Positions 1 to 64,000 of a DNA stretch of 64,000 bases are shown here, in pieces. The position numbers and the translations under genes were made by a program. The notes below the pieces were generated by a model. That model did not search any database and was not told the origin of the DNA. It saw only the letters and a program-made list of their open reading frames with translations. The first letter of the stretch is position 1. Each line of letters starts with the position of its first letter. The DNA lies in assembly GCA_017463485.1 (NCBI GenBank), contig JAFTPD010000015.1, positions 1 through 64,000 on the forward strand. The letters are read 5' to 3'. Origin of the DNA: Clostridia bacterium. GTDB taxonomy: Bacteria; Bacillota; Clostridia; Oscillospirales; CAG-272.

Positions 1-22
1 GATATGTCCCTTTGTTGTATAA

Positions 23-193
23 AAAATCGAAACACGCATTTTGCTTGGGGACACGAACACCTACGCCTACGAGGGCGGCTACGCCCGATTCTACATAGTG
101 CCCGAGGAAGGAACGTATTATATACAGAACGTCGGCTCGGGCAATAACAGCTTGATAGGGTTGAATATTCAATATCAATCGTCGGGAAAATAA
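23..193 (+). pseudogene. 3' end of an unknown gene (truncated by window, possibly frameshifted)
   Basis: The frame ending at TAA 191-193 is open only back to an in-frame TAA at 20-22. It encodes about 56 residues that look like the end of a real protein, with Gly/Tyr-rich beta-type sequence such as EEGTYYIQNVGSGNNSLIG. No start codon with a ribosome binding site lies in the open part. Either the gene is cut by the window edge and carries a frameshift near the A-run at about 20-26, or it is a remnant. A good terminator follows, which supports a transcribed 3' end. Function cannot be assigned; a secreted or surface protein tail is only a guess. Confidence 0.35.
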
Positions 194-208
194 TATTAAT
201 AATTAAGT

Positions 209-243
209 GGGCGGCTCATTCGAGCCGCCCGTTGTCTTTTTAA
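209..243 (+). terminator. Rho-independent terminator after the leading partial gene
   Basis: The stem GGGCGGCTC (209-217) pairs perfectly with GAGCCGCCC (222-230) around a 4-base loop and is followed by a T-rich tract on the plus strand. It sits between converging genes, so the stem may also serve the minus-strand PHP gene, though the T-tract is better on the plus strand. Confidence 0.8.
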
Positions 244-247
244 TAAG

Positions 248-1180
248 TTATCTCAAGAAAATAGGATTCGTCCATGCGTAGTTGCCGTTCTCGTCGATAA
301 CGGTCATGCGGACGTAGGCGTAAGGGCCTACCCACCAATGGAGGCTGAATTCTGCGCGGGTGATAAGTTCGTTCTCGCCGCGCATGATGCGGGTGGGCTG
401 CGCGTCGGATTGCAGACGGATCGCCGCGACGGGGGAGCATTCGATAACAGCCTTGCCGTCCTCAACGTAGAAATCGTAGATCTCGGGGCCACAGGAGGAG
501 TAGAACTCGCCCTTTGTCAGCGCTTCGAGAATGGAGTTTACGTTGTTTTCGGAGTTTACCATTACCCAGCTTCCGCAGGTGCTTCCGGGGGAGTGGCTGT
601 CGTCCGTCGCAACGCCCCAGATGATCTTGCCCTGACCGAGAAGCTCATCCCAGTAGGATGCGTCGCGGTCCATGTGATTGCCGCGCGCGCTTCCCGTGTT
701 GTATATCTCCATAGCGATATTGCCGGTGTGCATGTCAAAATATTTTGCCGACGTGCCGCTCCATTCGGGGTGGCAGAGGATAGTCACGTTCTTGTTTTCG
801 TGCATGCGGTCAAGAATGGGCTGGTAGTCCTCGGGAGTGTCAAGCATAACGGGGGTGCAGAAATAGTCCTGCTCCATGCCGTTTCCGTCCTCCTTGGTAG
901 GGCCAAGACAAACGGTGTGATAGCAACGGATGCCGTGATCGCAGTGCAGGTCGTTGTCTATCTCCACGCCGGGGATGAGAGTGAGTCCCAGCTCGGGCGC
1001 AAAATTTTTGAGATTGTATACGCGGTGGTCGGTGATAGCCATGAAATCATAGCCGTTGTCCTTGTATATCTGCATAGCCTCGGCAGGCTCGCGCTGTCCG
1101 TCGGAGCGGGTAGTGTGGCAGTGGAGCGCGCCCTTGAGCATCTTGCGTTTGGTTTCGAAAGCTTGCTGTCTTTTAAGCAT
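248..1180 (-). CDS. PHP-domain metal-dependent phosphoesterase family protein
   Basis: This 310-residue protein has the hallmarks of the PHP (polymerase and histidinol phosphatase) family: HCHTTRSDG near residues 20-28, ITDH near 49-52, HPEW near the middle and DDSH near residue 200. These His/Asp residues normally bind a trinuclear metal centre that hydrolyses phosphoesters. The C-terminal 100 residues look like a beta-rich extension. The substrate cannot be told; relatives include nucleoside phosphatases and many orphans. I chose ATG 1178-1180 because GGAGG lies 6 bases upstream; a TTG four codons earlier overlaps the Shine-Dalgarno. No signal peptide is seen, so it is probably cytoplasmic. 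It is monocistronic, with a promoter at 1216-1243. Confidence 0.85.
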   Translation of the reverse strand: MLKRQQAFETKRKMLKGALHCHTTRSDGQREPAEAMQIYKDNGYDFMAITDHRVYNLKNFAPELGLTLIPGVEIDNDLHCDHGIRCYHTVCLGPTKEDGNGMEQDYFCTPVMLDTPEDYQPILDRMHENKNVTILCHPEWSGTSAKYFDMHTGNIAMEIYNTGSARGNHMDRDASYWDELLGQGKIIWGVATDDSHSPGSTCGSWVMVNSENNVNSILEALTKGEFYSSCGPEIYDFYVEDGKAVIECSPVAAIRLQSDAQPTRIMRGENELITRAEFSLHWWVGPYAYVRMTVIDENGNYAWTNPIFLR

Positions 1181-1215
1181 GGTAACCTCCAAAAAAGTGT
1201 TGATAATTTGACTAT

Positions 1216-1243
1216 ATTATAGCACAAGGGGCGTCAAAGTCAA
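1216..1243 (-). promoter_or_regulatory. Sigma-A promoter of the PHP-domain gene
   Basis: On the minus strand TTGACT and TATAAT are separated by 16 bases, about 35 bases upstream of the ATG. Confidence 0.65.
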
Positions 1244-1323
1244 GTGGATTTGAAAAAGTTTTTGGCTTTTGCGGGCGTTTTTTTGATGTCGAAAAAAGAA
1301 AAAATAAATAATTGAAAAAGGTG

Positions 1324-1352
1324 TTGACAAAACGGAAAAGATGCTGTATAAT
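1324..1352 (+). promoter_or_regulatory. Sigma-A promoter of tRNA-Ser
   Basis: TTGACA (1324-1329), a 17-base spacer and TATAAT (1347-1352) form a near-perfect promoter 45 bases upstream of the tRNA. The leader contains a small hairpin (GTAAGCC/GGCTTAC, about 1360-1386). Confidence 0.8.
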
Positions 1353-1397
1353 ATACGGGTAAGCCTTGAGAAACGGCGGGCTTACACCGTTAAATAC

Positions 1398-1490
1398 GGA
1401 GAAGTACTCAAGAGGCCGAAGAGGCGCCCCTGCTAAGGGTGTAGGTCGGATTTAACCGGCGCGAGAGTTCAAATCTCTCCTTCTCCGCCA
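1398..1490 (+). tRNA. tRNA-Ser(GCU)
   Basis: The acceptor stem GGAGAAG/CTTCTCC (1398-1404 with 1480-1486) is followed by discriminator G and an encoded CCA (1488-1490). The anticodon stem-loop CGCCC-CTGCTAA-GGGTG places GCU as anticodon. A long variable arm (about 1440-1460) is typical of class II serine tRNAs, and the T-arm GAGAGTTCAAATCTCTC is intact. A strong promoter and a terminator flank the gene. Confidence 0.95.
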
Positions 1491-1528
1491 AAACAAAAAG
1501 CACACCAGCAGGTGTGCTTTTTGTTTTG
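1491..1528 (+). terminator. Terminator of tRNA-Ser
   Basis: AGCACACC and GGTGTGCT pair around AGCA; extending the stem with A/T pairs gives an approximately 13-bp hairpin ending in TTTTTGTTTT. Confidence 0.85.
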
Positions 1529-1751
1529 GCTACGAAATCGAGCTTTGCTCGCGCCGCCGGTAAAACAGTGCGAGCCGCATACTCCTCGTAGTTCTCGCGT
1601 ACCGCCTGCACGTCCCATTCCGAATCGGGAGAGCTTGTCCGACGCTTCTGCTTGTCGGTGGCGGTATTCTCGCCTATTTCATTTTCCCCGGCTTCCAGGA
1701 TTTTAGTGTCTAAATCAGAGAAGGTATTGCCGACTGTTTTCCCGGCAGTTC

Positions 1752-1940
1752 TTAATTTGTCGGCATTGTAAATCTTGCTTCGGCTGACTTCTCCTGCAGC
1801 TTCTGTCCTTCTTCCGTCTCGTAGAAGAACTCGTCCACTGTCATTCCCTTCTCGCTGAGAAACTTCTCTACCGTTTCCCATGCTTTGTCCAGACTCAGGC
1901 TTTTGTCCTCCAATATCTCCGTCACCGACTGATACTTCAT
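1752..1940 (-). CDS. Small protein of unknown function (62 aa)
   Basis: ATG 1938-1940 has GGAG nine bases upstream. The protein is acidic and helical (MKYQSVTEILEDKSLSLDK, then a region rich in Glu and Lys). I do not recognise it. A possible promoter (CTGACA-18-TATATT) lies about 1953-1982. A second minus frame overlaps its end and stays open across about 1530-1790 with gene-like composition, so the gene may be a frameshifted longer one. The next gene upstream (start 2305) has the same GTTAACAATG start context, suggesting related small genes. Confidence 0.4.
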   Translation of the reverse strand: MKYQSVTEILEDKSLSLDKAWETVEKFLSEKGMTVDEFFYETEEGQKLQEKSAEARFTMPTN

Positions 1941-2137
1941 TGTTAACAATCTCCTTTACGAATATAGTGATAAAATTTGCTTTTTGTCAGTTTATATTTT
2001 TCGTTTGATATTTTTCGCGTTTGCTTAAGAGATTTAAAGTCAACAGGCTCAATAGTTTTTCTGCCGTTCAATTTACTCTATGGAACCTGATTTAGGTTCG
2101 ACAAATGCATAGTTTGGAAAAGCTTTTTTGGTTGCTT

Positions 2138-2305
2138 TTAGTTTTCGCTGTTCAAATTTAAAAGTTTCGATTGAAATTCTTTCGCTTTCTTTCGGTACTC
2201 CTCGTCCGTTTCCATCTTTTGATAATGATTCCTCATTGCCTCTTGCAGTATGCGCTTCTGCTCGTCCTTGGATATCGGTTTCTGCTTCTGATTGTTGTCT
2301 TGCAT
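2138..2305 (-). CDS. Small charged protein of unknown function (55 aa)
   Basis: ATG 2303-2305 follows GGAGGTG with a 6-base gap. The 55 residues are highly charged and predicted helical (SKDEQKRILQEAMRNHYQKM). A near-perfect sigma-A promoter (TTGACA-17-TATAAT, minus strand, 2394-2422) lies about 90 bases upstream, which makes a real expressed gene likely despite the size. No family is recognised. Confidence 0.55.
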   Translation of the reverse strand: MQDNNQKQKPISKDEQKRILQEAMRNHYQKMETDEEYRKKAKEFQSKLLNLNSEN

Positions 2306-2393
2306 TGTTAACACCTCCGCCTTCGTTTGTCCTCTGGTTAAGTCGGATTGAACAGTTTTGTTGTTAAAGGTTAAAGATATTGCCTTGAATTTA

Positions 2394-2422
2394 ATTATAC
2401 TCTTGCTCTGTGCTGTTGTCAA
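2394..2422 (-). promoter_or_regulatory. Strong sigma-A promoter of the 55-aa gene
   Basis: On the minus strand TTGACA, a 17-base spacer and TATAAT match consensus at every position. The transcript would have a leader of about 85 bases. I see no gene between 2423 and the GH3 terminator. Confidence 0.75.
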
Positions 2423-2573
2423 GGGGTGTCTTGCTTTGAATTGTCACGCTTTTGCCCTCAACCTCCATGCCATTCGCATCCGCCCGACTCTGTTTATTAA
2501 CGGAGGGCTCGGCGACTGCTTTGCTTCAAAAGTTTCAGCTTACACACGCCTTTCGACTTGATGGAAAACGGCA

Positions 2574-2626
2574 ACTTTAAAAAAGCGAAGGACAAAGAAT
2601 TTTTACGTTCTTTGTCCTTCGCTTTT
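2574..2626 (-). terminator. Terminator of the GH3 gene
   Basis: A 19-bp perfect stem (2581-2599 with 2608-2626) lies 24 bases after the GH3 stop codon. On the minus strand it ends in CGCTTTTTTAAAG. Confidence 0.85.
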
Positions 2627-2649
2627 ATCGCTTGGATACGCTTGTGCGA

Positions 2650-4794
2650 TTACTCGGCAACTCTCAAGGTGATCTCCTTGAAATTCTTGCCGTCGCCGCT
2701 GACGTACAGCGCGAATTCGCCCGCGTCAACGCAATACTCGCAATCTCTGTTGTAATATCCGAGCTTTTCTGTATCCACCGTAAAGGTTACCGTGCGGCTC
2801 TCGCCTGCGGGAACGGATACCTTCTTGTAGTCGATAAGCGTTCTGATGGGAGTAAGTATCTTACAGATCTTATCTCTGAAATAAAGCTGTACCGTTTCCT
2901 CACCGTCAACCGCGCTGTCGTTCTTGAGCTCCACGCTCAGCTCGGCCTTCTCGCCGCGTGCGAGAACGGTCTTGTCAAGCGACAGGTCGCCGTAAACGAA
3001 ATTGCTGTACGACAGACCAAATCCAAACGGATAGGGACTTCCCTTGGGTACGTCGATATATTTCTGACCGAAATGCCAGTAGTCGTACTGGTTGTAGTAG
3101 CAGGGCAGTGCCGCCGACGAATACGGGAAGGAGATAGGCAGCTTGCCGCTGAAATTCTCTTTACCCTTAATAAGGTTAGCCACTGCAAGTCCGCCCATAT
3201 CGCCGCTGTTGAAGCCTTCGACGATAGCGTCTGCGTACTTTTCAACCTCGTTAAGCTCCAGCGGCTTGCCGTTGACAAGCACGACGATGACCGTCTTGCC
3301 AAGCTCCTTTACGCGCTTTACAAGCTCGTTCTGGCGACCACTCAGCACAAGGTTTGCGCGGTCCTTGGTCTCTCCGTTCTGATCAAGGATATCACCGATT
3401 ACGATAATAGAAGCATCCGCGTCAGCCGCAACGGCAAGCGCTTCGTTCATCCATGCATCGCTCGTCTGCGCGTCCTCCGCGCCTACTACCGAGCAGCCCT
3501 TGGCGTATACGATCTCGCTGTCCGCATAAGCTGCCTGTATTCCTTTCAATACCGTGTAGGTACATTCCTTGCCGGTCTCCTCGGGCTTCGGGTTGGGATG
3601 AGAGAAGTACGTCCAGTCGCCGTACTGTGCGCGGACGTCGGTTGCATTCGGGCCGAGCACGGCGATCTTTTTCGCGCCCGCAAGCGGCAGTGCACCGTTG
3701 TTCTTGAGCAGCACCGTACTCTTGACAGCCACGTCGTAGTTGAACGCCTGATGCGCGTCGCAACCGATAATATCGCGGGAGAGGGGAGTCTTCTTCTCAC
3801 CGTCGAGCAAGCCCAGGCGATCCTTGACAGCAAGGATTCGTCTTACGGCATTGTCAATAACGTCAATGGAAATGCGACCTTCCTTTGCGGCATTTACAAG
3901 AGCGGCGTAGAACTCGTTACTGTTCATGCTCATGTCGTTGCCCGCAACAACGCCCGCGACGCAAGCGTCGTCCATGCTCTCAAAGAGCTTCTGTCCTTGA
4001 ACGGTGGAGCGGAAGTTTTCCCAGTCGGTGACAACAAATCCGTCAAAGCCGTATTCGTCCTTCAGAATTTCCGTCAGATAACGGTGGCTGACAGTCAGCG
4101 ATTCACCGTCGATGGAGCCGTAAGCCGTCATGAACGTCATACATCCTGCGTCCACAGCCGCCTTGAAGGGACGGAGGAATATCTCACGAGCCTTGCGCTC
4201 GGTGATTTCGGTATCGTAGGAATCACGACCACCCGTAGCCTCGCCGTATCCGAGGTAGTGCTTAGCGCAAGCCGCTACGTTGCCGTTTTTCTGATAGCCG
4301 CGGATTATAGCCGCGCCCAAACGGGAGATAAGCTCTGCGTCCTCGCCGAAGGTTTCGGCGATTCTGCCCCAACGCAGATCGCGACCGATACAAAGCACGG
4401 GAGAAAATACCCAGTTGAGTCCGTCAGCGGCAACCTCGTCGGCGGTAACCTCGCCCACCTTTTCGACCATGTCGTCGTCCCATGAGCAAGCCATAGCAAG
4501 CTGTGAGGGGAAAACGGTTGCGGGTTTAAGCAGCGCGTGTCCGTGGATCGCGTCAATACCGAAAATGGGCGGAACCTTCAATTCGGTCTGCGCGGCGCTC
4601 TCCAAAAACGAGCCGGTTTCGTGACCGAGAACGTGCAGATACGAGCCGAGCTTACCCTCTGACTTGAATTTTTCAAAAATGTCTGAGGGATTGGCATTCG
4701 CGGAAAGCTGCAGCATCTGCGCTACCTTGTCCTCCAGCGACATTTTGGACAGTATTGCCTCTACTCTCTCTTTGTTGTAAGCTTGAGATTGCAT
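2650..4794 (-). CDS. bglX: Beta-glucosidase, glycoside hydrolase family 3
   Basis: The 714-residue protein matches GH3 throughout. The N-terminal TIM-barrel carries AKHYLGYGEATGG (K168-H169) and the nucleophile motif GFVVTDWEN with the catalytic Asp at residue 247. The alpha/beta sandwich domain and a C-terminal fibronectin type III-like domain (from about residue 600) complete the usual BglX layout. It hydrolyses terminal beta-linked glucose or related sugars from oligosaccharides. No signal peptide is visible, so it is likely intracellular and acts on imported sugars. GGAGGA lies 7 bases before the ATG. It is a single-gene unit with its own promoter (4841-4869) and terminator. The gene symbol rests on domain order only. 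Confidence 0.93.
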   Translation of the reverse strand: MQSQAYNKERVEAILSKMSLEDKVAQMLQLSANANPSDIFEKFKSEGKLGSYLHVLGHETGSFLESAAQTELKVPPIFGIDAIHGHALLKPATVFPSQLAMACSWDDDMVEKVGEVTADEVAADGLNWVFSPVLCIGRDLRWGRIAETFGEDAELISRLGAAIIRGYQKNGNVAACAKHYLGYGEATGGRDSYDTEITERKAREIFLRPFKAAVDAGCMTFMTAYGSIDGESLTVSHRYLTEILKDEYGFDGFVVTDWENFRSTVQGQKLFESMDDACVAGVVAGNDMSMNSNEFYAALVNAAKEGRISIDVIDNAVRRILAVKDRLGLLDGEKKTPLSRDIIGCDAHQAFNYDVAVKSTVLLKNNGALPLAGAKKIAVLGPNATDVRAQYGDWTYFSHPNPKPEETGKECTYTVLKGIQAAYADSEIVYAKGCSVVGAEDAQTSDAWMNEALAVAADADASIIVIGDILDQNGETKDRANLVLSGRQNELVKRVKELGKTVIVVLVNGKPLELNEVEKYADAIVEGFNSGDMGGLAVANLIKGKENFSGKLPISFPYSSAALPCYYNQYDYWHFGQKYIDVPKGSPYPFGFGLSYSNFVYGDLSLDKTVLARGEKAELSVELKNDSAVDGEETVQLYFRDKICKILTPIRTLIDYKKVSVPAGESRTVTFTVDTEKLGYYNRDCEYCVDAGEFALYVSGDGKNFKEITLRVAE

Positions 4795-4840
4795 TTTATT
4801 TCCTCCGTTATGTAAAATAGCGATTGTTCACTTTGATAAT

Positions 4841-4869
4841 ATGATACCATATAAGGGAGAAAATGTCAA
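4841..4869 (-). promoter_or_regulatory. Sigma-A promoter of the GH3 gene
   Basis: Minus-strand TTGACA, 17 bases, TATCAT; the start of transcription would fall about 40 bases upstream of the ATG. Confidence 0.7.
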
Positions 4870-4874
4870 GCGGT

Positions 4875-4922
4875 AAAAAGAAAAAGACCGCACGAAAGAA
4901 TAAAACCCTTCGCGCGACCCTT
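4875..4922 (-). terminator. Terminator of the DUF6809-like gene
   Basis: On the minus strand AAGGGTCGCGCG pairs with CGTGCGGTCTTT (several G-U pairs) and is followed by a T-rich stretch (TTCTTTTT). It begins about 10 bases after the stop codon. Confidence 0.6.
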
Positions 4923-4932
4923 TGGATCGTGA

Positions 4933-5211
4933 TCATTCCGCCTCTTTGGGTAGCATTACCTCCAGCATCATTTTCGCTCCCAGCCGAAACGCATACGCGA
5001 ATATCTCGCGCTCGTTTATGTCCGTCAGCTCGGCAAAGCAATCGTCGAATTTTTCAAATATCTCCTTTTGCTCGTCCGTGAGCGTTTTGTGTAGATTGTC
5101 GTGGTGCCTTGCAATATACTCCATCAGTTGCCTTGCTGTCGGTGTTGACTCCCGACAGTCGGTGTTGGGGCAGACGTTGCCGTACCACAGCTCTTCAAGC
5201 GTGCTTTTCAT
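4933..5211 (-). CDS. DUF6809-like small protein of unknown function
   Basis: The 92-residue protein starts MKSTLEELWYGNVCPNTDC and ends in a helical segment containing FAYAFRLGAKMMLEVM. This resembles a family of small Clostridia proteins (DUF6809) with an EELWYGN-like start and a GFRLGA-like end; the assignment is from memory. The start ATG (5209-5211) has GGAGGTG five bases upstream and overlaps the stop of a 15-codon upstream ORF as ATGA, so translation is probably coupled. Upstream lies a structured RNA with its own promoter and terminator. The same frame stays open further upstream through that RNA, but the pairing pattern argues that part is not coding. Function unknown. Confidence 0.7.
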   Translation of the reverse strand: MKSTLEELWYGNVCPNTDCRESTPTARQLMEYIARHHDNLHKTLTDEQKEIFEKFDDCFAELTDINEREIFAYAFRLGAKMMLEVMLPKEAE

Positions 5212-5255
5212 AGGCGCACCTCCGCAAAGGCGAATAATGACAAGTGTTTTTTCAT
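5208..5255 (-). CDS. 15-codon upstream ORF coupled to the DUF6809-like gene
   Basis: ATG at 5253-5255 is preceded by CGGAGGAAGCAAA, a good ribosome binding site. It encodes MKKHLSLFAFAEVRL and its TGA overlaps the next ATG as ATGA. It starts only about 15 bases after the terminator of the structured RNA. The peptide could be a leader that controls translation of the downstream gene, or a small protein. There is no run of a single amino acid as in classical attenuation leaders. Confidence 0.55.
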   Translation of the reverse strand: MKKHLSLFAFAEVRL

Positions 5256-5269
5256 TTTGCTTCCTCCGA

Positions 5270-5486
5270 AAAATAAAAAGTGCGGCTACCGAAGCAACCG
5301 CACAAAAAACGCAAACTCCGATAGTCGCCAAACCAACTGAGGTAGCAAGAACCGTATGCCCTCTTATCTTATCCCCAGTAGGAATTTGCATTTTTAACAA
5401 ATTCATTATAGGTATAAAATAAGAAGGTATAGCTATCCCACAGGTATAAAAATAGCTCTTGCTACAAAATGTTCAGTTGGTTTGGC
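5270..5486 (-). ncRNA. Structured RNA element, copy 1 (unidentified family)
   Basis: Predicted transcript from 5486 to about 5270. A closing helix P1 pairs GCCAAACCAACTGA (5486-5473) with TCAGTTGGTTTGGC (5340-5327), 14 perfect bp. P2 is GTAGCAAGA with TCTTGCTAC (5465-5457 with 5350-5342). A small hairpin AGCTAT/ATAGCT follows, then a 13-bp helix (5426-5414 with 5372-5360, two G-U pairs) and an apical hairpin GAATTTG/CAAATTC (5404-5398 with 5388-5382). After P1 comes the linker GACTATCGGAG and then a terminator with a UUCG loop (5303-5280) and TTTTTATTTTT. Copy 2 (14503-14728) shows compensatory changes in every long helix while the apical hairpin, linker and terminator are almost identical. 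I do not recognise an Rfam family. It may be an independent sRNA or a terminator-based switch for the gene behind it. Confidence 0.75.
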
Positions 5487-5492
5487 ATAATC

Positions 5493-5521
5493 ATTATAGC
5501 ACGTTTTTTGAGAAAAATCAA
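5493..5521 (-). promoter_or_regulatory. Sigma-A promoter of structured RNA copy 1
   Basis: Minus-strand TTGATT (5521-5516), 17-base spacer, TATAAT (5498-5493). Six bases after the -10 box the first GCC of helix P1 begins, so the RNA 5' end would be the base of the helix. Confidence 0.8.
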
Positions 5522-5587
5522 TACAAACCGCAAAAAAATTTAAAATGGATCAAATGGGCTCTTGTCAAAATAAAATTTTTTTATTGT

Positions 5588-5745
5588 ATGGGACGTCGAG
5601 CCGCTTTCTGCGAAAGCCGCCTGTCCCTACAATTTTGAAAAGATTTTCGTTATTGAATAACAGAAAGGTAATATAAACCTTTTGGCGTTGAAAACAACGA
5701 AAAATTCTAATCGTTTGTAGGGGATGGCGCCCACGACATCCCGTA
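5588..5745. repeat. MITE-like element, family B copy 1
   Basis: A non-coding stretch with inverted ends: GGGACGTCG (5590-5598) and CGACATCCC (5734-5742), and inner TGTCCCTAC near 5622-5630 against GTAGGGGA near 5718-5725. Its reverse complement matches 40869-41010 across the middle (CCCTACAAACGATTA, TGTTTTCAAC, GGTTTAT). It carries no convincing gene. Confidence 0.6.
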
Positions 5746-5801
5746 ATATCGCAAAAATCATTAATAATCTGAAATACGAATAAATGCATTTTACATCATG
5801 G

Positions 5802-6005
5802 AAAAACACCTCATCCGTCACGGCTTCTCCGTGCCACCTTCTCCCACTGGAGAAGGCTTGGGGATAATTCAATGCGCAGCGTTTACAGAAATCCCCCGCA
5901 TATATATGCTCTTGGAAAAAATAACCTTGTGGCAATCATTACATTAAGCCTTCTCCAGTGGGAGAAGGTGGATTTTGCGAAGCAAAAGACGGATGAGGTG
6001 TTTTT
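5802..6005. repeat. MITE-like element with long inverted ends, family C
   Basis: An 18-bp perfect terminal inverted repeat (5802-5819 with 5988-6005) is followed inward by a second 26-bp perfect inverted segment (5834-5859 with 5946-5971) containing ACCTTCTCCCACTGGAG. Total about 204 bp with no coding capacity. This is typical of a non-autonomous element mobilised by a transposase elsewhere in the genome. Confidence 0.75.
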
Positions 6006-6062
6006 AATATCAAAAATATAAATACACAAGCGGCGGGCGGTATTCCCTCCCAAAATTCTCCC

Positions 6063-6091
6063 TTGCCAAGGGTGGGAATATGTGTTATAAT
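6063..6091 (+). promoter_or_regulatory. Sigma-A promoter of the two-component operon
   Basis: TTGCCA, 17-base spacer, TATAAT. A perfect 16-base palindrome CTCCACGCGCGTGGAG (6103-6118) lies at the start of the transcript, just before the ribosome binding site; it could be an operator or a hairpin affecting translation. Confidence 0.7.
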
Positions 6092-6130
6092 TTAGTCAGG
6101 AGCTCCACGCGCGTGGAGAAGGAGGTAGAA

Positions 6131-6805
6131 ATGTTTCACATTCTTGTAGTTGACGACGACAAAAACATACGAATGTTTTTCGGCGCGGTGCTGACCGAGG
6201 CAGGGTATACCGTCACGGAGGCATGCAACGGCGAGGAAGCATTGGAAATAATGGAAAGAGAACACGTTGACCTTGTGGTGCTGGACGTAATGATGCCCAA
6301 AATGGATGGGTACGAATTCACCCGCACGCTGAGGGAGGCAAACAATAATCTGCCCATACTCATGGTGTCCGCAAAGCAGCTTCCCGTTGACAAGCACAAG
6401 GGCTTTGCCGCAGGCACTGACGATTATATAACCAAGCCTATCGACGACGAGGAGATGCTCTTTCGCATCAAGGCGCTTTTGCGCCGCGCAAAAATCAATG
6501 ACGAGCATAAAATAGTTGTCGGCGACGTGGTTTTGGATTACGATTCGCTCACCGTGACTCGCGGTGACGAGGTGCAGGAGCTTCCGCAAAAGGAGTTTTT
6601 ACTGCTCTATAAGCTGCTCTCTTACCCGGGTAAGATATTCACCCGTATTCAGCTCATGGACGAAATCTGGGGAGCTGACAGCAGCACGGGCTGGGAAACG
6701 GTCACGGTACATATCGGACGATTGCGCAAGCGCTTTGAGGGATATACCGAATTCGAGATAGAATCGGTACGCGGACTTGGATACAAGGCGGTGAAAAAGG
6801 TATGA
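6131..6805 (+). CDS. Response regulator, OmpR/PhoB family
   Basis: The 224-residue protein has an N-terminal receiver domain (acidic DDD at 8-10, phospho-acceptor Asp52 in LDVMMPKMDG, Lys102 in TKPID) and a C-terminal winged-helix DNA-binding domain (residues about 128-222, ending in ESVRGLGYKAVKKV). The start ATG 6131 is fixed by GGAGG seven bases upstream; an in-frame upstream ATG has no such site. It overlaps the histidine kinase gene by ATGA, so the two are translationally coupled and almost certainly partners. The regulated genes are unknown; the palindrome in its leader suggests possible autoregulation. Confidence 0.95.
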   Translation: MFHILVVDDDKNIRMFFGAVLTEAGYTVTEACNGEEALEIMEREHVDLVVLDVMMPKMDGYEFTRTLREANNNLPILMVSAKQLPVDKHKGFAAGTDDYITKPIDDEEMLFRIKALLRRAKINDEHKIVVGDVVLDYDSLTVTRGDEVQELPQKEFLLLYKLLSYPGKIFTRIQLMDEIWGADSSTGWETVTVHIGRLRKRFEGYTEFEIESVRGLGYKAVKKV

Positions 6806-7914
6806 AAAAGATCAAATTCAATGCGGGAGTGTTCAAATTCAATCCCACCGCCTTCAAGCTCAATGAAAAAAACCGCCGTCGCTCGCTGATGCTGTTGTTC
6901 CTTCTGGCTCTTTTTTTGGTCTTGCTTGTCGCCATAGGACTTACGGCGGCAGTCATATCCGTCTTGGCTTACTTTGAAGTGTTTTCCTCCGAGAGCGGCG
7001 AGATAAGCGTGGGACACGTTATACTTTATATGTCGCTGTCCACGCTGCTGATGGGATATATACTGATATTCGTTGTGGGCAGAATTATTGCCAAGCAAGC
7101 CAATAACGTAATAAATCAGCTTGGGCGGCTGGCGTCGGGGGACTATAAGGCGAGGCTTGAGTTCGGCAGTCCGCTTAACAGCTATTCCGCATTTCAGGAT
7201 ATTTCGGCAAGCTTCGCACAGATGGCGGAGGAGCTAGAAAATACCGAAATGCTCCGCTCGGATTTCGTAAATAACTTTTCCCACGAGTTCAAGACGCCTA
7301 TTGTGTCTATCGCGGGCTTTGCCAAGCTGCTAAAGCGCGGCAATCTTACCGAGGAGCAACGCCTCAGTTACCTCAATGCCATCGAGGAGGAATCCATTCG
7401 ACTGTCGGACATGGCGACAAACGTGCTGAACATGACAAAGGTTGAAAATCAGACAATTCTGACCGACGTGACCTCCTTCAATCTTTCCGAGCATATACGC
7501 TCTGCCGTCCTTTTGCTGGAAGCAAAGTGGACGAAAAAGGACATAGAGCTTGACCTCGATTTTGACGAATACACGGTTGAGGCAAACGACGAGCTGTTAA
7601 AGCAGGTGTGGATAAATCTTATTGATAACGCAATAAAATTCGCCCCGAGCGGCGGCAAGGTCTCCGTGAATATTCAAAGGTCGGACGCGCTTTTGCGCGT
7701 GTCTGTCAGCAATACGGGCAGTGAAATACCGCCCGAGAAGATAGACAAGGTGTTCAATAAATTTTACAAGGGCGAAGAATCCCGCTCGACAGAGGGCAAC
7801 GGTATCGGGCTCGCTGTTGTCAAGCGTATAGTAGAGCTGCACGACGGTGAGGTGTCGGTGACAAGCGAGGGAGGAGTGACCTCATTCTACGTAAATATTC
7901 CGCAAAAGAGATAA
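6802..7914 (+). CDS. Sensor histidine kinase
   Basis: The 370-residue membrane kinase has two transmembrane helices (about 28-57 and 70-95) with only a short extracellular loop, a HAMP-like linker (about 96-150), a HisKA dimerisation box with His161 in NNFSHEFKTPI, and an HATPase domain with the N box (Asn276 in LIDNAIKFAPSGG), and G boxes ending in EGNGIGLAVVKRI. It autophosphorylates on His161 and passes phosphate to the preceding regulator. The very short external loop suggests sensing within the membrane or through a partner rather than direct ligand binding. Confidence 0.95.
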   Translation: MKKIKFNAGVFKFNPTAFKLNEKNRRRSLMLLFLLALFLVLLVAIGLTAAVISVLAYFEVFSSESGEISVGHVILYMSLSTLLMGYILIFVVGRIIAKQANNVINQLGRLASGDYKARLEFGSPLNSYSAFQDISASFAQMAEELENTEMLRSDFVNNFSHEFKTPIVSIAGFAKLLKRGNLTEEQRLSYLNAIEEESIRLSDMATNVLNMTKVENQTILTDVTSFNLSEHIRSAVLLLEAKWTKKDIELDLDFDEYTVEANDELLKQVWINLIDNAIKFAPSGGKVSVNIQRSDALLRVSVSNTGSEIPPEKIDKVFNKFYKGEESRSTEGNGIGLAVVKRIVELHDGEVSVTSEGGVTSFYVNIPQKR

Positions 7915-7949
7915 AGACGGCAAAAATGAGAATAAATTTTGCGGCGCTA

Positions 7950-7978
7950 TTGACAAAGCTTCCAAAAGAGTGTATAAT
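7950..7978 (+). promoter_or_regulatory. Sigma-A promoter of the first solute-binding lipoprotein
   Basis: TTGACA (7950-7955), 17-base spacer, TATAAT (7973-7978). The paralogous gene downstream has a promoter of the same class at 9638-9666. Confidence 0.8.
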
Positions 7979-8014
7979 AGCAGTTAACATATTTTAACTT
8001 AAGGAGGGTTGGTC

Positions 8015-9526
8015 TTGATACATATTAGTGTTAGTGACGCGAAAATGAAAATCCTGCGAATACTCTGCCTGTGCCTTGCGCTTGCTACCGTGCTGGGTTG
8101 CTTCGTAGCCTGCGACAACGGAGGCTCGGACGAAACTCAAAGCGCCGGCGGCTCTACTGCGACAAGCACCGAGGAAACTACCGAGGCGGAAACGCTGGAT
8201 GATGCCACTGCTACCTACAATTCTATCTCCAACGAGGATGTGAATTGGGGCGGTGGAGATTTCACTATACTTTGCAGTAAGTACAACGGCGACAACCTGC
8301 AAGAGCTTATCAGCTACGGTCAGAGCGGCGACGTTCTCCCCAACGCGGTATTTGAAAGAAACACAAGGTTTGAGGATAAATGCAACCTGAAGCTGTCCTA
8401 CGTTGAAGCCAAGGATAAGGACGACGCTTATACCAAGGCACAGAAGGAGGTTCAGGGAAACACCGGCGATCTTCATTATTTCACAATAGACCACGCGACC
8501 ACCGCATCCCTTGCGGTAGAAGGAAATCTTTATAATTTCCTTGATATGGATATTGATCTTGAAAAGGACTGGTGGGACCAGGGTACGTATTCCTTCAACA
8601 TGGAGGGTCACGTATTCTTTATGAACGGATCGTGGAATTTCTCTGACGACCGTTTGACTTGGTGTATGCTGTTCAACAAGAAATCCTACGAGCTTCAGCA
8701 GTACGAGGATCCGTACCAGATGGTGCTTGACGGTAAGTGGACGCTTGCAAAGTTCAACGAGCTCATTCAGGGCTTCTCCTTTGACAGCAACGGTGACGGT
8801 AACTACGACGATCAGGATATCTACGGCTTCGTTGCAACGCCCCATTACAGTAATGCATTGTTCTTCGGTGCAGGACTCAGATATGTAAACATGAACAAGG
8901 ACGATTATCCTACGCTCGCACTGTCTGAGGACTCGGGAATGATGGACAGAGCTGCTGCATTGGTGGACGACGTTATTACGCTGTATACCGCAAACAACGC
9001 AACCTACCGTCCTGCCGACTTCCAGACCGCGTATGCTATGTTTAAAAACAATCAGGCACTGTTCTACGGTGAGTGCGTGTCTTACGTTATCAACCTGAAC
9101 AAGGAATATGAGGGAAGCTTTGGCGTTCTGCCCGTGCCGAAATACGGTGATGATCAGACGGAGTATTATACCTTCACTCAGTCCTTCTCGTCGACTTTGG
9201 CGGTTCCTACAACGATAAGAAAGTCCGAGATGATAGGCGATATCACACAGGTGTTCTCCATTCTGTCGCATCAGCTCGTTTTCCCTGCGTTCTATGACGT
9301 AGTTCTTACCTCCAAGAGCGTTAAGGACCCTCAGTCCGTAGAAATGCTCAACATTATTTTCCAAAACCGCGTTTACGATCTTTCCACCTATTTTGAAAAG
9401 CTGGAGCTTGCGGGAATGTTTGAGAGATCCGCAGAGAGCGGAACCAACAACTTCAGCCGCGACCACAAGTCCGTTGCCCGTTCCTTTAATAAGAACGTAA
9501 AGGCTCTGTTTAAAAATCTGGGTTGA
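8015..9526 (+). CDS. Extracellular solute-binding lipoprotein (paralogue 1)
   Basis: About 503 residues. The N-terminus has a basic segment, a hydrophobic stretch and a lipobox-like GCFVAC-DNG, so it is probably lipid-anchored outside the membrane. The body resembles carbohydrate-type extracellular solute-binding proteins (Trp/Tyr-rich ligand region, FGVLPVPKY motif, C-terminal hinge helix). A DSNGDGNYDDQD stretch looks like a calcium-binding loop. TTG 8015-8017 is the best start because GGAGGG sits 6 bases upstream; the ATG at 8045 has no site. A close paralogue follows at 9706. No permease or ATPase genes are nearby, so the substrate and transporter are unknown. Confidence 0.75.
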   Translation: MIHISVSDAKMKILRILCLCLALATVLGCFVACDNGGSDETQSAGGSTATSTEETTEAETLDDATATYNSISNEDVNWGGGDFTILCSKYNGDNLQELISYGQSGDVLPNAVFERNTRFEDKCNLKLSYVEAKDKDDAYTKAQKEVQGNTGDLHYFTIDHATTASLAVEGNLYNFLDMDIDLEKDWWDQGTYSFNMEGHVFFMNGSWNFSDDRLTWCMLFNKKSYELQQYEDPYQMVLDGKWTLAKFNELIQGFSFDSNGDGNYDDQDIYGFVATPHYSNALFFGAGLRYVNMNKDDYPTLALSEDSGMMDRAAALVDDVITLYTANNATYRPADFQTAYAMFKNNQALFYGECVSYVINLNKEYEGSFGVLPVPKYGDDQTEYYTFTQSFSSTLAVPTTIRKSEMIGDITQVFSILSHQLVFPAFYDVVLTSKSVKDPQSVEMLNIIFQNRVYDLSTYFEKLELAGMFERSAESGTNNFSRDHKSVARSFNKNVKALFKNLG

Positions 9527-9556
9527 TCACTGTAATAGATCTTTGAATTTTATATT

Positions 9557-9593
9557 GGCACACCGCAAAGGAGAGCTTTCTTGGCGGTGTGCC
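9557..9593 (+). other. Hairpin after the first solute-binding gene
   Basis: GGCACACCGC (9557-9566) pairs with GCGGTGTGCC (9584-9593). There is no T-tract. A diverged copy with the same ACACCGCAAAG core follows the paralogue (11236-11264), so gene and hairpin were duplicated together. Confidence 0.6.
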
Positions 9594-9637
9594 TATGAAT
9601 TATAATAAAGCAGAGTCGTGCTGGTCTGGAAATCCGA

Positions 9638-9666
9638 TTGACAAAATCTGACGAATGGTATATAAT
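9638..9666 (+). promoter_or_regulatory. Sigma-A promoter of the second solute-binding lipoprotein
   Basis: TTGACA, 17-base spacer, TATAAT; transcription would start about 30 bases upstream of the ATG. Confidence 0.8.
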
Positions 9667-9705
9667 ATCATTACTATATCACTACTATCGAGGAGGACAA
9701 CGAAT

Positions 9706-11211
9706 ATGCATGTTAAAATGAAGAAAAATGTGTGCACAAGACTGATATGTCTTTGCCTCACTCTGTCCGTTTTCGCGGGATGCCTTGCAGCTTGCAACGG
9801 GAACAATGCAGATGTTGAAAGTACAACTGCCGAATCTACATCTCAGAACCCCGACATCGTCTCCGACACGCTGGATGAAGCCGAGGCTGCACTTAACGCG
9901 ATATCCTCCGACGACGTGGACTGGGGAGGGAAGGAACTTACCTTTTTGTACTCGGTCTATAATACCGATAATCCCACCGAGCTTATTAGTGAGGAAAAAA
10001 CGGGTGATGTGCTTCCCGATGCGGTTTGTGAGAGAAATGTAAAGTTTGAGGACAGATGTAATCTTACCCTTTCGTTTTCTCCGACAGACAGCGAGGATGA
10101 TGCTTTTGCCAAGGCGCAAAGGGAGGTGCAGGGAAGTGTCGGAGACGCTCAGTACTTCACGTTAGACCATAAAACCACGGCGGCTCTTGCTGTTGAGGGG
10201 TATCTTTACAATTTTCTTGATCTTAATATCGATCTTGAAAAGGACTGGTGGGACGAGGGTACGTATTCCTTTAACATGGAGGATCACGTATTCTTTATGA
10301 ACGGATCGTGGAACTATTCCGACGACCGCTTGACTTGGTGTATGCTGTTTAATAAGTCGGCATATGCACTTCAGGCATATCAAGGCGAGGACGCGGATCT
10401 TTATCAGCTTGTCCTTGACGGTAAGTGGACAGTTGATAAATTCAACAACCTCATTCAGAATTTCTCGTCTAATAACGGCGATGGGCGGTGGGATGAGGAA
10501 GATTCCTACGGCTTTGTGGCAACGCCTCATTACAGTAATGCCTTTTTCTTCGGCGCGGACTTGAGATATGTCAATATGCACGAGGACGGTTATCCTACCC
10601 TTGCCCTGTCGGACGATAGCGGAATGATGGAAAGAGCAGCCGAAATGGTGGAAAAGGTGGTGTCAATATACACCGCAAATCACGCTACCTATCGCGCGGC
10701 AGAGTTCCAAGTAAGCTATGAGATGTTTAAAGCTAATCAAGCGTTGTTCTATGGAGAGATCGTGTCATTCGTTATTAACTGTAACAAGGCGTATGAGGGA
10801 CAGTTTGGAGTGCTTCCCGTCCCGAAGTACGACGAAGCGCAGGAGAAATATTGTACCTACGTCACGCCCTTCGCCTGTACGCTTTCCTTGCCTGTCAACG
10901 TGCAAGGAACGGATAAACTGGGGGATATAACGCAGACGTATGCGATTTTGTCCGATCAGCTTGTCTTTCCCGTGTTTTACGAGGTCGTTCTTACCACTAA
11001 ATCGGTAAAGGATGAGCAGTCGGTAAAGATGTTGGATCTTATTCTTGGAAATCGCGTGTACGACATATCAAATTACTTTGAAAATCTTGGCATGGCGGGG
11101 CTTTTCGAGCGGTCTGCTGAAAACGGAAACAATAATTTTTCTCGCGACTATGCATCCGTGAAGAGAGGTTTTTCAAAGCAGGTCAGGAAGCTATTTGACA
11201 AGCTTGACTGA
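9706..11211 (+). CDS. Extracellular solute-binding lipoprotein (paralogue 2)
   Basis: A 501-residue lipoprotein with signal peptide and a GCLAAC lipobox near residue 25, followed by a short Ser/Thr-rich linker. It aligns along its whole length with the preceding gene (shared LEKDWWD, GTYSFNM, HVFFMNGSWN, YGFVATPHYSNA, FGVLPVPKY, NNFSRDY). The most conserved stretch is the presumed ligand pocket, so both probably bind similar molecules, likely glycans. GAGGAGG lies 9 bases before the ATG. It may be cotranscribed with the MgtC-like gene 86 bases downstream. Confidence 0.8.
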   Translation: MHVKMKKNVCTRLICLCLTLSVFAGCLAACNGNNADVESTTAESTSQNPDIVSDTLDEAEAALNAISSDDVDWGGKELTFLYSVYNTDNPTELISEEKTGDVLPDAVCERNVKFEDRCNLTLSFSPTDSEDDAFAKAQREVQGSVGDAQYFTLDHKTTAALAVEGYLYNFLDLNIDLEKDWWDEGTYSFNMEDHVFFMNGSWNYSDDRLTWCMLFNKSAYALQAYQGEDADLYQLVLDGKWTVDKFNNLIQNFSSNNGDGRWDEEDSYGFVATPHYSNAFFFGADLRYVNMHEDGYPTLALSDDSGMMERAAEMVEKVVSIYTANHATYRAAEFQVSYEMFKANQALFYGEIVSFVINCNKAYEGQFGVLPVPKYDEAQEKYCTYVTPFACTLSLPVNVQGTDKLGDITQTYAILSDQLVFPVFYEVVLTTKSVKDEQSVKMLDLILGNRVYDISNYFENLGMAGLFERSAENGNNNFSRDYASVKRGFSKQVRKLFDKLD

Positions 11212-11235
11212 TGCAAAAGCATTGAAATTAATACG

Positions 11236-11264
11236 GGGACACCGCAAAGATGTTGCGGCGTGCC
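11236..11264 (+). other. Hairpin between the second solute-binding gene and the MgtC-like gene
   Basis: GGGACACCGC (11236-11245) pairs with GCGGCGTGCC (11255-11264) with two imperfect positions. It is related to the hairpin at 9557-9593 and lacks a T-tract, so it may be an RNA-stability element rather than a terminator. Confidence 0.45.
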
Positions 11265-11297
11265 TTGCAAATTTAATATTTGAGGAAAGGAGAATAT

Positions 11298-11984
11298 ATG
11301 GAAACGGTAAAACAGTTTTTTGTTGATAACGTGCCGCAGTTTGAGTATCTTTTGCGGATAATCCTCGCCGCGTTCTGCGGAGCATTCGTAGGATTTGAGC
11401 GCGCAAGACGTCAAAAGGAAGCGGGACTTCGCACGCACGTCATAGTTGCACTTGCATCAGCTCTGGCGGGAATCGTGTCCAAGTATGCGTATATGGATGT
11501 GATCGCTATGGGCATGAACGCCGAGGCGTCGAGAATCGCATCAAACGTGCTGACGGGTATCGGTTTTCTTGGCGCAGGTATAATTTTCGTCAAGGGCGGC
11601 TCGGTAAAGGGACTTACCACAGCTGCGGGTGTATGGGCAACCTCAATAGTCGGTCTGGCTATCGGATCGGGAATGTATATCGTGGGTGTGGGCTCCACCT
11701 TGCTGCTCATTACCTTGCAGATAGTTCTGCATAAATACGTTCCCGGAGATATGGTAATGCTCGGCCGTGTTATAGTGTCGGTCAAGAACGACCGCATGGA
11801 CAGAGTTGATATCATCAAGGAAAAGCTGACGGAGCTGAAGATCGTTATCACCAAGATCGACCTTGTTCGAAACGGCGACAACGTAATGGTGAATATGCAG
11901 GTGCGTATTCCGAATGACGATGCAGCCGACGAGCTGTTCGGACTTGCAACACAGTATCCCGAGGTTTCGTCCATAAGTACGTAA
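11298..11984 (+). CDS. MgtC/SapB family membrane protein
   Basis: The 228-residue protein has the MgtC signature: an N-terminal FVGFERARRQKEAGLRTH segment, a conserved GIGFLGAGIIF motif and VKGLTTAAGVWATSIVGLAIG, spread over about five membrane helices (residues 15-145). The C-terminal 80 residues form an ACT-like soluble domain. MgtC-like proteins are linked to Mg2+ limitation and membrane energetics; many Clostridia homologues are uncharacterised. AAAGGAG lies 6 bases before the ATG. No M-box type leader is evident in the short gap upstream. Confidence 0.9.
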   Translation: METVKQFFVDNVPQFEYLLRIILAAFCGAFVGFERARRQKEAGLRTHVIVALASALAGIVSKYAYMDVIAMGMNAEASRIASNVLTGIGFLGAGIIFVKGGSVKGLTTAAGVWATSIVGLAIGSGMYIVGVGSTLLLITLQIVLHKYVPGDMVMLGRVIVSVKNDRMDRVDIIKEKLTELKIVITKIDLVRNGDNVMVNMQVRIPNDDAADELFGLATQYPEVSSIST

Positions 11985-12032
11985 TAGGATGGAGGCTGAA
12001 TGAGCGGATTCAGCCTCCCGAAAAGGTGAAGT

Positions 12033-12060
12033 GTTCGTCGTAAGACGAGCTTTTTTATTT
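12033..12060 (+). terminator. Terminator of the MgtC-like gene
   Basis: GTTCGTC-GTAA-GACGAGC followed by TTTTTTATTT. A second 11-bp hairpin (11991-12018) precedes it without a T-tract. Confidence 0.8.
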
Positions 12061-12070
12061 GCTTTTCTGC

Positions 12071-12099
12071 TTGACAAAAGGGAAAAGATGTGTTATATT
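12071..12099 (+). promoter_or_regulatory. Sigma-A promoter of the trehalase-like gene
   Basis: TTGACA, 17-base spacer, TATATT, ending about 48 bases upstream of the ATG. Confidence 0.75.
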
Positions 12100-12147
12100 A
12101 TTTATGTCAATAACCCAGTTAGAAACCCGAAAGGTAAGGGCGATACT

Positions 12148-13344
12148 ATGAATGATAGATTGCAGCAATATATAGCCAACGGTTGGGATAAGACCGTCAG
12201 AACAATAACTCGGGAGGAGGCGGAGGCGTCGCGCGACGGCAAGCTGTATCTGCCGTATCCGTACACCGTGCCTTGCGAGGAAAATATGTTCCAAAGTATG
12301 TTTTACTGGGACACGTATTTTGCCTGCCGCGGATTGCACCTGTCGGGCAGAAGTGAGCTGGTGGCGAACAATCTGCGCAATTTCATATACATGATAGACA
12401 CCTACGGATTTATCCCCAACGGAAGCCTCAAGGTGTTCCTCAACCGTTCACAGCCGCCGTTTTTCGGTATGATGCTGAAGGATTATTACGACGCAACGGG
12501 AGATAACGAGCTGTTCTCCGACGGCTTGCGCGCGCTCCGAGCAGAGCTTGAATTCTGGTATACCCGCCGCCGCTCGGCAAACGGGCTCAACCACTATTCC
12601 TGCGACGCTGACGAAAAAACCTATATCGGCGGTGTCAGTATGTACGAGGAGCGCACCGGCGTGAAGCGCGAGGGAGATAGGGAATATCTCGGTAAAAACG
12701 TGTTTGCAGAGGCGGAGTCAGGCTGGGATTTCTGCGGTCGCTTCGGCGGCAGATGCTACGAGTATAACGCCGTTGACCTCAACTCGCTGCTCTATTTTGA
12801 TGAGATGCTGTTGGCTGAACACCTTGACGGTGAGGAGGCAAAAATATACGCCGATCGCGCCGCTGCGAGAAAGCAAAAAATGATAGCTCTTATGCGCGGC
12901 GAGGACGGAATATTCTACGATTATTGCTATACAACGGGCAAGCGCGGCGGGGTAAAATCCTGCGCGTCCTTCTATCCGTTGTTCGTGGGACTTACCGACC
13001 GTGACGAGGGCGTTGATGCACTGCTCGAAGCCTTGGAGCTGGATTACGGGCTCCAGGCGGCAGAGCCGACGGACGGAAACTATCAGTGGGGCGAGAGCAA
13101 CGGCTGGGCGTGCCTGCAGCTTGTTGCCTGCGAGGCGCTGGTCTCTTGCGGACGCACAAGCGACGCGCGCCGCGTGGCCCAAAAGTACGTTGCGCTCGTT
13201 GAAAAATGCTTTGATGCGACAGGACATTTGTGGGAAAAGTACAACGTGCGCGACGGTAGCTCCAACGCCGTCGGTGAATACGGTACGCCAACAATGATCG
13301 GTTGGTCAGCAGGAGTGTATTTGTCACTTAATGCGAAGCTTTAA
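12148..13344 (+). CDS. GH37 trehalase-like glycosidase
   Basis: This 398-residue protein looks like an (alpha/alpha)6-barrel glycosidase of the trehalase (GH37) type. Support comes from MFYWDTYFACRGL near residue 50, YGFIPNGS, a GWDFCGRF segment mid-protein, YQWGESNGWACLQLV in the place of the family signature QWDxPxGWAP, and EKYNVRDG near the end with a terminal GWSAGVYLSL. Trehalases cut alpha,alpha-trehalose into two glucoses. It is shorter than most GH37 enzymes and has no signal peptide, so it would act on a cytoplasmic substrate. The exact substrate is inferred. The ribosome binding site is weak (AAGGTAAGGG). Confidence 0.75.
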   Translation: MNDRLQQYIANGWDKTVRTITREEAEASRDGKLYLPYPYTVPCEENMFQSMFYWDTYFACRGLHLSGRSELVANNLRNFIYMIDTYGFIPNGSLKVFLNRSQPPFFGMMLKDYYDATGDNELFSDGLRALRAELEFWYTRRRSANGLNHYSCDADEKTYIGGVSMYEERTGVKREGDREYLGKNVFAEAESGWDFCGRFGGRCYEYNAVDLNSLLYFDEMLLAEHLDGEEAKIYADRAAARKQKMIALMRGEDGIFYDYCYTTGKRGGVKSCASFYPLFVGLTDRDEGVDALLEALELDYGLQAAEPTDGNYQWGESNGWACLQLVACEALVSCGRTSDARRVAQKYVALVEKCFDATGHLWEKYNVRDGSSNAVGEYGTPTMIGWSAGVYLSLNAKL

Positions 13345-13345
13345 G

Positions 13346-13386
13346 TGACAAATAATTGAAAATTGAAAATGGGAAATTGAAAATTA
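13346..13386 (+). repeat. Left inverted repeat flanking the four-helix-bundle gene
   Basis: Made of repeated TTGAAAA units (AATTGAAAATTGAAAATG and so on). It begins right after the trehalase-like stop codon and is the inverse of the right repeat at 13737-13777. Confidence 0.6.
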
Positions 13387-13397
13387 GGGGAACGGGA

Positions 13398-13738
13398 ATG
13401 GAAAACATAATTGTGGAGAAATCTTTCGCGTTTGCCGTAAGGATCGTTAATCTTAATAAGTATTTGAATGAAACAAAAAAAGAATTTGTGTTGTCGAAGC
13501 AGCTTTTGAGAAGCGGAACAAGTACGGTGCAAACGTCGCCGAGGCAGAGCAAGCTCAAAGCACAGCAGATTTTATTTCTAAAATGAGTATTGCTTTGAAA
13601 GAAGTTTCGGAAACAAAATATTGGATAAAACTTTTGGCTGCTACCGATTATCTGAACGATTCGGAGAGCATATCTATTCTAAACGACTGTATAGAACTCG
13701 AAAAAATTCTTGTAAGTATCATAAAATCTTCAAAATAA
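13398..13738 (+). pseudogene. Four-helix bundle (23S rRNA intervening-sequence type) protein, frameshifted
   Basis: The N-terminal half (MENIIVEKSFAFAVRIVNL) is in one frame and the C-terminal half (ANVAEAEQAQ, ISKMSIALKEVSETKYW, LEKILVSIIKS) in another. The usual motif RSGTSIGANVAEA is broken at about 13522-13527, where one base appears to be missing. The family is a small coiled four-helix protein found in 23S rRNA intervening sequences and as scattered orphan genes. An inverted repeat of A/T-rich TTGAAAA units surrounds it, which suggests the gene plus repeats form a mobile cassette. A sequencing error is possible; otherwise it is an inactivated copy. Confidence 0.75.
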
Positions 13739-13777
13739 TTTTCAATTTTCAATTTTACATTTTCAATTAATTAAATG
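13737..13777 (+). repeat. Right inverted repeat flanking the four-helix-bundle gene
   Basis: TTTTCAATTTTCAATTTT followed by a further copy; reverse complement of the left repeat with few differences. It starts at the stop codon of the pseudogene. Confidence 0.6.
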
Positions 13778-13794
13778 CGCGGGCATGTGCGGAC

Positions 13795-13835
13795 CCAATT
13801 CCGCCATACCCGCTTCGCGGGTATGGCGGAATTGG
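13795..13835 (+). repeat. 19-bp perfect inverted repeat covering the 5' end of tRNA-Leu
   Basis: Positions 13795-13813 are the exact reverse complement of 13817-13835, the first 19 bases of the tRNA, with a TTC loop. Read as RNA this forms a hairpin that would sequester the acceptor strand and D-arm. Confidence 0.85.
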
Positions 13836-13899
13836 CAGACGCGCAAGATTTAGGATCTTGTGTTAATTCGTGCAGGTTCGACCCCTGTTACCCGCACCA
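13817..13899 (+). tRNA. tRNA-Leu(UAG)
   Basis: Acceptor stem GCGGGTA/TACCCGC (13817-13823 with 13889-13895), discriminator A and encoded CCA (13897-13899). The anticodon stem-loop CAAGA-TTTAGGA-TCTTG gives UAG. The variable arm is of class II type and the T-arm GCAGGTTCGACCCCTGT is intact. A strong terminator follows at once. The 5' part is mirrored by a perfect upstream inverted copy. Confidence 0.95.
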
Positions 13900-13940
13900 A
13901 ATACAAACAGACCGAGCCGAGGCTCGGTCTGTTTGTATTT
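13899..13940 (+). terminator. Terminator of tRNA-Leu
   Basis: A 20-bp perfect stem (13899-13918 with 13921-13940) whose A/T-rich base supplies the T-tract (GTTTGTATTT). Confidence 0.85.
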
Positions 13941-14055
13941 AATGGTAGTTTTCTGTGGTCGAACCTCGCAACCGCGGAGCTTTTGCTCCGCGGGATGCAA
14001 GTTTGCGCTTGGATATTTTGAAGTCAAGCAAACCGTCGGCTCAAACGGAGGTTCA

Positions 14056-14071
14056 GACCCCTGTTACCCGC
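14056..14071 (+). repeat. Duplicate of the tRNA-Leu 3' end (att-like remnant)
   Basis: GACCCCTGTTACCCGC repeats tRNA positions 13880-13895 exactly, and the five bases before it (GGTTC) also match with one inserted A. Direct duplication of a tRNA 3' segment is what integrase-driven insertion leaves behind. No integrase gene is present; only about 160 bp separate the copies. Confidence 0.5.
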
Positions 14072-14091
14072 GATGCCTGCGAATATAAAGC

Positions 14092-14484
14092 TCACGATTT
14101 ATTTCCGAAAAGGCGCTCAAAAGCCTCTTGCTTTTTATAATCCTCTTCCGATATCACGCCTTCTTCGCGAAGCCGCTCGGCTTCAGCATACTTGGAATTT
14201 TTATCTGAAACCTTGTCAGCTTGTTCGCAAGTAGCCTTATCCTCGTAGGATGAGGTATTATATTCGATTTTTGCCGCAATATCTATAAGCTCACCGAATC
14301 CGTATATCATCACAAATGATATCCATGCGAGAACAGTGCCCAGCACAATAATTACAATTCCTGTAATTATTCCGGTACTGCCCCCAAACATACAAACGAC
14401 ACCTGCGACTACAGCAACCAAAACTTCCAAAACGGCGATAACCGCAGCCAATGATTTGATTGTTTTTCCAATTTTGCCATACAT
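14092..14484 (-). CDS. Small membrane protein with C-terminal SHOCT-like domain
   Basis: The 130-residue protein has two hydrophobic helices (about 12-32 and 36-64), a charged linker, and a C-terminal segment AEAERLREEGVISEEDYKKQ (about 100-119) that fits the SHOCT pattern, a short domain found at the ends of many membrane proteins. Function unknown. ATG 14482-14484 follows AAGGAGG with an 8-base gap, and the ribosome binding site begins only about 10 bases after the T-tract of the structured RNA (copy 2), so expression may depend on read-through of that terminator. Confidence 0.8.
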   Translation of the reverse strand: MYGKIGKTIKSLAAVIAVLEVLVAVVAGVVCMFGGSTGIITGIVIIVLGTVLAWISFVMIYGFGELIDIAAKIEYNTSSYEDKATCEQADKVSDKNSKYAEAERLREEGVISEEDYKKQEAFERLFGNKS

Positions 14485-14502
14485 AATTATGACCTCCTTA
14501 AT

Positions 14503-14728
14503 AAAATAAAAAGTGCGGCTACCGAAGCAACCGCACAAAAACGCAAACTCCGATAGTCGCCAAACTAACTTTACGTGAAAAAGAGTGTAACACACTTTCA
14601 TTTGTCGTAAGAGGAATTTGCATTTTATCAAATTCATCGACAAATGAAAGCATACCCGAAAAAGAGTATACCTATCCCTAAAAATAAAGATAGTACACCC
14701 ATTTTTCACGTTATTAAGTTAGTTTGGC
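14503..14728 (-). ncRNA. Structured RNA element, copy 2 (unidentified family)
   Basis: Predicted transcript from 14728 to about 14503. P1 GCCAAACTAACTT (14728-14716) pairs with AAGTTAGTTTGGC (14571-14559). P2 ACGTGAAAAA with TTTTTCACGT (14711-14702 with 14582-14573) continues into GGGTGTA/TACACTC. Hairpins CTATC/GATAG and GTATAC/GTATGC follow, then a 13-bp perfect helix (14650-14638 with 14607-14595) capped by GAATTTG/CAAATTC (14635-14629 with 14620-14614). The linker GACTATCGGAGTTTGCG and the UUCG-loop terminator (14536-14513) match copy 1 almost base for base. Helix sequences differ from copy 1 but stay paired. Reading frames are not kept between the copies, so an RNA product is favoured. 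It precedes the SHOCT-type membrane protein. Confidence 0.78.
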
Positions 14729-14734
14729 ACATAC

Positions 14735-14763
14735 ATTGTATCACGGAATGTGGTGTTTGTCAA
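14735..14763 (-). promoter_or_regulatory. Sigma-A promoter of structured RNA copy 2
   Basis: Minus-strand TTGACA (14763-14758), 17-base spacer, TACAAT (14740-14735), then six bases before the first GCC of helix P1, exactly the arrangement seen at copy 1. Confidence 0.8.
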
Positions 14764-14907
14764 GCGTGGAGTGATATTTTTTTCATTTGTTTCGTTTCAG
14801 TTTAGATTTCTTTTGTATAATTTTGTCGTAAAAAATCATAGGCGTTATAAAGATATCATTTTTAGGAGGCAGGGGACGTCGTTCCTTTTGCCCGAAAGGT
14901 GGAGACT

Positions 14908-16554
14908 ATGAATACACATACTATCGACGGCAAATGCTACGCGCGGATGCTGCTTGGCGGCGCGGCGCGGCTTGCCGAGAGGCGTGACGAGCTGAACGCG
15001 CTCAACGTTTTCCCCGTAGCAGACGGTGACACGGGAACTAATATGCTCAAAACCGTTGAGGGCGGACTTGCCCGCGTGAGCGGTGAGAGATCGGACGTCG
15101 GTGCGGCGTCGGGCGACTTTTCCAAGGGAATTTTACTGTCGGCGCGCGGAAATTCGGGCGTTATCCTGTCCCAGATATTTGCGGGCATCAACGAAGGACT
15201 CTCAGGGCTTGAGAGCGTTACCGCATCCCAGCTTGCCGAGGCGTACAAGCACGGCATTGCGCGCTCCTACGCGGCGGTACAAAATCCCACCGAGGGAACG
15301 ATACTTACCGTTTTCCGCGAAAGCGCGGAATATGCGGCTTCGCACATTGATGCCGACTCGTCAGTCGAGGACTTTTACCGTTTGCACATCGAGGAGGCAA
15401 AGCGCTCACTTGCGGCGACGCCCAAGCTACTGCCTGTTCTTGCGGAGGCGGGTGTTGTGGACTCGGGTGCGGCGGGCTACCTTTGCATAGCGGAGGGCAT
15501 GTACGAGGCGCTTGGCGGTGCGGAAATATCCTTTACACTGACGGCAGAAAACGAAAAGAGCGACGTTGACATTGACAAATTCACCCGCGACAGCGTGCTT
15601 GAATTCGGCTACTGCACCGAGTTTTTGCTTCGTCTGACTACGGCGAAGGTTGACCCCGACAATTTTGATATTTCCCGCGTGCTGTCAGTGCTTGACGAGC
15701 TTGCGGGCGAGAGCGTTGTGGCGTACAAGCAGGGCGATATCGTCAAGGTTCACGTCCACACCTTCATCCCCGGAGCGATTCTTGCGCGGATGCAGGAGTT
15801 TGGCGAATTTTTGACCGTAAAGGTGGAGAATATGTCGCTCGGTCACTCCGAGGAAAAGCCGACGGAGAAAACAAAAAAAGTCAAGAGCGACAAGCATTAT
15901 GCGGTTGTTTGCGTTGCGAGCGGCGACGGTATGACGGCGCTGTTTGAGGATATGGGTGCGGATATCATCATCTCGGGCGGACAGACATCAAATCCGTCCA
16001 TTGAGGAGTTCGTGTGCGCGTTTGACGAGTGCGGCGCGGAGAATATTATCGTCCTTCCGAACAATAAAAATATTATACTTGCTGCAAAGCAGGCGGCAGA
16101 GCTTTACGAGGGTGCGAGGGTGCATGTCATTCCCAGCAAGAGCATCATGCAGGGCTACGGCGCGCTGTCCGTCATCACCCCGGGCATCAAGGATATGGAC
16201 GCGCTTGTGGCAAGTGCTACCCGTGCTGCGGCCGACACCGTTGACGGCGAGATCACGCAGGCAGTGCGCGACGCAGTCATTGACGGAGTGCGGGTGAAGA
16301 TTGGCGACTACATGGCTATCAGCGGCGGTGAGATCGCGGCGGTAGCGGACAATCCCGAGGACGCGGTGCTTGCAATGCTTGAAAAAACGGACACTGATCT
16401 TTGCGAGATAATCACTCTTATCGTGGGCAAGAGCGTGTCGGATGAGAGAAGGGCAGAGCTTACCGAAAGGATCTCGGAGCTTTATGAGGACTGCGAGGTG
16501 GTGGTACACCTTGGCGGTCAGGACGTGTACGATTACTACGTTGCAGTAGAGTAA
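14908..16554 (+). CDS. fakA: Fatty acid kinase subunit FakA (DAK2/YloV family)
   Basis: The 548-residue protein has an N-terminal DhaL/DAK2 ATP-binding domain (residues about 1-200, with NVFPVADGDTGTNML and ARGNSGVILSQ) and a C-terminal YloV-type domain with DegV-like fold (from about 310). FakA phosphorylates fatty acids held by a DegV-type FakB partner, giving acyl-phosphate for phospholipid synthesis. The context fits: plsX, a degV/fakB gene, a GNAT-type gene and an acyl carrier protein follow on the same strand with short gaps. GGTGGAG precedes the ATG by 3-4 bases. An older annotation style would call this a dihydroxyacetone kinase-like protein. Confidence 0.93.
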   Translation: MNTHTIDGKCYARMLLGGAARLAERRDELNALNVFPVADGDTGTNMLKTVEGGLARVSGERSDVGAASGDFSKGILLSARGNSGVILSQIFAGINEGLSGLESVTASQLAEAYKHGIARSYAAVQNPTEGTILTVFRESAEYAASHIDADSSVEDFYRLHIEEAKRSLAATPKLLPVLAEAGVVDSGAAGYLCIAEGMYEALGGAEISFTLTAENEKSDVDIDKFTRDSVLEFGYCTEFLLRLTTAKVDPDNFDISRVLSVLDELAGESVVAYKQGDIVKVHVHTFIPGAILARMQEFGEFLTVKVENMSLGHSEEKPTEKTKKVKSDKHYAVVCVASGDGMTALFEDMGADIIISGGQTSNPSIEEFVCAFDECGAENIIVLPNNKNIILAAKQAAELYEGARVHVIPSKSIMQGYGALSVITPGIKDMDALVASATRAAADTVDGEITQAVRDAVIDGVRVKIGDYMAISGGEIAAVADNPEDAVLAMLEKTDTDLCEIITLIVGKSVSDERRAELTERISELYEDCEVVVHLGGQDVYDYYVAVE

Positions 16555-16563
16555 GGGGGAGCT

Positions 16564-17544
16564 ATGATTAGGATAGTTATTGATACAAAAGGCGGTGACA
16601 AGGGTGCGGCGACCATGGTAAGGGGCGCGGCTCTGGCGCTTGCAAAGTTTGACGAGCTTGCGGTCGCTCTTGTCGGCGACGGCGAATATATTGCATCAGA
16701 GTGCAAGGCTCTGAATATGCCTGCGGATCGCGTGGAGATCATCGACGCGCCGCTTGAGATCACCAACTTTGATAACGCCGCTGACGCACTGTATAACAAG
16801 ACCGAATCATCCATGCTCAAGGGACTTCGCACTCTGGGCGAGCGCGACGACCTTTTCGGAATTATTTCGTCGGGAAATACGGGGATTCTGCTCACGGGAG
16901 CTATGAGATATCTGTCGGGCAAGGAACGAGTTCGTCCCGCAATGGCGGCGGTGCTTCCCTCGCAGAGCGGCGGATTTACCTGCCTTGTTGACACGGGCGC
17001 GACTATCGACTGCACGCCGCAGATGCTCCATCATTTTGCCCGTCTCGGCGCGGGATTTATGCGCGATACTTATGGAATTGAAAACCCCAAGATCGGACTG
17101 CTGTCAAACGGCGCAGAGCCTACCAAGGGCAACAAGCTGGTAAAGGAAACGCATCCAATTCTGGCGGCCGACGAGTCCTTGAATTTCGTGGGAAATATTG
17201 AGGGCAACAACGCCCTGTCGGGCGAGTGCGACGTGCTTGTGTGTGACGGCTTTGCGGGTAATCAGGTGCTTAAGGTTACCGAGGGTACGGCGACGAGAAT
17301 AATTACCGACGTTATGAAATATGCTTATCGCAAGAACAGCGACGAAATAAAGGCTCTCGGTGCGCATCTGATGAGCATTTACGATATCGGCTCGCTGGGT
17401 GGCGGATTTATTCTCGGCGTTACCAAGCCAGTCATCAAAGCTCGCGGTAACGCGGGCGAGAGCGCGGTCGTGAATACCGCCGAAATGCTGCTTAATATGG
17501 CTCACAGCAGAGCGGTGTTTGACGCCGCAAGAAATAAGGTTTAA
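16564..17544 (+). CDS. plsX: Phosphate acyltransferase PlsX
   Basis: The 326-residue protein is PlsX along its length: IDTKGGDKGA at the start (family DAMGGD region, here altered), SSGNTGILLTGA near residue 102, GFTCLVDTGATIDC, LLSNGAEPTKGN, VGNIEGNNALSGECDVLVCDGFAGN, and a C-terminal ARGNAGE. PlsX interconverts acyl-ACP and acyl-phosphate, linking fatty acid synthesis and FakA-derived acyl-phosphate to PlsY. It starts 10 bases after fakA with GGGGG as ribosome binding site. The replacement of the usual AMGG by TKGG is a small oddity. Confidence 0.95.
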   Translation: MIRIVIDTKGGDKGAATMVRGAALALAKFDELAVALVGDGEYIASECKALNMPADRVEIIDAPLEITNFDNAADALYNKTESSMLKGLRTLGERDDLFGIISSGNTGILLTGAMRYLSGKERVRPAMAAVLPSQSGGFTCLVDTGATIDCTPQMLHHFARLGAGFMRDTYGIENPKIGLLSNGAEPTKGNKLVKETHPILAADESLNFVGNIEGNNALSGECDVLVCDGFAGNQVLKVTEGTATRIITDVMKYAYRKNSDEIKALGAHLMSIYDIGSLGGGFILGVTKPVIKARGNAGESAVVNTAEMLLNMAHSRAVFDAARNKV

Positions 17545-17556
17545 AGGAGAGGGAAT

Positions 17557-18459
17557 ATGTCAAAGATCAAAATCATGTGTACCTCTACGGGATGTATTGA
17601 ATATGCGCCCGAGCGGTACAGAAATCTCGGAATTGAAATCATCCGCATCCACGTTTTCTTCGAGGGTAAGGAGTACAAGGAGGGACTTGACCTTGATCCG
17701 GTTGAGTTTTACAACAGACTTGAGACCATTGAAGACCCCAAGAAAAATCTGCCATATACGGCTATGCCCGACACCGAGGATATCCAAGCCGCTTTCGAAG
17801 GCGCGATAGCCGACGGATATGACGAGGCTATGGTGTTCGCTATTTCGTCGGGTTGCGGCGGAACGTACAACAAGATCAGCCTTATCGCAAAGGATTACGA
17901 GGACAGACTGAAGATACACGTTATCGACACCAAAATCACCTGCTTTGGCGAGGGCTTCCTTGCCATCAAGGCGGCAGAATTTGCACAGAAGGGAATGTCA
18001 AGTGAGGACATTCTCAAGGAGATCGGATGGATGATGCGCCGTCAGGTATTTATGGGCGTTGACGGAAAGCTGGATTATCTCATTTACAACGGCAGACTCA
18101 AGGGTGGCAAGGCGTTTATGGGTCAGATGCTTAATATCTGCCCCGTAGTACACTTTTCAAAGGACGGCGAGATAGTTGCGCTTGAAAGCGTGCGCACGCC
18201 GAAAAAGGCACTCGCCCGCACCTGCGAGATACTTCGCGACATAATCGGCGACAGAGATCCCAAGGACTATCTGCTCTGGCACATTTACACGGGACCCTCC
18301 CTTATTGAAACGCTGAAGCAGATAGAGGGCAAATTCGGAATACAGACCAATCACGAGGCAGTAATTATGTCCCCCGTGAGCGGTGCGCATAACGGCCCTT
18401 GGCTTGCGGGCTACGGACTTGCGTTCCTTCGCCGCGAGGACGAGGATGTGGAGGCTTGA
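17557..18459 (+). CDS. DegV family fatty acid-binding protein (FakB-like)
   Basis: The 300-residue protein fits the DegV fold: an N-terminal CTSTGC in place of DSxxD, VFFEGKEYKEGLDLDPVEFY, a TAMPDTEDIQAAF segment (family TSQPS region), AISSGCGGTYN and a C-terminal GPWLAGYG. DegV/FakB proteins hold a fatty acid in a deep pocket while FakA phosphorylates it. Being next to fakA and plsX makes that role likely. The unusual N-terminal cysteines and the TAMP variant could alter lipid choice. AAAGGAGAGG lies before the ATG. Confidence 0.88.
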   Translation: MSKIKIMCTSTGCIEYAPERYRNLGIEIIRIHVFFEGKEYKEGLDLDPVEFYNRLETIEDPKKNLPYTAMPDTEDIQAAFEGAIADGYDEAMVFAISSGCGGTYNKISLIAKDYEDRLKIHVIDTKITCFGEGFLAIKAAEFAQKGMSSEDILKEIGWMMRRQVFMGVDGKLDYLIYNGRLKGGKAFMGQMLNICPVVHFSKDGEIVALESVRTPKKALARTCEILRDIIGDRDPKDYLLWHIYTGPSLIETLKQIEGKFGIQTNHEAVIMSPVSGAHNGPWLAGYGLAFLRREDEDVEA

Positions 18460-18460
18460 C

Positions 18461-19588
18461 ATGGTTGAGATAAGAGAGGTAAAAACCTCCCGCGACATCA
18501 AGGAATTTATCGAGCTTCCCATTCGGATGTATAAAAAATGCCCCTATTTCGTGCCGCCGCTTTACGGTGACGAGAAAAAGCTGATAAGCACTGGCGGAAA
18601 CCGTGACATTTCGGAGTCGGTGTTCTACCTCGCGCTTCGCGACGGCAAGGTCGTAGGCAGAATACAGGGCATCATACAAAAGCAGTACAACGAAAGTCAC
18701 GGCGTCACTCAGGCGAGATTTACCCGTTTTGATAGCATTGACGACGTAAAGGTTGCTGACGCGCTCTTCTCTGCGGTAGAAAAGTGGGGGGCTGCGCGCG
18801 GAATGACGGAGGTCTGCGGACCTCTCGGTTACAACGACCTTGACCGCGAGGGTATGCTTATCGAGGGCTTTGAGGAAGATTCCACCTTCGAGGAGCAGTA
18901 TAACTTTGAGTATTACGGCAGGCTTTTGGAGTCGGTCGGATACGTAAAGGACGTGGATTGGGTAGAGTACGAGCTTAAAATGCCCGAGCGCCGCAACGAG
19001 ATGCTCTCGCGCGTTGCCAAGCGCACGCTTGAGATGAATAAGCTGCACGTGGCGGACACCAAAAGCATATCCAAGCGCGCGTACATAGCAAAATATCGTG
19101 ACGGATTTTTCGATTGCCTTGACGAGTGCTACCGCCATCTGTACGGCACTGTAAAAATATCCCGCGCGGCGCAGGACGAGCTTATTTCCCAGTTCATGAT
19201 GATAGTAAATAAGGAATACCTCGTGTTCATCTGCGACGAGAATGACCGAGTTGTGGCGTTCGGACTTTGCTTCCCCGGTATCGGAAACGCGGTCAAAAAG
19301 AGCGGCGGACGACTCACTCTGCCCACTCTTATCAAGCTGCTTCGGACGGTTGCAAATCCCGACACCATTGACCTCGGACTCGTGGCAGTGCGTCCCGAAT
19401 ATCAGAATTCGGGTGTGAATGCGGTTATCGTCAACGGACTTCTCGACATTCTTGCCGAGGGCAAGGTCAAGAGATGTGAGACCAACCTCAATCTTGAAAC
19501 CAATACCGCAGTGCAGGCGCAGTGGAAGCATTTTTCCGCCCGTCAGCACAAGCGCAGAAGATCGTACATAAAGAAAATTGGAGGTTAA
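18461..19588 (+). CDS. GNAT-like acyltransferase of unknown substrate
   Basis: The 375-residue protein resembles a family of long GNAT-type proteins. Visible landmarks are CPYFVPPLYGDEKK near residue 28, an N-terminal GNAT-like core with VVGRIQGI, EVCGPLGYNDLDREGMLIEGF near 125, YNFEYYGRLLESVGYVK and a second GNAT-like part with LGLVAVRPEYQNSGVNAVIV near 305. The start lies one base after the DegV stop, with GGAGG inside the previous gene, so translation is coupled. The acyl carrier protein gene follows directly. A role in transferring an acyl chain from this ACP is plausible but inferred from position only. Confidence 0.75.
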   Translation: MVEIREVKTSRDIKEFIELPIRMYKKCPYFVPPLYGDEKKLISTGGNRDISESVFYLALRDGKVVGRIQGIIQKQYNESHGVTQARFTRFDSIDDVKVADALFSAVEKWGAARGMTEVCGPLGYNDLDREGMLIEGFEEDSTFEEQYNFEYYGRLLESVGYVKDVDWVEYELKMPERRNEMLSRVAKRTLEMNKLHVADTKSISKRAYIAKYRDGFFDCLDECYRHLYGTVKISRAAQDELISQFMMIVNKEYLVFICDENDRVVAFGLCFPGIGNAVKKSGGRLTLPTLIKLLRTVANPDTIDLGLVAVRPEYQNSGVNAVIVNGLLDILAEGKVKRCETNLNLETNTAVQAQWKHFSARQHKRRRSYIKKIGG

Positions 19589-19589
19589 T

Positions 19590-19811
19590 ATGTTAGAAAA
19601 ATTAAAACAACTGCTTGCAAAGGTATTGCCCGACGTGGATATGGCTACTGTCACCGAATCGACGAAGCTGGTCGACGACCTCGGCTTTGATTCTCTCGCC
19701 ATGATGATGCTGTCAATGGAGATTGAGGACGCATACGGATTCAGATTTACCGAGTTCGTCCGCTTCGAAACCGTAGGGGACGTCTGCGGCTATCTTGAAA
19801 GCAGAATTTAA
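19590..19811 (+). CDS. Acyl carrier protein
   Basis: The 73-residue protein has the ACP four-helix pattern and the phosphopantetheine site DDLGFDSLAMMML with Ser35. It is an extra, operon-specific ACP rather than a typical acpP neighbour of fab genes. It starts immediately after the GNAT-like gene with GGAGG 5 bases upstream. As the last gene of the fakA-plsX-degV-GNAT unit it likely accepts acyl groups from PlsX or donates them to the GNAT-like enzyme. Confidence 0.93.
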   Translation: MLEKLKQLLAKVLPDVDMATVTESTKLVDDLGFDSLAMMMLSMEIEDAYGFRFTEFVRFETVGDVCGYLESRI

Positions 19812-19919
19812 AGATCGTTGTATACGGGGCATAACTCCAAGCCTGCAAGTCGTTTATTGTGAGAAAGGGCGCTGCCTGCAACGGCTTTTGGCTTTGATTT
19901 CAATTAAAAATTTCAATTT

Positions 19920-19953
19920 AAAAGACCACTCGGACGAGTGGTCTTTTATTTTT
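19920..19953. terminator. Bidirectional terminator between acp and ribokinase
   Basis: A 13-bp perfect stem (AAAAGACCACTCG with its complement, 19920-19932 and 19935-19947) with T-tracts in both directions between converging genes. Confidence 0.85.
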
Positions 19954-19954
19954 A

Positions 19955-20902
19955 TCAGAAATTCAGTATTTCTTCTCTCGTAGGGCAGGATGAAGCCGCA
20001 CCCTTGCGAGTTACCGAAATGCCTGCCGCGCGGTTGGCGAAATCCAACGCATTTGCGACCTTTTCGGACGTTACCTCGCCGTCAAGCTGCTCTGCGATAG
20101 CCACCGCAAGCGCGCCGTTGAAGGTGTCGCCCGCGCCAACGGTATCAATGGCTTTTACCTTGTGGGAGGGAACTACGATCTCCTCCTTGCCGTCGGTCCA
20201 ATAAGCACCGCGCGAGCCGAGGGTAATGACGACGTTCTTAATTCCCTTGCCCAGCAAAAGATTTGCTATCTCGCGCACGTCCTCAATGCTGTCCGGCTCT
20301 TTGCCGCCCGCATAGAACGCCGCCTCGGTTTCGTTTGGAGTAAACCAATCAATTCCGCACAGCATTTCGTCGGACAGAGGTGCTGCGGGCGCGGGGTTGA
20401 GGATAAACGGCTTGCCGTATTTTTTAGCCAAGCGCTTTGCCGTCGCTACGGTGTCAAGGCTTACTTCAAGCTGTGTAAGTACGGCAGAAGCAGATGCAAA
20501 TTCGTCCTCTGCCGCCAAAAGATCTGCTTCGGAGAGGGCGGTGTTTGCGCCGGGGATAACGACAATTCTGTTTTGAGCACTGCCTTCCTCAATCTCAATA
20601 ATTGCGCAACCCGTCGTGTCGGTATCCGAAACTACAACGCACTTTTTATTCATTCCTTCGCCGTCGATGTGGTCGATAAGCACCTTTCCGAAGGCGTCGT
20701 TTCCTATTCTCGATATGAAAATCATTTCACAATCCGCGCCCTTTGCCGCGCGGTGTGCGGCGGTCGCCTGATTGAGTCCCTTGCCACCGGGGCCTATCAT
20801 CATAGCCGTACCCATTACGGTTTCGCCATAGAGGGGCAGACGCTCTGCGCGTCCCGTAATATCCGTGTTACTGCTTCCGACAACAATTATTTTTTTTGAC
20901 AT
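19955..20902 (-). CDS. rbsK: Ribokinase-like PfkB family sugar kinase
   Basis: The 315-residue protein matches ribokinase: an N-terminal VVGSSNTDI, GGKGLNQATAAHRA near residue 39, ILNPAPAAPL, NETEA, and the catalytic DTVGAGDTFNGAL near residue 255. It phosphorylates D-ribose at O-5 in the cytoplasm; other PfkB substrates cannot be excluded. No rbs transport genes are next to it; instead an ECF S component lies upstream 10 bases away on the same strand. AGGTGAGG precedes the ATG. Confidence 0.9.
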   Translation of the reverse strand: MSKKIIVVGSSNTDITGRAERLPLYGETVMGTAMMIGPGGKGLNQATAAHRAAKGADCEMIFISRIGNDAFGKVLIDHIDGEGMNKKCVVVSDTDTTGCAIIEIEEGSAQNRIVVIPGANTALSEADLLAAEDEFASASAVLTQLEVSLDTVATAKRLAKKYGKPFILNPAPAAPLSDEMLCGIDWFTPNETEAAFYAGGKEPDSIEDVREIANLLLGKGIKNVVITLGSRGAYWTDGKEEIVVPSHKVKAIDTVGAGDTFNGALAVAIAEQLDGEVTSEKVANALDFANRAAGISVTRKGAASSCPTREEILNF

Positions 20903-20911
20903 GATTAAACC

Positions 20912-21454
20912 TCACCTTATAATTTTTAATTTGTTAGCCAATCTCACAAGAAGTGGGACGACAATAAACTGTATTACTATTCCGGGGGCGGCGTGAATGA
21001 GTGCGCCGCCGAGGAACAGTGACCACGAAAATTCGCTTCCGGCAAGCCTGTATAAAAGGATGGATGCAAGTCCCCATACTGCCCGTCCGACAACCATTGC
21101 GGAAAAGAGGGACAGATATAGAAACGGCAATTTTTTGGGAAGCGCGCGATACATAGCACCCGACACTGCGCCGTAAACGCACAGCTCTATCGCCATGGCG
21201 ACGGCAGTGGGGAAAAGAGCGGGCATTCCGAACATTACGGAACGCAACAGCGGTGCGGCAAGTCCTACTGCCGCGCCGTAAGGAGCGCCGCATATAAATC
21301 CGCACAAAAATATCGGAATGTGCATGGGGAGCAACATGTTTCCTATGGTCTTGATCTGCCCCGTCAGGAACGGGAATATCAGCGCGAGAGCCAAAAACAG
21401 CCCCGAAAGTACGGTTTTATAAAGGAGGACGTCGGATCTTGCTTTTTGATTCAT
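20912..21454 (-). CDS. ECF transporter S component
   Basis: A 180-residue protein with about six membrane helices. It carries the features of energy-coupling factor substrate-binding subunits (LHIPIFL-type motif as MHIPIFLCGFICG near residue 44, then GAAVGLAAPLLRSVMFGMP). Such S components bind a vitamin or similar small molecule and use a shared EcfAAT module. The substrate is unknown: no riboswitch is visible, because the upstream U32 gene ends 18 bases away. AAGGAGG lies before the ATG. Confidence 0.85.
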   Translation of the reverse strand: MNQKARSDVLLYKTVLSGLFLALALIFPFLTGQIKTIGNMLLPMHIPIFLCGFICGAPYGAAVGLAAPLLRSVMFGMPALFPTAVAMAIELCVYGAVSGAMYRALPKKLPFLYLSLFSAMVVGRAVWGLASILLYRLAGSEFSWSLFLGGALIHAAPGIVIQFIVVPLLVRLANKLKIIR

Positions 21455-21472
21455 ACACAGCCTCCTTGTAAG

Positions 21473-23611
21473 TCATTTTGCAATTCGTCTTGCCTCTCCG
21501 CGAATAGGTTTATTTGCCTTTGCCGCGCTTATGACAGCGTTTACGTTGTCTGCGTCCTCGGTGGTGAATATAAAATGCCGCGAGGTCACGTTTGCACGGC
21601 GTAGGTCATCCTCCTTGTCCGTCATAGATACGGGCAGACTGTTGAGGATAATATTTCGGTGCTTCCACTCACGCAAAACGGGGAAGCACACGCCCCGTCT
21701 GTCCTGCATCACGGCGCCACCCTTGCCGCAGATATTGCAGGCGCTCGCGCCGTACAGCTCGCGAATGGCACATTTTTCAAGCGTCATAAGGGTTATTCGC
21801 CCGTAAACAATTCCGGTTACGTTGCCTTCGATATCCCGCATTTTGGGAAGCGACAGCTCGGGGGAGAGGATAAATTCGTCTATTCCGAGCGCTTCAAGCT
21901 CACGCGCGGTGCAGCTGTTCGTGACGTTAAGGCGGTAATCTCCGCAAATCGTTAGGACCTCGACACCTGCCGACTCGCTTGCCTCGCGCACAAGCGGAAT
22001 ATGCCCAATATTTCCTATCATCACGCGGCTGATTCCGTGGCACATGGCGGCGGTCAGCATGTCGTGCGCCTCGCCTCTCTCACGGTCAAAAATAACGGGT
22101 GGGAGAATAACTCCCAGCTTGTCGGCGGGAATTTTTACGTTATTTTTACGCGCAAACCACACGTCAAGCGGAAGGTATATAACCGAAAAATATTCAACCG
22201 CGCTGTCGGTTACTGCTTCGGGATTTAAAAATCTTGCGGTCACGTCGCGGCGGCGGACACCCTTTGTGGGGAGGGGCTTTGATTGCGCGACGCCATTTTT
22301 GCAACGTGCCTGTACCTCACTCAAAATATATTCGCCGCGGGCACAGTCAAGGGCTGAAAGTGCTTCTCGTCGCAAGGAATTTATGCTTGACAGGGGCATG
22401 ATAAGACCCTCGTCAAAGTCCATGGTAATATTGCCCGGAGTGTACGCCGTGCCGCCCGTTTTGGACAGGTTTTTGCGCACGTCATCCTGCGAGAGGGGGC
22501 GCGTCTGCGCGATCTCGGGCAGTTGTCCCTCAACGGTGGCACTCACCGTAGCGTCACCCTGCCTGAATACGGATGCGCTGACGGAAAGGGCGGCGGGGGA
22601 GTCCGCTTTTATTTTTATTTGCATATCGACGGGCAAAAATCCTTGCTTGGGTAAAGCACGCCGAGCGAGCTGAGCGGTCTTTCCTTTGTCCTCGTCGGAG
22701 CGAATGCCCATCATAGCCGAGCTTATCTTACCCGTAAAATATCCGTCCGTAAATCCGCCTCGGCTGAATGCGTCCGAAAGCTCGCGCATCTCGTCTTGAG
22801 TAGCGCGTCTGCCTTCGTCCAGTAAGCTTCGCCATATAGACGTGACAGTGCGGACGTAATCCGCACTTTTCATTCTTCCCTCGATTTTGAGCGAAGCCAC
22901 GCCGCTGTCAATAAGCTCGGGAACGTGAGCGGCGAGGGACAAGTCCTTGAGCGAGAGGGGATAGCCGTTTGCTCCCCTTCGAGTGCAATAGGGCAGACGG
23001 CAGGGTTGGGCACATTCGCCGCGATTGCCGCTTCGTCCTCCTACTATTGAGGAGAAAAGGCACTGTCCCGAATGGCTGACGCAGAGCGCACCGTGAACGA
23101 ATGCTTCAACCTCAAGCCCGCTGCTTTGAACGGCGTGCTCAAGGTCGGAAAGAGTAGCCTCGCGGGCTATGACAAAGCGTGTAAATCCTTTATCACGCAA
23201 CACTTTTCCTATGTCCGCACAATGCCCGCTCATCTGCGTGCTTGCGTGCAGAGGCATATTCGGCAGTGCTCGGTGTATCTCTGCCGCCGCGCCGAGATCG
23301 GCAACGATAAAGGCGTCAACGCCTGCCTTCGCCGCTTCCTCTGCGGTGGAGAGCAATCCGCTCATTTCACGGTCAAAAATCGCGGTGTTGAGTGTCAGAT
23401 ACACCCGAGTGCCGCCGTCGTGAGCCAACGCAACTGCATCTGTGAGCGAGTCTGCGGTGAAATTCTCTGCGTTTATTCGCGCGTTGAACGCAGAAGCGCC
23501 CAGATACACCGCGTCAGCGCCTGCCGCCACGGCTGATCTGAGCACCTCAAATGAGCCGACGGGGCAAAGAAGCTCGGGTACGGTCTTTTTTCTCGGATTA
23601 TCAGAAATCAT
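21473..23611 (-). CDS. U32 peptidase-family protein (RlhA-like)
   Basis: The 712-residue protein has the U32 core: PELLCPVGSFEVLRSAVAAGADAVYLGA at the start region, EAFVHGALCVSHSGQC, GGRSGNRGECAQPCR (cysteines near residue 175-205), then a collagenase-like middle domain. This long form with an inserted DUF3656-like part resembles RlhA, which hydroxylates C2501 of 23S rRNA; some U32 proteins instead modify tRNA. The start overlaps the end of the ZapA-like gene by 11 bases and has no strong ribosome binding site, implying coupling. Confidence 0.85.
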   Translation of the reverse strand: MISDNPRKKTVPELLCPVGSFEVLRSAVAAGADAVYLGASAFNARINAENFTADSLTDAVALAHDGGTRVYLTLNTAIFDREMSGLLSTAEEAAKAGVDAFIVADLGAAAEIHRALPNMPLHASTQMSGHCADIGKVLRDKGFTRFVIAREATLSDLEHAVQSSGLEVEAFVHGALCVSHSGQCLFSSIVGGRSGNRGECAQPCRLPYCTRRGANGYPLSLKDLSLAAHVPELIDSGVASLKIEGRMKSADYVRTVTSIWRSLLDEGRRATQDEMRELSDAFSRGGFTDGYFTGKISSAMMGIRSDEDKGKTAQLARRALPKQGFLPVDMQIKIKADSPAALSVSASVFRQGDATVSATVEGQLPEIAQTRPLSQDDVRKNLSKTGGTAYTPGNITMDFDEGLIMPLSSINSLRREALSALDCARGEYILSEVQARCKNGVAQSKPLPTKGVRRRDVTARFLNPEAVTDSAVEYFSVIYLPLDVWFARKNNVKIPADKLGVILPPVIFDRERGEAHDMLTAAMCHGISRVMIGNIGHIPLVREASESAGVEVLTICGDYRLNVTNSCTARELEALGIDEFILSPELSLPKMRDIEGNVTGIVYGRITLMTLEKCAIRELYGASACNICGKGGAVMQDRRGVCFPVLREWKHRNIILNSLPVSMTDKEDDLRRANVTSRHFIFTTEDADNVNAVISAAKANKPIRGEARRIAK

Positions 23612-24119
23612 TGAAGGAAAGCAGGTCGAACATAGAGCCTACGCGACTGCGGGAGGTGGCTGGATCCTCCTCCTCGGGCGCGGGAGCAACGACTTTATTT
23701 GTCGCGTCCTCTGCGATCTCCGCAAAAAGCTGAGTGGGGGAGGGAACGTTCTCGGCGACCGCTTCCTGCGCGGGCGCACCCGAGATAAGGGAGCGAAGCA
23801 CCTCGTTCTCCTTTTTAAGCTCCTCCAGCTTATTTGTAAGGTCTGCGGTCTGCGCCTTGAAGGATTCAAGCACTGCGCCGTATTTTTCGCATCTCTCGGC
23901 AAGCTCCTCGTTCTCGTCGGTCATTGCCAGCTTGTCAGCGCAGAATTCGAGCGCGCAAAGCAGTGCAGCCTCGTGCTTGGAGCAAAGGCGGCTTTTGAGG
24001 TTTATTTCGCGCATTTTGCGGTCAAGGATTCCAACCAGACGCTCAACGTAAGCGGGATCTGCGTCGGTAACTACTCCTATCTGAATATCCGCGATCATCA
24101 GGGAATACTTTTGTTTCAT
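23601..24119 (-). CDS. zapA: ZapA-like cell division protein
   Basis: The 172-residue protein starts MKQKYSLMIADIQIGVVTD and has the ZapA helical region (YVERLVGILDRKMREIN, residues about 22-40) followed by a long coiled coil (about 70-110). ZapA binds and bundles FtsZ. The C-terminal 60 residues, rich in Ala, Pro and Glu and ending VGSMFDLLSFNDF, extend beyond typical ZapA. ATG 24117-24119 follows AAGGAGG. The usual Clostridia pairing of zapA with a U32 peptidase gene is kept here. Confidence 0.85.
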   Translation of the reverse strand: MKQKYSLMIADIQIGVVTDADPAYVERLVGILDRKMREINLKSRLCSKHEAALLCALEFCADKLAMTDENEELAERCEKYGAVLESFKAQTADLTNKLEELKKENEVLRSLISGAPAQEAVAENVPSPTQLFAEIAEDATNKVVAPAPEEEDPATSRSRVGSMFDLLSFNDF

Positions 24120-24173
24120 ATCCAAACCTCCTTGAGTTTGTAAATAAGATTTTGAGTCAATTTTAAAAAACAC

Positions 24174-24202
24174 TTGCAATTACGGCAAATAAATAGTATA
24201 AT
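24174..24202 (+). promoter_or_regulatory. Sigma-A promoter of proB
   Basis: TTGCAA, 17-base spacer, TATAAT. The leader is about 100 bases and A/T-rich; no obvious riboswitch or attenuator is seen in it. Confidence 0.7.
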
Positions 24203-24307
24203 AAAGGAAATAGGGTAGATATTTGCCTATACGTATATTATTATAATATAAAATTTCGAAATTGAAAAGGGTTTTTGCGTAAATTTTCGCAAGAAAGTGT
24301 AAATTTT

Positions 24308-25102
24308 ATGGGATTATTTAAAAATTGCAAGAGGATAGTGGTAAAGGTCGGCTCGTCTACGCTGACCCATGGTTCGGGAGCATTGAACCTCCGTCGGATA
24401 GAAACGCTTGTACGCGTGTTGTCTGATCTTAAGAATTCGGGCAAGGAGGTAGTGCTTGTGTCCTCGGGTGCGGTATCTGCGGGCGTTGCCAAGGCGGGAA
24501 TACGCCGCTCTCCCGATAATATCGGACAAAAGCAGGCACTCGCTGCTATCGGACAAAGCGAGCTGATGAAGATATACGACAGATTTTTCTCGGATTTCGG
24601 ACATACCGTGTCGCAGATACTTCTTACTCGTGACGTGCTGGACAATCCTCACCGCCGCTCTCTTGCGGAAAGTACGTTTGAAAATCTGCTCGACATGGGT
24701 TGCGTTCCGATAGTTAACGAAAATGACCCCGTTTCTACCGACGAGCTTACCAAATTCGGCGGAAACGATATTCTCTCCGCGTACGTTGCAGAGGTTTGTC
24801 ACGCGGATATACTTATAAATCTTTCGGACGTTGACGGGCTTTACGATAAAGATCCCCGAAGCAATCCCGACGCCGTGCTTGTCAGCCGCGTTGAGGCTAT
24901 AACCGACGAGATGATAAACGCCGCAGGCGGCGCGGGTACGGAGCGCGGCACGGGAGGTATGACCGCAAAGCTGAAGGCGGCTAAAATATCGACCGACGCA
25001 GGTGTGCCTATGTTCATAATGAACGGCGAAAACCCCGAGATACTTTACCGCCTGCTTGACGGCGGGGTGATAGGAACATATTTTCCCGTAAAGAAAAACT
25101 GA
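24308..25102 (+). CDS. proB: Glutamate 5-kinase
   Basis: The 264-residue protein is an amino acid kinase of the ProB type: VVKVGSSTLTHGSGALN near residue 11, VLVSSGAVSAGVAKAG near 50, GQKQALAAIGQSELM, VPIVNENDPVSTDE near 140, FGGNDILSAYVA and GTGGMTAKLKAAK. It phosphorylates L-glutamate in the first step of proline synthesis. The C-terminal PUA domain of the long form is absent, as in many Bacillota. No proA or proC is nearby. The start ATG 24308 has only a weak upstream purine run (AAGAAAG). Confidence 0.92.
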   Translation: MGLFKNCKRIVVKVGSSTLTHGSGALNLRRIETLVRVLSDLKNSGKEVVLVSSGAVSAGVAKAGIRRSPDNIGQKQALAAIGQSELMKIYDRFFSDFGHTVSQILLTRDVLDNPHRRSLAESTFENLLDMGCVPIVNENDPVSTDELTKFGGNDILSAYVAEVCHADILINLSDVDGLYDKDPRSNPDAVLVSRVEAITDEMINAAGGAGTERGTGGMTAKLKAAKISTDAGVPMFIMNGENPEILYRLLDGGVIGTYFPVKKN

Positions 25103-25137
25103 TTTTTTGAATACAGCAGGAAAGGAGCGCGGACACC

Positions 25138-28100
25138 GTGAAGCTTCACCCCTATATATGTATCAGCTACGTAAATCTTGATATAGTTTCGGCGGAAGAT
25201 CTTCGCTACCGTCTTGAAAGAAACGGCTTTTCGTGTCGGATGGCGGACGAGTTTTTGCCTATGGCGGAGCGCACCCAGACCGTCAGATATGCGGATATGC
25301 TTATCGCTGTCACGTCCTCGGCGGCGGCACTCGGAACGTCCGTTGCGTCCGACTTGCGACAGGCGAAGGCGGAGGAGAAGGATATTTTGGTGATAAGCCT
25401 TGAGCCCGCAGAGCTGGATGCCCGCTTCTGTACCCTGACGGACACGGGAATTGAGGCTATCTCGTATCCCGTCGGAGAATTTCCCGACAAACGCTCGGTG
25501 GCTCTGTTTATCCACCGCGCCTTCGTCCGACATATCTGCCGTCATTACGCTTGCTTCTCGCCCGGAAAATGTGAGGACAGCGATGAGGGGCGCGTTATCT
25601 GCGACGCAGTGCTGGCGCACAAGGGCGAGGGAAAAAGTCAATATCGCTTGGGACTTGCCTATACCGAGGGTGTTACCGTTCCCGCTATGGAGGCGGAGGC
25701 GGCAGGCTGGATAAACCGCGCCGCCGCGCAGAACGTCCCTGACGCTCTTATCCGCATGGGACAGCTTCGACTTGACGGAAAGGGAATCGAGCGAGATAAT
25801 CACGAGGCATACAGACTCTTTACCGCCGCCGCAAAGGAGGGCGACTCCCGCGGCGCGTATTACATGGGAATATGCTGTCTTAACGGCTTTGGAATCATGC
25901 GCGATTCCGAAATGGCTGTAAGATATTTTTATACGTCGGCAATGAAGGGCTATGCCCCTGCGGCATATCAGCTTGCTCTGCTTTACCGCGACGGAGTTGG
26001 CATAGCGTCCAGCTTCAAGCGCGCGCTTTGGTGGCTTTGGAAGGCGGCGTCGCCCGAGGGGGACGCTCCTGTACCCGGACGCCACGGCTACCGCAGAGAG
26101 GCGCGCTATAAGTGCGTTTCCATGCGACACATGCGACAGAATAAAATGGGCAGACTGCTCTTCGGTGAGGAATATTCACTTCATTCTCTGCACCGCGAGA
26201 ACAGTATGCGCGACGCTATGATACTCAAGGAGAGCTTTAGTGCGTCAAAATATAAGAAAATTGCCAAAGAGGAATGTCTGGTGGCAAACGCTACGGCATC
26301 TAATGCATCCCGTGACCCCGCCCGCTTTAACAAGGGGCGCGGATACAGCGAGTTGGCTTGGGACAGCTCTATGGCGGCGTACGAGCTTGGACGTCTGCTT
26401 GAAAGCGGAAGCGCGTCCGACGGTATTCTGCCCGATTCACGAGCCGCACTCTATTGGTACAGAGCGGCAGTGCGGAGAAATCACAGCGATGCTTACGTAT
26501 ACCTTGCGTCCTGCTACAAGCGCGGATTTGGTGTTTTGCGTGACGTTGAGGTGGCTTATCACCTGTATATGAAGGCGGCTGTTGACGGAAACGAACGCGC
26601 GCAGTACAATCTGGCAGTGGCATACGAGCGCGGAGAGGGTGTTGAGCGCAATCCGGGCGAGGCTGTACGTTGGTATGAGCCCGCCGCCAATGCAGGCTAT
26701 GCTCCTGCGCAGAACAATCTGGGCGGCTGCTATGAAAATGCTTTTGGCGTGGAGCAGAATATTCTGCTCGCGGTGGATTGGTATTCCCGCGCGTCCGATC
26801 AGGGTCAGCCCGACGCTACCTGCCGACTTGGACTTTGCTACGAGATGGGTCGCGGAGTAGTCAAGGACGAGGAGCGGGCGGTACGCCTTTACCGCGAGGC
26901 GGCAAGAGCGCGACATCCCTTTGCGGAGTACCGACTTGGAGTATGTTACGACAGAGGAATAGGACTTCATCAGCATTTTGCCCGCGCCGCTGAATATTAT
27001 GAAATGGCGGCGGAGTCGGGGCTTGCGGCGGCGCAGTATGCGTTGGCTCTTTGCTACCGCAGTGGAAGAGGTATATTCCGCGACGACAGCCGTAGCTTCG
27101 AGCTGTTCAGACGCGCGGCGGACGGCGGATGCTTGCAGGCGGCTTACGAAACGGGTTGCTCCTATCTTGAGGGACGCACCACGGTGGCAAACCCCGAGCG
27201 CGCGATAGAGTACCTTACCCGCGCGATAAGGATGTACGACGTGATGAGCGAAAATTCTGCGGTGTTCCGTGAGGATTGTATTCCTCCTGCCGAGGCTATG
27301 ACTATTACCGAGGCTACGGGAGAGGCGTTGTATACTCTCGCGTATTGCAAGCTGTACGGTGTGTCTGCGTCCGACGGCGCACTGTCGGAAAACGCGCGGC
27401 GCGACGAAGCGCTCCGTCTTTGCTGCCGTGCGGCAGAGCTTGGCTCGTCAAGAGCGCTTGCTATGCTCGGCGATTTCGCAAATTTCGGAATAATGGGAGA
27501 GCAAAACCGCGTTGAAGCGAGAAAATATTATGAGCAGGCAGTGGCCCTGCGTAACGACTACGCTATGTTCCGTCTTGGACTTTACGATTTCGAAGACGGA
27601 CGGACAAGTAGTGACGAAAAAGAAAAGCACGATAAGCTTTGCAGTGCGTGGAGCAATTTTTCAGCGGCTTCGGGCAGCGGAAATCCCGACGCGCTGATAT
27701 ATCTCGCCGCTCTGGCAATGGCGGGCGAGGGAACGTCTAAAAATCCGTATCGCGCAGTATCTTTGCTTGAACGTGCGGTGGATAGCGGAGCTTCTCCCAT
27801 CGCGCTTCTGATGCTTGGAGATGCATATCTTTACGGTAACGGTGTCAAGATAAACGAAGCGGCGGCGCTGAATTTCTATTCCCGCGCGGCATCTGTCAAG
27901 AGCCGTGCGCTGTGGACGGATAAATACGCGCTTCGGGACGTTGCAAGGGAGCTTTCAAGCATTGATCTGCGTGCCCGCGCCGAGGCTCTTTACAGACTTT
28001 CGGTTTTCCATGCGGTGCGTGAGAACGATATAGTCCCCGAGGAGGACGGCGATATCAAGGCAAAGAGAAAAATACTTAAAGCCAAGCTGACATCAACCGA

Positions 28101-28734
28101 GGAGAGAAAAAATCCCGAATCGCTCAAGTATCTCGGCGCGGCTATTCTTGCGGGACATAAAAAAGCACTTGAGGATACGGCAAGAATGTTTGCTCATAAT
28201 ACTCAAGCTCCTACCTACTACAAATCCCTTTGGTTGGCACCCGACGGAAGCGGAGTTCGGCTGAAGCCTACCGTCGTATACAATGAGGAATACACGCCGT
28301 CCTTCCTTAAAGGCGATGTTACGGAAAAAATGCGCGCAGACGCGCTGAATTACCTCGGAGACTGCTATTTTTACGGCAAACAGGTGGACAAGGACGCGTC
28401 CGTGGCGGTCAAATTCTACCGTATGGCAGCGGATATGGGACAAACGTGGGCACAATACAGCCTCGGCTGGTGTTTGCTCAATGCCTGCGGCACGGAGAAA
28501 AATCTCCGCGAGGCGGTGAGCTGCTTTGAGAGGTCTGCAAAGACGCACGCTGAGTCGGCGTTCTGCCTTGGACGTTGCTATGAGGAGGGACTTGGAATGA
28601 GTGATCCCGACGTGCGCGAAGCACTTAAATTCTATCGCCGCGCGGCAAAGCTGGGAAGCAGATCCGCGCCCGCCAAAATCAAGGCTATGGAAAAACGGCT
28701 TCGCGAAATGGCGGCAGCCGTTACGGGTGAATAA
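25138..28734 (+). CDS. TIR-like domain plus Sel1-repeat giant protein
   Basis: The 1198-residue protein begins with a TIR-like fold (residues about 5-105): YICISYVNLDIVSAEDL, ADMLIAVTSSAAALGTSVASDL and KDILVISLEP. From about residue 160 to the end it is built of Sel1-type TPR repeats of about 36 residues (AAKEGDSRGAYYMGICCLNG, DGNERAQYNLAVAYERGEGV). Sel1 proteins are protein-interaction scaffolds; TIR domains either bind partners or hydrolyse NAD. I cannot tell whether the catalytic Glu of NADase TIRs is kept. No signal peptide, so cytosolic. It starts with GTG after AAAGGAG. The flanking proB and gpsA are housekeeping genes, so there is no defence-island context. Confidence 0.75.
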   Translation: MKLHPYICISYVNLDIVSAEDLRYRLERNGFSCRMADEFLPMAERTQTVRYADMLIAVTSSAAALGTSVASDLRQAKAEEKDILVISLEPAELDARFCTLTDTGIEAISYPVGEFPDKRSVALFIHRAFVRHICRHYACFSPGKCEDSDEGRVICDAVLAHKGEGKSQYRLGLAYTEGVTVPAMEAEAAGWINRAAAQNVPDALIRMGQLRLDGKGIERDNHEAYRLFTAAAKEGDSRGAYYMGICCLNGFGIMRDSEMAVRYFYTSAMKGYAPAAYQLALLYRDGVGIASSFKRALWWLWKAASPEGDAPVPGRHGYRREARYKCVSMRHMRQNKMGRLLFGEEYSLHSLHRENSMRDAMILKESFSASKYKKIAKEECLVANATASNASRDPARFNKGRGYSELAWDSSMAAYELGRLLESGSASDGILPDSRAALYWYRAAVRRNHSDAYVYLASCYKRGFGVLRDVEVAYHLYMKAAVDGNERAQYNLAVAYERGEGVERNPGEAVRWYEPAANAGYAPAQNNLGGCYENAFGVEQNILLAVDWYSRASDQGQPDATCRLGLCYEMGRGVVKDEERAVRLYREAARARHPFAEYRLGVCYDRGIGLHQHFARAAEYYEMAAESGLAAAQYALALCYRSGRGIFRDDSRSFELFRRAADGGCLQAAYETGCSYLEGRTTVANPERAIEYLTRAIRMYDVMSENSAVFREDCIPPAEAMTITEATGEALYTLAYCKLYGVSASDGALSENARRDEALRLCCRAAELGSSRALAMLGDFANFGIMGEQNRVEARKYYEQAVALRNDYAMFRLGLYDFEDGRTSSDEKEKHDKLCSAWSNFSAASGSGNPDALIYLAALAMAGEGTSKNPYRAVSLLERAVDSGASPIALLMLGDAYLYGNGVKINEAAALNFYSRAASVKSRALWTDKYALRDVARELSSIDLRARAEALYRLSVFHAVRENDIVPEEDGDIKAKRKILKAKLTSTEERKNPESLKYLGAAILAGHKKALEDTARMFAHNTQAPTYYKSLWLAPDGSGVRLKPTVVYNEEYTPSFLKGDVTEKMRADALNYLGDCYFYGKQVDKDASVAVKFYRMAADMGQTWAQYSLGWCLLNACGTEKNLREAVSCFERSAKTHAESAFCLGRCYEEGLGMSDPDVREALKFYRRAAKLGSRSAPAKIKAMEKRLREMAAAVTGE

Positions 28735-28788
28735 TATTCCTCTTATCAATGTGTTTGTGTCGCCGCTGAGCGGCAGAATGGAGTTTTT

Positions 28789-29748
28789 ATGAAAATAACC
28801 GTTATCGGTTGCGGCAGATGGGGCTCGCTTATTACGTGGTATCTTTCGGCTGTCAAGGGACATGAGCTGACGCTCTACGGCAGGGAAAGCTCGTCTAATA
28901 TGCAAAGATTCATAGCCGAGCGAAGAAACGATCTGCTTACCTTGCCCGACAGTGTAAAATTGTCTACGTCAATAGATTGCTGTGCGGATGCCGACGTTAT
29001 GATCATATCCGTAAACTCGCAGGGGCTTCGCGCCTTGATGGAGCAGCTTTCCTGCCTCAAGTTGCGTGATAAAACGGTCGTGCTTTGCATGAAGGGCCTT
29101 GAAATAGGAACGGGAAAGCGACTCAGCGAGGTGGCGAGGGAATACCTTGACGACAGCGTGAATATCGCCGTCTGGGTGGGCCCCGGTCACGTTCAGGAGT
29201 TCTATGCGGGCGTGCCGAACTGTATGGTGATCGATAGCAATTCGGATGACGCAAAGCAAATGCTGGTGCGTGAATTTTCAAGCGAGCTTATACGGTTTTA
29301 TTTCGGTAATGACCTTCTCGGCAGCGAGATAGGCGCGGCGTCAAAGAACGTTATCGGTATCGCCGCGGGAATGCTTGACGGCAAAGGACTGTCCACTCTC
29401 AAGGGCGCGCTCATGTCACGAGGCACACGCGAGATAGCACGTCTTATCGCCGCTATGGGCGGAAACGAGCTGTCGGCTTACGGACTTTGCCATCTCGGAG
29501 ATTATGAGGCTACCGTTTTTTCAAAATACAGCCACAACCGCGCGTTTGGCGAGGCGTTCGTAAGGGGCGAGAGCTTTGATGGCTTGGCGGAGGGATACTA
29601 TACCGTCAAGGCTATACTTGAATACGAGGAGCGTTACGGAATAGAGCTGCCGATCTGCCGTGCTGTTTACAATATCCTGTACGAGGGTGCGGACGAGGGC
29701 GAGGAGCTAAAGCAGCTTTTCCATCGCGCCTTAAAGCCCGAATTCTGA
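28789..29748 (+). CDS. gpsA: NAD(P)-dependent glycerol-3-phosphate dehydrogenase
   Basis: The 319-residue protein has the N-terminal Rossmann motif VIGCGRWGSLITWYL, the AVWVGPGHVQEF segment (family SGPSFAxE region, here altered), SEIGAASKNVIGIAAGMLDG with the catalytic Lys, and a C-terminal GLAEGYYTVKAI. GpsA makes sn-glycerol 3-phosphate from dihydroxyacetone phosphate for phospholipids. Divergence from the common GPSFA motif suggests either an unusual GpsA or a second copy; I cannot tell which from one window. Ribosome binding site GGAG 5 bases upstream. Confidence 0.88.
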   Translation: MKITVIGCGRWGSLITWYLSAVKGHELTLYGRESSSNMQRFIAERRNDLLTLPDSVKLSTSIDCCADADVMIISVNSQGLRALMEQLSCLKLRDKTVVLCMKGLEIGTGKRLSEVAREYLDDSVNIAVWVGPGHVQEFYAGVPNCMVIDSNSDDAKQMLVREFSSELIRFYFGNDLLGSEIGAASKNVIGIAAGMLDGKGLSTLKGALMSRGTREIARLIAAMGGNELSAYGLCHLGDYEATVFSKYSHNRAFGEAFVRGESFDGLAEGYYTVKAILEYEERYGIELPICRAVYNILYEGADEGEELKQLFHRALKPEF

Positions 29749-29767
29749 TCGCCGAAAGGAGAGAGAA

Positions 29768-30658
29768 GTGAAAAAACTTGCTCCGTATGAAAAAGGGTTG
29801 AATGATTTTATTTGCCGCGATTATCTTGCGAAGGAAAACGCAAGACTTGCGTGCAACCCTCATCTCCATCAGCATATTGAATTAGTGTTTCTGACTCGCG
29901 GCAGTACTGTCTGCCACGTGGATACCGAAACTTATACGCTCCATGAAGGAGATTTTCTGATAGTTTTCCCGAATCAGATACATTCCTTTGTGTCGTCGGG
30001 ACCCGAAAACTATCTTCTGCTTATCGTCAATCCCGACCTGACGCCTGAGCTCGAGCAGCAGTTCGGACAGTTCTTGCCGAAGAATCCCGTGCTTCGCGGA
30101 GTAGACAGGGATGAGCGGCTGGTGTTGCTGATGCGAAACCTCGCGCTCTTTGACACCCGCAAGCAAAATGCTCGGACTGCCGAAGCAGAGGGCGATGTCA
30201 GAGAGTGGAAGCGGTTTCAGGACATAGCCAGAAAGGGAGCTTTGCTCGCCTTTTTCGGCGAGGTGTTTTCGCGGCTTGAATGGAGGGACGTAAGCTCGGC
30301 AAATTCGGATAACCGCGCGCTCCGTATGATCGTCAAATATTGCACCAAAAACTTTCATAAGGAAATGTCACTTGCTTCTCTTGAGGAGGAGCTGCATTTG
30401 AGCCGATATTATATCTCCCACATTTTTTCATCTCGTATCGGCGTGCGATTTAACGACTATATCAATTCCCTGAGAATAGCGGAGGCGTGCAAATATCTGC
30501 GGATGTCGGATCTGAGTATTACCGAAATTTCCGACCTTGTGGGCTTTCGCACGCCGCGAACCTTCAACCGCGCGTTCAACAAGCAGATGAATACGTCACC
30601 TAAAAATTACAGGGATGGCTCTGCGGCGGCGGGAATGTCGGCGTCTATCCCCATGTGA
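29768..30658 (+). CDS. AraC family transcriptional regulator with cupin sensor
   Basis: The 296-residue protein has an N-terminal cupin sensor (HLHQHIELVFLTRGSTVCHV, then EGDFLIVFPNQIHSF) and a C-terminal double helix-turn-helix (about 190-290: MSLASLEEELHLSRYYISHIF, ITEISDLVGFRTPRTFNRAF). Start is GTG 29768 after GGAGAG. Regulators of this type control sugar-use genes; the GH78-like gene 120 bases downstream on the same strand is the obvious candidate target. Confidence 0.9.
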   Translation: MKKLAPYEKGLNDFICRDYLAKENARLACNPHLHQHIELVFLTRGSTVCHVDTETYTLHEGDFLIVFPNQIHSFVSSGPENYLLLIVNPDLTPELEQQFGQFLPKNPVLRGVDRDERLVLLMRNLALFDTRKQNARTAEAEGDVREWKRFQDIARKGALLAFFGEVFSRLEWRDVSSANSDNRALRMIVKYCTKNFHKEMSLASLEEELHLSRYYISHIFSSRIGVRFNDYINSLRIAEACKYLRMSDLSITEISDLVGFRTPRTFNRAFNKQMNTSPKNYRDGSAAAGMSASIPM

Positions 30659-30690
30659 TAAAAATATTTTCTGAAAAAACAAAAAAGTTA

Positions 30691-30719
30691 TTGATTTTTT
30701 AAGGCGAATATGGTAATAT
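30691..30719 (+). promoter_or_regulatory. Promoter of the GH78-like gene
   Basis: TTGATT, 17-base spacer, TAATAT, about 63 bases upstream of the ATG. The weak -10 box would suit an activator such as the AraC-type regulator encoded just upstream. Confidence 0.55.
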
Positions 30720-30781
30720 ATACCCAAGCGGCAAAGCTTGCCGATAAAATTAAAAACGAATGATTGCTAAGGAGAAGGATC

Positions 30782-32464
30782 ATGAGATTACACGAAAAGT
30801 TTGACGCGGTCAAGTGTAAGAATATTGACCCCCGCACAAGACGTTATCTTGCTCCCAAGAGAGTAGTATATACCGAGGGTAACGTAGTTAATCCGAATGC
30901 GCTTTTGCTGGACAGAACCAACCAGATAACGCAGGTGTTCGGAGAGAACTGCCAGCTTATCAACGAGCCCGGTCAGCCTAACGCTAAGGTCGTGGTTGAC
31001 TTTGGAATTGAAATGGCGGGAAGTGTTCGCCTTATGGTTTGGGGCGCAAACGGTCCCGACGGACGCGCAAACGTAAGAGTTCGATTCGGTGAGAGCGTAA
31101 TGGAGTCGCTGACGCCTCTGAAGGTCAAGAATACGACAAACGACCACGCTATCCGTGATTCGGTATACAGCATTGGACTGCTTTCGCAGACCGAGACCAA
31201 CGAGTCCGGCTTCCGCTTCGCATGCATAGAGCTGCTTGACGAAAAGGCAAACGTTACTTTCAAGGCTATTCAGGGCGTTATACAGTATCGCGATCTGGAC
31301 TACATTGGCAGTTTTGAGTGTAACGACGAGCGCCTGAATACGATTTGGAACACCGCAGCATATACCGCGCATATCTGTATGCAGGAGTATCTGTGGGACG
31401 GCATCAAGCGCGACCGCTTCGTATGGATGGGTGATTTCCACACCGAGGTGCAGACTATTGCGGCTGTATTCGGCGACGTGGACGTAGTTCCCAACTCTCT
31501 TGATATCGTGCGTGATGAAACTCCGCCTACAAAGTGGATGAACAATATAGGTTCTTACTCCATCTGGTGGATGCTCAATCACCTTGATTGGTATAGAGCA
31601 AACGGCAACCTTGAGTATCTCAAGGAGCAACAGCAGTATATGAAAGAACTGCTCACCTTCCTCATGACCACCATTGACGAAAACGGTTGCGAGAAAATGG
31701 AAGGCAGACGCTTCCTTGACTGGGCGAACGACGCAGATCCTATCGCAGTACACGCAGGTCTTCAGGCAATGTATAAGCTGGCGTTTGACGCAGGTCAGGT
31801 GCTGTTCCGCATCTTCGGTGACGAGGAATTTGTTGAGAAGTGCAAGGAGGCATCCGCACTTGTCAGCCGCCATATTCCCGATTGCAACGGCTCCAAGCAG
31901 GCGGGCGCGCTTATGGCGATCTCCGGACTTATGGATCCCAAGGAGGTCAACGAGAAGATTATTGCTCCCGGCGGAGCGCACGGCTACTCAACCTTCTTCG
32001 GTTACTATATTATGTACGCAAAGTGGCTTGCAGGCGACCATGCAGGCGCATTGCGTGACCTGAAGGAATACTGGGGCGCTATGCTTGACGTTGGCGCGAC
32101 CACCTTCTGGGAGGACTTCAGACTTGAGTGGATGGAGAACGCGGGCAGAATTGACGAAATCGTTCCCGAAGGTAAGGTAGATATCCACGGTGATTACGGC
32201 GCATATTGCTACAAGAATTTCCGTCATTCGCTGTGCCACGGTTGGGCATCCGGTCCTTGTCCTTACCTCACGAACTTCGTTCTGGGTGTCCGTTACATAA
32301 CCCCCGGCAAGTACGAGGTAAAGCCCGACCTTGCTGACCTTGAATGGGCAAAGGGAACATATCCCACGCCCTACGGCGTCATCAGCGTGTCTGTTACCAA
32401 GAATGCAGACGGCAGCCTGAATACCGTTGTCGACGCTCCCGAGGGAGTAGAAATTATCAGATAA
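30782..32464 (+). CDS. Alpha-L-rhamnosidase-like glycoside hydrolase (GH78-like)
   Basis: The 560-residue protein has an N-terminal beta-domain and an (alpha/alpha)6 barrel. GH78-like landmarks are YLWDGIKRDRFVWMGDFHTE near residue 212 (family general-acid region), FLDWAND, and near the end SLCHGWASGPCPYLTNFVLG. It would release terminal rhamnose or a related sugar from plant or bacterial glycans. No signal peptide, so it works on imported oligosaccharides. It follows an AraC-type regulator and ends at a strong terminator. AAGGAGAAGG precedes the ATG. It is shorter than typical GH78 enzymes, so the substrate is uncertain. Confidence 0.82.
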   Translation: MRLHEKFDAVKCKNIDPRTRRYLAPKRVVYTEGNVVNPNALLLDRTNQITQVFGENCQLINEPGQPNAKVVVDFGIEMAGSVRLMVWGANGPDGRANVRVRFGESVMESLTPLKVKNTTNDHAIRDSVYSIGLLSQTETNESGFRFACIELLDEKANVTFKAIQGVIQYRDLDYIGSFECNDERLNTIWNTAAYTAHICMQEYLWDGIKRDRFVWMGDFHTEVQTIAAVFGDVDVVPNSLDIVRDETPPTKWMNNIGSYSIWWMLNHLDWYRANGNLEYLKEQQQYMKELLTFLMTTIDENGCEKMEGRRFLDWANDADPIAVHAGLQAMYKLAFDAGQVLFRIFGDEEFVEKCKEASALVSRHIPDCNGSKQAGALMAISGLMDPKEVNEKIIAPGGAHGYSTFFGYYIMYAKWLAGDHAGALRDLKEYWGAMLDVGATTFWEDFRLEWMENAGRIDEIVPEGKVDIHGDYGAYCYKNFRHSLCHGWASGPCPYLTNFVLGVRYITPGKYEVKPDLADLEWAKGTYPTPYGVISVSVTKNADGSLNTVVDAPEGVEIIR

Positions 32465-32476
32465 GATAATATAAGC

Positions 32477-32513
32477 AACCCCGCGCACCGATTTTTCGGC
32501 GCGCGGGGTTTTG
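32477..32513 (+). terminator. Terminator of the GH78-like gene
   Basis: AACCCCGCGC pairs with GCGCGGGGTT, with an inner CCG/CGG, and is followed by TTTTG. Confidence 0.85.
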
Positions 32514-32544
32514 TGATGTTCTCGACCGAAGTAATATAGTCAGT

Positions 32545-33195
32545 GTTTTTATGTTACTTCTGTATCGACAGAAGTAACCAAGATCGACTTAAGAGAGGAA
32601 ACCCACGGTTTCCTCTCTTAAGAATCTCACCATCCTAAACGCGCCGCCTTGCCGCAAGTATGCGGTCAAGGCGTGATCGCGCGCCAAGGTTGCAGTACGC
32701 CCGTAGCGCCAAGTTCCCGTCGGAGCGACGGGAACTTGGGCGGTAAGAGTACGCCTTGGGCGGGTGGTTGTTTTGAAACCGTAGGAGATTTAAAAATTAA
32801 AAGTAACGAGAAAGATTTCAAATCTCTTTGGGCGTTGTTCCCCCAATAAACTACCGCTACATCAAGCGTGTCTGATCTCCAATCTGCGACCTTTCGGTAT
32901 AATTTGTAAGAGCGTTTTCAAGATGGCTCTCCGCATAACAACCAAGCCCCAAGGTGGGTGGGTTTCCAAAGGAGGGAGGGATTGAGGCGGCAGACCTCAA
33001 ATTTGAGCGTGCTGAAAATTTGAGGTCAACGACTCATCCTCCCACACTTTGGTCACAGAATATCGTGTGTTTTTGGCGTTACGCCAAAACGCTGAATCTC
33101 ATTCAGCGAACACGATTTCGGGAACTGCCTCGCGCGGCGAGCAGTTCGGATCTTCTGCGCTACTTTCTTTTGACACAGAAAGTAGCATAAATATC
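32545..33195. repeat. Hairpin-rich non-coding region bounded by palindromes
   Basis: About 650 bases with no convincing gene. The left edge is GTTACTTCTGT-atcg-ACAGAAGTAAC (about 32551-32576) and the right edge GCTACTTTCT..AGAAAGTAGC (about 33160-33187). In between are many palindromes: a stem around GAGAGGAAACC-cac-GGTTTCCTCTC (about 32595-32620), CCAAGTTCCCGTCG-gag-CGACGGGAACTTGG nested in a longer stem (about 32680-32760), CTCAAATTT..AAATTTGAG (about 32996-33026) and TTTTTGGCG-ttac-GCCAAAA. Similar edge palindromes occur as dispersed elements in other Clostridia, from memory. Best described as a non-autonomous mobile or structured element. Confidence 0.5.
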
Positions 33196-33234
33196 CTACT
33201 TGAAAAATAATTTGTCAAATTCGATACTTCTATT

Positions 33235-33263
33235 GACAACAAATTTTATCAAGGTTATAATAA
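33235..33263 (+). promoter_or_regulatory. Sigma-A promoter of the GH71/99-like gene
   Basis: TTGACA, 17-base spacer, TATAAT, about 87 bases before the ATG. Confidence 0.75.
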
Positions 33264-33350
33264 ACCAAACACAAAAAATTTGAGAACATAAGGCGAGCGG
33301 GCACTCGCAACACCGTGACTGGAAAAACACAACCAAGAAAGGGAAAAGTT

Positions 33351-35717
33351 ATGAAAAACAGAACGGAGCTTATGGAGATCAAAGCCTTCCCCGGGGAGCT
33401 AAAGGGAAGGACAATGCTGTACGATTCCACCTTCGGACAGCGAGTACACGTAAATTTTAAGGTACACGCGGCAGGCTTTGTGCTTTCCGCATACGGAAGG
33501 AAAGACAATGCCATTACGTTCTCTGTTTACAGATGGACAGAGAATTATGAAAAAACGGTACAAAATGCACCGCTCGCAACACGTCGGTTTGAAGGCGTGG
33601 AGGACGACGCGTGCTGCTACTTGTATTTTGATACGCCGCTTGATGCAGGCGAGTATCTTTTCTCTATCGACAAGGTAGAGGGATACGTCGGAATATATAA
33701 GGACGGCGGAAGCTGGGGCGGAGGCGGCAACGACAGCTCAAAGGGCTATTATTACGAAGGCGGCGTACCTCGTCCGTATGACACAAGCCTCTGCTTTTTG
33801 ACAGAAGCCAAGCCTGACGAGCCGTTTTCACCTTGCCTTGAATATCAGGACACAACCGACGGTACTCATACACCGCCTGCTAAGACAGAGCTGCCCACCG
33901 ATAGCCTCGTCTATACTCACGAGGTCATGCCCGACACGTGGGTGTTCGTTGACGGACTCGGCAGAAAGTCGCTGACAAATAAGGACGTTGGAGATGTCAA
34001 GCCCGACAAGGAGATAGGAATGTTCTTCTGGGATTGGCACGACGTTGACGGCTGGGGCTATCGCTCACCAAAGCTGGATTCCGACGAGCCTATCAATATC
34101 CAGAAGGCTATGGATAAGCACCCCGAGGCAAAGAACGACTATAATCACCCCGTGTGGGGAAATACCGAAAACGCGCATCAAAAATACTTCTGGAACGAGC
34201 CCGTTTACGGTCATTATATGACTGGCGACAGATGGGTGCTTCGCCGTCAGGCAGAACTGCTTGCAAACGCGGGAGTTGATTTTGTCATGACTGATAACAC
34301 CAATGGCGACCAAGTCTGGCAGAGCGGCTATCGCGCCATGATGGACGAGTGGCATAAGGCTACCGAGAGTGGAGTTAAAGCACCCAAGGTGTCATTTTTC
34401 TTGCCCTTTACAGAGCGGTGGGGAGGCAAGACCAATTTCCAGCTCAGCTATCTGTATAACGATATTTACCGCAAGAACAAGTGGCAGGATATGTGGTACT
34501 ACCTTGACGGCAAGCCTATGGTGCTGGCGCGCGGAGAGGAAACGCTGTGTGACGACAATTTCGGCAAGGAGCTCAAGAGCTTCTTTACCTTCCGTAAGGG
34601 CGTCGGACAGTATATAAACGTAGGCGAGCTTGGCGAGTGGGGCTGGCTGTCCATGTATCCGCAGACCTTGTATTACAAGACCGAGGAGGACCGTGCCCGC
34701 GGCAACGTCGAGCAGACAACCGTCGGAATCGCGGTCAATTACGACTATACCTTCGACGTTCAGGAGGGACTCAGCTCCATGAACGGTGAGCATATCGTAG
34801 GTCGCTCATTCTCTCCCGACTACAAGGATAGATTTGAAAAGGACGGCAGGGAGGCGACCAAGTGGGGATATAACTTCTCCGCGCAATTTGACTACGCTCT
34901 CACCGCCGATCCGAGAGTGATATTTGTTACGGGCTGGAACGAGTGGCACGTTATCCACCACCCCAAGTGGAGATATACCGAAAATGCCTTCGCCGATCAG
35001 TTTGACGACGAGTACTCCCGCGATATCGAGCCCTCCAGAGGCGAGCTTCGCGACTATTATTACTACCTGCTCGTCAACTACGTCCGCAAATTCAAGGGCG
35101 CGCGTCCCATACCTACGCCAAGCGGTAAGAAGTCTATCGACCTGAGCGGTGGCGCAAAGCAGTGGGAAGACGTTAAGCCTTACTACGCCGCGTATATCGG
35201 AAACACGGGCGCTCGCGACTGTCGCGGCTGGGGCTCGGCGTATTTCAAGGACGAGTCGGGCAGAAACGATATTATCGGAGCGCAGGTCGCTCGTGACGAC
35301 GAATATCTCTGCTTCCGCGTTGAATGTAACGACAGTATCACGCCTTGCAAGGACGACAGATGGATGAATCTGTATATCGACACCGACGGCGAATATAACG
35401 GCTGGGAGAGCTTCAATTACGTTGTAAAGCCTGATGCGGACGGCAAGCTCGCGTTGAACAGATTTACCGGCAACGGCTACGGTTTCGAAGCGATCTCGGA
35501 TGTTGAATACGCACTTGATGGAAAGTATCTTACCGTAAAAATTCCCAAGACTGCGCTCGGTATCGATGGAGATAATTTCACCGTCAACTTTGCTTGGACG
35601 GATAACGTACACGATAAGGACGACAGCACAAAATTCAGTGGCGATATTCTTGAATTTTACACCACGGGTGACGTTGCCCCTGGCGGAAGATTTAAGTATA
35701 GCTATATTTGTGAGTGA
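33351..35717 (+). CDS. Putative glycoside hydrolase (GH71/99-like) with C-terminal CBM9-like domain
   Basis: The 788-residue protein has an N-terminal beta-domain (to about 190), a central TIM-barrel-like region with GMFFWDWHDVDGW, ANAGVDFVMTDNTNG near 310 and VIFVTGWNEWHVIHHPKW near 525, and a C-terminal part (about 605-788) resembling CBM9/DOMON domains (WMNLYIDTDGEYNGWESFNY). The FVMTDNTN and GWNEW motifs recall GH71/GH99-type barrels that cut alpha-glucans or mannans, but similarity is only partial. There is no signal peptide, which is odd for a CBM-bearing enzyme. AAAGGGAA lies before the ATG. Exact activity is unknown. Confidence 0.65.
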   Translation: MKNRTELMEIKAFPGELKGRTMLYDSTFGQRVHVNFKVHAAGFVLSAYGRKDNAITFSVYRWTENYEKTVQNAPLATRRFEGVEDDACCYLYFDTPLDAGEYLFSIDKVEGYVGIYKDGGSWGGGGNDSSKGYYYEGGVPRPYDTSLCFLTEAKPDEPFSPCLEYQDTTDGTHTPPAKTELPTDSLVYTHEVMPDTWVFVDGLGRKSLTNKDVGDVKPDKEIGMFFWDWHDVDGWGYRSPKLDSDEPINIQKAMDKHPEAKNDYNHPVWGNTENAHQKYFWNEPVYGHYMTGDRWVLRRQAELLANAGVDFVMTDNTNGDQVWQSGYRAMMDEWHKATESGVKAPKVSFFLPFTERWGGKTNFQLSYLYNDIYRKNKWQDMWYYLDGKPMVLARGEETLCDDNFGKELKSFFTFRKGVGQYINVGELGEWGWLSMYPQTLYYKTEEDRARGNVEQTTVGIAVNYDYTFDVQEGLSSMNGEHIVGRSFSPDYKDRFEKDGREATKWGYNFSAQFDYALTADPRVIFVTGWNEWHVIHHPKWRYTENAFADQFDDEYSRDIEPSRGELRDYYYYLLVNYVRKFKGARPIPTPSGKKSIDLSGGAKQWEDVKPYYAAYIGNTGARDCRGWGSAYFKDESGRNDIIGAQVARDDEYLCFRVECNDSITPCKDDRWMNLYIDTDGEYNGWESFNYVVKPDADGKLALNRFTGNGYGFEAISDVEYALDGKYLTVKIPKTALGIDGDNFTVNFAWTDNVHDKDDSTKFSGDILEFYTTGDVAPGGRFKYSYICE

Positions 35718-35773
35718 ATGAAGTTATGATTTTGCTTCGCAAAAATTATGATGCTCCTGCGTCGCAGTTATGA

Positions 35774-35814
35774 GGCAGCAGCCCGTTTCGTCTTGGACGA
35801 AACGGGCTGCTGCC
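35774..35814. terminator. Long hairpin downstream of the GH71/99-like gene
   Basis: A 19-bp perfect stem (GGCAGCAGCCCGTTTCGTC and complement) with a TTG loop. No T-tract follows, so it may be an RNA end-protector or a repeat rather than a simple terminator. Confidence 0.5.
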
Positions 35815-35878
35815 GTTATGAGCTTATTTGAAGTTTTTGAAAGACAGGGGTTTAAAGTTTTTGAAAGATAGGGGAGGT

Positions 35879-35928
35879 GCAGGAGGGGAAAGAAAACTTT
35901 TTCCAAAAAGTTTTCTTTCCCCTCCTGC
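35879..35928 (-). terminator. Terminator-like hairpin after groEL
   Basis: A 24-bp perfect stem (35879-35902 with 35905-35928) including AAAGAAAACTTTTT. It lies 17 bases after the groEL stop. Just beyond it on the plus strand the segment AAGTTTTTGAAAGA occurs twice in tandem. Confidence 0.65.
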
Positions 35929-35944
35929 ATTATATTATCAACTA

Positions 35945-37585
<1,641 letters not shown>

Positions 37586-37606
37586 TTACCTCCAAAATAT
37601 ATCGAA

Positions 37607-37894
37607 TTATTCTACGATAGCGAGAATGTCGTCCTCGGAAAGAATGGTGTACTCAACGCCGTCAAGCTTGACTACGTTGCCTGCGTACTTGCTTGCGATA
37701 ACGCGATCGCCAACCTTAACGGTCATAGCGGCAAGTGCGCCGTTGTCGGTAAGCTTACCGGGACCGATCGCAACGACCTCGGCTACCTGGGGCTTCTCCT
37801 GAGCGGATGCGGTGAGGATAATACCCGTCTTGGTTTTTTCCTCAGCTTCTTCAAATCTGATAACAACTCTGTTGGATAAAGGATTGAGCTTCAT
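37607..37894 (-). CDS. groES: Co-chaperonin GroES
   Basis: The 95-residue protein has NPLSNRVVIRFEEAEEKTKTGIIL at the N-terminus with the mobile-loop region and the C-terminal VEYTILSEDDILAIVE. It caps the GroEL cage. AGGAGGA is placed 6 bases before the ATG. Heat-shock control by HrcA is indicated by the CIRCE element upstream. Confidence 0.99.
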   Translation of the reverse strand: MKLNPLSNRVVIRFEEAEEKTKTGIILTASAQEKPQVAEVVAIGPGKLTDNGALAAMTVKVGDRVIASKYAGNVVKLDGVEYTILSEDDILAIVE

Positions 37895-37969
37895 AAAATT
37901 TCCTCCTGTTTTTATTCGGTGCGCAAAAGCGCAAAATTGACTTTTTTCAATGAAGACATTTACGTGAAA

Positions 37970-37996
37970 TTAGCACTCTAAGCCTTCAAGTGCTAA
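37970..37996 (-). promoter_or_regulatory. CIRCE operator (HrcA binding site)
   Basis: TTAGCACTC-N9-AAGTGCTAA matches the CIRCE consensus TTAGCACTC-N9-GAGTGCTAA at 17 of 18 positions. It lies just downstream of the groES promoter, the classical arrangement for repression by HrcA. Confidence 0.97.
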
Positions 37997-38007
37997 ACAC
38001 TGTTCAT

Positions 38008-38035
38008 ATTTTACACCAAGTACGAAAAAAATCAA
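38008..38035 (-). promoter_or_regulatory. Sigma-A promoter of groES-groEL
   Basis: Minus-strand TTGATT, 16-base spacer, TAAAAT, immediately upstream of the CIRCE operator. Confidence 0.65.
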
Positions 38036-38205
38036 GAGCTTTTTCCAATTATTCACATAATATTAACAAATAAAATATTCGTTTACGGGACAAAGCGTTT
38101 TTTTGTCAAAAAATGCGTCGGTATTTTTAAAAATTACCTTTGGAATTCTTTGTGGCGTCGGTAAATAATATAATTGTAATGTAGAAAAAATTTGAGAGGC
38201 GAGTT

Positions 38206-39543
38206 ATGGATATTCTTGTATCAGCCGTGCCGTTTTTGCTGTTTGGGGCGGGAAGCTTTTATCTTGTAAAATTGAGATTTTTTTATTTTCTGCATCCCGT
38301 AAAGACCTTCCGCGCGCTGTTTGAGCGGCGAGAGGGCTCGGGAGTATCGCCGCTGTCCGCCTTGTCAATGGCATTGGCGGGGACTCTCGGGGTGGGAAAT
38401 ATCGTTGGCGTGGCGTCGGCTATCTGCCTTGGTGGCGCGGGTGCGGTGTTTTGGATGATACTCTCCGCCCTGCTTGCCATGGTGCTGAAATACGCCGAGA
38501 TCGTGCTGGCAGTCGTGCACAGACGCTTTGACGGGGACGGAAAGCCCTTTGGCGGTGCGCCCTATTACATCAGGCGTGCATTTGAAGGATTACGTCTTTT
38601 AAAGGTGGGCAGGTTGACGGCAGGTGCGTTTGCCGCACTCTGCATATTCAACGCCATAGTTATGGGTAACGCCTTACAGATAAATACCGTGGCGGGTGCG
38701 TTTGAGGGCGCTTTTGGAATATCGCCGCTTGCGGTGGGAATAGTGATCGCCGTATTTTGCGGCGTTGCGGTAGTTGGCGGTGTGGAAAGAATAGCGAGGA
38801 TAACGGGAAAGCTTGTGCCGCTGATGAGTCTGCTCTTTATTGGTATGTGCGTCGCGGTGATCGCTCTGCGGTGGGATATGATCCCCCGCGCCGTGTCGGA
38901 CATATTTTACGAAGCCTTTGACGTGCGGAGCGCGGCGGGCGGGATCGTCGGATTTATAATTTCGGGTGGCGTGCGTTACGGCACTATGCGCGGACTTATC
39001 TCCAATGAGGCGGGGTGCGGAACGGCGACCATGGCGCACGCCACGGCGGATGCCGTATCTCCCGCGTCGCAGGGTGTTCTCGGGCTTGTCGAGGTGTTCG
39101 TGGATACGGTGCTGATGTGTACCCTGACGGCACTCGTTATTCTTGTCGGCGTTGAAGATATCGGCGCTTTCGGGGACGGATATATATTGCTGGTGCAAAC
39201 GGCATTTGAGTCGGTGCTGGGCGCTTGGGCGGGGAATACTCTGGCGATAGCCGTACTGCTGTTTGGAGTTGCCACGGTGCTGTGTCAATCGCATTACGGC
39301 AGGACCTGCCTTGATTATTTTACAAGCTCGTCGGGAGCAAGATTCGTATATTACACCGTTTTCTGCGTGGTAACGGTGGTAGGCTCGGTGGTGTCACCGT
39401 CGGCAATGTTTGAGCTTGCCGACGTGGGGCTTGCGCTGATGACTTTTATAAATATTACCGCACTTTTGCTGATGAGCCGCGAGGTTAAAGAGGAAACACA
39501 GGCGTTTTTGGGGAATAATAAGATAAAGTCCCGTTTGTCATAG
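38206..39543 (+). CDS. Sodium/amino-acid symporter, AGCS family
   Basis: A 445-residue membrane protein with about 10-11 helices. AGCS signatures are visible: GTLGVGNIVGVASAICLGGAGAVFWM near residue 62, KYAEIVLAVVHR, GGAPYYI, and RGLISNEAGCGTATMAHATA near 262. The family imports alanine or glycine with sodium. The precise amino acid is not known. GAGGCGAG is the ribosome binding site. No partner genes in the same operon except possibly the P-loop ATPase 52 bases downstream. Confidence 0.93.
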   Translation: MDILVSAVPFLLFGAGSFYLVKLRFFYFLHPVKTFRALFERREGSGVSPLSALSMALAGTLGVGNIVGVASAICLGGAGAVFWMILSALLAMVLKYAEIVLAVVHRRFDGDGKPFGGAPYYIRRAFEGLRLLKVGRLTAGAFAALCIFNAIVMGNALQINTVAGAFEGAFGISPLAVGIVIAVFCGVAVVGGVERIARITGKLVPLMSLLFIGMCVAVIALRWDMIPRAVSDIFYEAFDVRSAAGGIVGFIISGGVRYGTMRGLISNEAGCGTATMAHATADAVSPASQGVLGLVEVFVDTVLMCTLTALVILVGVEDIGAFGDGYILLVQTAFESVLGAWAGNTLAIAVLLFGVATVLCQSHYGRTCLDYFTSSSGARFVYYTVFCVVTVVGSVVSPSAMFELADVGLALMTFINITALLLMSREVKEETQAFLGNNKIKSRLS

Positions 39544-39595
39544 TATGCGTGAAGCGCATATTATGTACCGAGCGGAATCGAAGGGAGGAAAACGT

Positions 39596-40669
39596 ATGTC
39601 CGACGGATATGAGATCAAATATTTTGCCGCGTCCAATTCAAGAAGCGGCTTTGTGAATTATTTCCCGCAATGCTTTGGCGAGGATAGGGGAGTGCGCCGC
39701 CTGTACGTTATAAAGGGCGGCTCGGGCACGGGAAAAAGCTATTTTATGCGCCGCGCGGCAAGGTGTGCCGAGGCGGCAGGGCTTTTCGTTGAATATTATT
39801 ACTGCTCGTCAGATCCCGCGTCGCTTGACGGTGTGAGGATAACGCTTCAGAATGGAGATCGCGTTGGCATTATCGACGGCACGCCGCCCCATCCGTGGGA
39901 GCCGAAGCTGCCCGGCGTGGTGGAGGAGATAATCAATCTCGGCGCGTTCTGGGACAGCCGCGCCCTCGCGGCAAGTGGCGAGGAGATACGCAGACTCCAA
40001 GGCATCAAGGCGGCGGAGTACAAGGCGGCGTATGCTTACCTTTCGGCGGCAGGGCAGGTCTGCGACGTTATCGAAGATTGTGTACGGGACGTCGTTTATT
40101 TTTCCAAAATGCGGGCGGTGGCTCAAAAGACGGTGAAGTGTATTCCCGAGGGGGATCGCTTTGATGCCGAGCCTGCACTCATATCCTCTGTCGGCGGAAG
40201 GGGGGAGGTTAAATTCAACACATACACGCAACTCGCGGAGAAAGTATATACTGTCGAGGATTTTTACGGTGTCGGACACCTGATGCTCCGCGAAATATTC
40301 GAGGCTTCAAGCGCGAGGACGTGCGAGGTCAAGGTGTCGTATGACCCGCTGTGTCCGCACAGAATAGACGGGCTTTTCTACCCGAATGCGAGCGTTGCGT
40401 TTGTTGTGGGGGAGGGCGACGGCGGGGAATATTGCCACTCCTTGGGCGTGCGCAGATTTGCGAGCGGTGACGCTTTGAAGGAAAGGCGTTCCGCGCTCCG
40501 CCGTGCCGTCGGATTGCGGGATAGCCTCGTAGCGGGAGCGGTGGAACGCTTCGCAGGTGCGTCGAGAGCGCATTTTGATATAGAAAAAATCTATTCGTCT
40601 GCTATGGATTTTGATGCAAAAAGCAAATTTGAAGAAGAGTTCTGCCGAAAGATTTTAGACTTTAATTGA
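39596..40669 (+). CDS. P-loop ATPase of unknown function (PRK06851-like)
   Basis: The 357-residue protein has a Walker A motif GGSGTGKSYFMRRAA near residue 44 and a later VGIIDGTPPHPWEPKLPGVVEEIINLG segment. This resembles a Bacillota family of nucleotide-binding proteins (PRK06851-like) of unknown role; in the usual form the N-terminal half holds one ATPase and the C-terminal half a second, degenerate one. GGGAGG sits 7 bases before ATG 39596. It ends next to a hairpin-rich repeat that may serve as terminator. Confidence 0.75.
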   Translation: MSDGYEIKYFAASNSRSGFVNYFPQCFGEDRGVRRLYVIKGGSGTGKSYFMRRAARCAEAAGLFVEYYYCSSDPASLDGVRITLQNGDRVGIIDGTPPHPWEPKLPGVVEEIINLGAFWDSRALAASGEEIRRLQGIKAAEYKAAYAYLSAAGQVCDVIEDCVRDVVYFSKMRAVAQKTVKCIPEGDRFDAEPALISSVGGRGEVKFNTYTQLAEKVYTVEDFYGVGHLMLREIFEASSARTCEVKVSYDPLCPHRIDGLFYPNASVAFVVGEGDGGEYCHSLGVRRFASGDALKERRSALRRAVGLRDSLVAGAVERFAGASRAHFDIEKIYSSAMDFDAKSKFEEEFCRKILDFN

Positions 40670-40677
40670 AAGTAACC

Positions 40678-40862
40678 CGGGCTGTCTCACTAACGTGATC
40701 CAGCCCACGAAATCGAACTTGACGAATGAAATTCGTCATTTTGGCGCTAAAAAAGTATAAAATTTTCTCCGAAAAAGCGCCAAAAACGTTCGAGTTTCCG
40801 AAAATGATGGGTTCCTTGCCATCATTTTCGAGGGGCTGTCGCAAATGCGACAGCCCCATTTG
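40678..40862. repeat. Hairpin-built dispersed repeat, family A copy 1
   Basis: About 183 bp, some 95% identical to 46905-47088. It consists of successive hairpins: GGGCTG..CAGCCC (about 40679-40706), GACGAAT..ATTCGTC (40721-40737), TTTTGGCGCT..AGCGCCAAAA (about 40739-40784), GAAAATGATGG..CCATCATTTTC (about 40800-40829) and GGGGCTGTCGC-aaat-GCGACAGCCCC (40832-40857). Small ORFs in it differ by mostly amino-acid-changing substitutions, so it is not under protein-level selection. Palindromic ends without terminal inverted repeats recall IS200/IS605-derived PATEs. Confidence 0.75.
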
Positions 40863-40868
40863 AATTAA

Positions 40869-41012
40869 AAGGGCAGTCGAGGACGTCGATCCCTACAAAC
40901 GATTAAAATTTTTGGCTGTTTTCAACACAAAAAGGTTTATTTTCTTTTTGCGATATTGATAACGAGTAAAATTTTAAAACCGTAGGGACAGGCGTCCTCG
41001 ACTGTCCTAATA
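40869..41012. repeat. MITE-like element, family B copy 2
   Basis: The ends are inverted repeats over about 28 positions with few mismatches: AGGGCAGTCGAGGACG at the left, and at the right CGTCCTCGACTGTCCT, followed inward by CCCTAC/GTAGGG. The centre matches the reverse complement of 5588-5745. No coding capacity. Confidence 0.7.
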
Positions 41013-41035
41013 TTGAGCAAATTATAGAGCTGGCT

Positions 41036-41063
41036 TGCGGGGCTTGGGGCGAAGCCCCACATA
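41036..41063 (-). terminator. Hairpin after the pqqD-like gene
   Basis: On the minus strand GGGGCTTCGCCCC follows the stop codon by about 10 bases, then CAAGCCCCGC. The T-tract is poor. The same TGCGGGG..TGGGGC..AGCCCC pattern occurs after the DUF4358-like gene (49159-49181). Confidence 0.45.
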
Positions 41064-41070
41064 TAATCCA

Positions 41071-41337
41071 TTATTCCTCAATAATCCCCTTAGATCTGAG
41101 AACCTCGACGAAGCCCTCGACGTCGCGGCGGGCGGCGTCGGCGTCAATGTCATATTTTTGAGTCATAGCGGCGACCATAGCATCCACGTCGGTAGGCTCT
41201 GCGAGCAGATCCCAGAGGAAGCGAGCCGTACCGTTGAGTCGGATCATGCTGTTGAAGGATTGTGTAAGCTCACCTGTTGCGACGACGTAATTAAGGTCGC
41301 CCACGTTTTTAACAACGAAACCGTTTTTGATCTTCAT
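41071..41337 (-). CDS. PqqD family peptide-recognition protein
   Basis: The 88-residue protein fits the PqqD/RRE fold: VVATGELTQSFNSMIRLNGTARFLWDLLAEP near residues 18-48, then helices ending VEGFVEVLRSKGIIEE. PqqD-like proteins bind leader peptides of ribosomally made, modified peptides (RiPPs) and present them to the modifying enzyme. It follows the HprK-like gene by 12 bases in the same operon. No precursor peptide or radical SAM enzyme is visible, which makes the role unclear. Confidence 0.85.
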   Translation of the reverse strand: MKIKNGFVVKNVGDLNYVVATGELTQSFNSMIRLNGTARFLWDLLAEPTDVDAMVAAMTQKYDIDADAARRDVEGFVEVLRSKGIIEE

Positions 41338-41349
41338 TTTTAAAGCCTT

Positions 41350-42096
41350 TCATTTATTGGGGGAGATATTTCCGTCGGACATTGCCGCGCGTGCTACACG
41401 AGCCGCGTCCTCGGATATGTTACATTCGAGCTCCCAGACGGGAACATGTCGGATCATGCGGTCAAGCAGATCAAGAGTAGTCAGTGCCATTAGCGGATCT
41501 TTAGGGATAATTATCTGATGCATTATCCGCTCCGCCGCCTCATTTACGTCTATACGGCGTATGGTGTTTTCGGGGCTGCGCTTGATAAAGCAAACGGCGG
41601 TGAGGGGCGCGTGAGTGTTGGTCTGCAGATTTTCCTTGCCGCACCACGGAGTTCCGAACGCGTGCCACTGACCGTCCATAAAGCGGACGATAGGCTTGTC
41701 ACCGTTAATGACGAATATTTCTTCGCCGAAAGCGCGTCGCCACTGGATAATGTGTGTGCTTTTGCCTGTTCCGCTGGGTGCGGAAAATGCGTAAGCGTGC
41801 TTGCCGTCGGATATTACCGCCGCATGGAGCAAAAGCGCGTTGTAGGCGGGGAGCTTACGGCAGATAGCGCGGTAGATGCAGATGCTCTCGACGTACCCGT
41901 CGGAGAATTCCTGTCCGTGTACCTTTTCTGCCGCCCTCGCCTCGGCTTCAAGCTCCGCGTCGGATGTTGACACCGAAAAATCTACGTTGCCGTCAAAATC
42001 CGAAATAACGTATTCGCGGCAAAGCTTTTCGGTAAAATCGTGTCTGTACGACACGGCAATATTAAGCTCTGCCAGCCTGATTACCATTGACCTCAT
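41350..42096 (-). CDS. HPr kinase-like P-loop protein
   Basis: The 248-residue protein has a Walker A AFSAPSGTGKSTHIIQW near residue 122 followed by INGDKPIVRF and a GTPWCGKEN segment, the layout of HprK/P-like kinases related to PEP carboxykinase. Stand-alone HprK-like proteins are found in RiPP clusters, where some phosphorylate the precursor peptide. The N-terminal half lacks the usual HprK regulatory domain. It lies 20 bases after the CotH-type gene and 12 bases before the pqqD-like gene. The target is unknown. Confidence 0.8.
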   Translation of the reverse strand: MRSMVIRLAELNIAVSYRHDFTEKLCREYVISDFDGNVDFSVSTSDAELEAEARAAEKVHGQEFSDGYVESICIYRAICRKLPAYNALLLHAAVISDGKHAYAFSAPSGTGKSTHIIQWRRAFGEEIFVINGDKPIVRFMDGQWHAFGTPWCGKENLQTNTHAPLTAVCFIKRSPENTIRRIDVNEAAERIMHQIIIPKDPLMALTTLDLLDRMIRHVPVWELECNISEDAARVARAAMSDGNISPNK

Positions 42097-42116
42097 GTTT
42101 GTTTTTTCCGATCTTT

Positions 42117-45100
42117 TTAAATATCAAGTACTATTTCGGACATGTTGAGCGAGCCCGTAAGCTGTCCGTTTCCGCCCTGTCCGTGAGTGTTGGTTCCCTG
42201 TACGAATATAGATCCGTCGGACGTAAGATACGCGGTAAAGGCATAGCCTGCCGCAACGTTGACAACTTTATCGATAAGCGTACTCTTGACGAGCGTTCCG
42301 CCCGTGGCAGATGCACCGAGAGCCGCGCCCGTATTGTTGCCGTAGACGTAAACGTCACCGTTGTCCTTGAGAACTACCATATTGTCGTAGTAAATGTCCG
42401 CGTCTACAACGCCGCTGTCCGCCACCTTGTAAAGGGTGGGGTTGTTGCCGTTTCCCGAGCTCCAGCCGCTGAACGTCCGCCAGCCTGCGTAGTATAGTGC
42501 GCCGTCCTCCGTTATGACTAATATCTGATGCTCGCCAGCGTCAACGAATTTGACACCGCCCAGCATCAAGTAGGGAGTCGTAATGTCGGTCGTGTCGGTC
42601 TGATTTATTTTATACCAACGGTTGTCGCCAAGACCGTACATGTCGCCCGACGTGGTGACGTAAACGGTCGTGCGGCGGGATGCGTTTGCAAATTTAACTC
42701 CGGTCGCAATCTTTTGAAAGGTCGACACCGAGGTGTCTACGTTATCAGCACCAAGCTGTCCGTAGTTGTTGTTGCCGATACCGTAGAGATTGCCTTGATC
42801 GTCTACCACCAGCATGTGGTCAAATCCCATGCTAACGTCGGAGATAGCTCCGTTGAAGGATACAAGTCCAAGCTCGTATGAATCATTGGTGCCGTTACGT
42901 CCGAGCTGTCCCGAGCCGTTGCACCCGACGGTGTAAAGCTTACCGTCGTTAGTAAGAATAGCAGTCGCCCAGTTGGTCGAGCCCTGCTCGAAGTTTGCAC
43001 TGTCCGTAGTGGATACCTTCTTGACATTTCCCATGATGAACTGCGGGGTGGGTACCGACTCTACCGACGCACCCGCGCCCAGCACTCCGTGGGTGTTATC
43101 GCCCCAACCGTAAAGATCTCCGTCGGGGGAGAGATAAAACATATAAGACGCGCCCGCCACAAACGTTCCGTCCGCTACGGATACGCTATTGCTGGTAGTT
43201 CTTTTAGCGTTGATAGTGAGAGTTCCTGACATGGTAGCCGTAAAGCTGAATTGACTTTCAGTAAAGGCAAGCGTCGAGTCGTCACGAAAGGTCACGGTAG
43301 CCCCCGTATATTCGTATCCGTTTTTAGCCGTGATGACCACGTTGTACGATTTCGACGTGCCAGTGAAGGTGAAGGAGTCGCCGTTGCTTACATCCGAGCC
43401 GTTTATTTTGACGGACAAGCGGGTGGGGTTGAGGGTTACTGCTACGCTCTTTCCTGTGATAGCCTCAAGCTGCGCGTCGGAAAGGCCAAAGAAGCTCTTG
43501 AGTTCGTTGATAGCGGCGGCATTACGTCCCCTCAGCTCTCCTCTCATTTCGGTAACCTCTGTCTGAAGCTCGCCGACCGATCTGGCCTCGTTGCCCCAAC
43601 GCTCAACGATATAGGGCATAAGGACGAGTCGCTCTGCGTACAGCTCGTCGAGAAGAGCAAGATTGTTTTCCTCGGTTAGCAGCTGAGTTGCCGCAGTGTG
43701 GAAATCGGTGATGAATTTATTCTTGAAGCTCTCGTTTTTGATAAGGTGATATACTATCGTGGAGCATACCGAGCCGAGATTTATGGATTTGCTAAATCCT
43801 GTGCTGTTATCTGTCATAAGACAGAAGTCAAGGTCGAGCAGGGTAAAGTGCCATTTTGTGTCCGTTCCCGACGGATCGGCGGCATTTCTGTTGCGCCAGA
43901 TCTTTATATTGTTGTCGGGCCAGTCGGGAGCATCAAAGAATATGCGCGAGATATACATTCCTATAAGGGAATCTATATCAAGCTGTGAGCAAACGTATTC
44001 GTAGTTTGCGGAATCGGTCATATCGTTTGTACGTATGAACTTGTAGAGCTCGTTGAAGTGCGTAGCGTCTGCCTCAAGTCCTGAGGACAGAATGTACGGT
44101 GCTTGAATGTTATTGCCGTTATATACCTTTTCGTAATAGTCGTTTTCAAGAATGGATACGTTGTCCTTGTCAACTCCGTAATGGCTTTCAACGTACTCAC
44201 CGCTGTAACGCTCGCGGGCGTTGTAAACACCCCAGAATTCACCGTTGACGAACAGGAACACCGGCTCGTATTCCATATAATCCACGTTGAGCTGAGCGGA
44301 TGCCAGCTGTGCGAAGGCGTCTCGGAACATGGCACCGCCAGAGTCGTTGCCCGCGTTTCGGAGGAGCAGACGCGAGAAGCTGGTGATAGCCTGACCGTTG
44401 ACGTCCGTAGAGCGTCCGTCAAACAGGTCGTAGTCAAGATCGGAGCGCAGGCCGCCCTCAAGATTGTTCGCGCCCTTCCAATACAAGCGCATGGATTTCA
44501 TTCCCCAGCCCGACGAGCCGTGACCGCTGATGGCAGCCTCTACGTTGGAGTAGCCAACGCGCACGCCGTTCTCGTCAAAGACCTCCATGGTAGCAAGTCC
44601 GCGGGGGCGAGGTGATAGCAATCCGTCTTCCGTAGTGGTATAGAAGCCGTTTGTGCCCACGAATTCGTCTACGGGTATGGACATTGACATTACAGTAACG
44701 TCAAGGTCTGCAAGCTCGGGAAGCACGAAATAGGTGGCTGTGTATACGGGTGTAGAATCGGTGCCGTTGGTGGCGTATGCCTTTATTACCTTGCCTGCCA
44801 TCATAGTATCTACGGTGGGAGTTGCGGCAGTACCCTTGGACTCTATAAATGCGGGAATGGTCTTGCCGCGCGTCCAATCGGTCTCAGAGCCGTTGCGCAC
44901 GTTGAGCGGTTGGGTGTATTTCACTCTCGACGTGCCGGCGGAGGGATCCTCTCCGTTCATGGTGTAATAGATCGTGTAGCCCTCGGGAGCGGTGAGCGTG
45001 ACCTTGATGTTGTTTGTATAAATACCCGCGGGCATGGAGAACGTGACTTCTGTAAGCCTTGACGTTACGCGCGCGTTTTCAGCAATTCCCTGCGAGCATT

Positions 45101-46130
45101 TGGGCGCGTTGTTTACAAGCTCGGTTGAGGACAGCTCCGCAAGATTTATCTTGTGGAAGCCGCTGTATTCCTCAAGTGCGGTGCGCACCGCAACTTTGTT
45201 CTTGGACATATTGTCAACGGCGTATATCGAGCTGTGATATTCACCGTCGGGAATGGTTATGATAGCGGATATGGATTTCGCATGCGTCAGCACGTCGGTG
45301 GTCTTGGGAAGCACCAGCCCGACGGGGGCAAGCATAAGTCTGTATTCGTTGTTGTCGATAGAATAATTCCATTCTGCGTCGTAGCTGTTGACGCTGAGGA
45401 TCGCAAAGCTGTTATCATATTGCTTTGCCGCTTCTCCGCGGACAAGATAGTATCCTCCGGGGGCTATTTCGGCATCCTTGGGGAAGGGGAACTGCGCGAA
45501 GGGATCGCCGCCGCTGCTCTTACAGTACAGCGACAGACCGAAGAGGGAAACCGTTTTGTCGGTGGAGTTGTAAAGCTCGACGAAGCTGTGCTCCGCTGCC
45601 GCGTCGCTCTTGCCGCCGTTGCCGTAAACGCGTGAGATAAATACGCCCTTGTAGTCGGCGACGTTAACGGTGGGGTATTCCAAAACCTCATCCTGCTTGG
45701 TGGTTACTTCCTCGGTGGTGTCCTCGGAGTTGCCATTGTTCGTGGTGCTTTCCTCCGACTCGTTTGAGGTGTCCTCGCTACCAGTGTCGGGGTCAATAAT
45801 AACAGGACCTTCAGAGGTTGTAGACTCGGTGCCGTCCTCGGTTTCACCGCCGTCAACTGTGGTGTCCTCTGCACCTGTACCATCTGCGGTTACGGTAGAG
45901 GAGTCACTCTCCGTATCCAAGTCGTTCTCGGTATTTGTAAGTGTGTCCGAGCCGTCCGATTTTTCGGTGGAGCTGCCTGATTCGGCAGAGCCCCCCGCTT
46001 CCTTTGTGTCGGTCGTATCACCGACGTTTGGAAGAAATACGGTCGTACACGACGTAAGGCACATCAGCAGTGCGAGTATCAAAGCAAGCGCTTTCACATA
46101 TCCCAAGCCGGATCTTTTTGCATTTCTCAT
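42117..46130 (-). CDS. Lipoprotein with LTD, chitobiase-type, CotH kinase and RCC1-repeat domains
   Basis: A 1337-residue exported lipoprotein: signal peptide with lipobox LTSC (Cys28), a Ser/Thr/Glu-rich linker to about 140, a lamin-tail domain (about 155-290, HSFVELYNSTDKTVSLFGL), a chitobiase C-terminal-like domain (about 355-450, YTIYYTMNGEDPSAG), a CotH kinase domain (about 470-880, with YNARERYSGEYV and LLDLDFCLMTDNS), a beta-domain, and about seven RCC1-type repeats (about 990-1337, DLYGWGDNTHGVLGAG and variants). CotH proteins are secreted kinases known from spore coats. The RCC1 propeller should bind a partner. It is first in an operon with hprK-like and pqqD-like genes. AGGAGGT precedes the ATG. 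No activity can be assigned. Confidence 0.85.
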   Translation of the reverse strand: MRNAKRSGLGYVKALALILALLMCLTSCTTVFLPNVGDTTDTKEAGGSAESGSSTEKSDGSDTLTNTENDLDTESDSSTVTADGTGAEDTTVDGGETEDGTESTTSEGPVIIDPDTGSEDTSNESEESTTNNGNSEDTTEEVTTKQDEVLEYPTVNVADYKGVFISRVYGNGGKSDAAAEHSFVELYNSTDKTVSLFGLSLYCKSSGGDPFAQFPFPKDAEIAPGGYYLVRGEAAKQYDNSFAILSVNSYDAEWNYSIDNNEYRLMLAPVGLVLPKTTDVLTHAKSISAIITIPDGEYHSSIYAVDNMSKNKVAVRTALEEYSGFHKINLAELSSTELVNNAPKCSQGIAENARVTSRLTEVTFSMPAGIYTNNIKVTLTAPEGYTIYYTMNGEDPSAGTSRVKYTQPLNVRNGSETDWTRGKTIPAFIESKGTAATPTVDTMMAGKVIKAYATNGTDSTPVYTATYFVLPELADLDVTVMSMSIPVDEFVGTNGFYTTTEDGLLSPRPRGLATMEVFDENGVRVGYSNVEAAISGHGSSGWGMKSMRLYWKGANNLEGGLRSDLDYDLFDGRSTDVNGQAITSFSRLLLRNAGNDSGGAMFRDAFAQLASAQLNVDYMEYEPVFLFVNGEFWGVYNARERYSGEYVESHYGVDKDNVSILENDYYEKVYNGNNIQAPYILSSGLEADATHFNELYKFIRTNDMTDSANYEYVCSQLDIDSLIGMYISRIFFDAPDWPDNNIKIWRNRNAADPSGTDTKWHFTLLDLDFCLMTDNSTGFSKSINLGSVCSTIVYHLIKNESFKNKFITDFHTAATQLLTEENNLALLDELYAERLVLMPYIVERWGNEARSVGELQTEVTEMRGELRGRNAAAINELKSFFGLSDAQLEAITGKSVAVTLNPTRLSVKINGSDVSNGDSFTFTGTSKSYNVVITAKNGYEYTGATVTFRDDSTLAFTESQFSFTATMSGTLTINAKRTTSNSVSVADGTFVAGASYMFYLSPDGDLYGWGDNTHGVLGAGASVESVPTPQFIMGNVKKVSTTDSANFEQGSTNWATAILTNDGKLYTVGCNGSGQLGRNGTNDSYELGLVSFNGAISDVSMGFDHMLVVDDQGNLYGIGNNNYGQLGADNVDTSVSTFQKIATGVKFANASRRTTVYVTTSGDMYGLGDNRWYKINQTDTTDITTPYLMLGGVKFVDAGEHQILVITEDGALYYAGWRTFSGWSSGNGNNPTLYKVADSGVVDADIYYDNMVVLKDNGDVYVYGNNTGAALGASATGGTLVKSTLIDKVVNVAAGYAFTAYLTSDGSIFVQGTNTHGQGGNGQLTGSLNMSEIVLDI

Positions 46131-46159
46131 CAGATTGACCTCCTTGTTTTACAGAAGCG

Positions 46160-46177
46160 GTGCGCGCTCGCGCGCGA
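46160..46177 (-). promoter_or_regulatory. GC-only hairpin in the leader of the CotH operon
   Basis: GCGCGC-GA-GCGCGC-type palindrome between a likely -10 box (TATAAT, minus strand 46199-46194) and the ribosome binding site. It could affect translation or mRNA stability. A -35 box of consensus type is not seen. Confidence 0.4.
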
Positions 46178-46359
46178 CAACTAATATATATATATTATAG
46201 AGTTGATTTCAAAAGTTATAATTTTCCGTATAGCATTATATCATGCCGTGCTGACTCTTGTCAAGCGTTTTCGCGGTCCCATGGAAAATTTCGGCGATTT
46301 TAACATAAAACACTCCACAAAATGGAAGGTCAAGAAAAACGCTTATCAGTTGAGTGAAA

Positions 46360-46389
46360 GTATGACACTCTCAAATGTAGCGCAAAATA
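46360..46389 (+). promoter_or_regulatory. Candidate sigma-G promoter of spoVAC
   Basis: GTATG (46360-46364), 18-base spacer, CAAAATA (46383-46389), close to the sigma-G consensus GHATR / CATWHTA. This fits expression of spoVA genes in the forespore, and no sigma-A promoter is evident here. Confidence 0.5.
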
Positions 46390-46412
46390 AGCAAAAAGCG
46401 AGGTGAAAAAGC

Positions 46413-46868
46413 ATGAATATGGACACCAAAACCTACAAAAAATTTGCAAAAGCACACGCTCCGAAATCTCCCTGCTTGAAGAACTGTGTCTGCGCTTTTC
46501 TGATCGGCGGTGCGATATGCGCCTTCGCGCAACTACTGAATTCCGTTTACGGACAATATCTTTCTATGAGCCGCGAGGACGCGGGAACGCTTACCTCCGT
46601 CACGCTTATTTTTATTGCCGTTATGCTGACGGGCTTCGGAGTTTTCGACAGGATCGCAAAATATGCGGGCGGCGGTACATTGCTTCCCATCACGGGATTT
46701 GCAAACTCGGTCGCATCTCCTGCCATTGACGCGAAATCGGAGGGATTTATCCTCGGAGTAGGCGCGAAAATATTCACCGTCGCAGGTCCCGTTATACTGT
46801 ACGGCACTGCGGCAAGCGTTGTGTGGGGAGTGATATACTGGGCGTGTAAAGCGTTGGGGTGCGTTTGA
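46413..46868 (+). CDS. spoVAC: Stage V sporulation protein AC
   Basis: The 151-residue membrane protein has SpoVAC features: YKKFAKAHAPKSPCLKNCVCAFLIGGAICAF at the N-terminus, about five hydrophobic segments, and PITGFANSVASPAIDAKSEGFILGVGAKIFTVAGPVI near residues 92-130. SpoVAC is a channel in the spore inner membrane that moves calcium-dipicolinic acid into the forespore and responds to membrane tension. spoVAD and spoVAE, normally next to it, are not present. AGGTG precedes the ATG. Confidence 0.92.
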   Translation: MNMDTKTYKKFAKAHAPKSPCLKNCVCAFLIGGAICAFAQLLNSVYGQYLSMSREDAGTLTSVTLIFIAVMLTGFGVFDRIAKYAGGGTLLPITGFANSVASPAIDAKSEGFILGVGAKIFTVAGPVILYGTAASVVWGVIYWACKALGCV

Positions 46869-46904
46869 TTGGGGTGCCTTCGGCGTTACAGAAAATTTAC
46901 AAAT

Positions 46905-47088
46905 CGGGCTGTCTCACTAACGTGATCCAGCCCACAAAATCGAACTTGACGAATGAAATTCGTCATTTTGGCGCTAAAAAAGTATAAAATTTTCTTCAAA
47001 AAGACGCCAAAAACGTTCGAGTTTCCGAAAATGATGGATTCCTTGCCATCATTTTCGAGGGGGCTGTCGCAAATACGACAGCCCCAAA
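46905..47088. repeat. Hairpin-built dispersed repeat, family A copy 2
   Basis: Second copy of the element at 40678-40862 with the same chain of hairpins; differences are scattered, several inside loops. It lies between spoVAC and the AraC-sialidase-like gene, again directly after a plus-strand gene, where its final GGGGCTGTCGC hairpin may act as a terminator. Confidence 0.75.
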
Positions 47089-47223
47089 TTATGTTTCTCA
47101 AAAGGAAAAATGACTTTCTGTGTGGGATAATCAGCAAAAATGTTATAGACTTATTGGAAAAATAGTGGTATAATTTGTTTATTCTATACACTATTGTGTT
47201 TTCTGAGAAAAGGAGGAAAAGCT

Positions 47224-48915
47224 ATGTGCCAAGGCGACAACACAAGTGCCGCAAATGCTTTCAAAGAGCTTGCGGAGCATTTTATAGCAACCGTTGAAAA
47301 GCGGAAAATAATTGCTCGCGTTTTCGACTATTGCGATCTTAACGGTATAGACCGCCGCGACATAGACCCCTCCGAGCTTGACGGACACGTCAAGGCGTTC
47401 ATTGATTCGGACTATTCGGACGCCGAGGCACTGTCTGTCGTTATACGCACCATACAGGAAGCCAAAAGCGGCACGGAGGAGGAGAATTCTGCCCTCGTGC
47501 GCGGTGTGCTTGAATATATATCCGACCACTTAACGGAGAACAAAAGCATTGAGGAAATAGCGCAGCTCATGCATGTAAGCTATTACTATCTCTGTCACTG
47601 CTTTAAGCAACGCACGGGCATTTCCATAAACAGCTACCGCACCAAGCTGCGTATAGAAAAGGCTGTCTTCGAAATAGTCAGAACTGACAAGAAAATAACC
47701 TCCATTGCAACGGAATGCGGCTTTAACAATTCGAGCTATTTTACCGAAACCTTTACAAAGGTCGTGGGTGCTTCGCCCATGACGGTTCGCAAAAAGGCGA
47801 GAGGAAAGTATTTTCACGATTTTTATGATTACGACGATATAATTCTTGCCTCAAAAATGGACGGTATACGCTTCGGCGCGGCAGATGCGCAGGAAATTTC
47901 GGACGAGTGTGTCACGAGAGTAACGGTGCACGAGCCCGACGAAACGTTCAGATTTTTACATCAGCCTACTGTCATTGAATACGAGGGCGTATTGTACGCG
48001 GCGTGGTATAACAGCCGCCGCAAGGAGCTGCGCGGATATACTCCCGTGTGCGGCAAACGCTCATACGATGGCGGAAAAACTTGGAGCGACATAGAGATAA
48101 TCGCCCACGATCCCGAGGAAAAGGTGCTGTACTGCCCACCCGTTTTCGGTATATGCGGCGGACGGCTGTATATGCTTGTGAATGAGATGGTTGCAGCCGA
48201 TCACATCCACGCGCTTGACTTGTATATTCTCAATCGCGACACGGGGAAATTCGAGTTTGTCTGGTCGCGTCCGATACCCTTCAAGCTGAATACAAACGTG
48301 GTGTCCCTGCCCAACGGAAAGCTTATGCTGACGGGAAGGGCGGGAGAGCTTGACAGATTTCCCAACATCCCCGCCGTGCTTATCTCGGACAGCGGAAGGA
48401 TAGACGGAGATTGGCGCATGGTACGAATCGCGCAAAGCGGCGACCTGCCCGACGGAACCAAGCTGGTGCATCCAGAGCTGTCGGTAATGTGCTACGACGA
48501 GAAGCTTTATATGTTCAGCCGAAACGATCAGCGCAGAATACCGCTGGTGTACGTGTCGGAGGATTTCGGCGAGCATTGGAGTCATGCTTTCCTGCACGAT
48601 ATCCCTTACATTTCATCAAAAATATTCTGCGGAAAGCTTTCGTGCGGCAGGCATTTTATGATATGCAACACGGACAGGCAGGACAGATCGCGGCTGTCGG
48701 TATATTTTACCGACAGCGGTGACAAGCGGCTTGCGTGTAAGCTGGTGCTTTTCGATAAGGAAACAGCACCACACGGAAATGCGGAAGCATGCCATTATCC
48801 CGCCGCCTGCGAGCATGACGGAAAGCTGCATATCATAGCATCTCTCAATTACGGATGGGACGTGCGCGGCGCGGTAATGTTTACCGTGGACCTTGAAAAA
48901 TTATTTAAACAATAA
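47224..48915 (+). CDS. AraC-type regulator fused to a sialidase-like beta-propeller
   Basis: The 563-residue protein has a helical N-terminus (1-88), an AraC-type double helix-turn-helix (about 90-192: KSIEEIAQLMHVSYYYLCHCF, ITSIATECGFNNSSYFTETF) and a C-terminal six-bladed sialidase-like propeller (about 225-563) with an Asp-box GKRSYDGGKTWSD near 280 and partial blades such as LISDSGRIDGDW and YVSEDFGEHWSH. Instead of a cupin sensor it carries a propeller at the other end, which may bind a sialylated or other glycan ligand, or retain hydrolase activity. No signal peptide, so cytosolic. AAAGGAGG precedes ATG 47224. Such a fusion is unusual. Confidence 0.8.
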   Translation: MCQGDNTSAANAFKELAEHFIATVEKRKIIARVFDYCDLNGIDRRDIDPSELDGHVKAFIDSDYSDAEALSVVIRTIQEAKSGTEEENSALVRGVLEYISDHLTENKSIEEIAQLMHVSYYYLCHCFKQRTGISINSYRTKLRIEKAVFEIVRTDKKITSIATECGFNNSSYFTETFTKVVGASPMTVRKKARGKYFHDFYDYDDIILASKMDGIRFGAADAQEISDECVTRVTVHEPDETFRFLHQPTVIEYEGVLYAAWYNSRRKELRGYTPVCGKRSYDGGKTWSDIEIIAHDPEEKVLYCPPVFGICGGRLYMLVNEMVAADHIHALDLYILNRDTGKFEFVWSRPIPFKLNTNVVSLPNGKLMLTGRAGELDRFPNIPAVLISDSGRIDGDWRMVRIAQSGDLPDGTKLVHPELSVMCYDEKLYMFSRNDQRRIPLVYVSEDFGEHWSHAFLHDIPYISSKIFCGKLSCGRHFMICNTDRQDRSRLSVYFTDSGDKRLACKLVLFDKETAPHGNAEACHYPAACEHDGKLHIIASLNYGWDVRGAVMFTVDLEKLFKQ

Positions 48916-48950
48916 AAAGCCTTTTCCTTTGACGGAGAAGGCTTTTTTAA
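48914..48950 (+). terminator. Terminator of the AraC-sialidase-like gene
   Basis: AAAAGCCTTTTCC pairs with GGAGAAGGCTTTT, followed by TTTTTT. The region 48951-49130 holds no gene; it contains short hairpins only. Confidence 0.8.
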
Positions 48951-49133
48951 TGTAAAATTGAAAATCGCACCACGCGAAGCGTGTGCACGTTGTTTTTCGC
49001 CAAGACGAAAAGCTTCATTACTCAATTCAATAACCGAGTGGGTAAGGGCCCCACGGGGGTTATAGAGAAGGCTTTGGTTGTAACAATCTAAACAAGTCTA
49101 AACAAAAACAAATTGTGACAAAGTTCTTTGGAT

Positions 49134-49181
49134 CAAACCTTTCTTTCAAGAAAGGTTTGCGGGGTATGGGGCAGAGCCCCC
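49134..49181 (-). terminator. Double hairpin after the DUF4358-like gene
   Basis: A 12-bp perfect stem CAAACCTTTCTT/AAGAAAGGTTTG (49134-49159) next to GGGGTATGGGGCAGAGCCCC. The same combination of a G/C stem and a TTTCTT stem is frequent as a 3' element in Clostridia, from memory. Confidence 0.5.
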
Positions 49182-49186
49182 ACAAA

Positions 49187-49708
49187 CTAATAATCAACAA
49201 TACTTTTTGCCTCGCGGATGAGGGCGTCGGGGTCGGGGTGAACGGCGAGGATAACGTAGTTTTCGAGGATGCAGACCTTAGCGCTCGCGAGGGCGGCTTG
49301 ATTTTCGGGCGAGGATTTGCCGTGACGTAGGGCGTCGAGTCGGGAAAGACAGAGGCGTGCCACCGACGGGCAGATATTTGAGCGTGTGCATCTGAACACG
49401 GCAAGCTCGCACGCATCCTGTGAGGAGGGGATAAACACGGCACAGCTGTCGACGGCACTTTTTCCTTCTGCGTCAATGTAAAAATATCCAAGCGCGGACT
49501 CGCCGAACAGCGACCTCATGAGTGACTCCGTAAGTACCCCGTCGGGACTTTGCGAGTCGGTGGAATATACTCGTCCCGAGGGCAGAGAGTCCGCCGCTTT
49601 ACACATGGCGGCAAGCACGTCGGCGCAATCGGAGGGAGGGGCGGGGGAGCAGGACGCAAATGCTGACAGGAGCGCGAATATAAGAGCAAAACACAACGCT
49701 TTTTTCAT
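49187..49708 (-). CDS. Hypothetical lipoprotein, DUF4358-like
   Basis: The 173-residue protein has a lipoprotein signal (MKKALCFALIFALLSAFASC, Cys20). The mature part has pattern AVFIPSSQDACELAVFRC and LASAKVCILENYVILAVHPDP, which resembles the DUF4358 family of small Clostridia lipoproteins of unknown role. ATG 49708 has GAGG seven bases upstream; a GTG two codons earlier overlaps it. It is unlinked to the neighbouring genes. Confidence 0.7.
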   Translation of the reverse strand: MKKALCFALIFALLSAFASCSPAPPSDCADVLAAMCKAADSLPSGRVYSTDSQSPDGVLTESLMRSLFGESALGYFYIDAEGKSAVDSCAVFIPSSQDACELAVFRCTRSNICPSVARLCLSRLDALRHGKSSPENQAALASAKVCILENYVILAVHPDPDALIREAKSIVDY

Positions 49709-49799
49709 TTTCACACCTCGTTTCCGGATATATAAAAGTATATTTTGCCGCGCGTCCGCCTATGCGGCGTATTTTTGCACAATTTTTCGGCTAAAACGT

Positions 49800-49828
49800 T
49801 TGACAAAATGGAAATAAAATGGTATAAT
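49800..49828 (+). promoter_or_regulatory. Sigma-A promoter of the isomerase-like gene and possibly cysS
   Basis: TTGACA, 17-base spacer, TATAAT, 40 bases before the ATG. Confidence 0.75.
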
Positions 49829-49868
49829 ATATAGAAATCGATTTATACCTTGAGAGGGAGGTGAGGCA

Positions 49869-50789
49869 ATGAGCATGGCAAACGCTGTGTCGCGCGGCGG
49901 AAGGATACCCGTTATCGTTCCGAGCAGATATTATCAGAGCTACTTTATGGGCGGCAAAAGCTTTGGCACATTTTCTGCCTCTGCCATGGTAGATTTCCTT
50001 GCCCGACAAGGGTTTGACGGCATTGACCTCTCCCTTGACAGCATTGACGTCTACGACGACTCCCTCGCCAGCGTGTATTTCGGACTTAAAAATCGCGCCA
50101 CCGCCAACGGACTTGCAATCCCCGTGTGCCACCTGCCATTCTATATGCCGAATCCGGAGGACGCGGAGGCTATGAAAAAATATTCCGCATCCGTTTTGCG
50201 CGGCGTGGATATTGCAGGCTCGCTCGGTATTCCCGACGCAGTGATACATCCCGTGGTGCGCCATAGCTCACGATGTTGTCACGAAAGATGGATAGAGAAA
50301 AATATTGATTTTTTGACTCCCGTTTGCCACCGCGCAAGGGAGCAGGGTGTCCGACTTGCCATTGAAAACATGGCAGGCGTTCCCTATAAAAGTGTTGCGG
50401 GAGATAAGGTTTTCGGCTGCCGTGCCGAGGATATCGTCCTGCTTGCCGATAGGCTGAAAACGGGCGTGTGCTGGGATACGGGCCACGCGAATATCACGGG
50501 GCTGTGCCAGTCGGCGGAGCTGTCGGTGATTGGAGGGCGATTGACCGCGCTCCATATCCACGGCAACGACGGCAAAAAGGATGCGCACCTTTTGCCTTGC
50601 AACCCTCGCAGCACCATGGACGTTGACGACCTTGCAAAAGGCTTGAGGGCTATCGGCTTTACCGACCGCGCGGGAATATATCTTAATTTTGAGATAAAGA
50701 CCTCCCACCTCACCGCAGATCGAAGCGAGCGCGAGAAATTTGCGCACCTTACACTGAAAAGCGCGGCTTGGATTACCAAAAAGCTTTGA
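49869..50789 (+). CDS. Sugar phosphate isomerase/epimerase-like TIM-barrel protein
   Basis: The 306-residue protein has the AP-endonuclease-2/xylose-isomerase-like barrel: QGFDGIDLSLDS near residue 44, VCHLPFYMPNPED near 84, RLAIENMAG near 165, GVCWDTGHANITGL near 201 and ALHIHGNDGKKDAHLLP near 230. These His, Glu and Asp residues normally hold a divalent metal. The exact sugar is unknown. GGAGGTGAGG precedes the ATG. cysS follows 37 bases later on the same strand. Confidence 0.82.
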   Translation: MSMANAVSRGGRIPVIVPSRYYQSYFMGGKSFGTFSASAMVDFLARQGFDGIDLSLDSIDVYDDSLASVYFGLKNRATANGLAIPVCHLPFYMPNPEDAEAMKKYSASVLRGVDIAGSLGIPDAVIHPVVRHSSRCCHERWIEKNIDFLTPVCHRAREQGVRLAIENMAGVPYKSVAGDKVFGCRAEDIVLLADRLKTGVCWDTGHANITGLCQSAELSVIGGRLTALHIHGNDGKKDAHLLPCNPRSTMDVDDLAKGLRAIGFTDRAGIYLNFEIKTSHLTADRSEREKFAHLTLKSAAWITKKL

Positions 50790-50826
50790 TACACATAGAA
50801 ACCAAACCGAGAAAGGACATAGAATC

Positions 50827-52278
50827 ATGCTTTTATATAATTCTGCTACACGAAAAAAAGACACATTTGTTCCGAGATTTGAGGGCAAGGTCAGTATGTA
50901 TACCTGCGGACCTACCGTTTATCATTTTGCCCATATCGGAAATCTGCGTACCTACATCATGGAGGACGTGCTGGATAAATATTTCAGATATGCGGGATAT
51001 GACGTTACCCGCGTGATGAACATCACCGACGTCGGACACCTTACCAGTGACGCAGACACGGGCGAGGACAAGATGCTCAAGGGCGCACGCCGCGAGAATA
51101 AGACGGTGCTTCAGATAGCACAATATTATACGGACGCATTCTTTGAGGATTGCCGAAAGCTGAATATCCGTCGCCCCGATATCGTACAGCCCGCTACGGG
51201 TTGCATTGACGAGTACATTCACATCATTCAGACCCTGCTTGAAAAGGGATACGCTTATGAAGCGGGCGGAAACGTGTATTTTGACACGTCCAAGCTGGAA
51301 AAGTACTACGTATTTAACGATTTCAAGGAGGAGGACCTTGAGGTCGGCGTGCGCGAGGGCGTGGATGCCGACGACAACAAAAAGAATCGCGCGGACTTTG
51401 TTCTGTGGTTCACGAAGTCCAAGTTTGATTCGCAGGAGCTGAAATGGGATTCTCCTTGGGGAGTGGGTTACCCCGGCTGGCATATCGAATGCTCGGGCAT
51501 CAGCATGAAGTATCTTGGCGAGTACCTTGATATCCATTGCGGCGGAATAGATAACGCATTTCCCCACCACACCAACGAGATAGCGCAAAGCGAGGCTTAC
51601 GTCGGACACGAGTGGTGCAACAACTGGTTCCACGTTCTGCATCTCAATACCACGGGCGGCAAGATGTCCAAGTCCAAGGGTGAATTCTTAACCGTTTCAC
51701 TGCTTGAAGAGAAGGGCTACGATCCCATGGTTTACCGCCTCTTCTGCTTGCAGTCGCACTACCGCAAATCGCTTGTTTTCTCTTGGGAGAACATGGACAA
51801 TGCGAAGGTCGCTTACGATAAGCTGATTGCGCGTATCGCCGCGCTCAAGACGGCAGAGGGTGAGGAGATAGACTCCGAGGCTTATGCAAAGCTGCGCGAG
51901 GGATTTGTGACAGCACTTGATAACGACCTCAACACCTCTCTGGCAGTGACTGCGCTGTACGACGTTCTCAAGTTCAAGACAAACGCCGCGACAAAGCTTG
52001 CCTTGTTGGCTGATTTTGACCGCGTGCTGTCGCTGAATCTTATTGATGCGGCTGAAAAATTGAGAGCGGCTGACAAAAAGGACGAGGCTGACGGCGCACC
52101 CGCACAGGGCAGTGACGATCCCTTCGTAAAGGAAATTTTGGAGCTTATTGAGAAGCGCCGTGATGCAAAGAAAAACAAGGATTACGCCGAGGCTGACAGA
52201 ATTCGCGCGTACCTTGCCGATAAAGGAGTAACGCTCGTTGATACAAAGGACGGTACGACCTTCAAGATCGAAGGCTGA
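50827..52278 (+). CDS. cysS: Cysteinyl-tRNA synthetase
   Basis: The 483-residue protein is a class I synthetase: YTCGPTVYHFAHIGNLRTYI with the HIGH-type HIGN and Cys28 zinc ligand, GWHIECSGISMKYLG, DIHCGGIDNAFPHHTNEIAQSE, and KMSKSKGEF near 280. The C-terminal helical DALR-like domain and a charged extension follow. It charges tRNA-Cys. AGAAAGGA is the ribosome binding site. A gtrA-like gene follows after 29 bases. Confidence 0.97.
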   Translation: MLLYNSATRKKDTFVPRFEGKVSMYTCGPTVYHFAHIGNLRTYIMEDVLDKYFRYAGYDVTRVMNITDVGHLTSDADTGEDKMLKGARRENKTVLQIAQYYTDAFFEDCRKLNIRRPDIVQPATGCIDEYIHIIQTLLEKGYAYEAGGNVYFDTSKLEKYYVFNDFKEEDLEVGVREGVDADDNKKNRADFVLWFTKSKFDSQELKWDSPWGVGYPGWHIECSGISMKYLGEYLDIHCGGIDNAFPHHTNEIAQSEAYVGHEWCNNWFHVLHLNTTGGKMSKSKGEFLTVSLLEEKGYDPMVYRLFCLQSHYRKSLVFSWENMDNAKVAYDKLIARIAALKTAEGEEIDSEAYAKLREGFVTALDNDLNTSLAVTALYDVLKFKTNAATKLALLADFDRVLSLNLIDAAEKLRAADKKDEADGAPAQGSDDPFVKEILELIEKRRDAKKNKDYAEADRIRAYLADKGVTLVDTKDGTTFKIEG

Positions 52279-52307
52279 CGCTTGTCACTTGCTGAGCAAA
52301 ATTGAAC

Positions 52308-52811
52308 ATGAAAGAGCTTTTTAAAAAATACCGCGAGATAATAATGTATCTCATATTCGGAGTGCTTACCACCGCGGTGGGACTGGGAACGTACAGCCTG
52401 TGCTTCTTTATTGCCGAGCACGCGCTGAATATTCCTATGGATGCGCCCGAATCCACGGCTTATATCGTCACCTATTTTGTCATTCAGATATTGCAGTGGG
52501 TGGTGGCGGTGCTTACCGCATTTTACACTAACAGACGCTGGGTGTTTACCGACGCGGAGAGGGGAGAGGGCACACTTGCCCGTCAGCTCACGCTGTTCGC
52601 AGGCTCAAGAGTGCTTACCCTTATCCTGGATATCGTGTCGACCTATGCGTTTATCTACCTACTCAAGCTGTGGATAAACGACTCGGCACCTCCCACGCTG
52701 CTTGGCATTTCCTTTACGGCGGAATTTATCGCAAAGATAATCACCTCCGTATTGGTAGTAGTTGCAAATTACGTGTTGAGCAAGCTGTTTGTGTTTAAAA
52801 ATAAAAAATAA
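52308..52811 (+). CDS. GtrA family membrane protein
   Basis: A 167-residue protein with four membrane helices. GtrA features are the N-terminal KYREIIMYLIFGVLTTAVGLGTY and the YTNRRWVFTDA motif near residue 75, with a C-terminal NYVLSKLFVFKN. GtrA-like proteins are thought to flip polyprenyl-linked sugars for cell surface glycosylation. The upstream region has no clear ribosome binding site; ATG 52308 is preceded by GAGCAAAATTGAAC. It may be read from the cysS transcript. Confidence 0.85.
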   Translation: MKELFKKYREIIMYLIFGVLTTAVGLGTYSLCFFIAEHALNIPMDAPESTAYIVTYFVIQILQWVVAVLTAFYTNRRWVFTDAERGEGTLARQLTLFAGSRVLTLILDIVSTYAFIYLLKLWINDSAPPTLLGISFTAEFIAKIITSVLVVVANYVLSKLFVFKNKK

Positions 52812-52818
52812 CTTTAGA

Positions 52819-52856
52819 TGAACCTCGTTAAATCATCACACGAGGTTCACTTTTGT
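52819..52856 (+). terminator. Terminator of the cysS-gtrA unit
   Basis: TGAACCTCGT pairs with ACGAGGTTCA, followed by CTTTTGTGT. Confidence 0.6.
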
Positions 52857-52927
52857 GTGATAATATTGTTCTGTATAGACCGTTTCCGCGCCGATCTGGG
52901 CGGCGGAAGAGAGAAAGGAGCGCTGAT

Positions 52928-55900
52928 ATGTCATTGAATGGAACACCCAATGCTGCCGACGGATGGAAAAGCCTTGATGCGACTGTCCCTGCGGCGATAG
53001 GTATCGACATAGGCTCTACCACCGCAAAGCTGGTGGTGTATTGTGACGGACAGCTTGTATATTCTTGCTATGAAAGACATTTTTCGCAGGTAAGACCGAA
53101 AACGTTGGAGCTTTTACTCCGCGTCCGTGAGCTGGTCGGCGACAGACCCGTAAGGGCGGCAATTTCGGGCTCGGCGGGACTTGGTATGGCTAATTCTGCG
53201 GGCATTCCCTTCGTTCAGGAGGTGTTTGCCACGGGTGAAACGGTAAAGCGGTTGGAGCCCGATACGTCGGCTGTTATCGAGCTTGGAGGAGAGGACGCAA
53301 AGGTCATATTCTTCAAGGGCGGAATGGACGAGCGCATGAACGGCACGTGCGCTGGCGGAACTGGCGCGTTTATCGACCAGATGGCGACTCTGCTTGACGT
53401 TACTGTCGAGGAGCTTGACCGACTCAGCCTTAACGCCACCAAGATATATCCTATCGCATCCCGTTGCGGCGTTTTTGCAAAGACGGACATTCAGCCCCTC
53501 CTCAATCAGGGCGCGGCGAAGGAAAATATCGCTGCCAGCATATATGCGTCGGTCGCAAGTCAGACTATCGCGGGACTTGCGCAGGGACGAAAAATTGAAG
53601 GCAAGGTAATGTTCCTCGGCGGACCTCTGTATTTCTGTCAGGGACTCCGTAAGGCATTCAAGGATGCCTTGAAGCTTGACGACGAGCATGCAATATTCCC
53701 TGAATACGCAAGGATATCCGTTGCGCTCGGCGCGGCGATATATGCGTCGGCACTTGACTCTGCCGTAACCATGGACGAGCTTATCGCGGGAGTGGAGGCA
53801 AGCACTCGCGAGCGACTTGTCGCGTCACATACCGAGCCGCTTTTTGAAAGAGAGGAGGACTATCGCGAGTTTTGCGCGCGCCACTCAAGGGCGTCCGTAA
53901 AATCGGTGTATCCCAAGGACTATTCGGGTAACGCATATCTCGGCATCGACTGCGGCTCGACTACAACCAAGCTGGTGCTTATGAGCGAGGACGGGGAGAT
54001 AGTATATTCCTACTACGACTCCAACCGAGGTAATCCCGTAAATATCGTCAAGGAGCAGCTGCGGGAGATATACGAGCTTTGCGGCAACAGAATAAAAATC
54101 ATGGGCAGCTGTGTTACGGGATACGGCGAGGAGCTTATCCGCCACGCCTTCCATATCGACGCGGGGCTCGTGGAAACCATGGCGCACTTTACTGCCGCAA
54201 AATATTTTAATCCCCGCGTGGATTTCATACTCGATATCGGCGGACAGGACATAAAGTGCTTCAAAATAAAGGACGACGCCATTGACTCCATCATGCTCAA
54301 CGAGGCTTGCTCGTCGGGATGCGGCTCGTTTATTGAAACCTTCGCCCGCTCTATGGGATACGAGGTTGACGAGTTCGCAAAGCTCGGACTTATGGCAAAA
54401 GCCCCCGTGGAGCTTGGAACGAGATGCACGGTGTTTATGAATTCGTCCGTCAAGCAGGCGCAAAAGGACGGTGCGACCGTGGGCGACATATCCGCGGGAC
54501 TGTCCCGAAGCGTGGTCAAGAACGCCATTTATAAGGTCATTCGCGTGGCGAGTGCCGAGGAGCTTGGCGAAGAGATCGTGGTGCAGGGAGGAACCTTCCT
54601 CAACGACGCGGTGCTTCGCTCGTTTGAAATGGAGATAGGACACGAGGTAATACGTCCGCAGATCGCGGGACTTATGGGCGCGTTTGGCGCGGCACTGTAT
54701 GCTAAGGGACTTTGCCTTGACAAGTCTGCTGTGCTGACGGCGGACGAGCTGAAAAGCTTTACGCACGAATCCCGTGCGGCGCGCTGTCACGGCTGCACCA
54801 ACAAATGCAACATTACCGTAAATACCTTCGCAAATGGCGAAAAATACATATCGGGCAACAAATGCGAAAAAGGCGCGGGAATCAAGAAGGGTGACACCGA
54901 GCTTATCCCTAACCTTCACAAATATAAGCGCGATGCTCTGTTCGCTCTTGAGGAGAGATCGGCGGACGGCGGACGCGGCAAGCTGGGACTGCCCATGGCG
55001 CTCGGAATGTATGAGCTTGCGCCTCTGTGGCACGAAATATTCACATCTCTCGGCTTTGAGGTGGTGCTGTCGGGTGAATCCCGCCGCTCCATGTATACGA
55101 AGGGACAGTATTCCATTCCCTCCGATACCGCCTGCTATCCCGCGAAGATAATGCACGGTCATATCGAGGCGTTGATAGAAAAAGGCGTGGACGCTATATT
55201 CTATCCTTGCCTTACCTACAACGTGGACGAGCATATAAGCGACAACCACTACAACTGCCCCGTGGTGGCATATTACTCCGAGCTGCTTCGCGGCAACATG
55301 GAGAGCATTGGCGACGCGGGCGTGGATTTCCTTTATCCCTATTTGAATATCAACGACGAGCGACAGTTCGTAAGCGGGCTGTATAAGGCACTAAAGGATA
55401 AGTTCGGCGGATTTAAAAAATCCGAAATCAAGCGCGCCGTGTCGCGCGGGCTCAAGGCTTACGCTGATTGGATGGCTGATATTCGCCGCGAGGGCGAGGC
55501 GGCTATCAAGTGGGCAAGAGCCAAGGGCATGAAGATAATGATCCTCGCGGGCAGACCGTATCACGTCGACCCGGAGATAGGTCACGGCATCGACAGGCTG
55601 GCGGCGTCTCTCGGCTTTGCCGTAGTAACCGAGGACAGCATCGGAGGCATAGCAAAGGCGAAAAAGGTGCATGTTCTCAATCAGTGGACGTATCACGCAC
55701 GTCTTTATGCGGCGGCACAGTACGCCTGCGAGCATGACGACGTTCAGCTCGTTCAGCTTGTTTCCTTCGGTTGCGGAATTGACGCCGTTACCACCGACGA
55801 GGTTCGAGCTATCCTTGAGAGCGGCGGCAAGCTGTATACCCAGATCAAAATAGACGAGATAACCAACCTCGGCGCGGTCACCATCCGACTCCGCAGTCTT

Positions 55901-55987
55901 ATCGGTGCGTTGGATTACGCTAAGGGTAAGCAAAAAACGGCTCTCGCGGGTGCGAGCGAGCGCGAGAGAGAGGAGGCGACGGTATGA
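52928..55987 (+). CDS. CoA-activase ATPase (HgdC/BcrA-type, two ASKHA domains plus DUF2229)
   Basis: The 1019-residue protein has two successive BadF/BcrA-type ATPase domains: GIDIGSTTAKLVVY near residue 25, GTCAGGTGAFIDQMA, GGEDAKVIF, then YLGIDCGSTTTKLVLM near 340, DIGGQDIKCFKI, ACSSGCGSFIETFA. Cysteine motifs CHGCTNKCN and NKCEKG (about 620-650) probably bind an iron-sulphur cluster, and a DUF2229-type part (from about 680) contains DTACYPAKIMHGH. The family activates 2-hydroxyacyl-CoA dehydratases or benzoyl-CoA reductase; orphans of this long type have unknown substrates. The usual protein of about 1400 residues is here split: the HgdB-like end is encoded by the next gene, overlapping by ATGA. 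AAAGGAG precedes ATG 52928. Confidence 0.88.
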   Translation: MSLNGTPNAADGWKSLDATVPAAIGIDIGSTTAKLVVYCDGQLVYSCYERHFSQVRPKTLELLLRVRELVGDRPVRAAISGSAGLGMANSAGIPFVQEVFATGETVKRLEPDTSAVIELGGEDAKVIFFKGGMDERMNGTCAGGTGAFIDQMATLLDVTVEELDRLSLNATKIYPIASRCGVFAKTDIQPLLNQGAAKENIAASIYASVASQTIAGLAQGRKIEGKVMFLGGPLYFCQGLRKAFKDALKLDDEHAIFPEYARISVALGAAIYASALDSAVTMDELIAGVEASTRERLVASHTEPLFEREEDYREFCARHSRASVKSVYPKDYSGNAYLGIDCGSTTTKLVLMSEDGEIVYSYYDSNRGNPVNIVKEQLREIYELCGNRIKIMGSCVTGYGEELIRHAFHIDAGLVETMAHFTAAKYFNPRVDFILDIGGQDIKCFKIKDDAIDSIMLNEACSSGCGSFIETFARSMGYEVDEFAKLGLMAKAPVELGTRCTVFMNSSVKQAQKDGATVGDISAGLSRSVVKNAIYKVIRVASAEELGEEIVVQGGTFLNDAVLRSFEMEIGHEVIRPQIAGLMGAFGAALYAKGLCLDKSAVLTADELKSFTHESRAARCHGCTNKCNITVNTFANGEKYISGNKCEKGAGIKKGDTELIPNLHKYKRDALFALEERSADGGRGKLGLPMALGMYELAPLWHEIFTSLGFEVVLSGESRRSMYTKGQYSIPSDTACYPAKIMHGHIEALIEKGVDAIFYPCLTYNVDEHISDNHYNCPVVAYYSELLRGNMESIGDAGVDFLYPYLNINDERQFVSGLYKALKDKFGGFKKSEIKRAVSRGLKAYADWMADIRREGEAAIKWARAKGMKIMILAGRPYHVDPEIGHGIDRLAASLGFAVVTEDSIGGIAKAKKVHVLNQWTYHARLYAAAQYACEHDDVQLVQLVSFGCGIDAVTTDEVRAILESGGKLYTQIKIDEITNLGAVTIRLRSLIGALDYAKGKQKTALAGASEREREEATV

Positions 55988-57333
55988 GTGCTGATGTCAA
56001 AAATAAATGCGTCGAATGTGCCGAATGTAACGAATGTGAGCGCACGGACACCTGTAACGTAGTGTTCACGGAGGAGATGCGCAAAACCTATAAAATACTC
56101 ATCCCCACAATGCTGCCAAGGCATTTTAAGATACTTGCAAACGTGTTCAGCTACTACGGATATAACACCGAGCTGCTTGAGGACGGTACTCACGGCGACA
56201 GCAAGACCGTTATTGACGCGGGACTCAAATACGTCCACAACGACTCCTGCTATCCTGCACTGCTTGTTATCGGTCAGTTTATCGCCGCGCTTCAAAGCGG
56301 ACGCTACGACACTCACAAAGTGGCGCTGATGCTGACTCAGACGGGCGGCGGATGCCGCGCCTCCAATTACATATCCTTGCTTCGCAAGGCATTGGTGCGC
56401 GCGGGATTTGAATACGTTCCCGTTATCTCGCTTAACTTTTCGGGACTGGAATCCTGCCCCGGCTTTAAGCTGACGCTCCCCATGATACACCGCCTGCTTT
56501 ACGGAATCCTATACGGTGACCTGCTTTTGACGCTTGTCAATCAGACCCGCCCGTACGAGCTTGAAAAGGGTAGGGCAGAGGCGCTCGCGGACGAATGGAG
56601 CGAGCGGCTGGCGAGAGAAATGACGGCAAGCCGCATAAGGTATTCCGAGGTCAAAAAGACTTATCGCAGAATAATAGATTCCTTTGCCGCCATTGACGTT
56701 GGCGGACGTGACCGCCGCACCGCCCCTGCAGTGCGCGTGGGAATCGTAGGCGAGATATTCGTCAAGTTTTCGCCTCTCGGCAACAATCAGCTTGAGGATT
56801 TTTTGGTGTCGGAGGGAGCCGAGCCCGTGCTTTCGGGACTTATCGACTTCTGTCTGTACGTTGTGACCAATTCCATAGTGGACTACGAGCTGTACGGCAT
56901 TGGAAAAATGAAGGCGAAAATTTATAAGATCGCTGACAAATTCTTTTTGAGAAAGCAAAAGGACCTTATCGACATAATTGATAAGGAGGGAAGCTTCAAT
57001 CCTCCCACCCCCTTTGCTCATACGCGCACGCTTGCCCGCGGCTACGTTGGCATGGGCGCGAAGATGGGCGAGGGCTGGCTGCTCACTGCCGAAATGCTGG
57101 AGCTTATTGACGAGGGTGTAAACAACGTTATCTGCACACAGCCCTTCGGTTGCCTGCCTAATCATATCGTGGGTAAGGGCATGATGAAGCCGATAAAGGA
57201 GCGCTACCCCCACGTCAATCTGGTCGCAATAGACTATGATGCGGGTGCGACCAAAATAAATCAGGAGAACCGCATAAAGCTGATGCTTGCAAATGCGATC
57301 CCCACGCCGCCTTGCCATCACGGCACAAGGTAA
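55984..57333 (+). CDS. HgdB-like C-terminal partner of the CoA activase (DUF2229-type)
   Basis: The 449-residue protein continues the family of the previous gene. It starts MSADVKNKCVECAECNECER, a cysteine-rich stretch, then has KILIPTMLPRHFKILANVFSYYGYNTELL, NDSCYPALLVIGQF, TQTGGGCRASNYISL and near the end TQPFGCLPNHIVGKGMMKPI, DYDAGATKINQENRIKLM. In most genomes this is the C-terminal part of one giant protein. The ATGA overlap ensures equal synthesis of both halves, so they probably form one complex binding iron-sulphur clusters. Confidence 0.85.
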   Translation: MSADVKNKCVECAECNECERTDTCNVVFTEEMRKTYKILIPTMLPRHFKILANVFSYYGYNTELLEDGTHGDSKTVIDAGLKYVHNDSCYPALLVIGQFIAALQSGRYDTHKVALMLTQTGGGCRASNYISLLRKALVRAGFEYVPVISLNFSGLESCPGFKLTLPMIHRLLYGILYGDLLLTLVNQTRPYELEKGRAEALADEWSERLAREMTASRIRYSEVKKTYRRIIDSFAAIDVGGRDRRTAPAVRVGIVGEIFVKFSPLGNNQLEDFLVSEGAEPVLSGLIDFCLYVVTNSIVDYELYGIGKMKAKIYKIADKFFLRKQKDLIDIIDKEGSFNPPTPFAHTRTLARGYVGMGAKMGEGWLLTAEMLELIDEGVNNVICTQPFGCLPNHIVGKGMMKPIKERYPHVNLVAIDYDAGATKINQENRIKLMLANAIPTPPCHHGTR

Positions 57334-57361
57334 GTATAGATTTTTAAGGAAGGAATTTCAA

Positions 57362-57811
57362 ATGGGCAATTTCAAAACGAAATTAGCAAGATTTATGTAC
57401 GGAAGATACGGCGCCGACGAGCTGTACTACGCACTTTTTCTCTTTGAGATAATTGTCCTTGTATTATCCACGGTATTTCAGGTTCTTGGCTACAACAGCA
57501 CGCCATTTGCGATAGTGTCTGCCGTGCTTTACGCCATATCCATAATGACGCTGGTGTTTGCCATTTACAGAATGATGTCGAGAAAGATAGACCGGCGCCG
57601 CCGCGAGAATATGTGGTTTTTGCGTCAGAAATCAAAATTCAAGAACCTGTTCAGATCAAAAAAGCGCCGCCTGTCGGCAATGGATACCGCATCGCATATA
57701 TTCCGCGCGTGTCCTCATTGCTCGGCAACGCTTCGCTTGCCCCGCAAAAGCGGAAAGCATACGGTAAGATGCCCGAGATGCTCGAGAACGTTTAAAGTAA
57801 AAGTAAAATAA
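57362..57811 (+). CDS. Membrane protein with C-terminal zinc ribbon
   Basis: The 149-residue protein has two hydrophobic helices (about 22-47 and 49-67), a very basic stretch, and a C-terminal four-cysteine ribbon CPHCSATLRLPRKSGKHTVRC-PRC. Proteins of this build occur widely in Clostridia without known function; the basic loop could contact nucleic acid or lipid. AAGGAAGGA precedes ATG 57362. It lies 28 bases after the CoA-activase pair on the same strand, so cotranscription is likely. Confidence 0.8.
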   Translation: MGNFKTKLARFMYGRYGADELYYALFLFEIIVLVLSTVFQVLGYNSTPFAIVSAVLYAISIMTLVFAIYRMMSRKIDRRRRENMWFLRQKSKFKNLFRSKKRRLSAMDTASHIFRACPHCSATLRLPRKSGKHTVRCPRCSRTFKVKVK

Positions 57812-58043
57812 ACAAGCAATTTAAAATTAAACGCTTAGTTTACTTGCTGTTCACAATGCCGTGCGTTATTGCATATAATACGCAAAGGGAGCTTAAAGCG
57901 TTGAATCATCAGAATGACGCGAAAAAAAGCAGTCGTTGTAACAAAGACACAAAAAAAGCCTTTGCGACTTGTGCATGGTGACGAGGCGGTGTAAATAAAA
58001 AGTATAACGAATGTTAAAAAATTTTAAAATGCGCAAAAATCTC

Positions 58044-58072
58044 TTGATTTTTAAAAGAAAAACTGTTATAAT
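58044..58072 (+). promoter_or_regulatory. Sigma-A promoter of the repeat lipoprotein
   Basis: TTGATT, 17-base spacer, TATAAT. The stretch 57812-58043 has no recognisable gene, only A/T-rich sequence. Confidence 0.75.
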
Positions 58073-58123
58073 ATACCCGTATGGGAATGCCCATAATCCA
58101 TAATCTTAAAAGGAGAATTCAAA

Positions 58124-59083
58124 ATGAAAAAGTTAATTGCACTTGCACTCGCGCTCATTCTGGTAGTTGCTATGTGTGCATGCAACATCGGCGATGGCAA
58201 CGGCACCACTACTGCAGGCACCACCGCGGCTGAGTCCGAGAACGGCACCGGCACCGGTGACGCAACCACTGACGACGGCGAAACCGGCACGGGCGATGTT
58301 ACTACCGACGACGGTAAGGCTACCACCGACGACGGCGAGGCAACCACCGATGACGGTGAGGCTACCACCGACGACGGCGATGCTACCACCGGCGGAGATG
58401 ATGAAACCACCAAGGGAGATAATGGCGGCGACGACATTGAGATGGATTACAGCAAAGAGAACGTATTTATTGGCGAGGACGTTGTTGACGCGGATGGCAA
58501 TGAAGTATTCGGTCGCTCTGCGAAGAAGCTTGCTCCCGGTGAAAGCGTTGCTACCAAGTTTACCGTAACCGAAGGCTGCCTCGCGGGTATATACGTAGGA
58601 TGTCCCTCTTGGAGCGATAACAACGGAACTCTCGTTCTCACCCTTTACTCTTGGGTTGAAGGTGAGGGCACGAGCGAAAAGGCGATTCTCAGAGACGGTT
58701 ATGCAAAGACCGTTGCAACCGAGCCTGTTGCAACCGAAACCTTTGAAAATTATACCGACAATGCTACGTTGAAAATCCAGTTCGACGAAGACACGCTTGG
58801 CGAGGGCGGTACGTATCTCGTAGTTCTCTCTAATCCCGACGACGAGGACCTCGGTGTAGGATATTCTGCTTCTAGTTATAACGCAGAGGCATTCCTTGGC
58901 TCCAGAACCTACAGGCTTCCCACTGCTGAAGAGCTTGAAGCTAAAGGATATACCGGTTTCGAGCAGCTCTACACCTCCAACGACGTTGTATGCTTCAACT
59001 CTAAGGGTACTCCTTCTCTGTTTGACTACATGAATCTCACGGTTGAGGTTTACGTTGATGTAGCGCTCATACCCGACTATTAA
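58124..59083 (+). CDS. Lipoprotein with Thr-Asp-Asp-Gly repeat linker
   Basis: The 319-residue protein has a lipoprotein signal (MKKLIALALALILVVAMCAC) followed by a low-complexity linker (about 25-105) of Thr, Asp, Gly and Glu with the repeating unit ATTDDGE, encoded by a tandem near 58290-58400. The C-terminal 210 residues look like a beta-sandwich (LAGIYVGCPSWSDNNGTLVLTL, YTDNATLKIQF) of carbohydrate-binding type but I do not recognise a family. It is probably surface-exposed, the acidic repeat acting as a spacer. AAAGGAG precedes the ATG. Confidence 0.75.
   Translation: MKKLIALALALILVVAMCACNIGDGNGTTTAGTTAAESENGTGTGDATTDDGETGTGDVTTDDGKATTDDGEATTDDGEATTDDGDATTGGDDETTKGDNGGDDIEMDYSKENVFIGEDVVDADGNEVFGRSAKKLAPGESVATKFTVTEGCLAGIYVGCPSWSDNNGTLVLTLYSWVEGEGTSEKAILRDGYAKTVATEPVATETFENYTDNATLKIQFDEDTLGEGGTYLVVLSNPDDEDLGVGYSASSYNAEAFLGSRTYRLPTAEELEAKGYTGFEQLYTSNDVVCFNSKGTPSLFDYMNLTVEVYVDVALIPDY
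58290..58400 (+). repeat. In-frame tandem repeat coding for ATTDDGE units
   Basis: Imperfect tandem units of 21 bases (ACCACCGACGACGGCGAGGC type) occur about five times. They keep the frame and vary mostly at third codon positions, so they have been maintained as protein sequence; slipped-strand length change is expected. Confidence 0.75.
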
Positions 59084-59101
59084 TAATTCGGACGATCACA
59101 C

Positions 59102-59140
59102 ATAAACAAAAGCCTGCCAATTTGGCAGGCTTTTGTTTAT
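59102..59140. terminator. Bidirectional terminator between converging genes
   Basis: AAACAAAAGCCTGCCAA pairs with its complement with essentially no loop; T-tracts on both strands. It serves the repeat lipoprotein (+) and the HTH regulator (-). Confidence 0.85.
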
Positions 59141-59153
59141 GCTTTAACTTTCC

Positions 59154-59705
59154 TTATTCGCGCGGGTTAGCGCTTTTTACCTTGTCTATCATATCAAAAA
59201 GCTTGTTGCGAAGCCATTCCGGCTCGATCACGGTAATTCCCGACCGCGCCGCGAATATGGCGCAGAGAAATCTGTCCACATCGTGAAATTCGCAGAGAAA
59301 GCGGCTTCTTTTCTCGGTTGCAATGATGTAGGAGCGCATCTCAAGCACCGTCAGCTTGTCCTTTATCTCAACCGTTGCAGTGTAGGGAATCTGGCTCTGA
59401 ATTATAAGACTGTCAGCACCGTGATCGTCTTGAACAAAGGGATTTTGCGTGATGCTTCTGAACATATCGTCATTTTCAGTCGTGACCATGACGGGGAGAT
59501 TGAATTCAGATTCGTAGTAGTAACCTCCATGCTTTCGGTCAAAGGCTACGGGCGCGCCGTACTGCTTTTTCAGCAGGTCGATATCACGCTGCGCCTGCCT
59601 TGTTGAAATTCCGAAAAATTCCGCGATGCGAGGCGCGTTTGGATAAGAGCCGCGCGTAAGCTCGTTGTGAAACCATTGTATTCTTACGTTTGCTGTCACT
59701 CGCAT
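59154..59705 (-). CDS. HTH transcriptional regulator (YafY/DeoR-like N-terminus)
   Basis: The 183-residue protein begins with a winged-helix region (RIQWFHNELTRGSYPNAPRIAEFFGISTRQAQRDIDLLKKQYG, residues about 8-51) and continues YGAPVAFDRKHGGYYY as in YafY/WYL regulators. A full WYL domain is not visible; the last 100 residues may be a shortened sensor. Its start overlaps the end of the membrane protein gene by 10 bases, so the two are translationally coupled and probably work together. Confidence 0.8.
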   Translation of the reverse strand: MRVTANVRIQWFHNELTRGSYPNAPRIAEFFGISTRQAQRDIDLLKKQYGAPVAFDRKHGGYYYESEFNLPVMVTTENDDMFRSITQNPFVQDDHGADSLIIQSQIPYTATVEIKDKLTVLEMRSYIIATEKRSRFLCEFHDVDRFLCAIFAARSGITVIEPEWLRNKLFDMIDKVKSANPRE

Positions 59706-60571
59706 TGTTCGGTTGTTTCCTCCTGAATATCAACGGTAGGTTCGGGGAAGGCGTCGGGCGAATCGGAACACTCGCCGCGAGCGATAGTATAAAGGCGTAC
59801 ACCCGATAGTGCCGAAAGTCCAAGCACGGCGAACGCCGCCGCGGTGTAGTGCGGGTCGGCGAGGGGCGAGATAATGCCGTAAATAATGACGGGAATCGAC
59901 GACGCACAGCCGCAGAAAAGAGCTATGGAATGTGCGCCGAGCGAATAGCGGGGAAGCTGTCTGCCGATAAGGTGGCGGACGTCTGCAAGCGTGGCGAACA
60001 TTTCCGCCGCAAGCCCAAACACGAGCAGGGTCTTGATGGGCGAATTCATGGTGACAAAATTATCAAAATACATATAAGCCACAATGGATATCAGCCACAG
60101 AACGGTAGCAAATCCCAAGAGCGCGACGACATTTGCAGTTGGCACGGCTTTGCGCGCCCTGAAAAAGAAAGATGCAAAGTAGAATGCCGACAGAATTCCA
60201 CAAGCTACGGTTGCCACTGCGACAGTGTCGCTCTGACCGTTGACAAAATATAATATCCCCCATATCACGCTGACGGCAAGAACCGTAGCGGCGGCGATCA
60301 GCTCAAAAACACCGTTTGGCTTGTCGCTTGCGGGCGTTGTATTCAAACCGTCCTTTTTGACTATGAACGCCGACAGCAACAGCCAGATGACTCCGCCGAC
60401 GTAAAACAACGTAAAAATGACGGTCAAGGCGTTTGACTTAAAATATCCCACGCCTGCGTCGTAATTCACAAGCAGCATAAGTGAGCCGAAGATCGCGCCC
60501 ACTGCCGCCAATATTGCGGCTATCGCCGCGCAAAGCCTCGCGCACATGCGGGAGGAAGGTGTGCTTTTCAT
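59696..60571 (-). CDS. Polytopic membrane protein of unknown function
   Basis: A 291-residue protein with about seven or eight hydrophobic segments and a short acidic tail. It resembles no family I can name. AAAGGAATTCCC lies before the ATG. It forms a two-gene operon with the HTH regulator behind it, with a 10-base overlap; the membrane protein could sense a signal and control the regulator. Confidence 0.75.
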   Translation of the reverse strand: MKSTPSSRMCARLCAAIAAILAAVGAIFGSLMLLVNYDAGVGYFKSNALTVIFTLFYVGGVIWLLLSAFIVKKDGLNTTPASDKPNGVFELIAAATVLAVSVIWGILYFVNGQSDTVAVATVACGILSAFYFASFFFRARKAVPTANVVALLGFATVLWLISIVAYMYFDNFVTMNSPIKTLLVFGLAAEMFATLADVRHLIGRQLPRYSLGAHSIALFCGCASSIPVIIYGIISPLADPHYTAAAFAVLGLSALSGVRLYTIARGECSDSPDAFPEPTVDIQEETTEQCE

Positions 60572-60940
60572 AGGGAATTCCTTTCAAAAATGCATATTCA
60601 TATATATTATAATCCAAACACGTGAACATTCTGTAAACAAAAATCGCTTCAAACGGTCTTTTTTAAATTTTTTGCGCTCGAAACACAAAAATGTTTGCTA
60701 AATGTAAACACGCGGCTGAATTTTGGTTATTATTACATTGCGACAGCCCATCAGCGGCTGTCAAAAGTCATCCTTTTTATTATATATACGCGCGTGCGCA
60801 CGTGAGAGAGGCAAAATTGCCGTCAAAATCGCGTTTCGACGGCGGTGAGTCGAAGAAAACAAGATAGAAGTTTGTGCATAGTATACAAAACAGAATTGAA
60901 AAGTTCGTGCAATTTCGTAGAGAAAAATTTTGAAAAACTA

Positions 60941-60969
60941 TTGAAAAAAATGCAAAAATATAGTATAAT
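60941..60969 (+). promoter_or_regulatory. Sigma-A promoter of the S10 operon
   Basis: TTGAAA, 17-base spacer, TATAAT. Transcription would start about 310 bases before rpsJ. The stretch 60572-60940 upstream has no gene. Confidence 0.75.
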
Positions 60970-61112
60970 AGTGGAGCTTGATGTGCGTTGATGCAGGAGG
61001 TTGCTCGCAGGATTCCGATGTCCTGAGAGGTAATTTCTGCGGAGTATGTCCGAAAATCGGGCGAAAAAAGCTTTCGGCAAGCGCAAATGTGTGTACCTTA
61101 ACCCGTAGTATG

Positions 61113-61150
61113 CGGTCGCAAACCAAAAATATTGGCGCAGACCGTTTTTT
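61113..61150 (+). promoter_or_regulatory. Candidate transcription attenuator in the rpsJ leader
   Basis: CGGTC (61113-61117) pairs with GACCG (61140-61144), with inner CCAA/TTGG, and is followed by TTTTTT. It is about 145 bases into the leader and about 135 before rpsJ. Upstream are further hairpins (CAGGA..TCCTG at about 61010). This layout suits control of the operon by premature termination. Confidence 0.5.
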
Positions 61151-61286
61151 ATGGGAAGAAAAAAGGAACGCACGGACGAGTGCTGAACCACCTTTCCCCG
61201 CTTTTTGAAAGTCGCTGAGTCCCGAGTCGCCAAAATACGGGGACGGCGCTCGCGGCAAGGCGAAATTTTAAAAGGAGGAAAAATCA

Positions 61287-61598
61287 ATGGCAGTAAAGGA
61301 AAAGATCAGAGTTCGTCTTAAGAGCTACGACCACACGCTCATCGATGCTGCGGCAGAGAAGATCGTGGCTGTTGCAAAGGCAAACGGTTCCGAGGTTTCC
61401 GGTCCTATCCCGCTTCCCACCGATCGCGAGATCGTAACGATCCTTCGTGCGGTTCACAAGTATAAGGATAGCCGTGAGCAGTTCGAGACCAGAACTCACA
61501 AGAGACTGATCGACATCATGAAGCCCTCTCAGAAGACTGTAGATGCGCTCATGAACGTTGAGTTGCCTGCAGGCGTTGAGATCGAGGTTAAGCTTTAA
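61287..61598 (+). CDS. rpsJ: 30S ribosomal protein S10
   Basis: The 103-residue protein has [59 protein letters not shown] and ends GVEIEVKL, a standard S10 that also acts in transcription antitermination as NusE. AAAGGAGGAAAAATC precedes the ATG. It opens the S10 operon here; a 213-base structured gap separates it from rplC. Confidence 0.98.
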
Positions 61599-61805
61599 TC
61601 GGAGAGCTTAAACGCGACAAACGAGTCGGGCGTATCCCGACAAAGGGCGGTGACCGCTGACCCACGGAAATCCGCAAAGTGCGAAAGCGCGCAAAGAGAA
61701 CAGCCGACACGAAAGTGGCTCGGTAACTTTGTAAGTCAAGTTGCCCTTGGGATGTCAGATCTTGACTACTCACCCTTGGTCAACCAATAATTTACAGGAG
61801 GAAAA
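61599..61805 (+). promoter_or_regulatory. Structured RNA region between rpsJ and rplC
   Basis: This 213-base gap is unusually long for the S10 operon. Hairpins visible: GTCGGG-cgtat-CCCGAC (61625-61641), CGGAAATCCG (61665-61674), an element CCGA-CAC-GAAA-GTG-..TCGG (61704-61723) enclosed by CAAAG/CTTTG (61692-61696 with 61727-61731), and TCAAG..CTTGA (61736-61740 with 61761-61765). GAAA and other GNRA-type loops are present. No ORF or T-tract is seen. It could be a binding site for a ribosomal protein such as L3 or L4 that regulates the genes behind it. Confidence 0.55.
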
Positions 61806-61811
61806 CAGAAA

Positions 61812-62441
61812 ATGAAAAAGGGTATTATCGGTAAGAAAATCGGTATGACTCAGATCTTCGACGAGAACGGAAACGTTATCCCCGTAACGCTCGTTGAGGT
61901 AGGTCCTTGTGTGGTAGCACAGAAGAAGACCGCAGAAAACGACGGTTATGACGCCGTTCAGCTTGGCTTCATGGAAATCAAGGAGAAGCACGTAAACAAG
62001 GCTGAGAAAGGTCATTTTGCAAAGAACGGACTTGCTGCAAAGAAGCACCTCAAGGAATTCCGCTTTGATGATTGCTCCCAGTACAATGTCGGCGACGTCA
62101 TTACCGTCGAAACCTTCGCCGTAGGCGAAAAGGTCGACGTAACAGGTATGACCAAGGGACACGGCTACACGGGCGTTGTAAAGCGTTGGAATCACCACAT
62201 GCTTCAGAAGACTCACGGCGTTGGTCCTATCCACCGTCAGCCCGGTTCCATGGGCTCTATTGACCCTGCAAGAATCTTCAAGAATCACAAGATGGCAGGT
62301 CAGTACGGTAACGAGCAGGTAACTGTTCAGAATCTCAAAATCGTAAAGATCGACAGCGAAAAGAACCTTATCGCCATCAAGGGCGCTATCCCCGGTGCTC
62401 GCGACGGTATCGTGTTCGTACGCGACGCGATCAAAGCATAA
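61812..62441 (+). CDS. rplC: 50S ribosomal protein L3
   Basis: The 209-residue protein starts [20 protein letters not shown], contains [16 protein letters not shown] and [22 protein letters not shown] (the loop reaching the peptidyl-transferase centre) and ends in [23 protein letters not shown] precedes the ATG. The structured gap in front may regulate it. Confidence 0.98.
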
Positions 62442-62461
62442 GCGGAAGGAGGATATAAAAC

Positions 62462-63088
62462 ATGCCAAACGTTAGTGTATACAACATGGCAGGAGAAGTC
62501 GTGGGAACGATGGCTCTTGCAGACGCTATTTTCGGCGCAGACATCAATGCTGCTGTCCTTCACGCCGCAACCAGAGCATATTTGCTCAACCAGAGACAGG
62601 GCACACAGTCCACTCTCACCCGCTCCGAGGTATCGGGCGGCGGCAGAAAGCCCTGGAGACAGAAGGGAACAGGCCGTGCGCGTCAGGGCTCTACCCGTTC
62701 TCCTCAGTGGACACACGGCGGTATCGCGCTGGGTCCGAAGCCCCGCTCTTATCGCACCGATCTGAACAAGAAGACGAAGCGTATCGCTCTGTTCAGCGCA
62801 CTTTCCGCTAAGGTAGCGGAGGGCAAGCTTATCGTTATGGACGACATCAAGTGCAACGAGTACAAGACCAAGACCATGACTGCTATGCTCAAGGCGCTGG
62901 GCGTTGACAGCCGCGCGCTGATCGTTCTTCCTGAAGTTAACAACTTCACCGTAAAGAGCTGCGCAAACATTCAGAAGGTTGAAACTTGCATCGCAGGCAC
63001 GATCAACGTATACTCCATTCTGAAGGCTGATAAGATGATCATTACCGCTGCAGCTGTTAAGAAGCTCGAGGAGGTATATGTCAAATGA
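62462..63088 (+). CDS. rplD: 50S ribosomal protein L4
   Basis: The 208-residue protein has LNQRQGTQSTLTRSEVSGGGRKPWRQKGTGRARQGSTRSP (the extended loop lining the exit tunnel) and the later NVYSILKADKMIITAAAVKKLEEVYVK. It starts 20 bases after rplC with GGAAGGAGG upstream and overlaps rplW by ATGA. Confidence 0.98.
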   Translation: MPNVSVYNMAGEVVGTMALADAIFGADINAAVLHAATRAYLLNQRQGTQSTLTRSEVSGGGRKPWRQKGTGRARQGSTRSPQWTHGGIALGPKPRSYRTDLNKKTKRIALFSALSAKVAEGKLIVMDDIKCNEYKTKTMTAMLKALGVDSRALIVLPEVNNFTVKSCANIQKVETCIAGTINVYSILKADKMIITAAAVKKLEEVYVK

Positions 63089-63387
63089 AAATGCTTGAGG
63101 ATGTAATCATTAAGCCGATTATCACCGAGGCTACCATGGATATGCTCGCCGGCGAGACTAAGAAGTATGCGTTCAAGGTACAGCGCAGCGCAACCAAGCC
63201 TGAGGTTGCGGCAGCAGTTGAGGCAATGTTCCCCGGCACTAAGGTTGCCGCTGTCAACATTATCAACATGAAGAAGAAGCCGAAGCGCATGGGCGTTCAC
63301 TACGGATACACCTCCGAGTGGAAGAAAGCTATCGTCACCCTGGCTGCTGATTCCAAGTCCATCGAGTTCTTCGAAGGACTCATTTAA
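63085..63387 (+). CDS. rplW: 50S ribosomal protein L23
   Basis: The 100-residue protein has MLEDVIIKPIITEATMDML and the AVEAMFPGTKVAAVNIINMKKKPKRMG loop. L23 sits at the exit tunnel and docks signal recognition particle and trigger factor. Its ATG overlaps the rplD stop (ATGA), so translation is coupled. Confidence 0.98.
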   Translation: MKMLEDVIIKPIITEATMDMLAGETKKYAFKVQRSATKPEVAAAVEAMFPGTKVAAVNIINMKKKPKRMGVHYGYTSEWKKAIVTLAADSKSIEFFEGLI

Positions 63388-63406
63388 GGAAGGGAGGTCT
63401 AAATAA

Positions 63407-64000
63407 ATGGCAACAATTAAGTATAAACCGACGACACCTGCGAGAAGAAATATGTCGGTGCCGGATTATAAGGCTGTCATCACAAAGGATACTCCTGAGA
63501 AGAGCCTTGTAGTAATCAAGAAGAAGCACGCAGGTCGTAACAGCTACGGCCGCATCACCGTTCGCCACCGCGGCGGCGGAAACAAGGTCAAGTACAGAAT
63601 TATCGACTTCAAGCGCCAGAGCACTGCTCCCGCAACCGTTGTCGCTATTGAGTACGACCCCAACCGTACTGCATATATCGCACTCCTCCAGAACGAGGCT
63701 GGCGATAAGAGCTACATCATCGCTCCCGAATCTCTCAAGGTCGGCGACGTTGTGTACTCCGGTGCAGAAGCGGATATCAAGGTAGGTAACACCCTTCCCC
63801 TTGCAAACATTCCTACCGGTACCTTCATCCACAACGTAGAGCTTTATCCCGGCAAGGGCGCACAGCTTGTTCGCTCCGCAGGCGTTATGGCTCAGCTCGT
63901 TTCCAAGGATGGCGGTATCGCTCAGGTGCGTCTGCCCTCGGGTGAGGTAAGAATCATCCGCCTTGACTGTAAGGCAACCATCGGTCAGGTCAGCAACTAT
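63407..64000 (+). CDS. rplB: 50S ribosomal protein L2 (5' part, cut by window end)
   Basis: ATG 63407 follows GGGAGG. The first 198 residues are visible: [40 protein letters not shown] near residue 46, [12 protein letters not shown], and [23 protein letters not shown] at the end of the window. It is the universal L2 protein of the peptidyl-transferase region; about 75 C-terminal residues lie outside. Confidence 0.98.

Follow-up and report, generated by a model that had tools for sequence, protein, structure and literature searches.

Pseudoknotted riboswitches that attenuate transcription are represented by SAM-I/IV, preQ1 and c-di-GMP-II, and the ribosomal protein L20 leader (RF00558) combines a long-range pairing with a terminator. 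A human-microbiome survey (PMC8040213) presents thousands of candidate RNAs, many of them in possible 5' UTRs of gut bacteria. Here we describe an element, with two copies in a 64,000-nucleotide stretch of a Clostridia bacterium (contig JAFTPD010000015.1, positions 1 to 64,000; the window), which is probably a structured 5' leader of this general type, that is, a predicted riboswitch-like transcription attenuator with a refolding switch.

The RNA is real, and the observation from which this study started holds. Both minus-strand loci of the original prediction, at 5486-5270 and 14728-14503, are present where they had been placed, and they fold in the same way, with folding-energy z-scores of -8.95 (copy 1) and -10.98 (copy 2) and with 0 of 200 shuffles matching the native folding energy in either copy. 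The exchange of the closing helix P1, from CCAACTGA/TCAGTTGG in copy 1 to CTAACTT/AAGTTAG in copy 2, can be read directly from the sequence, as can a second helix and a long helix (13-14 bp) whose sequences are unrelated between the two copies. The apical GAATTTG/CAAATTC, the linker GACTATCGGAG and a terminator with a UUCG loop and a U-tract are present in both. At three or fewer mismatches, the window has exactly two matches to the linker block GGCGACTATCGGAGTTTGCG; two matches were obtained in 0 of 100 shuffles, and such a pair is not expected by chance. The features of the two copies are listed below; the small P3 hairpin of copy 1 was drawn by reading and is absent from the computed fold.

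5264-5486, minus strand: copy 1 leader RNA, from the start of P1 to just past the terminator U-tract (sequence, fold, covariance-model score of 108.1 bits)
5473-5486, minus strand: copy 1, 5' strand of P1, partner 5340-5327 (fold, covariation)
5327-5340, minus strand: copy 1, 3' strand of P1 (fold, covariation)
5454-5465, minus strand: copy 1, 5' strand of P2, partner 5353-5342 (fold, covariation)
5426-5439, minus strand: copy 1, P3 segment GGGATAGCTATACC (sequence conserved in the long form)
5361-5425, minus strand: copy 1, P4 helix, strands 5425-5409 and 5377-5361 (fold, covariation)
5404-5398, minus strand: copy 1, GAATTTG of the apical element P5 (GAATTTG/CAAATTC), within P4
5381-5389, minus strand: copy 1, predicted pseudoknot strand GCAAATTCC in the apical element (pairing counts, covariation)
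5311-5319, minus strand: copy 1, linker strand GGAGTTTGC, predicted pseudoknot partner of 5389-5381 (pairing counts, covariation)
5316-5328, minus strand: copy 1, predicted antiterminator 5' strand GCGACTATCGGAG, overlapping the end of P1 and the pseudoknot strand (pairing tests)
5282-5294, minus strand: copy 1, predicted antiterminator 3' strand CTTCGGTAGCCGC, in the terminator loop and 3' arm (pairing tests)
5275-5303, minus strand: copy 1, predicted intrinsic terminator with a 10-bp stem, UUCG loop and U-tract (fold, terminator pairing)
5493-5521, minus strand: copy 1, predicted promoter, -35 TTGATT (5521-5516), 17-nt spacer, -10 TATAAT (5498-5493) (sequence, family profile)
4936-5211, minus strand: ORF behind copy 1, 92 aa, DUF6809 family (PF20648, 91.7 bits; Pfam)
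14503-14728, minus strand: copy 2 leader RNA (sequence, fold, covariance-model score of 101.2 bits)
14735-14763, minus strand: copy 2, predicted promoter, -35 TTGACA (14763-14758), 17-nt spacer, -10 TACAAT (14740-14735) (sequence, family profile)
14613-14621, minus strand: copy 2, predicted pseudoknot strand GCAAATTCC (pairing counts, covariation)
14543-14551, minus strand: copy 2, predicted linker strand of the pseudoknot, GGAGTTTGC (pairing counts, covariation)
14548-14560, minus strand: copy 2, predicted antiterminator 5' strand, 3' strand at 14527-14515 (pairing tests)
14508-14536, minus strand: copy 2, predicted terminator and U-tract (fold, terminator pairing)
14095-14484, minus strand: ORF behind copy 2, 130 aa, with a strong Shine-Dalgarno sequence at 14499-14493 (sequence)

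By reading, the product of the ORF behind copy 2 resembles a small membrane protein; it gave no match in the Pfam scan. A separate Shine-Dalgarno sequence precedes a 15-codon ORF behind copy 1 (5255-5211), and this ORF ends in an ATGA overlap with the start codon of the DUF6809 gene. Between the two copies, at 8009-11211, lie two adjoining and similar ORFs of 505 and 518 aa that, by reading, resemble lipoprotein solute-binding proteins.

The count of two copies stands for the window but not for the home genome (1.74 Mb, 21 contigs), which carries 14. A DNA search of this genome gave 12 matches, and a covariance model (P1, P2 and P4) built from a hand-segmented, N-padded alignment of nine home-genome copies recovered 11 copies at E <=1.4e-6, the next match being an antisense shadow of 18 bits. 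The remaining three are a copy truncated by a contig end, together with two short ones that score weakly with the model (30.7 and 18.2 bits) and are also DNA-search matches. When Clostridia genomes were searched with the model, many further homologues were found: 97 of 196 genomes in the family sample (52 of 71 genera, with up to 11 matches per genome), 84 of 295 in the order sample (54 of 149 genera) and 56 of 291 in the class sample, all of which are lower bounds because scoring was limited to 9 to 14 candidates per genome, under strict filters. In the phylum sample, which includes some class members, 1 of 299 genomes matched, the home genome alone; this indicates a limited range and few false matches, but no sharp border. 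The matches listed for one linker form include Oscillospiraceae and other Clostridia assembled from metagenomes, a large share of them from the guts of ruminants, deer and rabbits, and the named hosts are in general metagenome-assembled, mostly gut bacteria. For the computed comparisons we used 175 distinct copies (after removal of 8 duplicates and 3 end-cut matches) and a short-form set of 64 (after removal of 2 duplicates; 4 of the 64 were set aside in the energy tests). The two sets share at least two copies, and an antisense match (L048:1523) was excluded from both but is still present in the alignment used for covariation.

By reading, the copies fall into two forms. In the long form, of about 155-205 nt up to the end of the linker, P1 and P2 are accompanied by a small and conserved P3 (GGGAUA..UAUACC) and by a long P4 whose tip is conserved. 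The short form, of about 105-155 nt, is devoid of P3 but retains the linker and terminator as well as P1 and the tip, which reads GGUAAAAAYGC. The compensatory changes first noticed between two copies extend across the family: in an alignment of 103 distinct rows, 93.5% of cells are paired compared with 66.1% in shuffles, changes occur on both sides in 41 of 50 pairs and the covariation score is 0.692 compared with 0.185; here, as in all our shuffle tests, the relatedness of the copies is left out of account. Pairing falls to 34-45% when partners are slid by 1-3 columns, and the 11 outer pairs of P1 show CG/UA/GC swaps at 99.8% pairing. Because this alignment was fitted to P1, P2 and P4, it leans towards those helices, and the nine pseudoknot pairs described below lie outside the model used for it. 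Covariation across many homologues, together with a fold that beats its shuffles, supports the reading of the element as a selected structured RNA with compensatory changes.

Several copies are of interest in their own right. A tandem array in the home genome (L009:1-1800 at the start of one contig and L010:1660-2352 at the end of another) is built of units of about 390 bp, each of which has a promoter, the RNA and a terminator, followed by a SLOG-like gene that a stop cuts after its first 27-28 codons, and the last unit carries this gene in full; since both contig ends fall inside array units, the array probably broke the assembly. Comparison of these tandem copies gives 94-100% identity for the linker, the terminator and the start of the ORF, and 71-84% identity with 14-41 gap positions for the RNA body, in which the stems are still paired. 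This stem turnover, on whose rate we make no claim because gapped identities of AT-rich stems are inflated, could be due to template switching at hairpins, among other causes. At L011:1560-1660 (minus strand), the sequence ATACCCCTTGATA lies just upstream of the RNA, overlapping the -35 box; over 13 nt it perfectly repeats, in inverted orientation, TATCAAGGGGTAT of the P2 in that copy.

The position of the element ahead of genes, which did not form part of the original prediction, is best read as that of an mRNA leader. Aligned on P1, the upstream regions give the profile TTGaca-N17-TGnTATAAT; the -10 box begins exactly at -12 from P1 in 138 of the 175 distinct copies, and a -35 box with at least 4 of 6 matches at a spacing of 15-19 nt is found in 126. 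A promoter at such a fixed distance suggests that transcription starts at the first base of P1. Downstream, 140 of 169 copies (the 175 minus 6 with less than 250 nt downstream) have a Shine-Dalgarno-like stretch together with an ORF of 40 aa or more that starts within 100 nt of the linker, compared with 15 of 166 when the same rule is applied upstream on the other strand and 10 of 157 when it is applied 1000 nt further down. As in riboswitches as a kind, a conserved structured domain thus lies in the 5' leader of genes. A leader-peptide attenuator was considered and rejected, as an ORF of at least five codons with a Shine-Dalgarno-like stretch occurs inside the leader in just 61 of 175 copies, at scattered positions.

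Two further helices, neither of them listed originally, can be drawn from the same linker. In the first, the linker GGAGUUUGC is complementary to the apical GCAAAUUCC, which would form a pseudoknot. Its nine positions each pair in 161-174 of 174 copies (one of the 175 was left out), with a total of 1521 pairs compared with a mean of 1509.7 and a maximum of 1516 in 1000 shuffles, and joint changes are found at locus L011 (GCAAACC with GGUUUGC) and in six rows with GCGACUCC and GGAGUUCGC. In the long form, 8 of the 9 positions pair about as often as independence predicts and 6 of the 9 vary on one side alone; because most positions are nearly invariant, the excess over chance of this helix, and likewise of the antiterminator, comes from few positions. 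In the short form, in which the linker is more variable, the pseudoknot has an energy of -10.50 kcal/mol compared with -9.05 in shuffles (sd 0.21; reached in 0 of 500; 60 of the 64 copies).

In the second helix, the same linker and the end of P1 are complementary to the terminator loop and 3' arm, as expected of an antiterminator. Of 157 copies (4 of 161 linkers were left out), 90 have A-T at the clearest position, 30 have T-A and 17 have T-G, giving 140 paired compared with 79.8 expected; the other positions contribute little, and one linker position falls outside the pairing, with 33 of the 157 paired. In an alignment of 56 sequences hand-picked from 161 segments, 93.2% of antiterminator cells are paired compared with 89.7% after shuffling (reached in 0 of 500), two of the five measures are unexceptional (both-side changes, 32 of 500; further pair types, 133 of 500), and three pairs are unpaired in 9 of the 56 copies and one pair in 5. 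Terminator cells are paired at 99.1%. In 60 short-form copies the antiterminator has an energy of -13.17 kcal/mol compared with -11.83 in shuffles (sd 0.24; 0 of 500), and in the 28 that contain no UUCG in the compared stretch the values are -12.11 and -10.22 (sd 0.38; 0 of 500), indicating that the shared UUCG loop is not the whole explanation. In two genomes (L033:1675-1708 and L058:1405-1438), the terminator loop is broken at the same place by the same foreign sequence, with a TnpV transposon gene behind it.

Formation of the pseudoknot would occupy the very linker bases that the antiterminator needs, and the antiterminator in turn takes up bases needed by the terminator, so that neither pair can coexist; together, these two exclusions would associate the pseudoknot with the terminator and its absence with read-through. 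By sequence, the expression platform thus offers mutually exclusive folds that have the linker in common. We propose that pairing of the apical element with the linker behind P1 would let the terminator form and keep the gene off, and that when the pseudoknot is absent the linker would pair with the terminator loop and 3' arm, allowing RNA polymerase to read through. This refolding would take place while the RNA is being made, with a signal setting the balance of the two folds. In the isolated 3' segment, the antiterminator has a median energy of -22.2 kcal/mol compared with -15.2 for the terminator (158 of 161 copies, 3 being left out; linker forced unpaired in the terminator fold, and loop costs of the pseudoknot left out), which suggests read-through as the likely default, with stabilization of the pseudoknot switching the gene off. 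The pseudoknot has a competitor in the apical hairpin P5, which is itself kept above shuffles (1116 compared with 1093, maximum 1105); the assignment of on and off states is therefore not forced, and the polarity could be subtler. Comparison of the copies thus gives covarying P1, P2 and P4 helices, a terminator, a linker with dual complementarity kept above shuffles, a promoter at fixed distance and a position ahead of genes, and we infer that in the cell the two folds alternate, with the pseudoknot as the off state and a signal setting their balance. For mutants of the pseudoknot, the antiterminator and the terminator, the anatomy yields opposite predictions.

The genes behind the RNA are varied and poorly understood, and many of them encode exported proteins. 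A Pfam scan of 147 of the 168 downstream ORFs gave 62 families, described here from the 25 most frequent: BspA-type leucine-rich repeats lead with 14, followed by zinc ribbons (7 and 6 with two models), MazE/AbrB-like proteins (4), SHOCT (3) and SLOG-type families (2 each). In 17 of the 147 cases, for example at loci L034, L063, L090 and L183, the RNA is followed by a small ECCCDEC-like protein that is rich in Cys and has a motif resembling CLGNGEQGFECCCDECDYYLLCFPEFD. Lipoproteins are also enriched: among downstream proteins of 80 aa or more, 45 of 119 match a crude lipobox pattern of our own, compared with 28 of 285 among other ORFs (odds ratio 5.6, p 2e-10). The downstream genes have no common pathway that would name a ligand, and the breadth of the set makes the question of the signal worth a ligand screen.

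By analogy, a small molecule may be the likeliest signal. Cyclic di-GMP was considered and set aside for the home family, since no GGDEF match was found in 10 of 10 RNA-rich family genomes, so that c-di-GMP made by the cell is unlikely there; among the 20 genomes searched, GGDEF is also absent from one further genome (G482) and is present in the other 9. The DAC domain, which marks c-di-AMP synthesis, occurs in 19 of the 20 and is absent solely from the home assembly, which is 91% complete, so that c-di-AMP is a possible signal. We tentatively entertain the idea, as one that may well prove too ambitious, that the element represents a new riboswitch class that controls, throughout the class Clostridia, a global regulon for accessory and exported proteins and would sense a metabolite or second messenger to which no RNA sensor has been assigned, the apical arm, linker and terminator arm relaying a single pairing. 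In a less likely variant of the leader reading, the same folding switch could be set by a protein or by another RNA rather than by a small molecule. The limitation of conserved sequence to the apical UAAAA..GC, the P3 GGGAUA..UAUACC and the linker would suit such a trigger, and 62 Pfam families in 147 proteins would suit a global regulator; however, the 25 most frequent of these families include no ribosomal protein and no obviously autoregulated family.

It is improbable that the element is a free-standing small RNA that ends at the terminator and acts in trans, its place in front of genes being incidental. A promoter at P1, a strong terminator and two ends locked in helices would all fit such an RNA, as would one short home-genome copy (at 107428 of its contig) that has no convincing ORF behind it. 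However, the frequency of a Shine-Dalgarno stretch and ORF behind the linker is far above that at the two control places, and the complementarity between linker and terminator loop, which exceeds that in shuffles, would have no evident use in a free RNA. Least probable is that the element belongs to a mobile or selfish repeat, with hairpins maintained through its own copying rather than through regulation: the many dispersed copies, the home-genome tandem arrays with truncated ORF starts, the stems that differ more than the flanks between tandem copies and the TnpV behind 2 of 147 speak for it, but only A-richness is seen in the ten profiled positions upstream of the -35 box, no transposase recurs among the 25 most frequent families, viral_contigs (two exact patterns) and plasmids (one query) gave no match, and pseudoknot and antiterminator pairing are not expected of a repeat. 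The same two exact patterns, unmatched in viral_contigs, led us to reject a viral origin. One query did match three unannotated contigs labelled 'Bacteriophage sp.' from human faeces, in one of which (MT835845.1:2076-2235) the short form precedes a lipoprotein gene; by reading, the other ORFs of this contig look bacterial (YicC-like, aminotransferase-like) and it resembles a piece of a bacterial chromosome, which makes the phage label doubtful.

Originally the RNA had not been assigned to a family, and this agrees with Rfam 15, which at gathering cut-offs gave no match over the element in the window; the two matches above cut-off, a tRNA and an S10-Clostridia ribosomal protein leader, lie away from it, the latter at 60979-61064 with 38.5 bits. 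At E-value thresholds, both copies, six loci of the same genome and 20 short-form loci likewise gave nothing over cut-off on the element. The ribosomal protein L20 leader was rejected as its identity, because its sub-threshold scores on the two copies (23.5 and 22.5 bits) are far under the cut-off of 58.7 bits. Full-text literature searches, supplementary files and most subscription papers aside, yielded no description, nor do the passages of PMC8632094, PMC2864571 and PMC7266159 reached by term search describe the element, and a term search of PMC11109978 gave nothing. The RNA is present in half of one family's sampled genomes and in other families of Clostridia, yet it is missing from Rfam.

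Compared with described systems, the element has a long-range pairing and a terminator in common with the L20 leader but differs from it in its downstream genes: of their 62 Pfam families, the 25 most frequent contain none of ribosomal proteins. Clostridiales-1 (RF01699) and Gut-1 (RF01706) have similar hosts, but neither matches the element, the one sub-threshold Gut-1 match in a fetched locus lying outside it. The survey in PMC8040213 could include pieces of the element, although its outline, abstract and section 7 do not describe the motif. Riboswitches such as SAM-I/IV, preQ1 and c-di-GMP-II have in common with the predicted architecture of the element a 5' leader position, an aptamer-like domain closed by P1, a pseudoknot from a loop to a 3' linker that is also used by the antiterminator, and a terminator ahead of the Shine-Dalgarno sequence. 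In contrast to these riboswitches, the element has no Rfam match and its genes have no common pathway, its P1 begins at the predicted transcription start and its long stems are of almost free sequence. We rate it as what appears to be a new RNA family within a known kind, the riboswitch-like attenuators.
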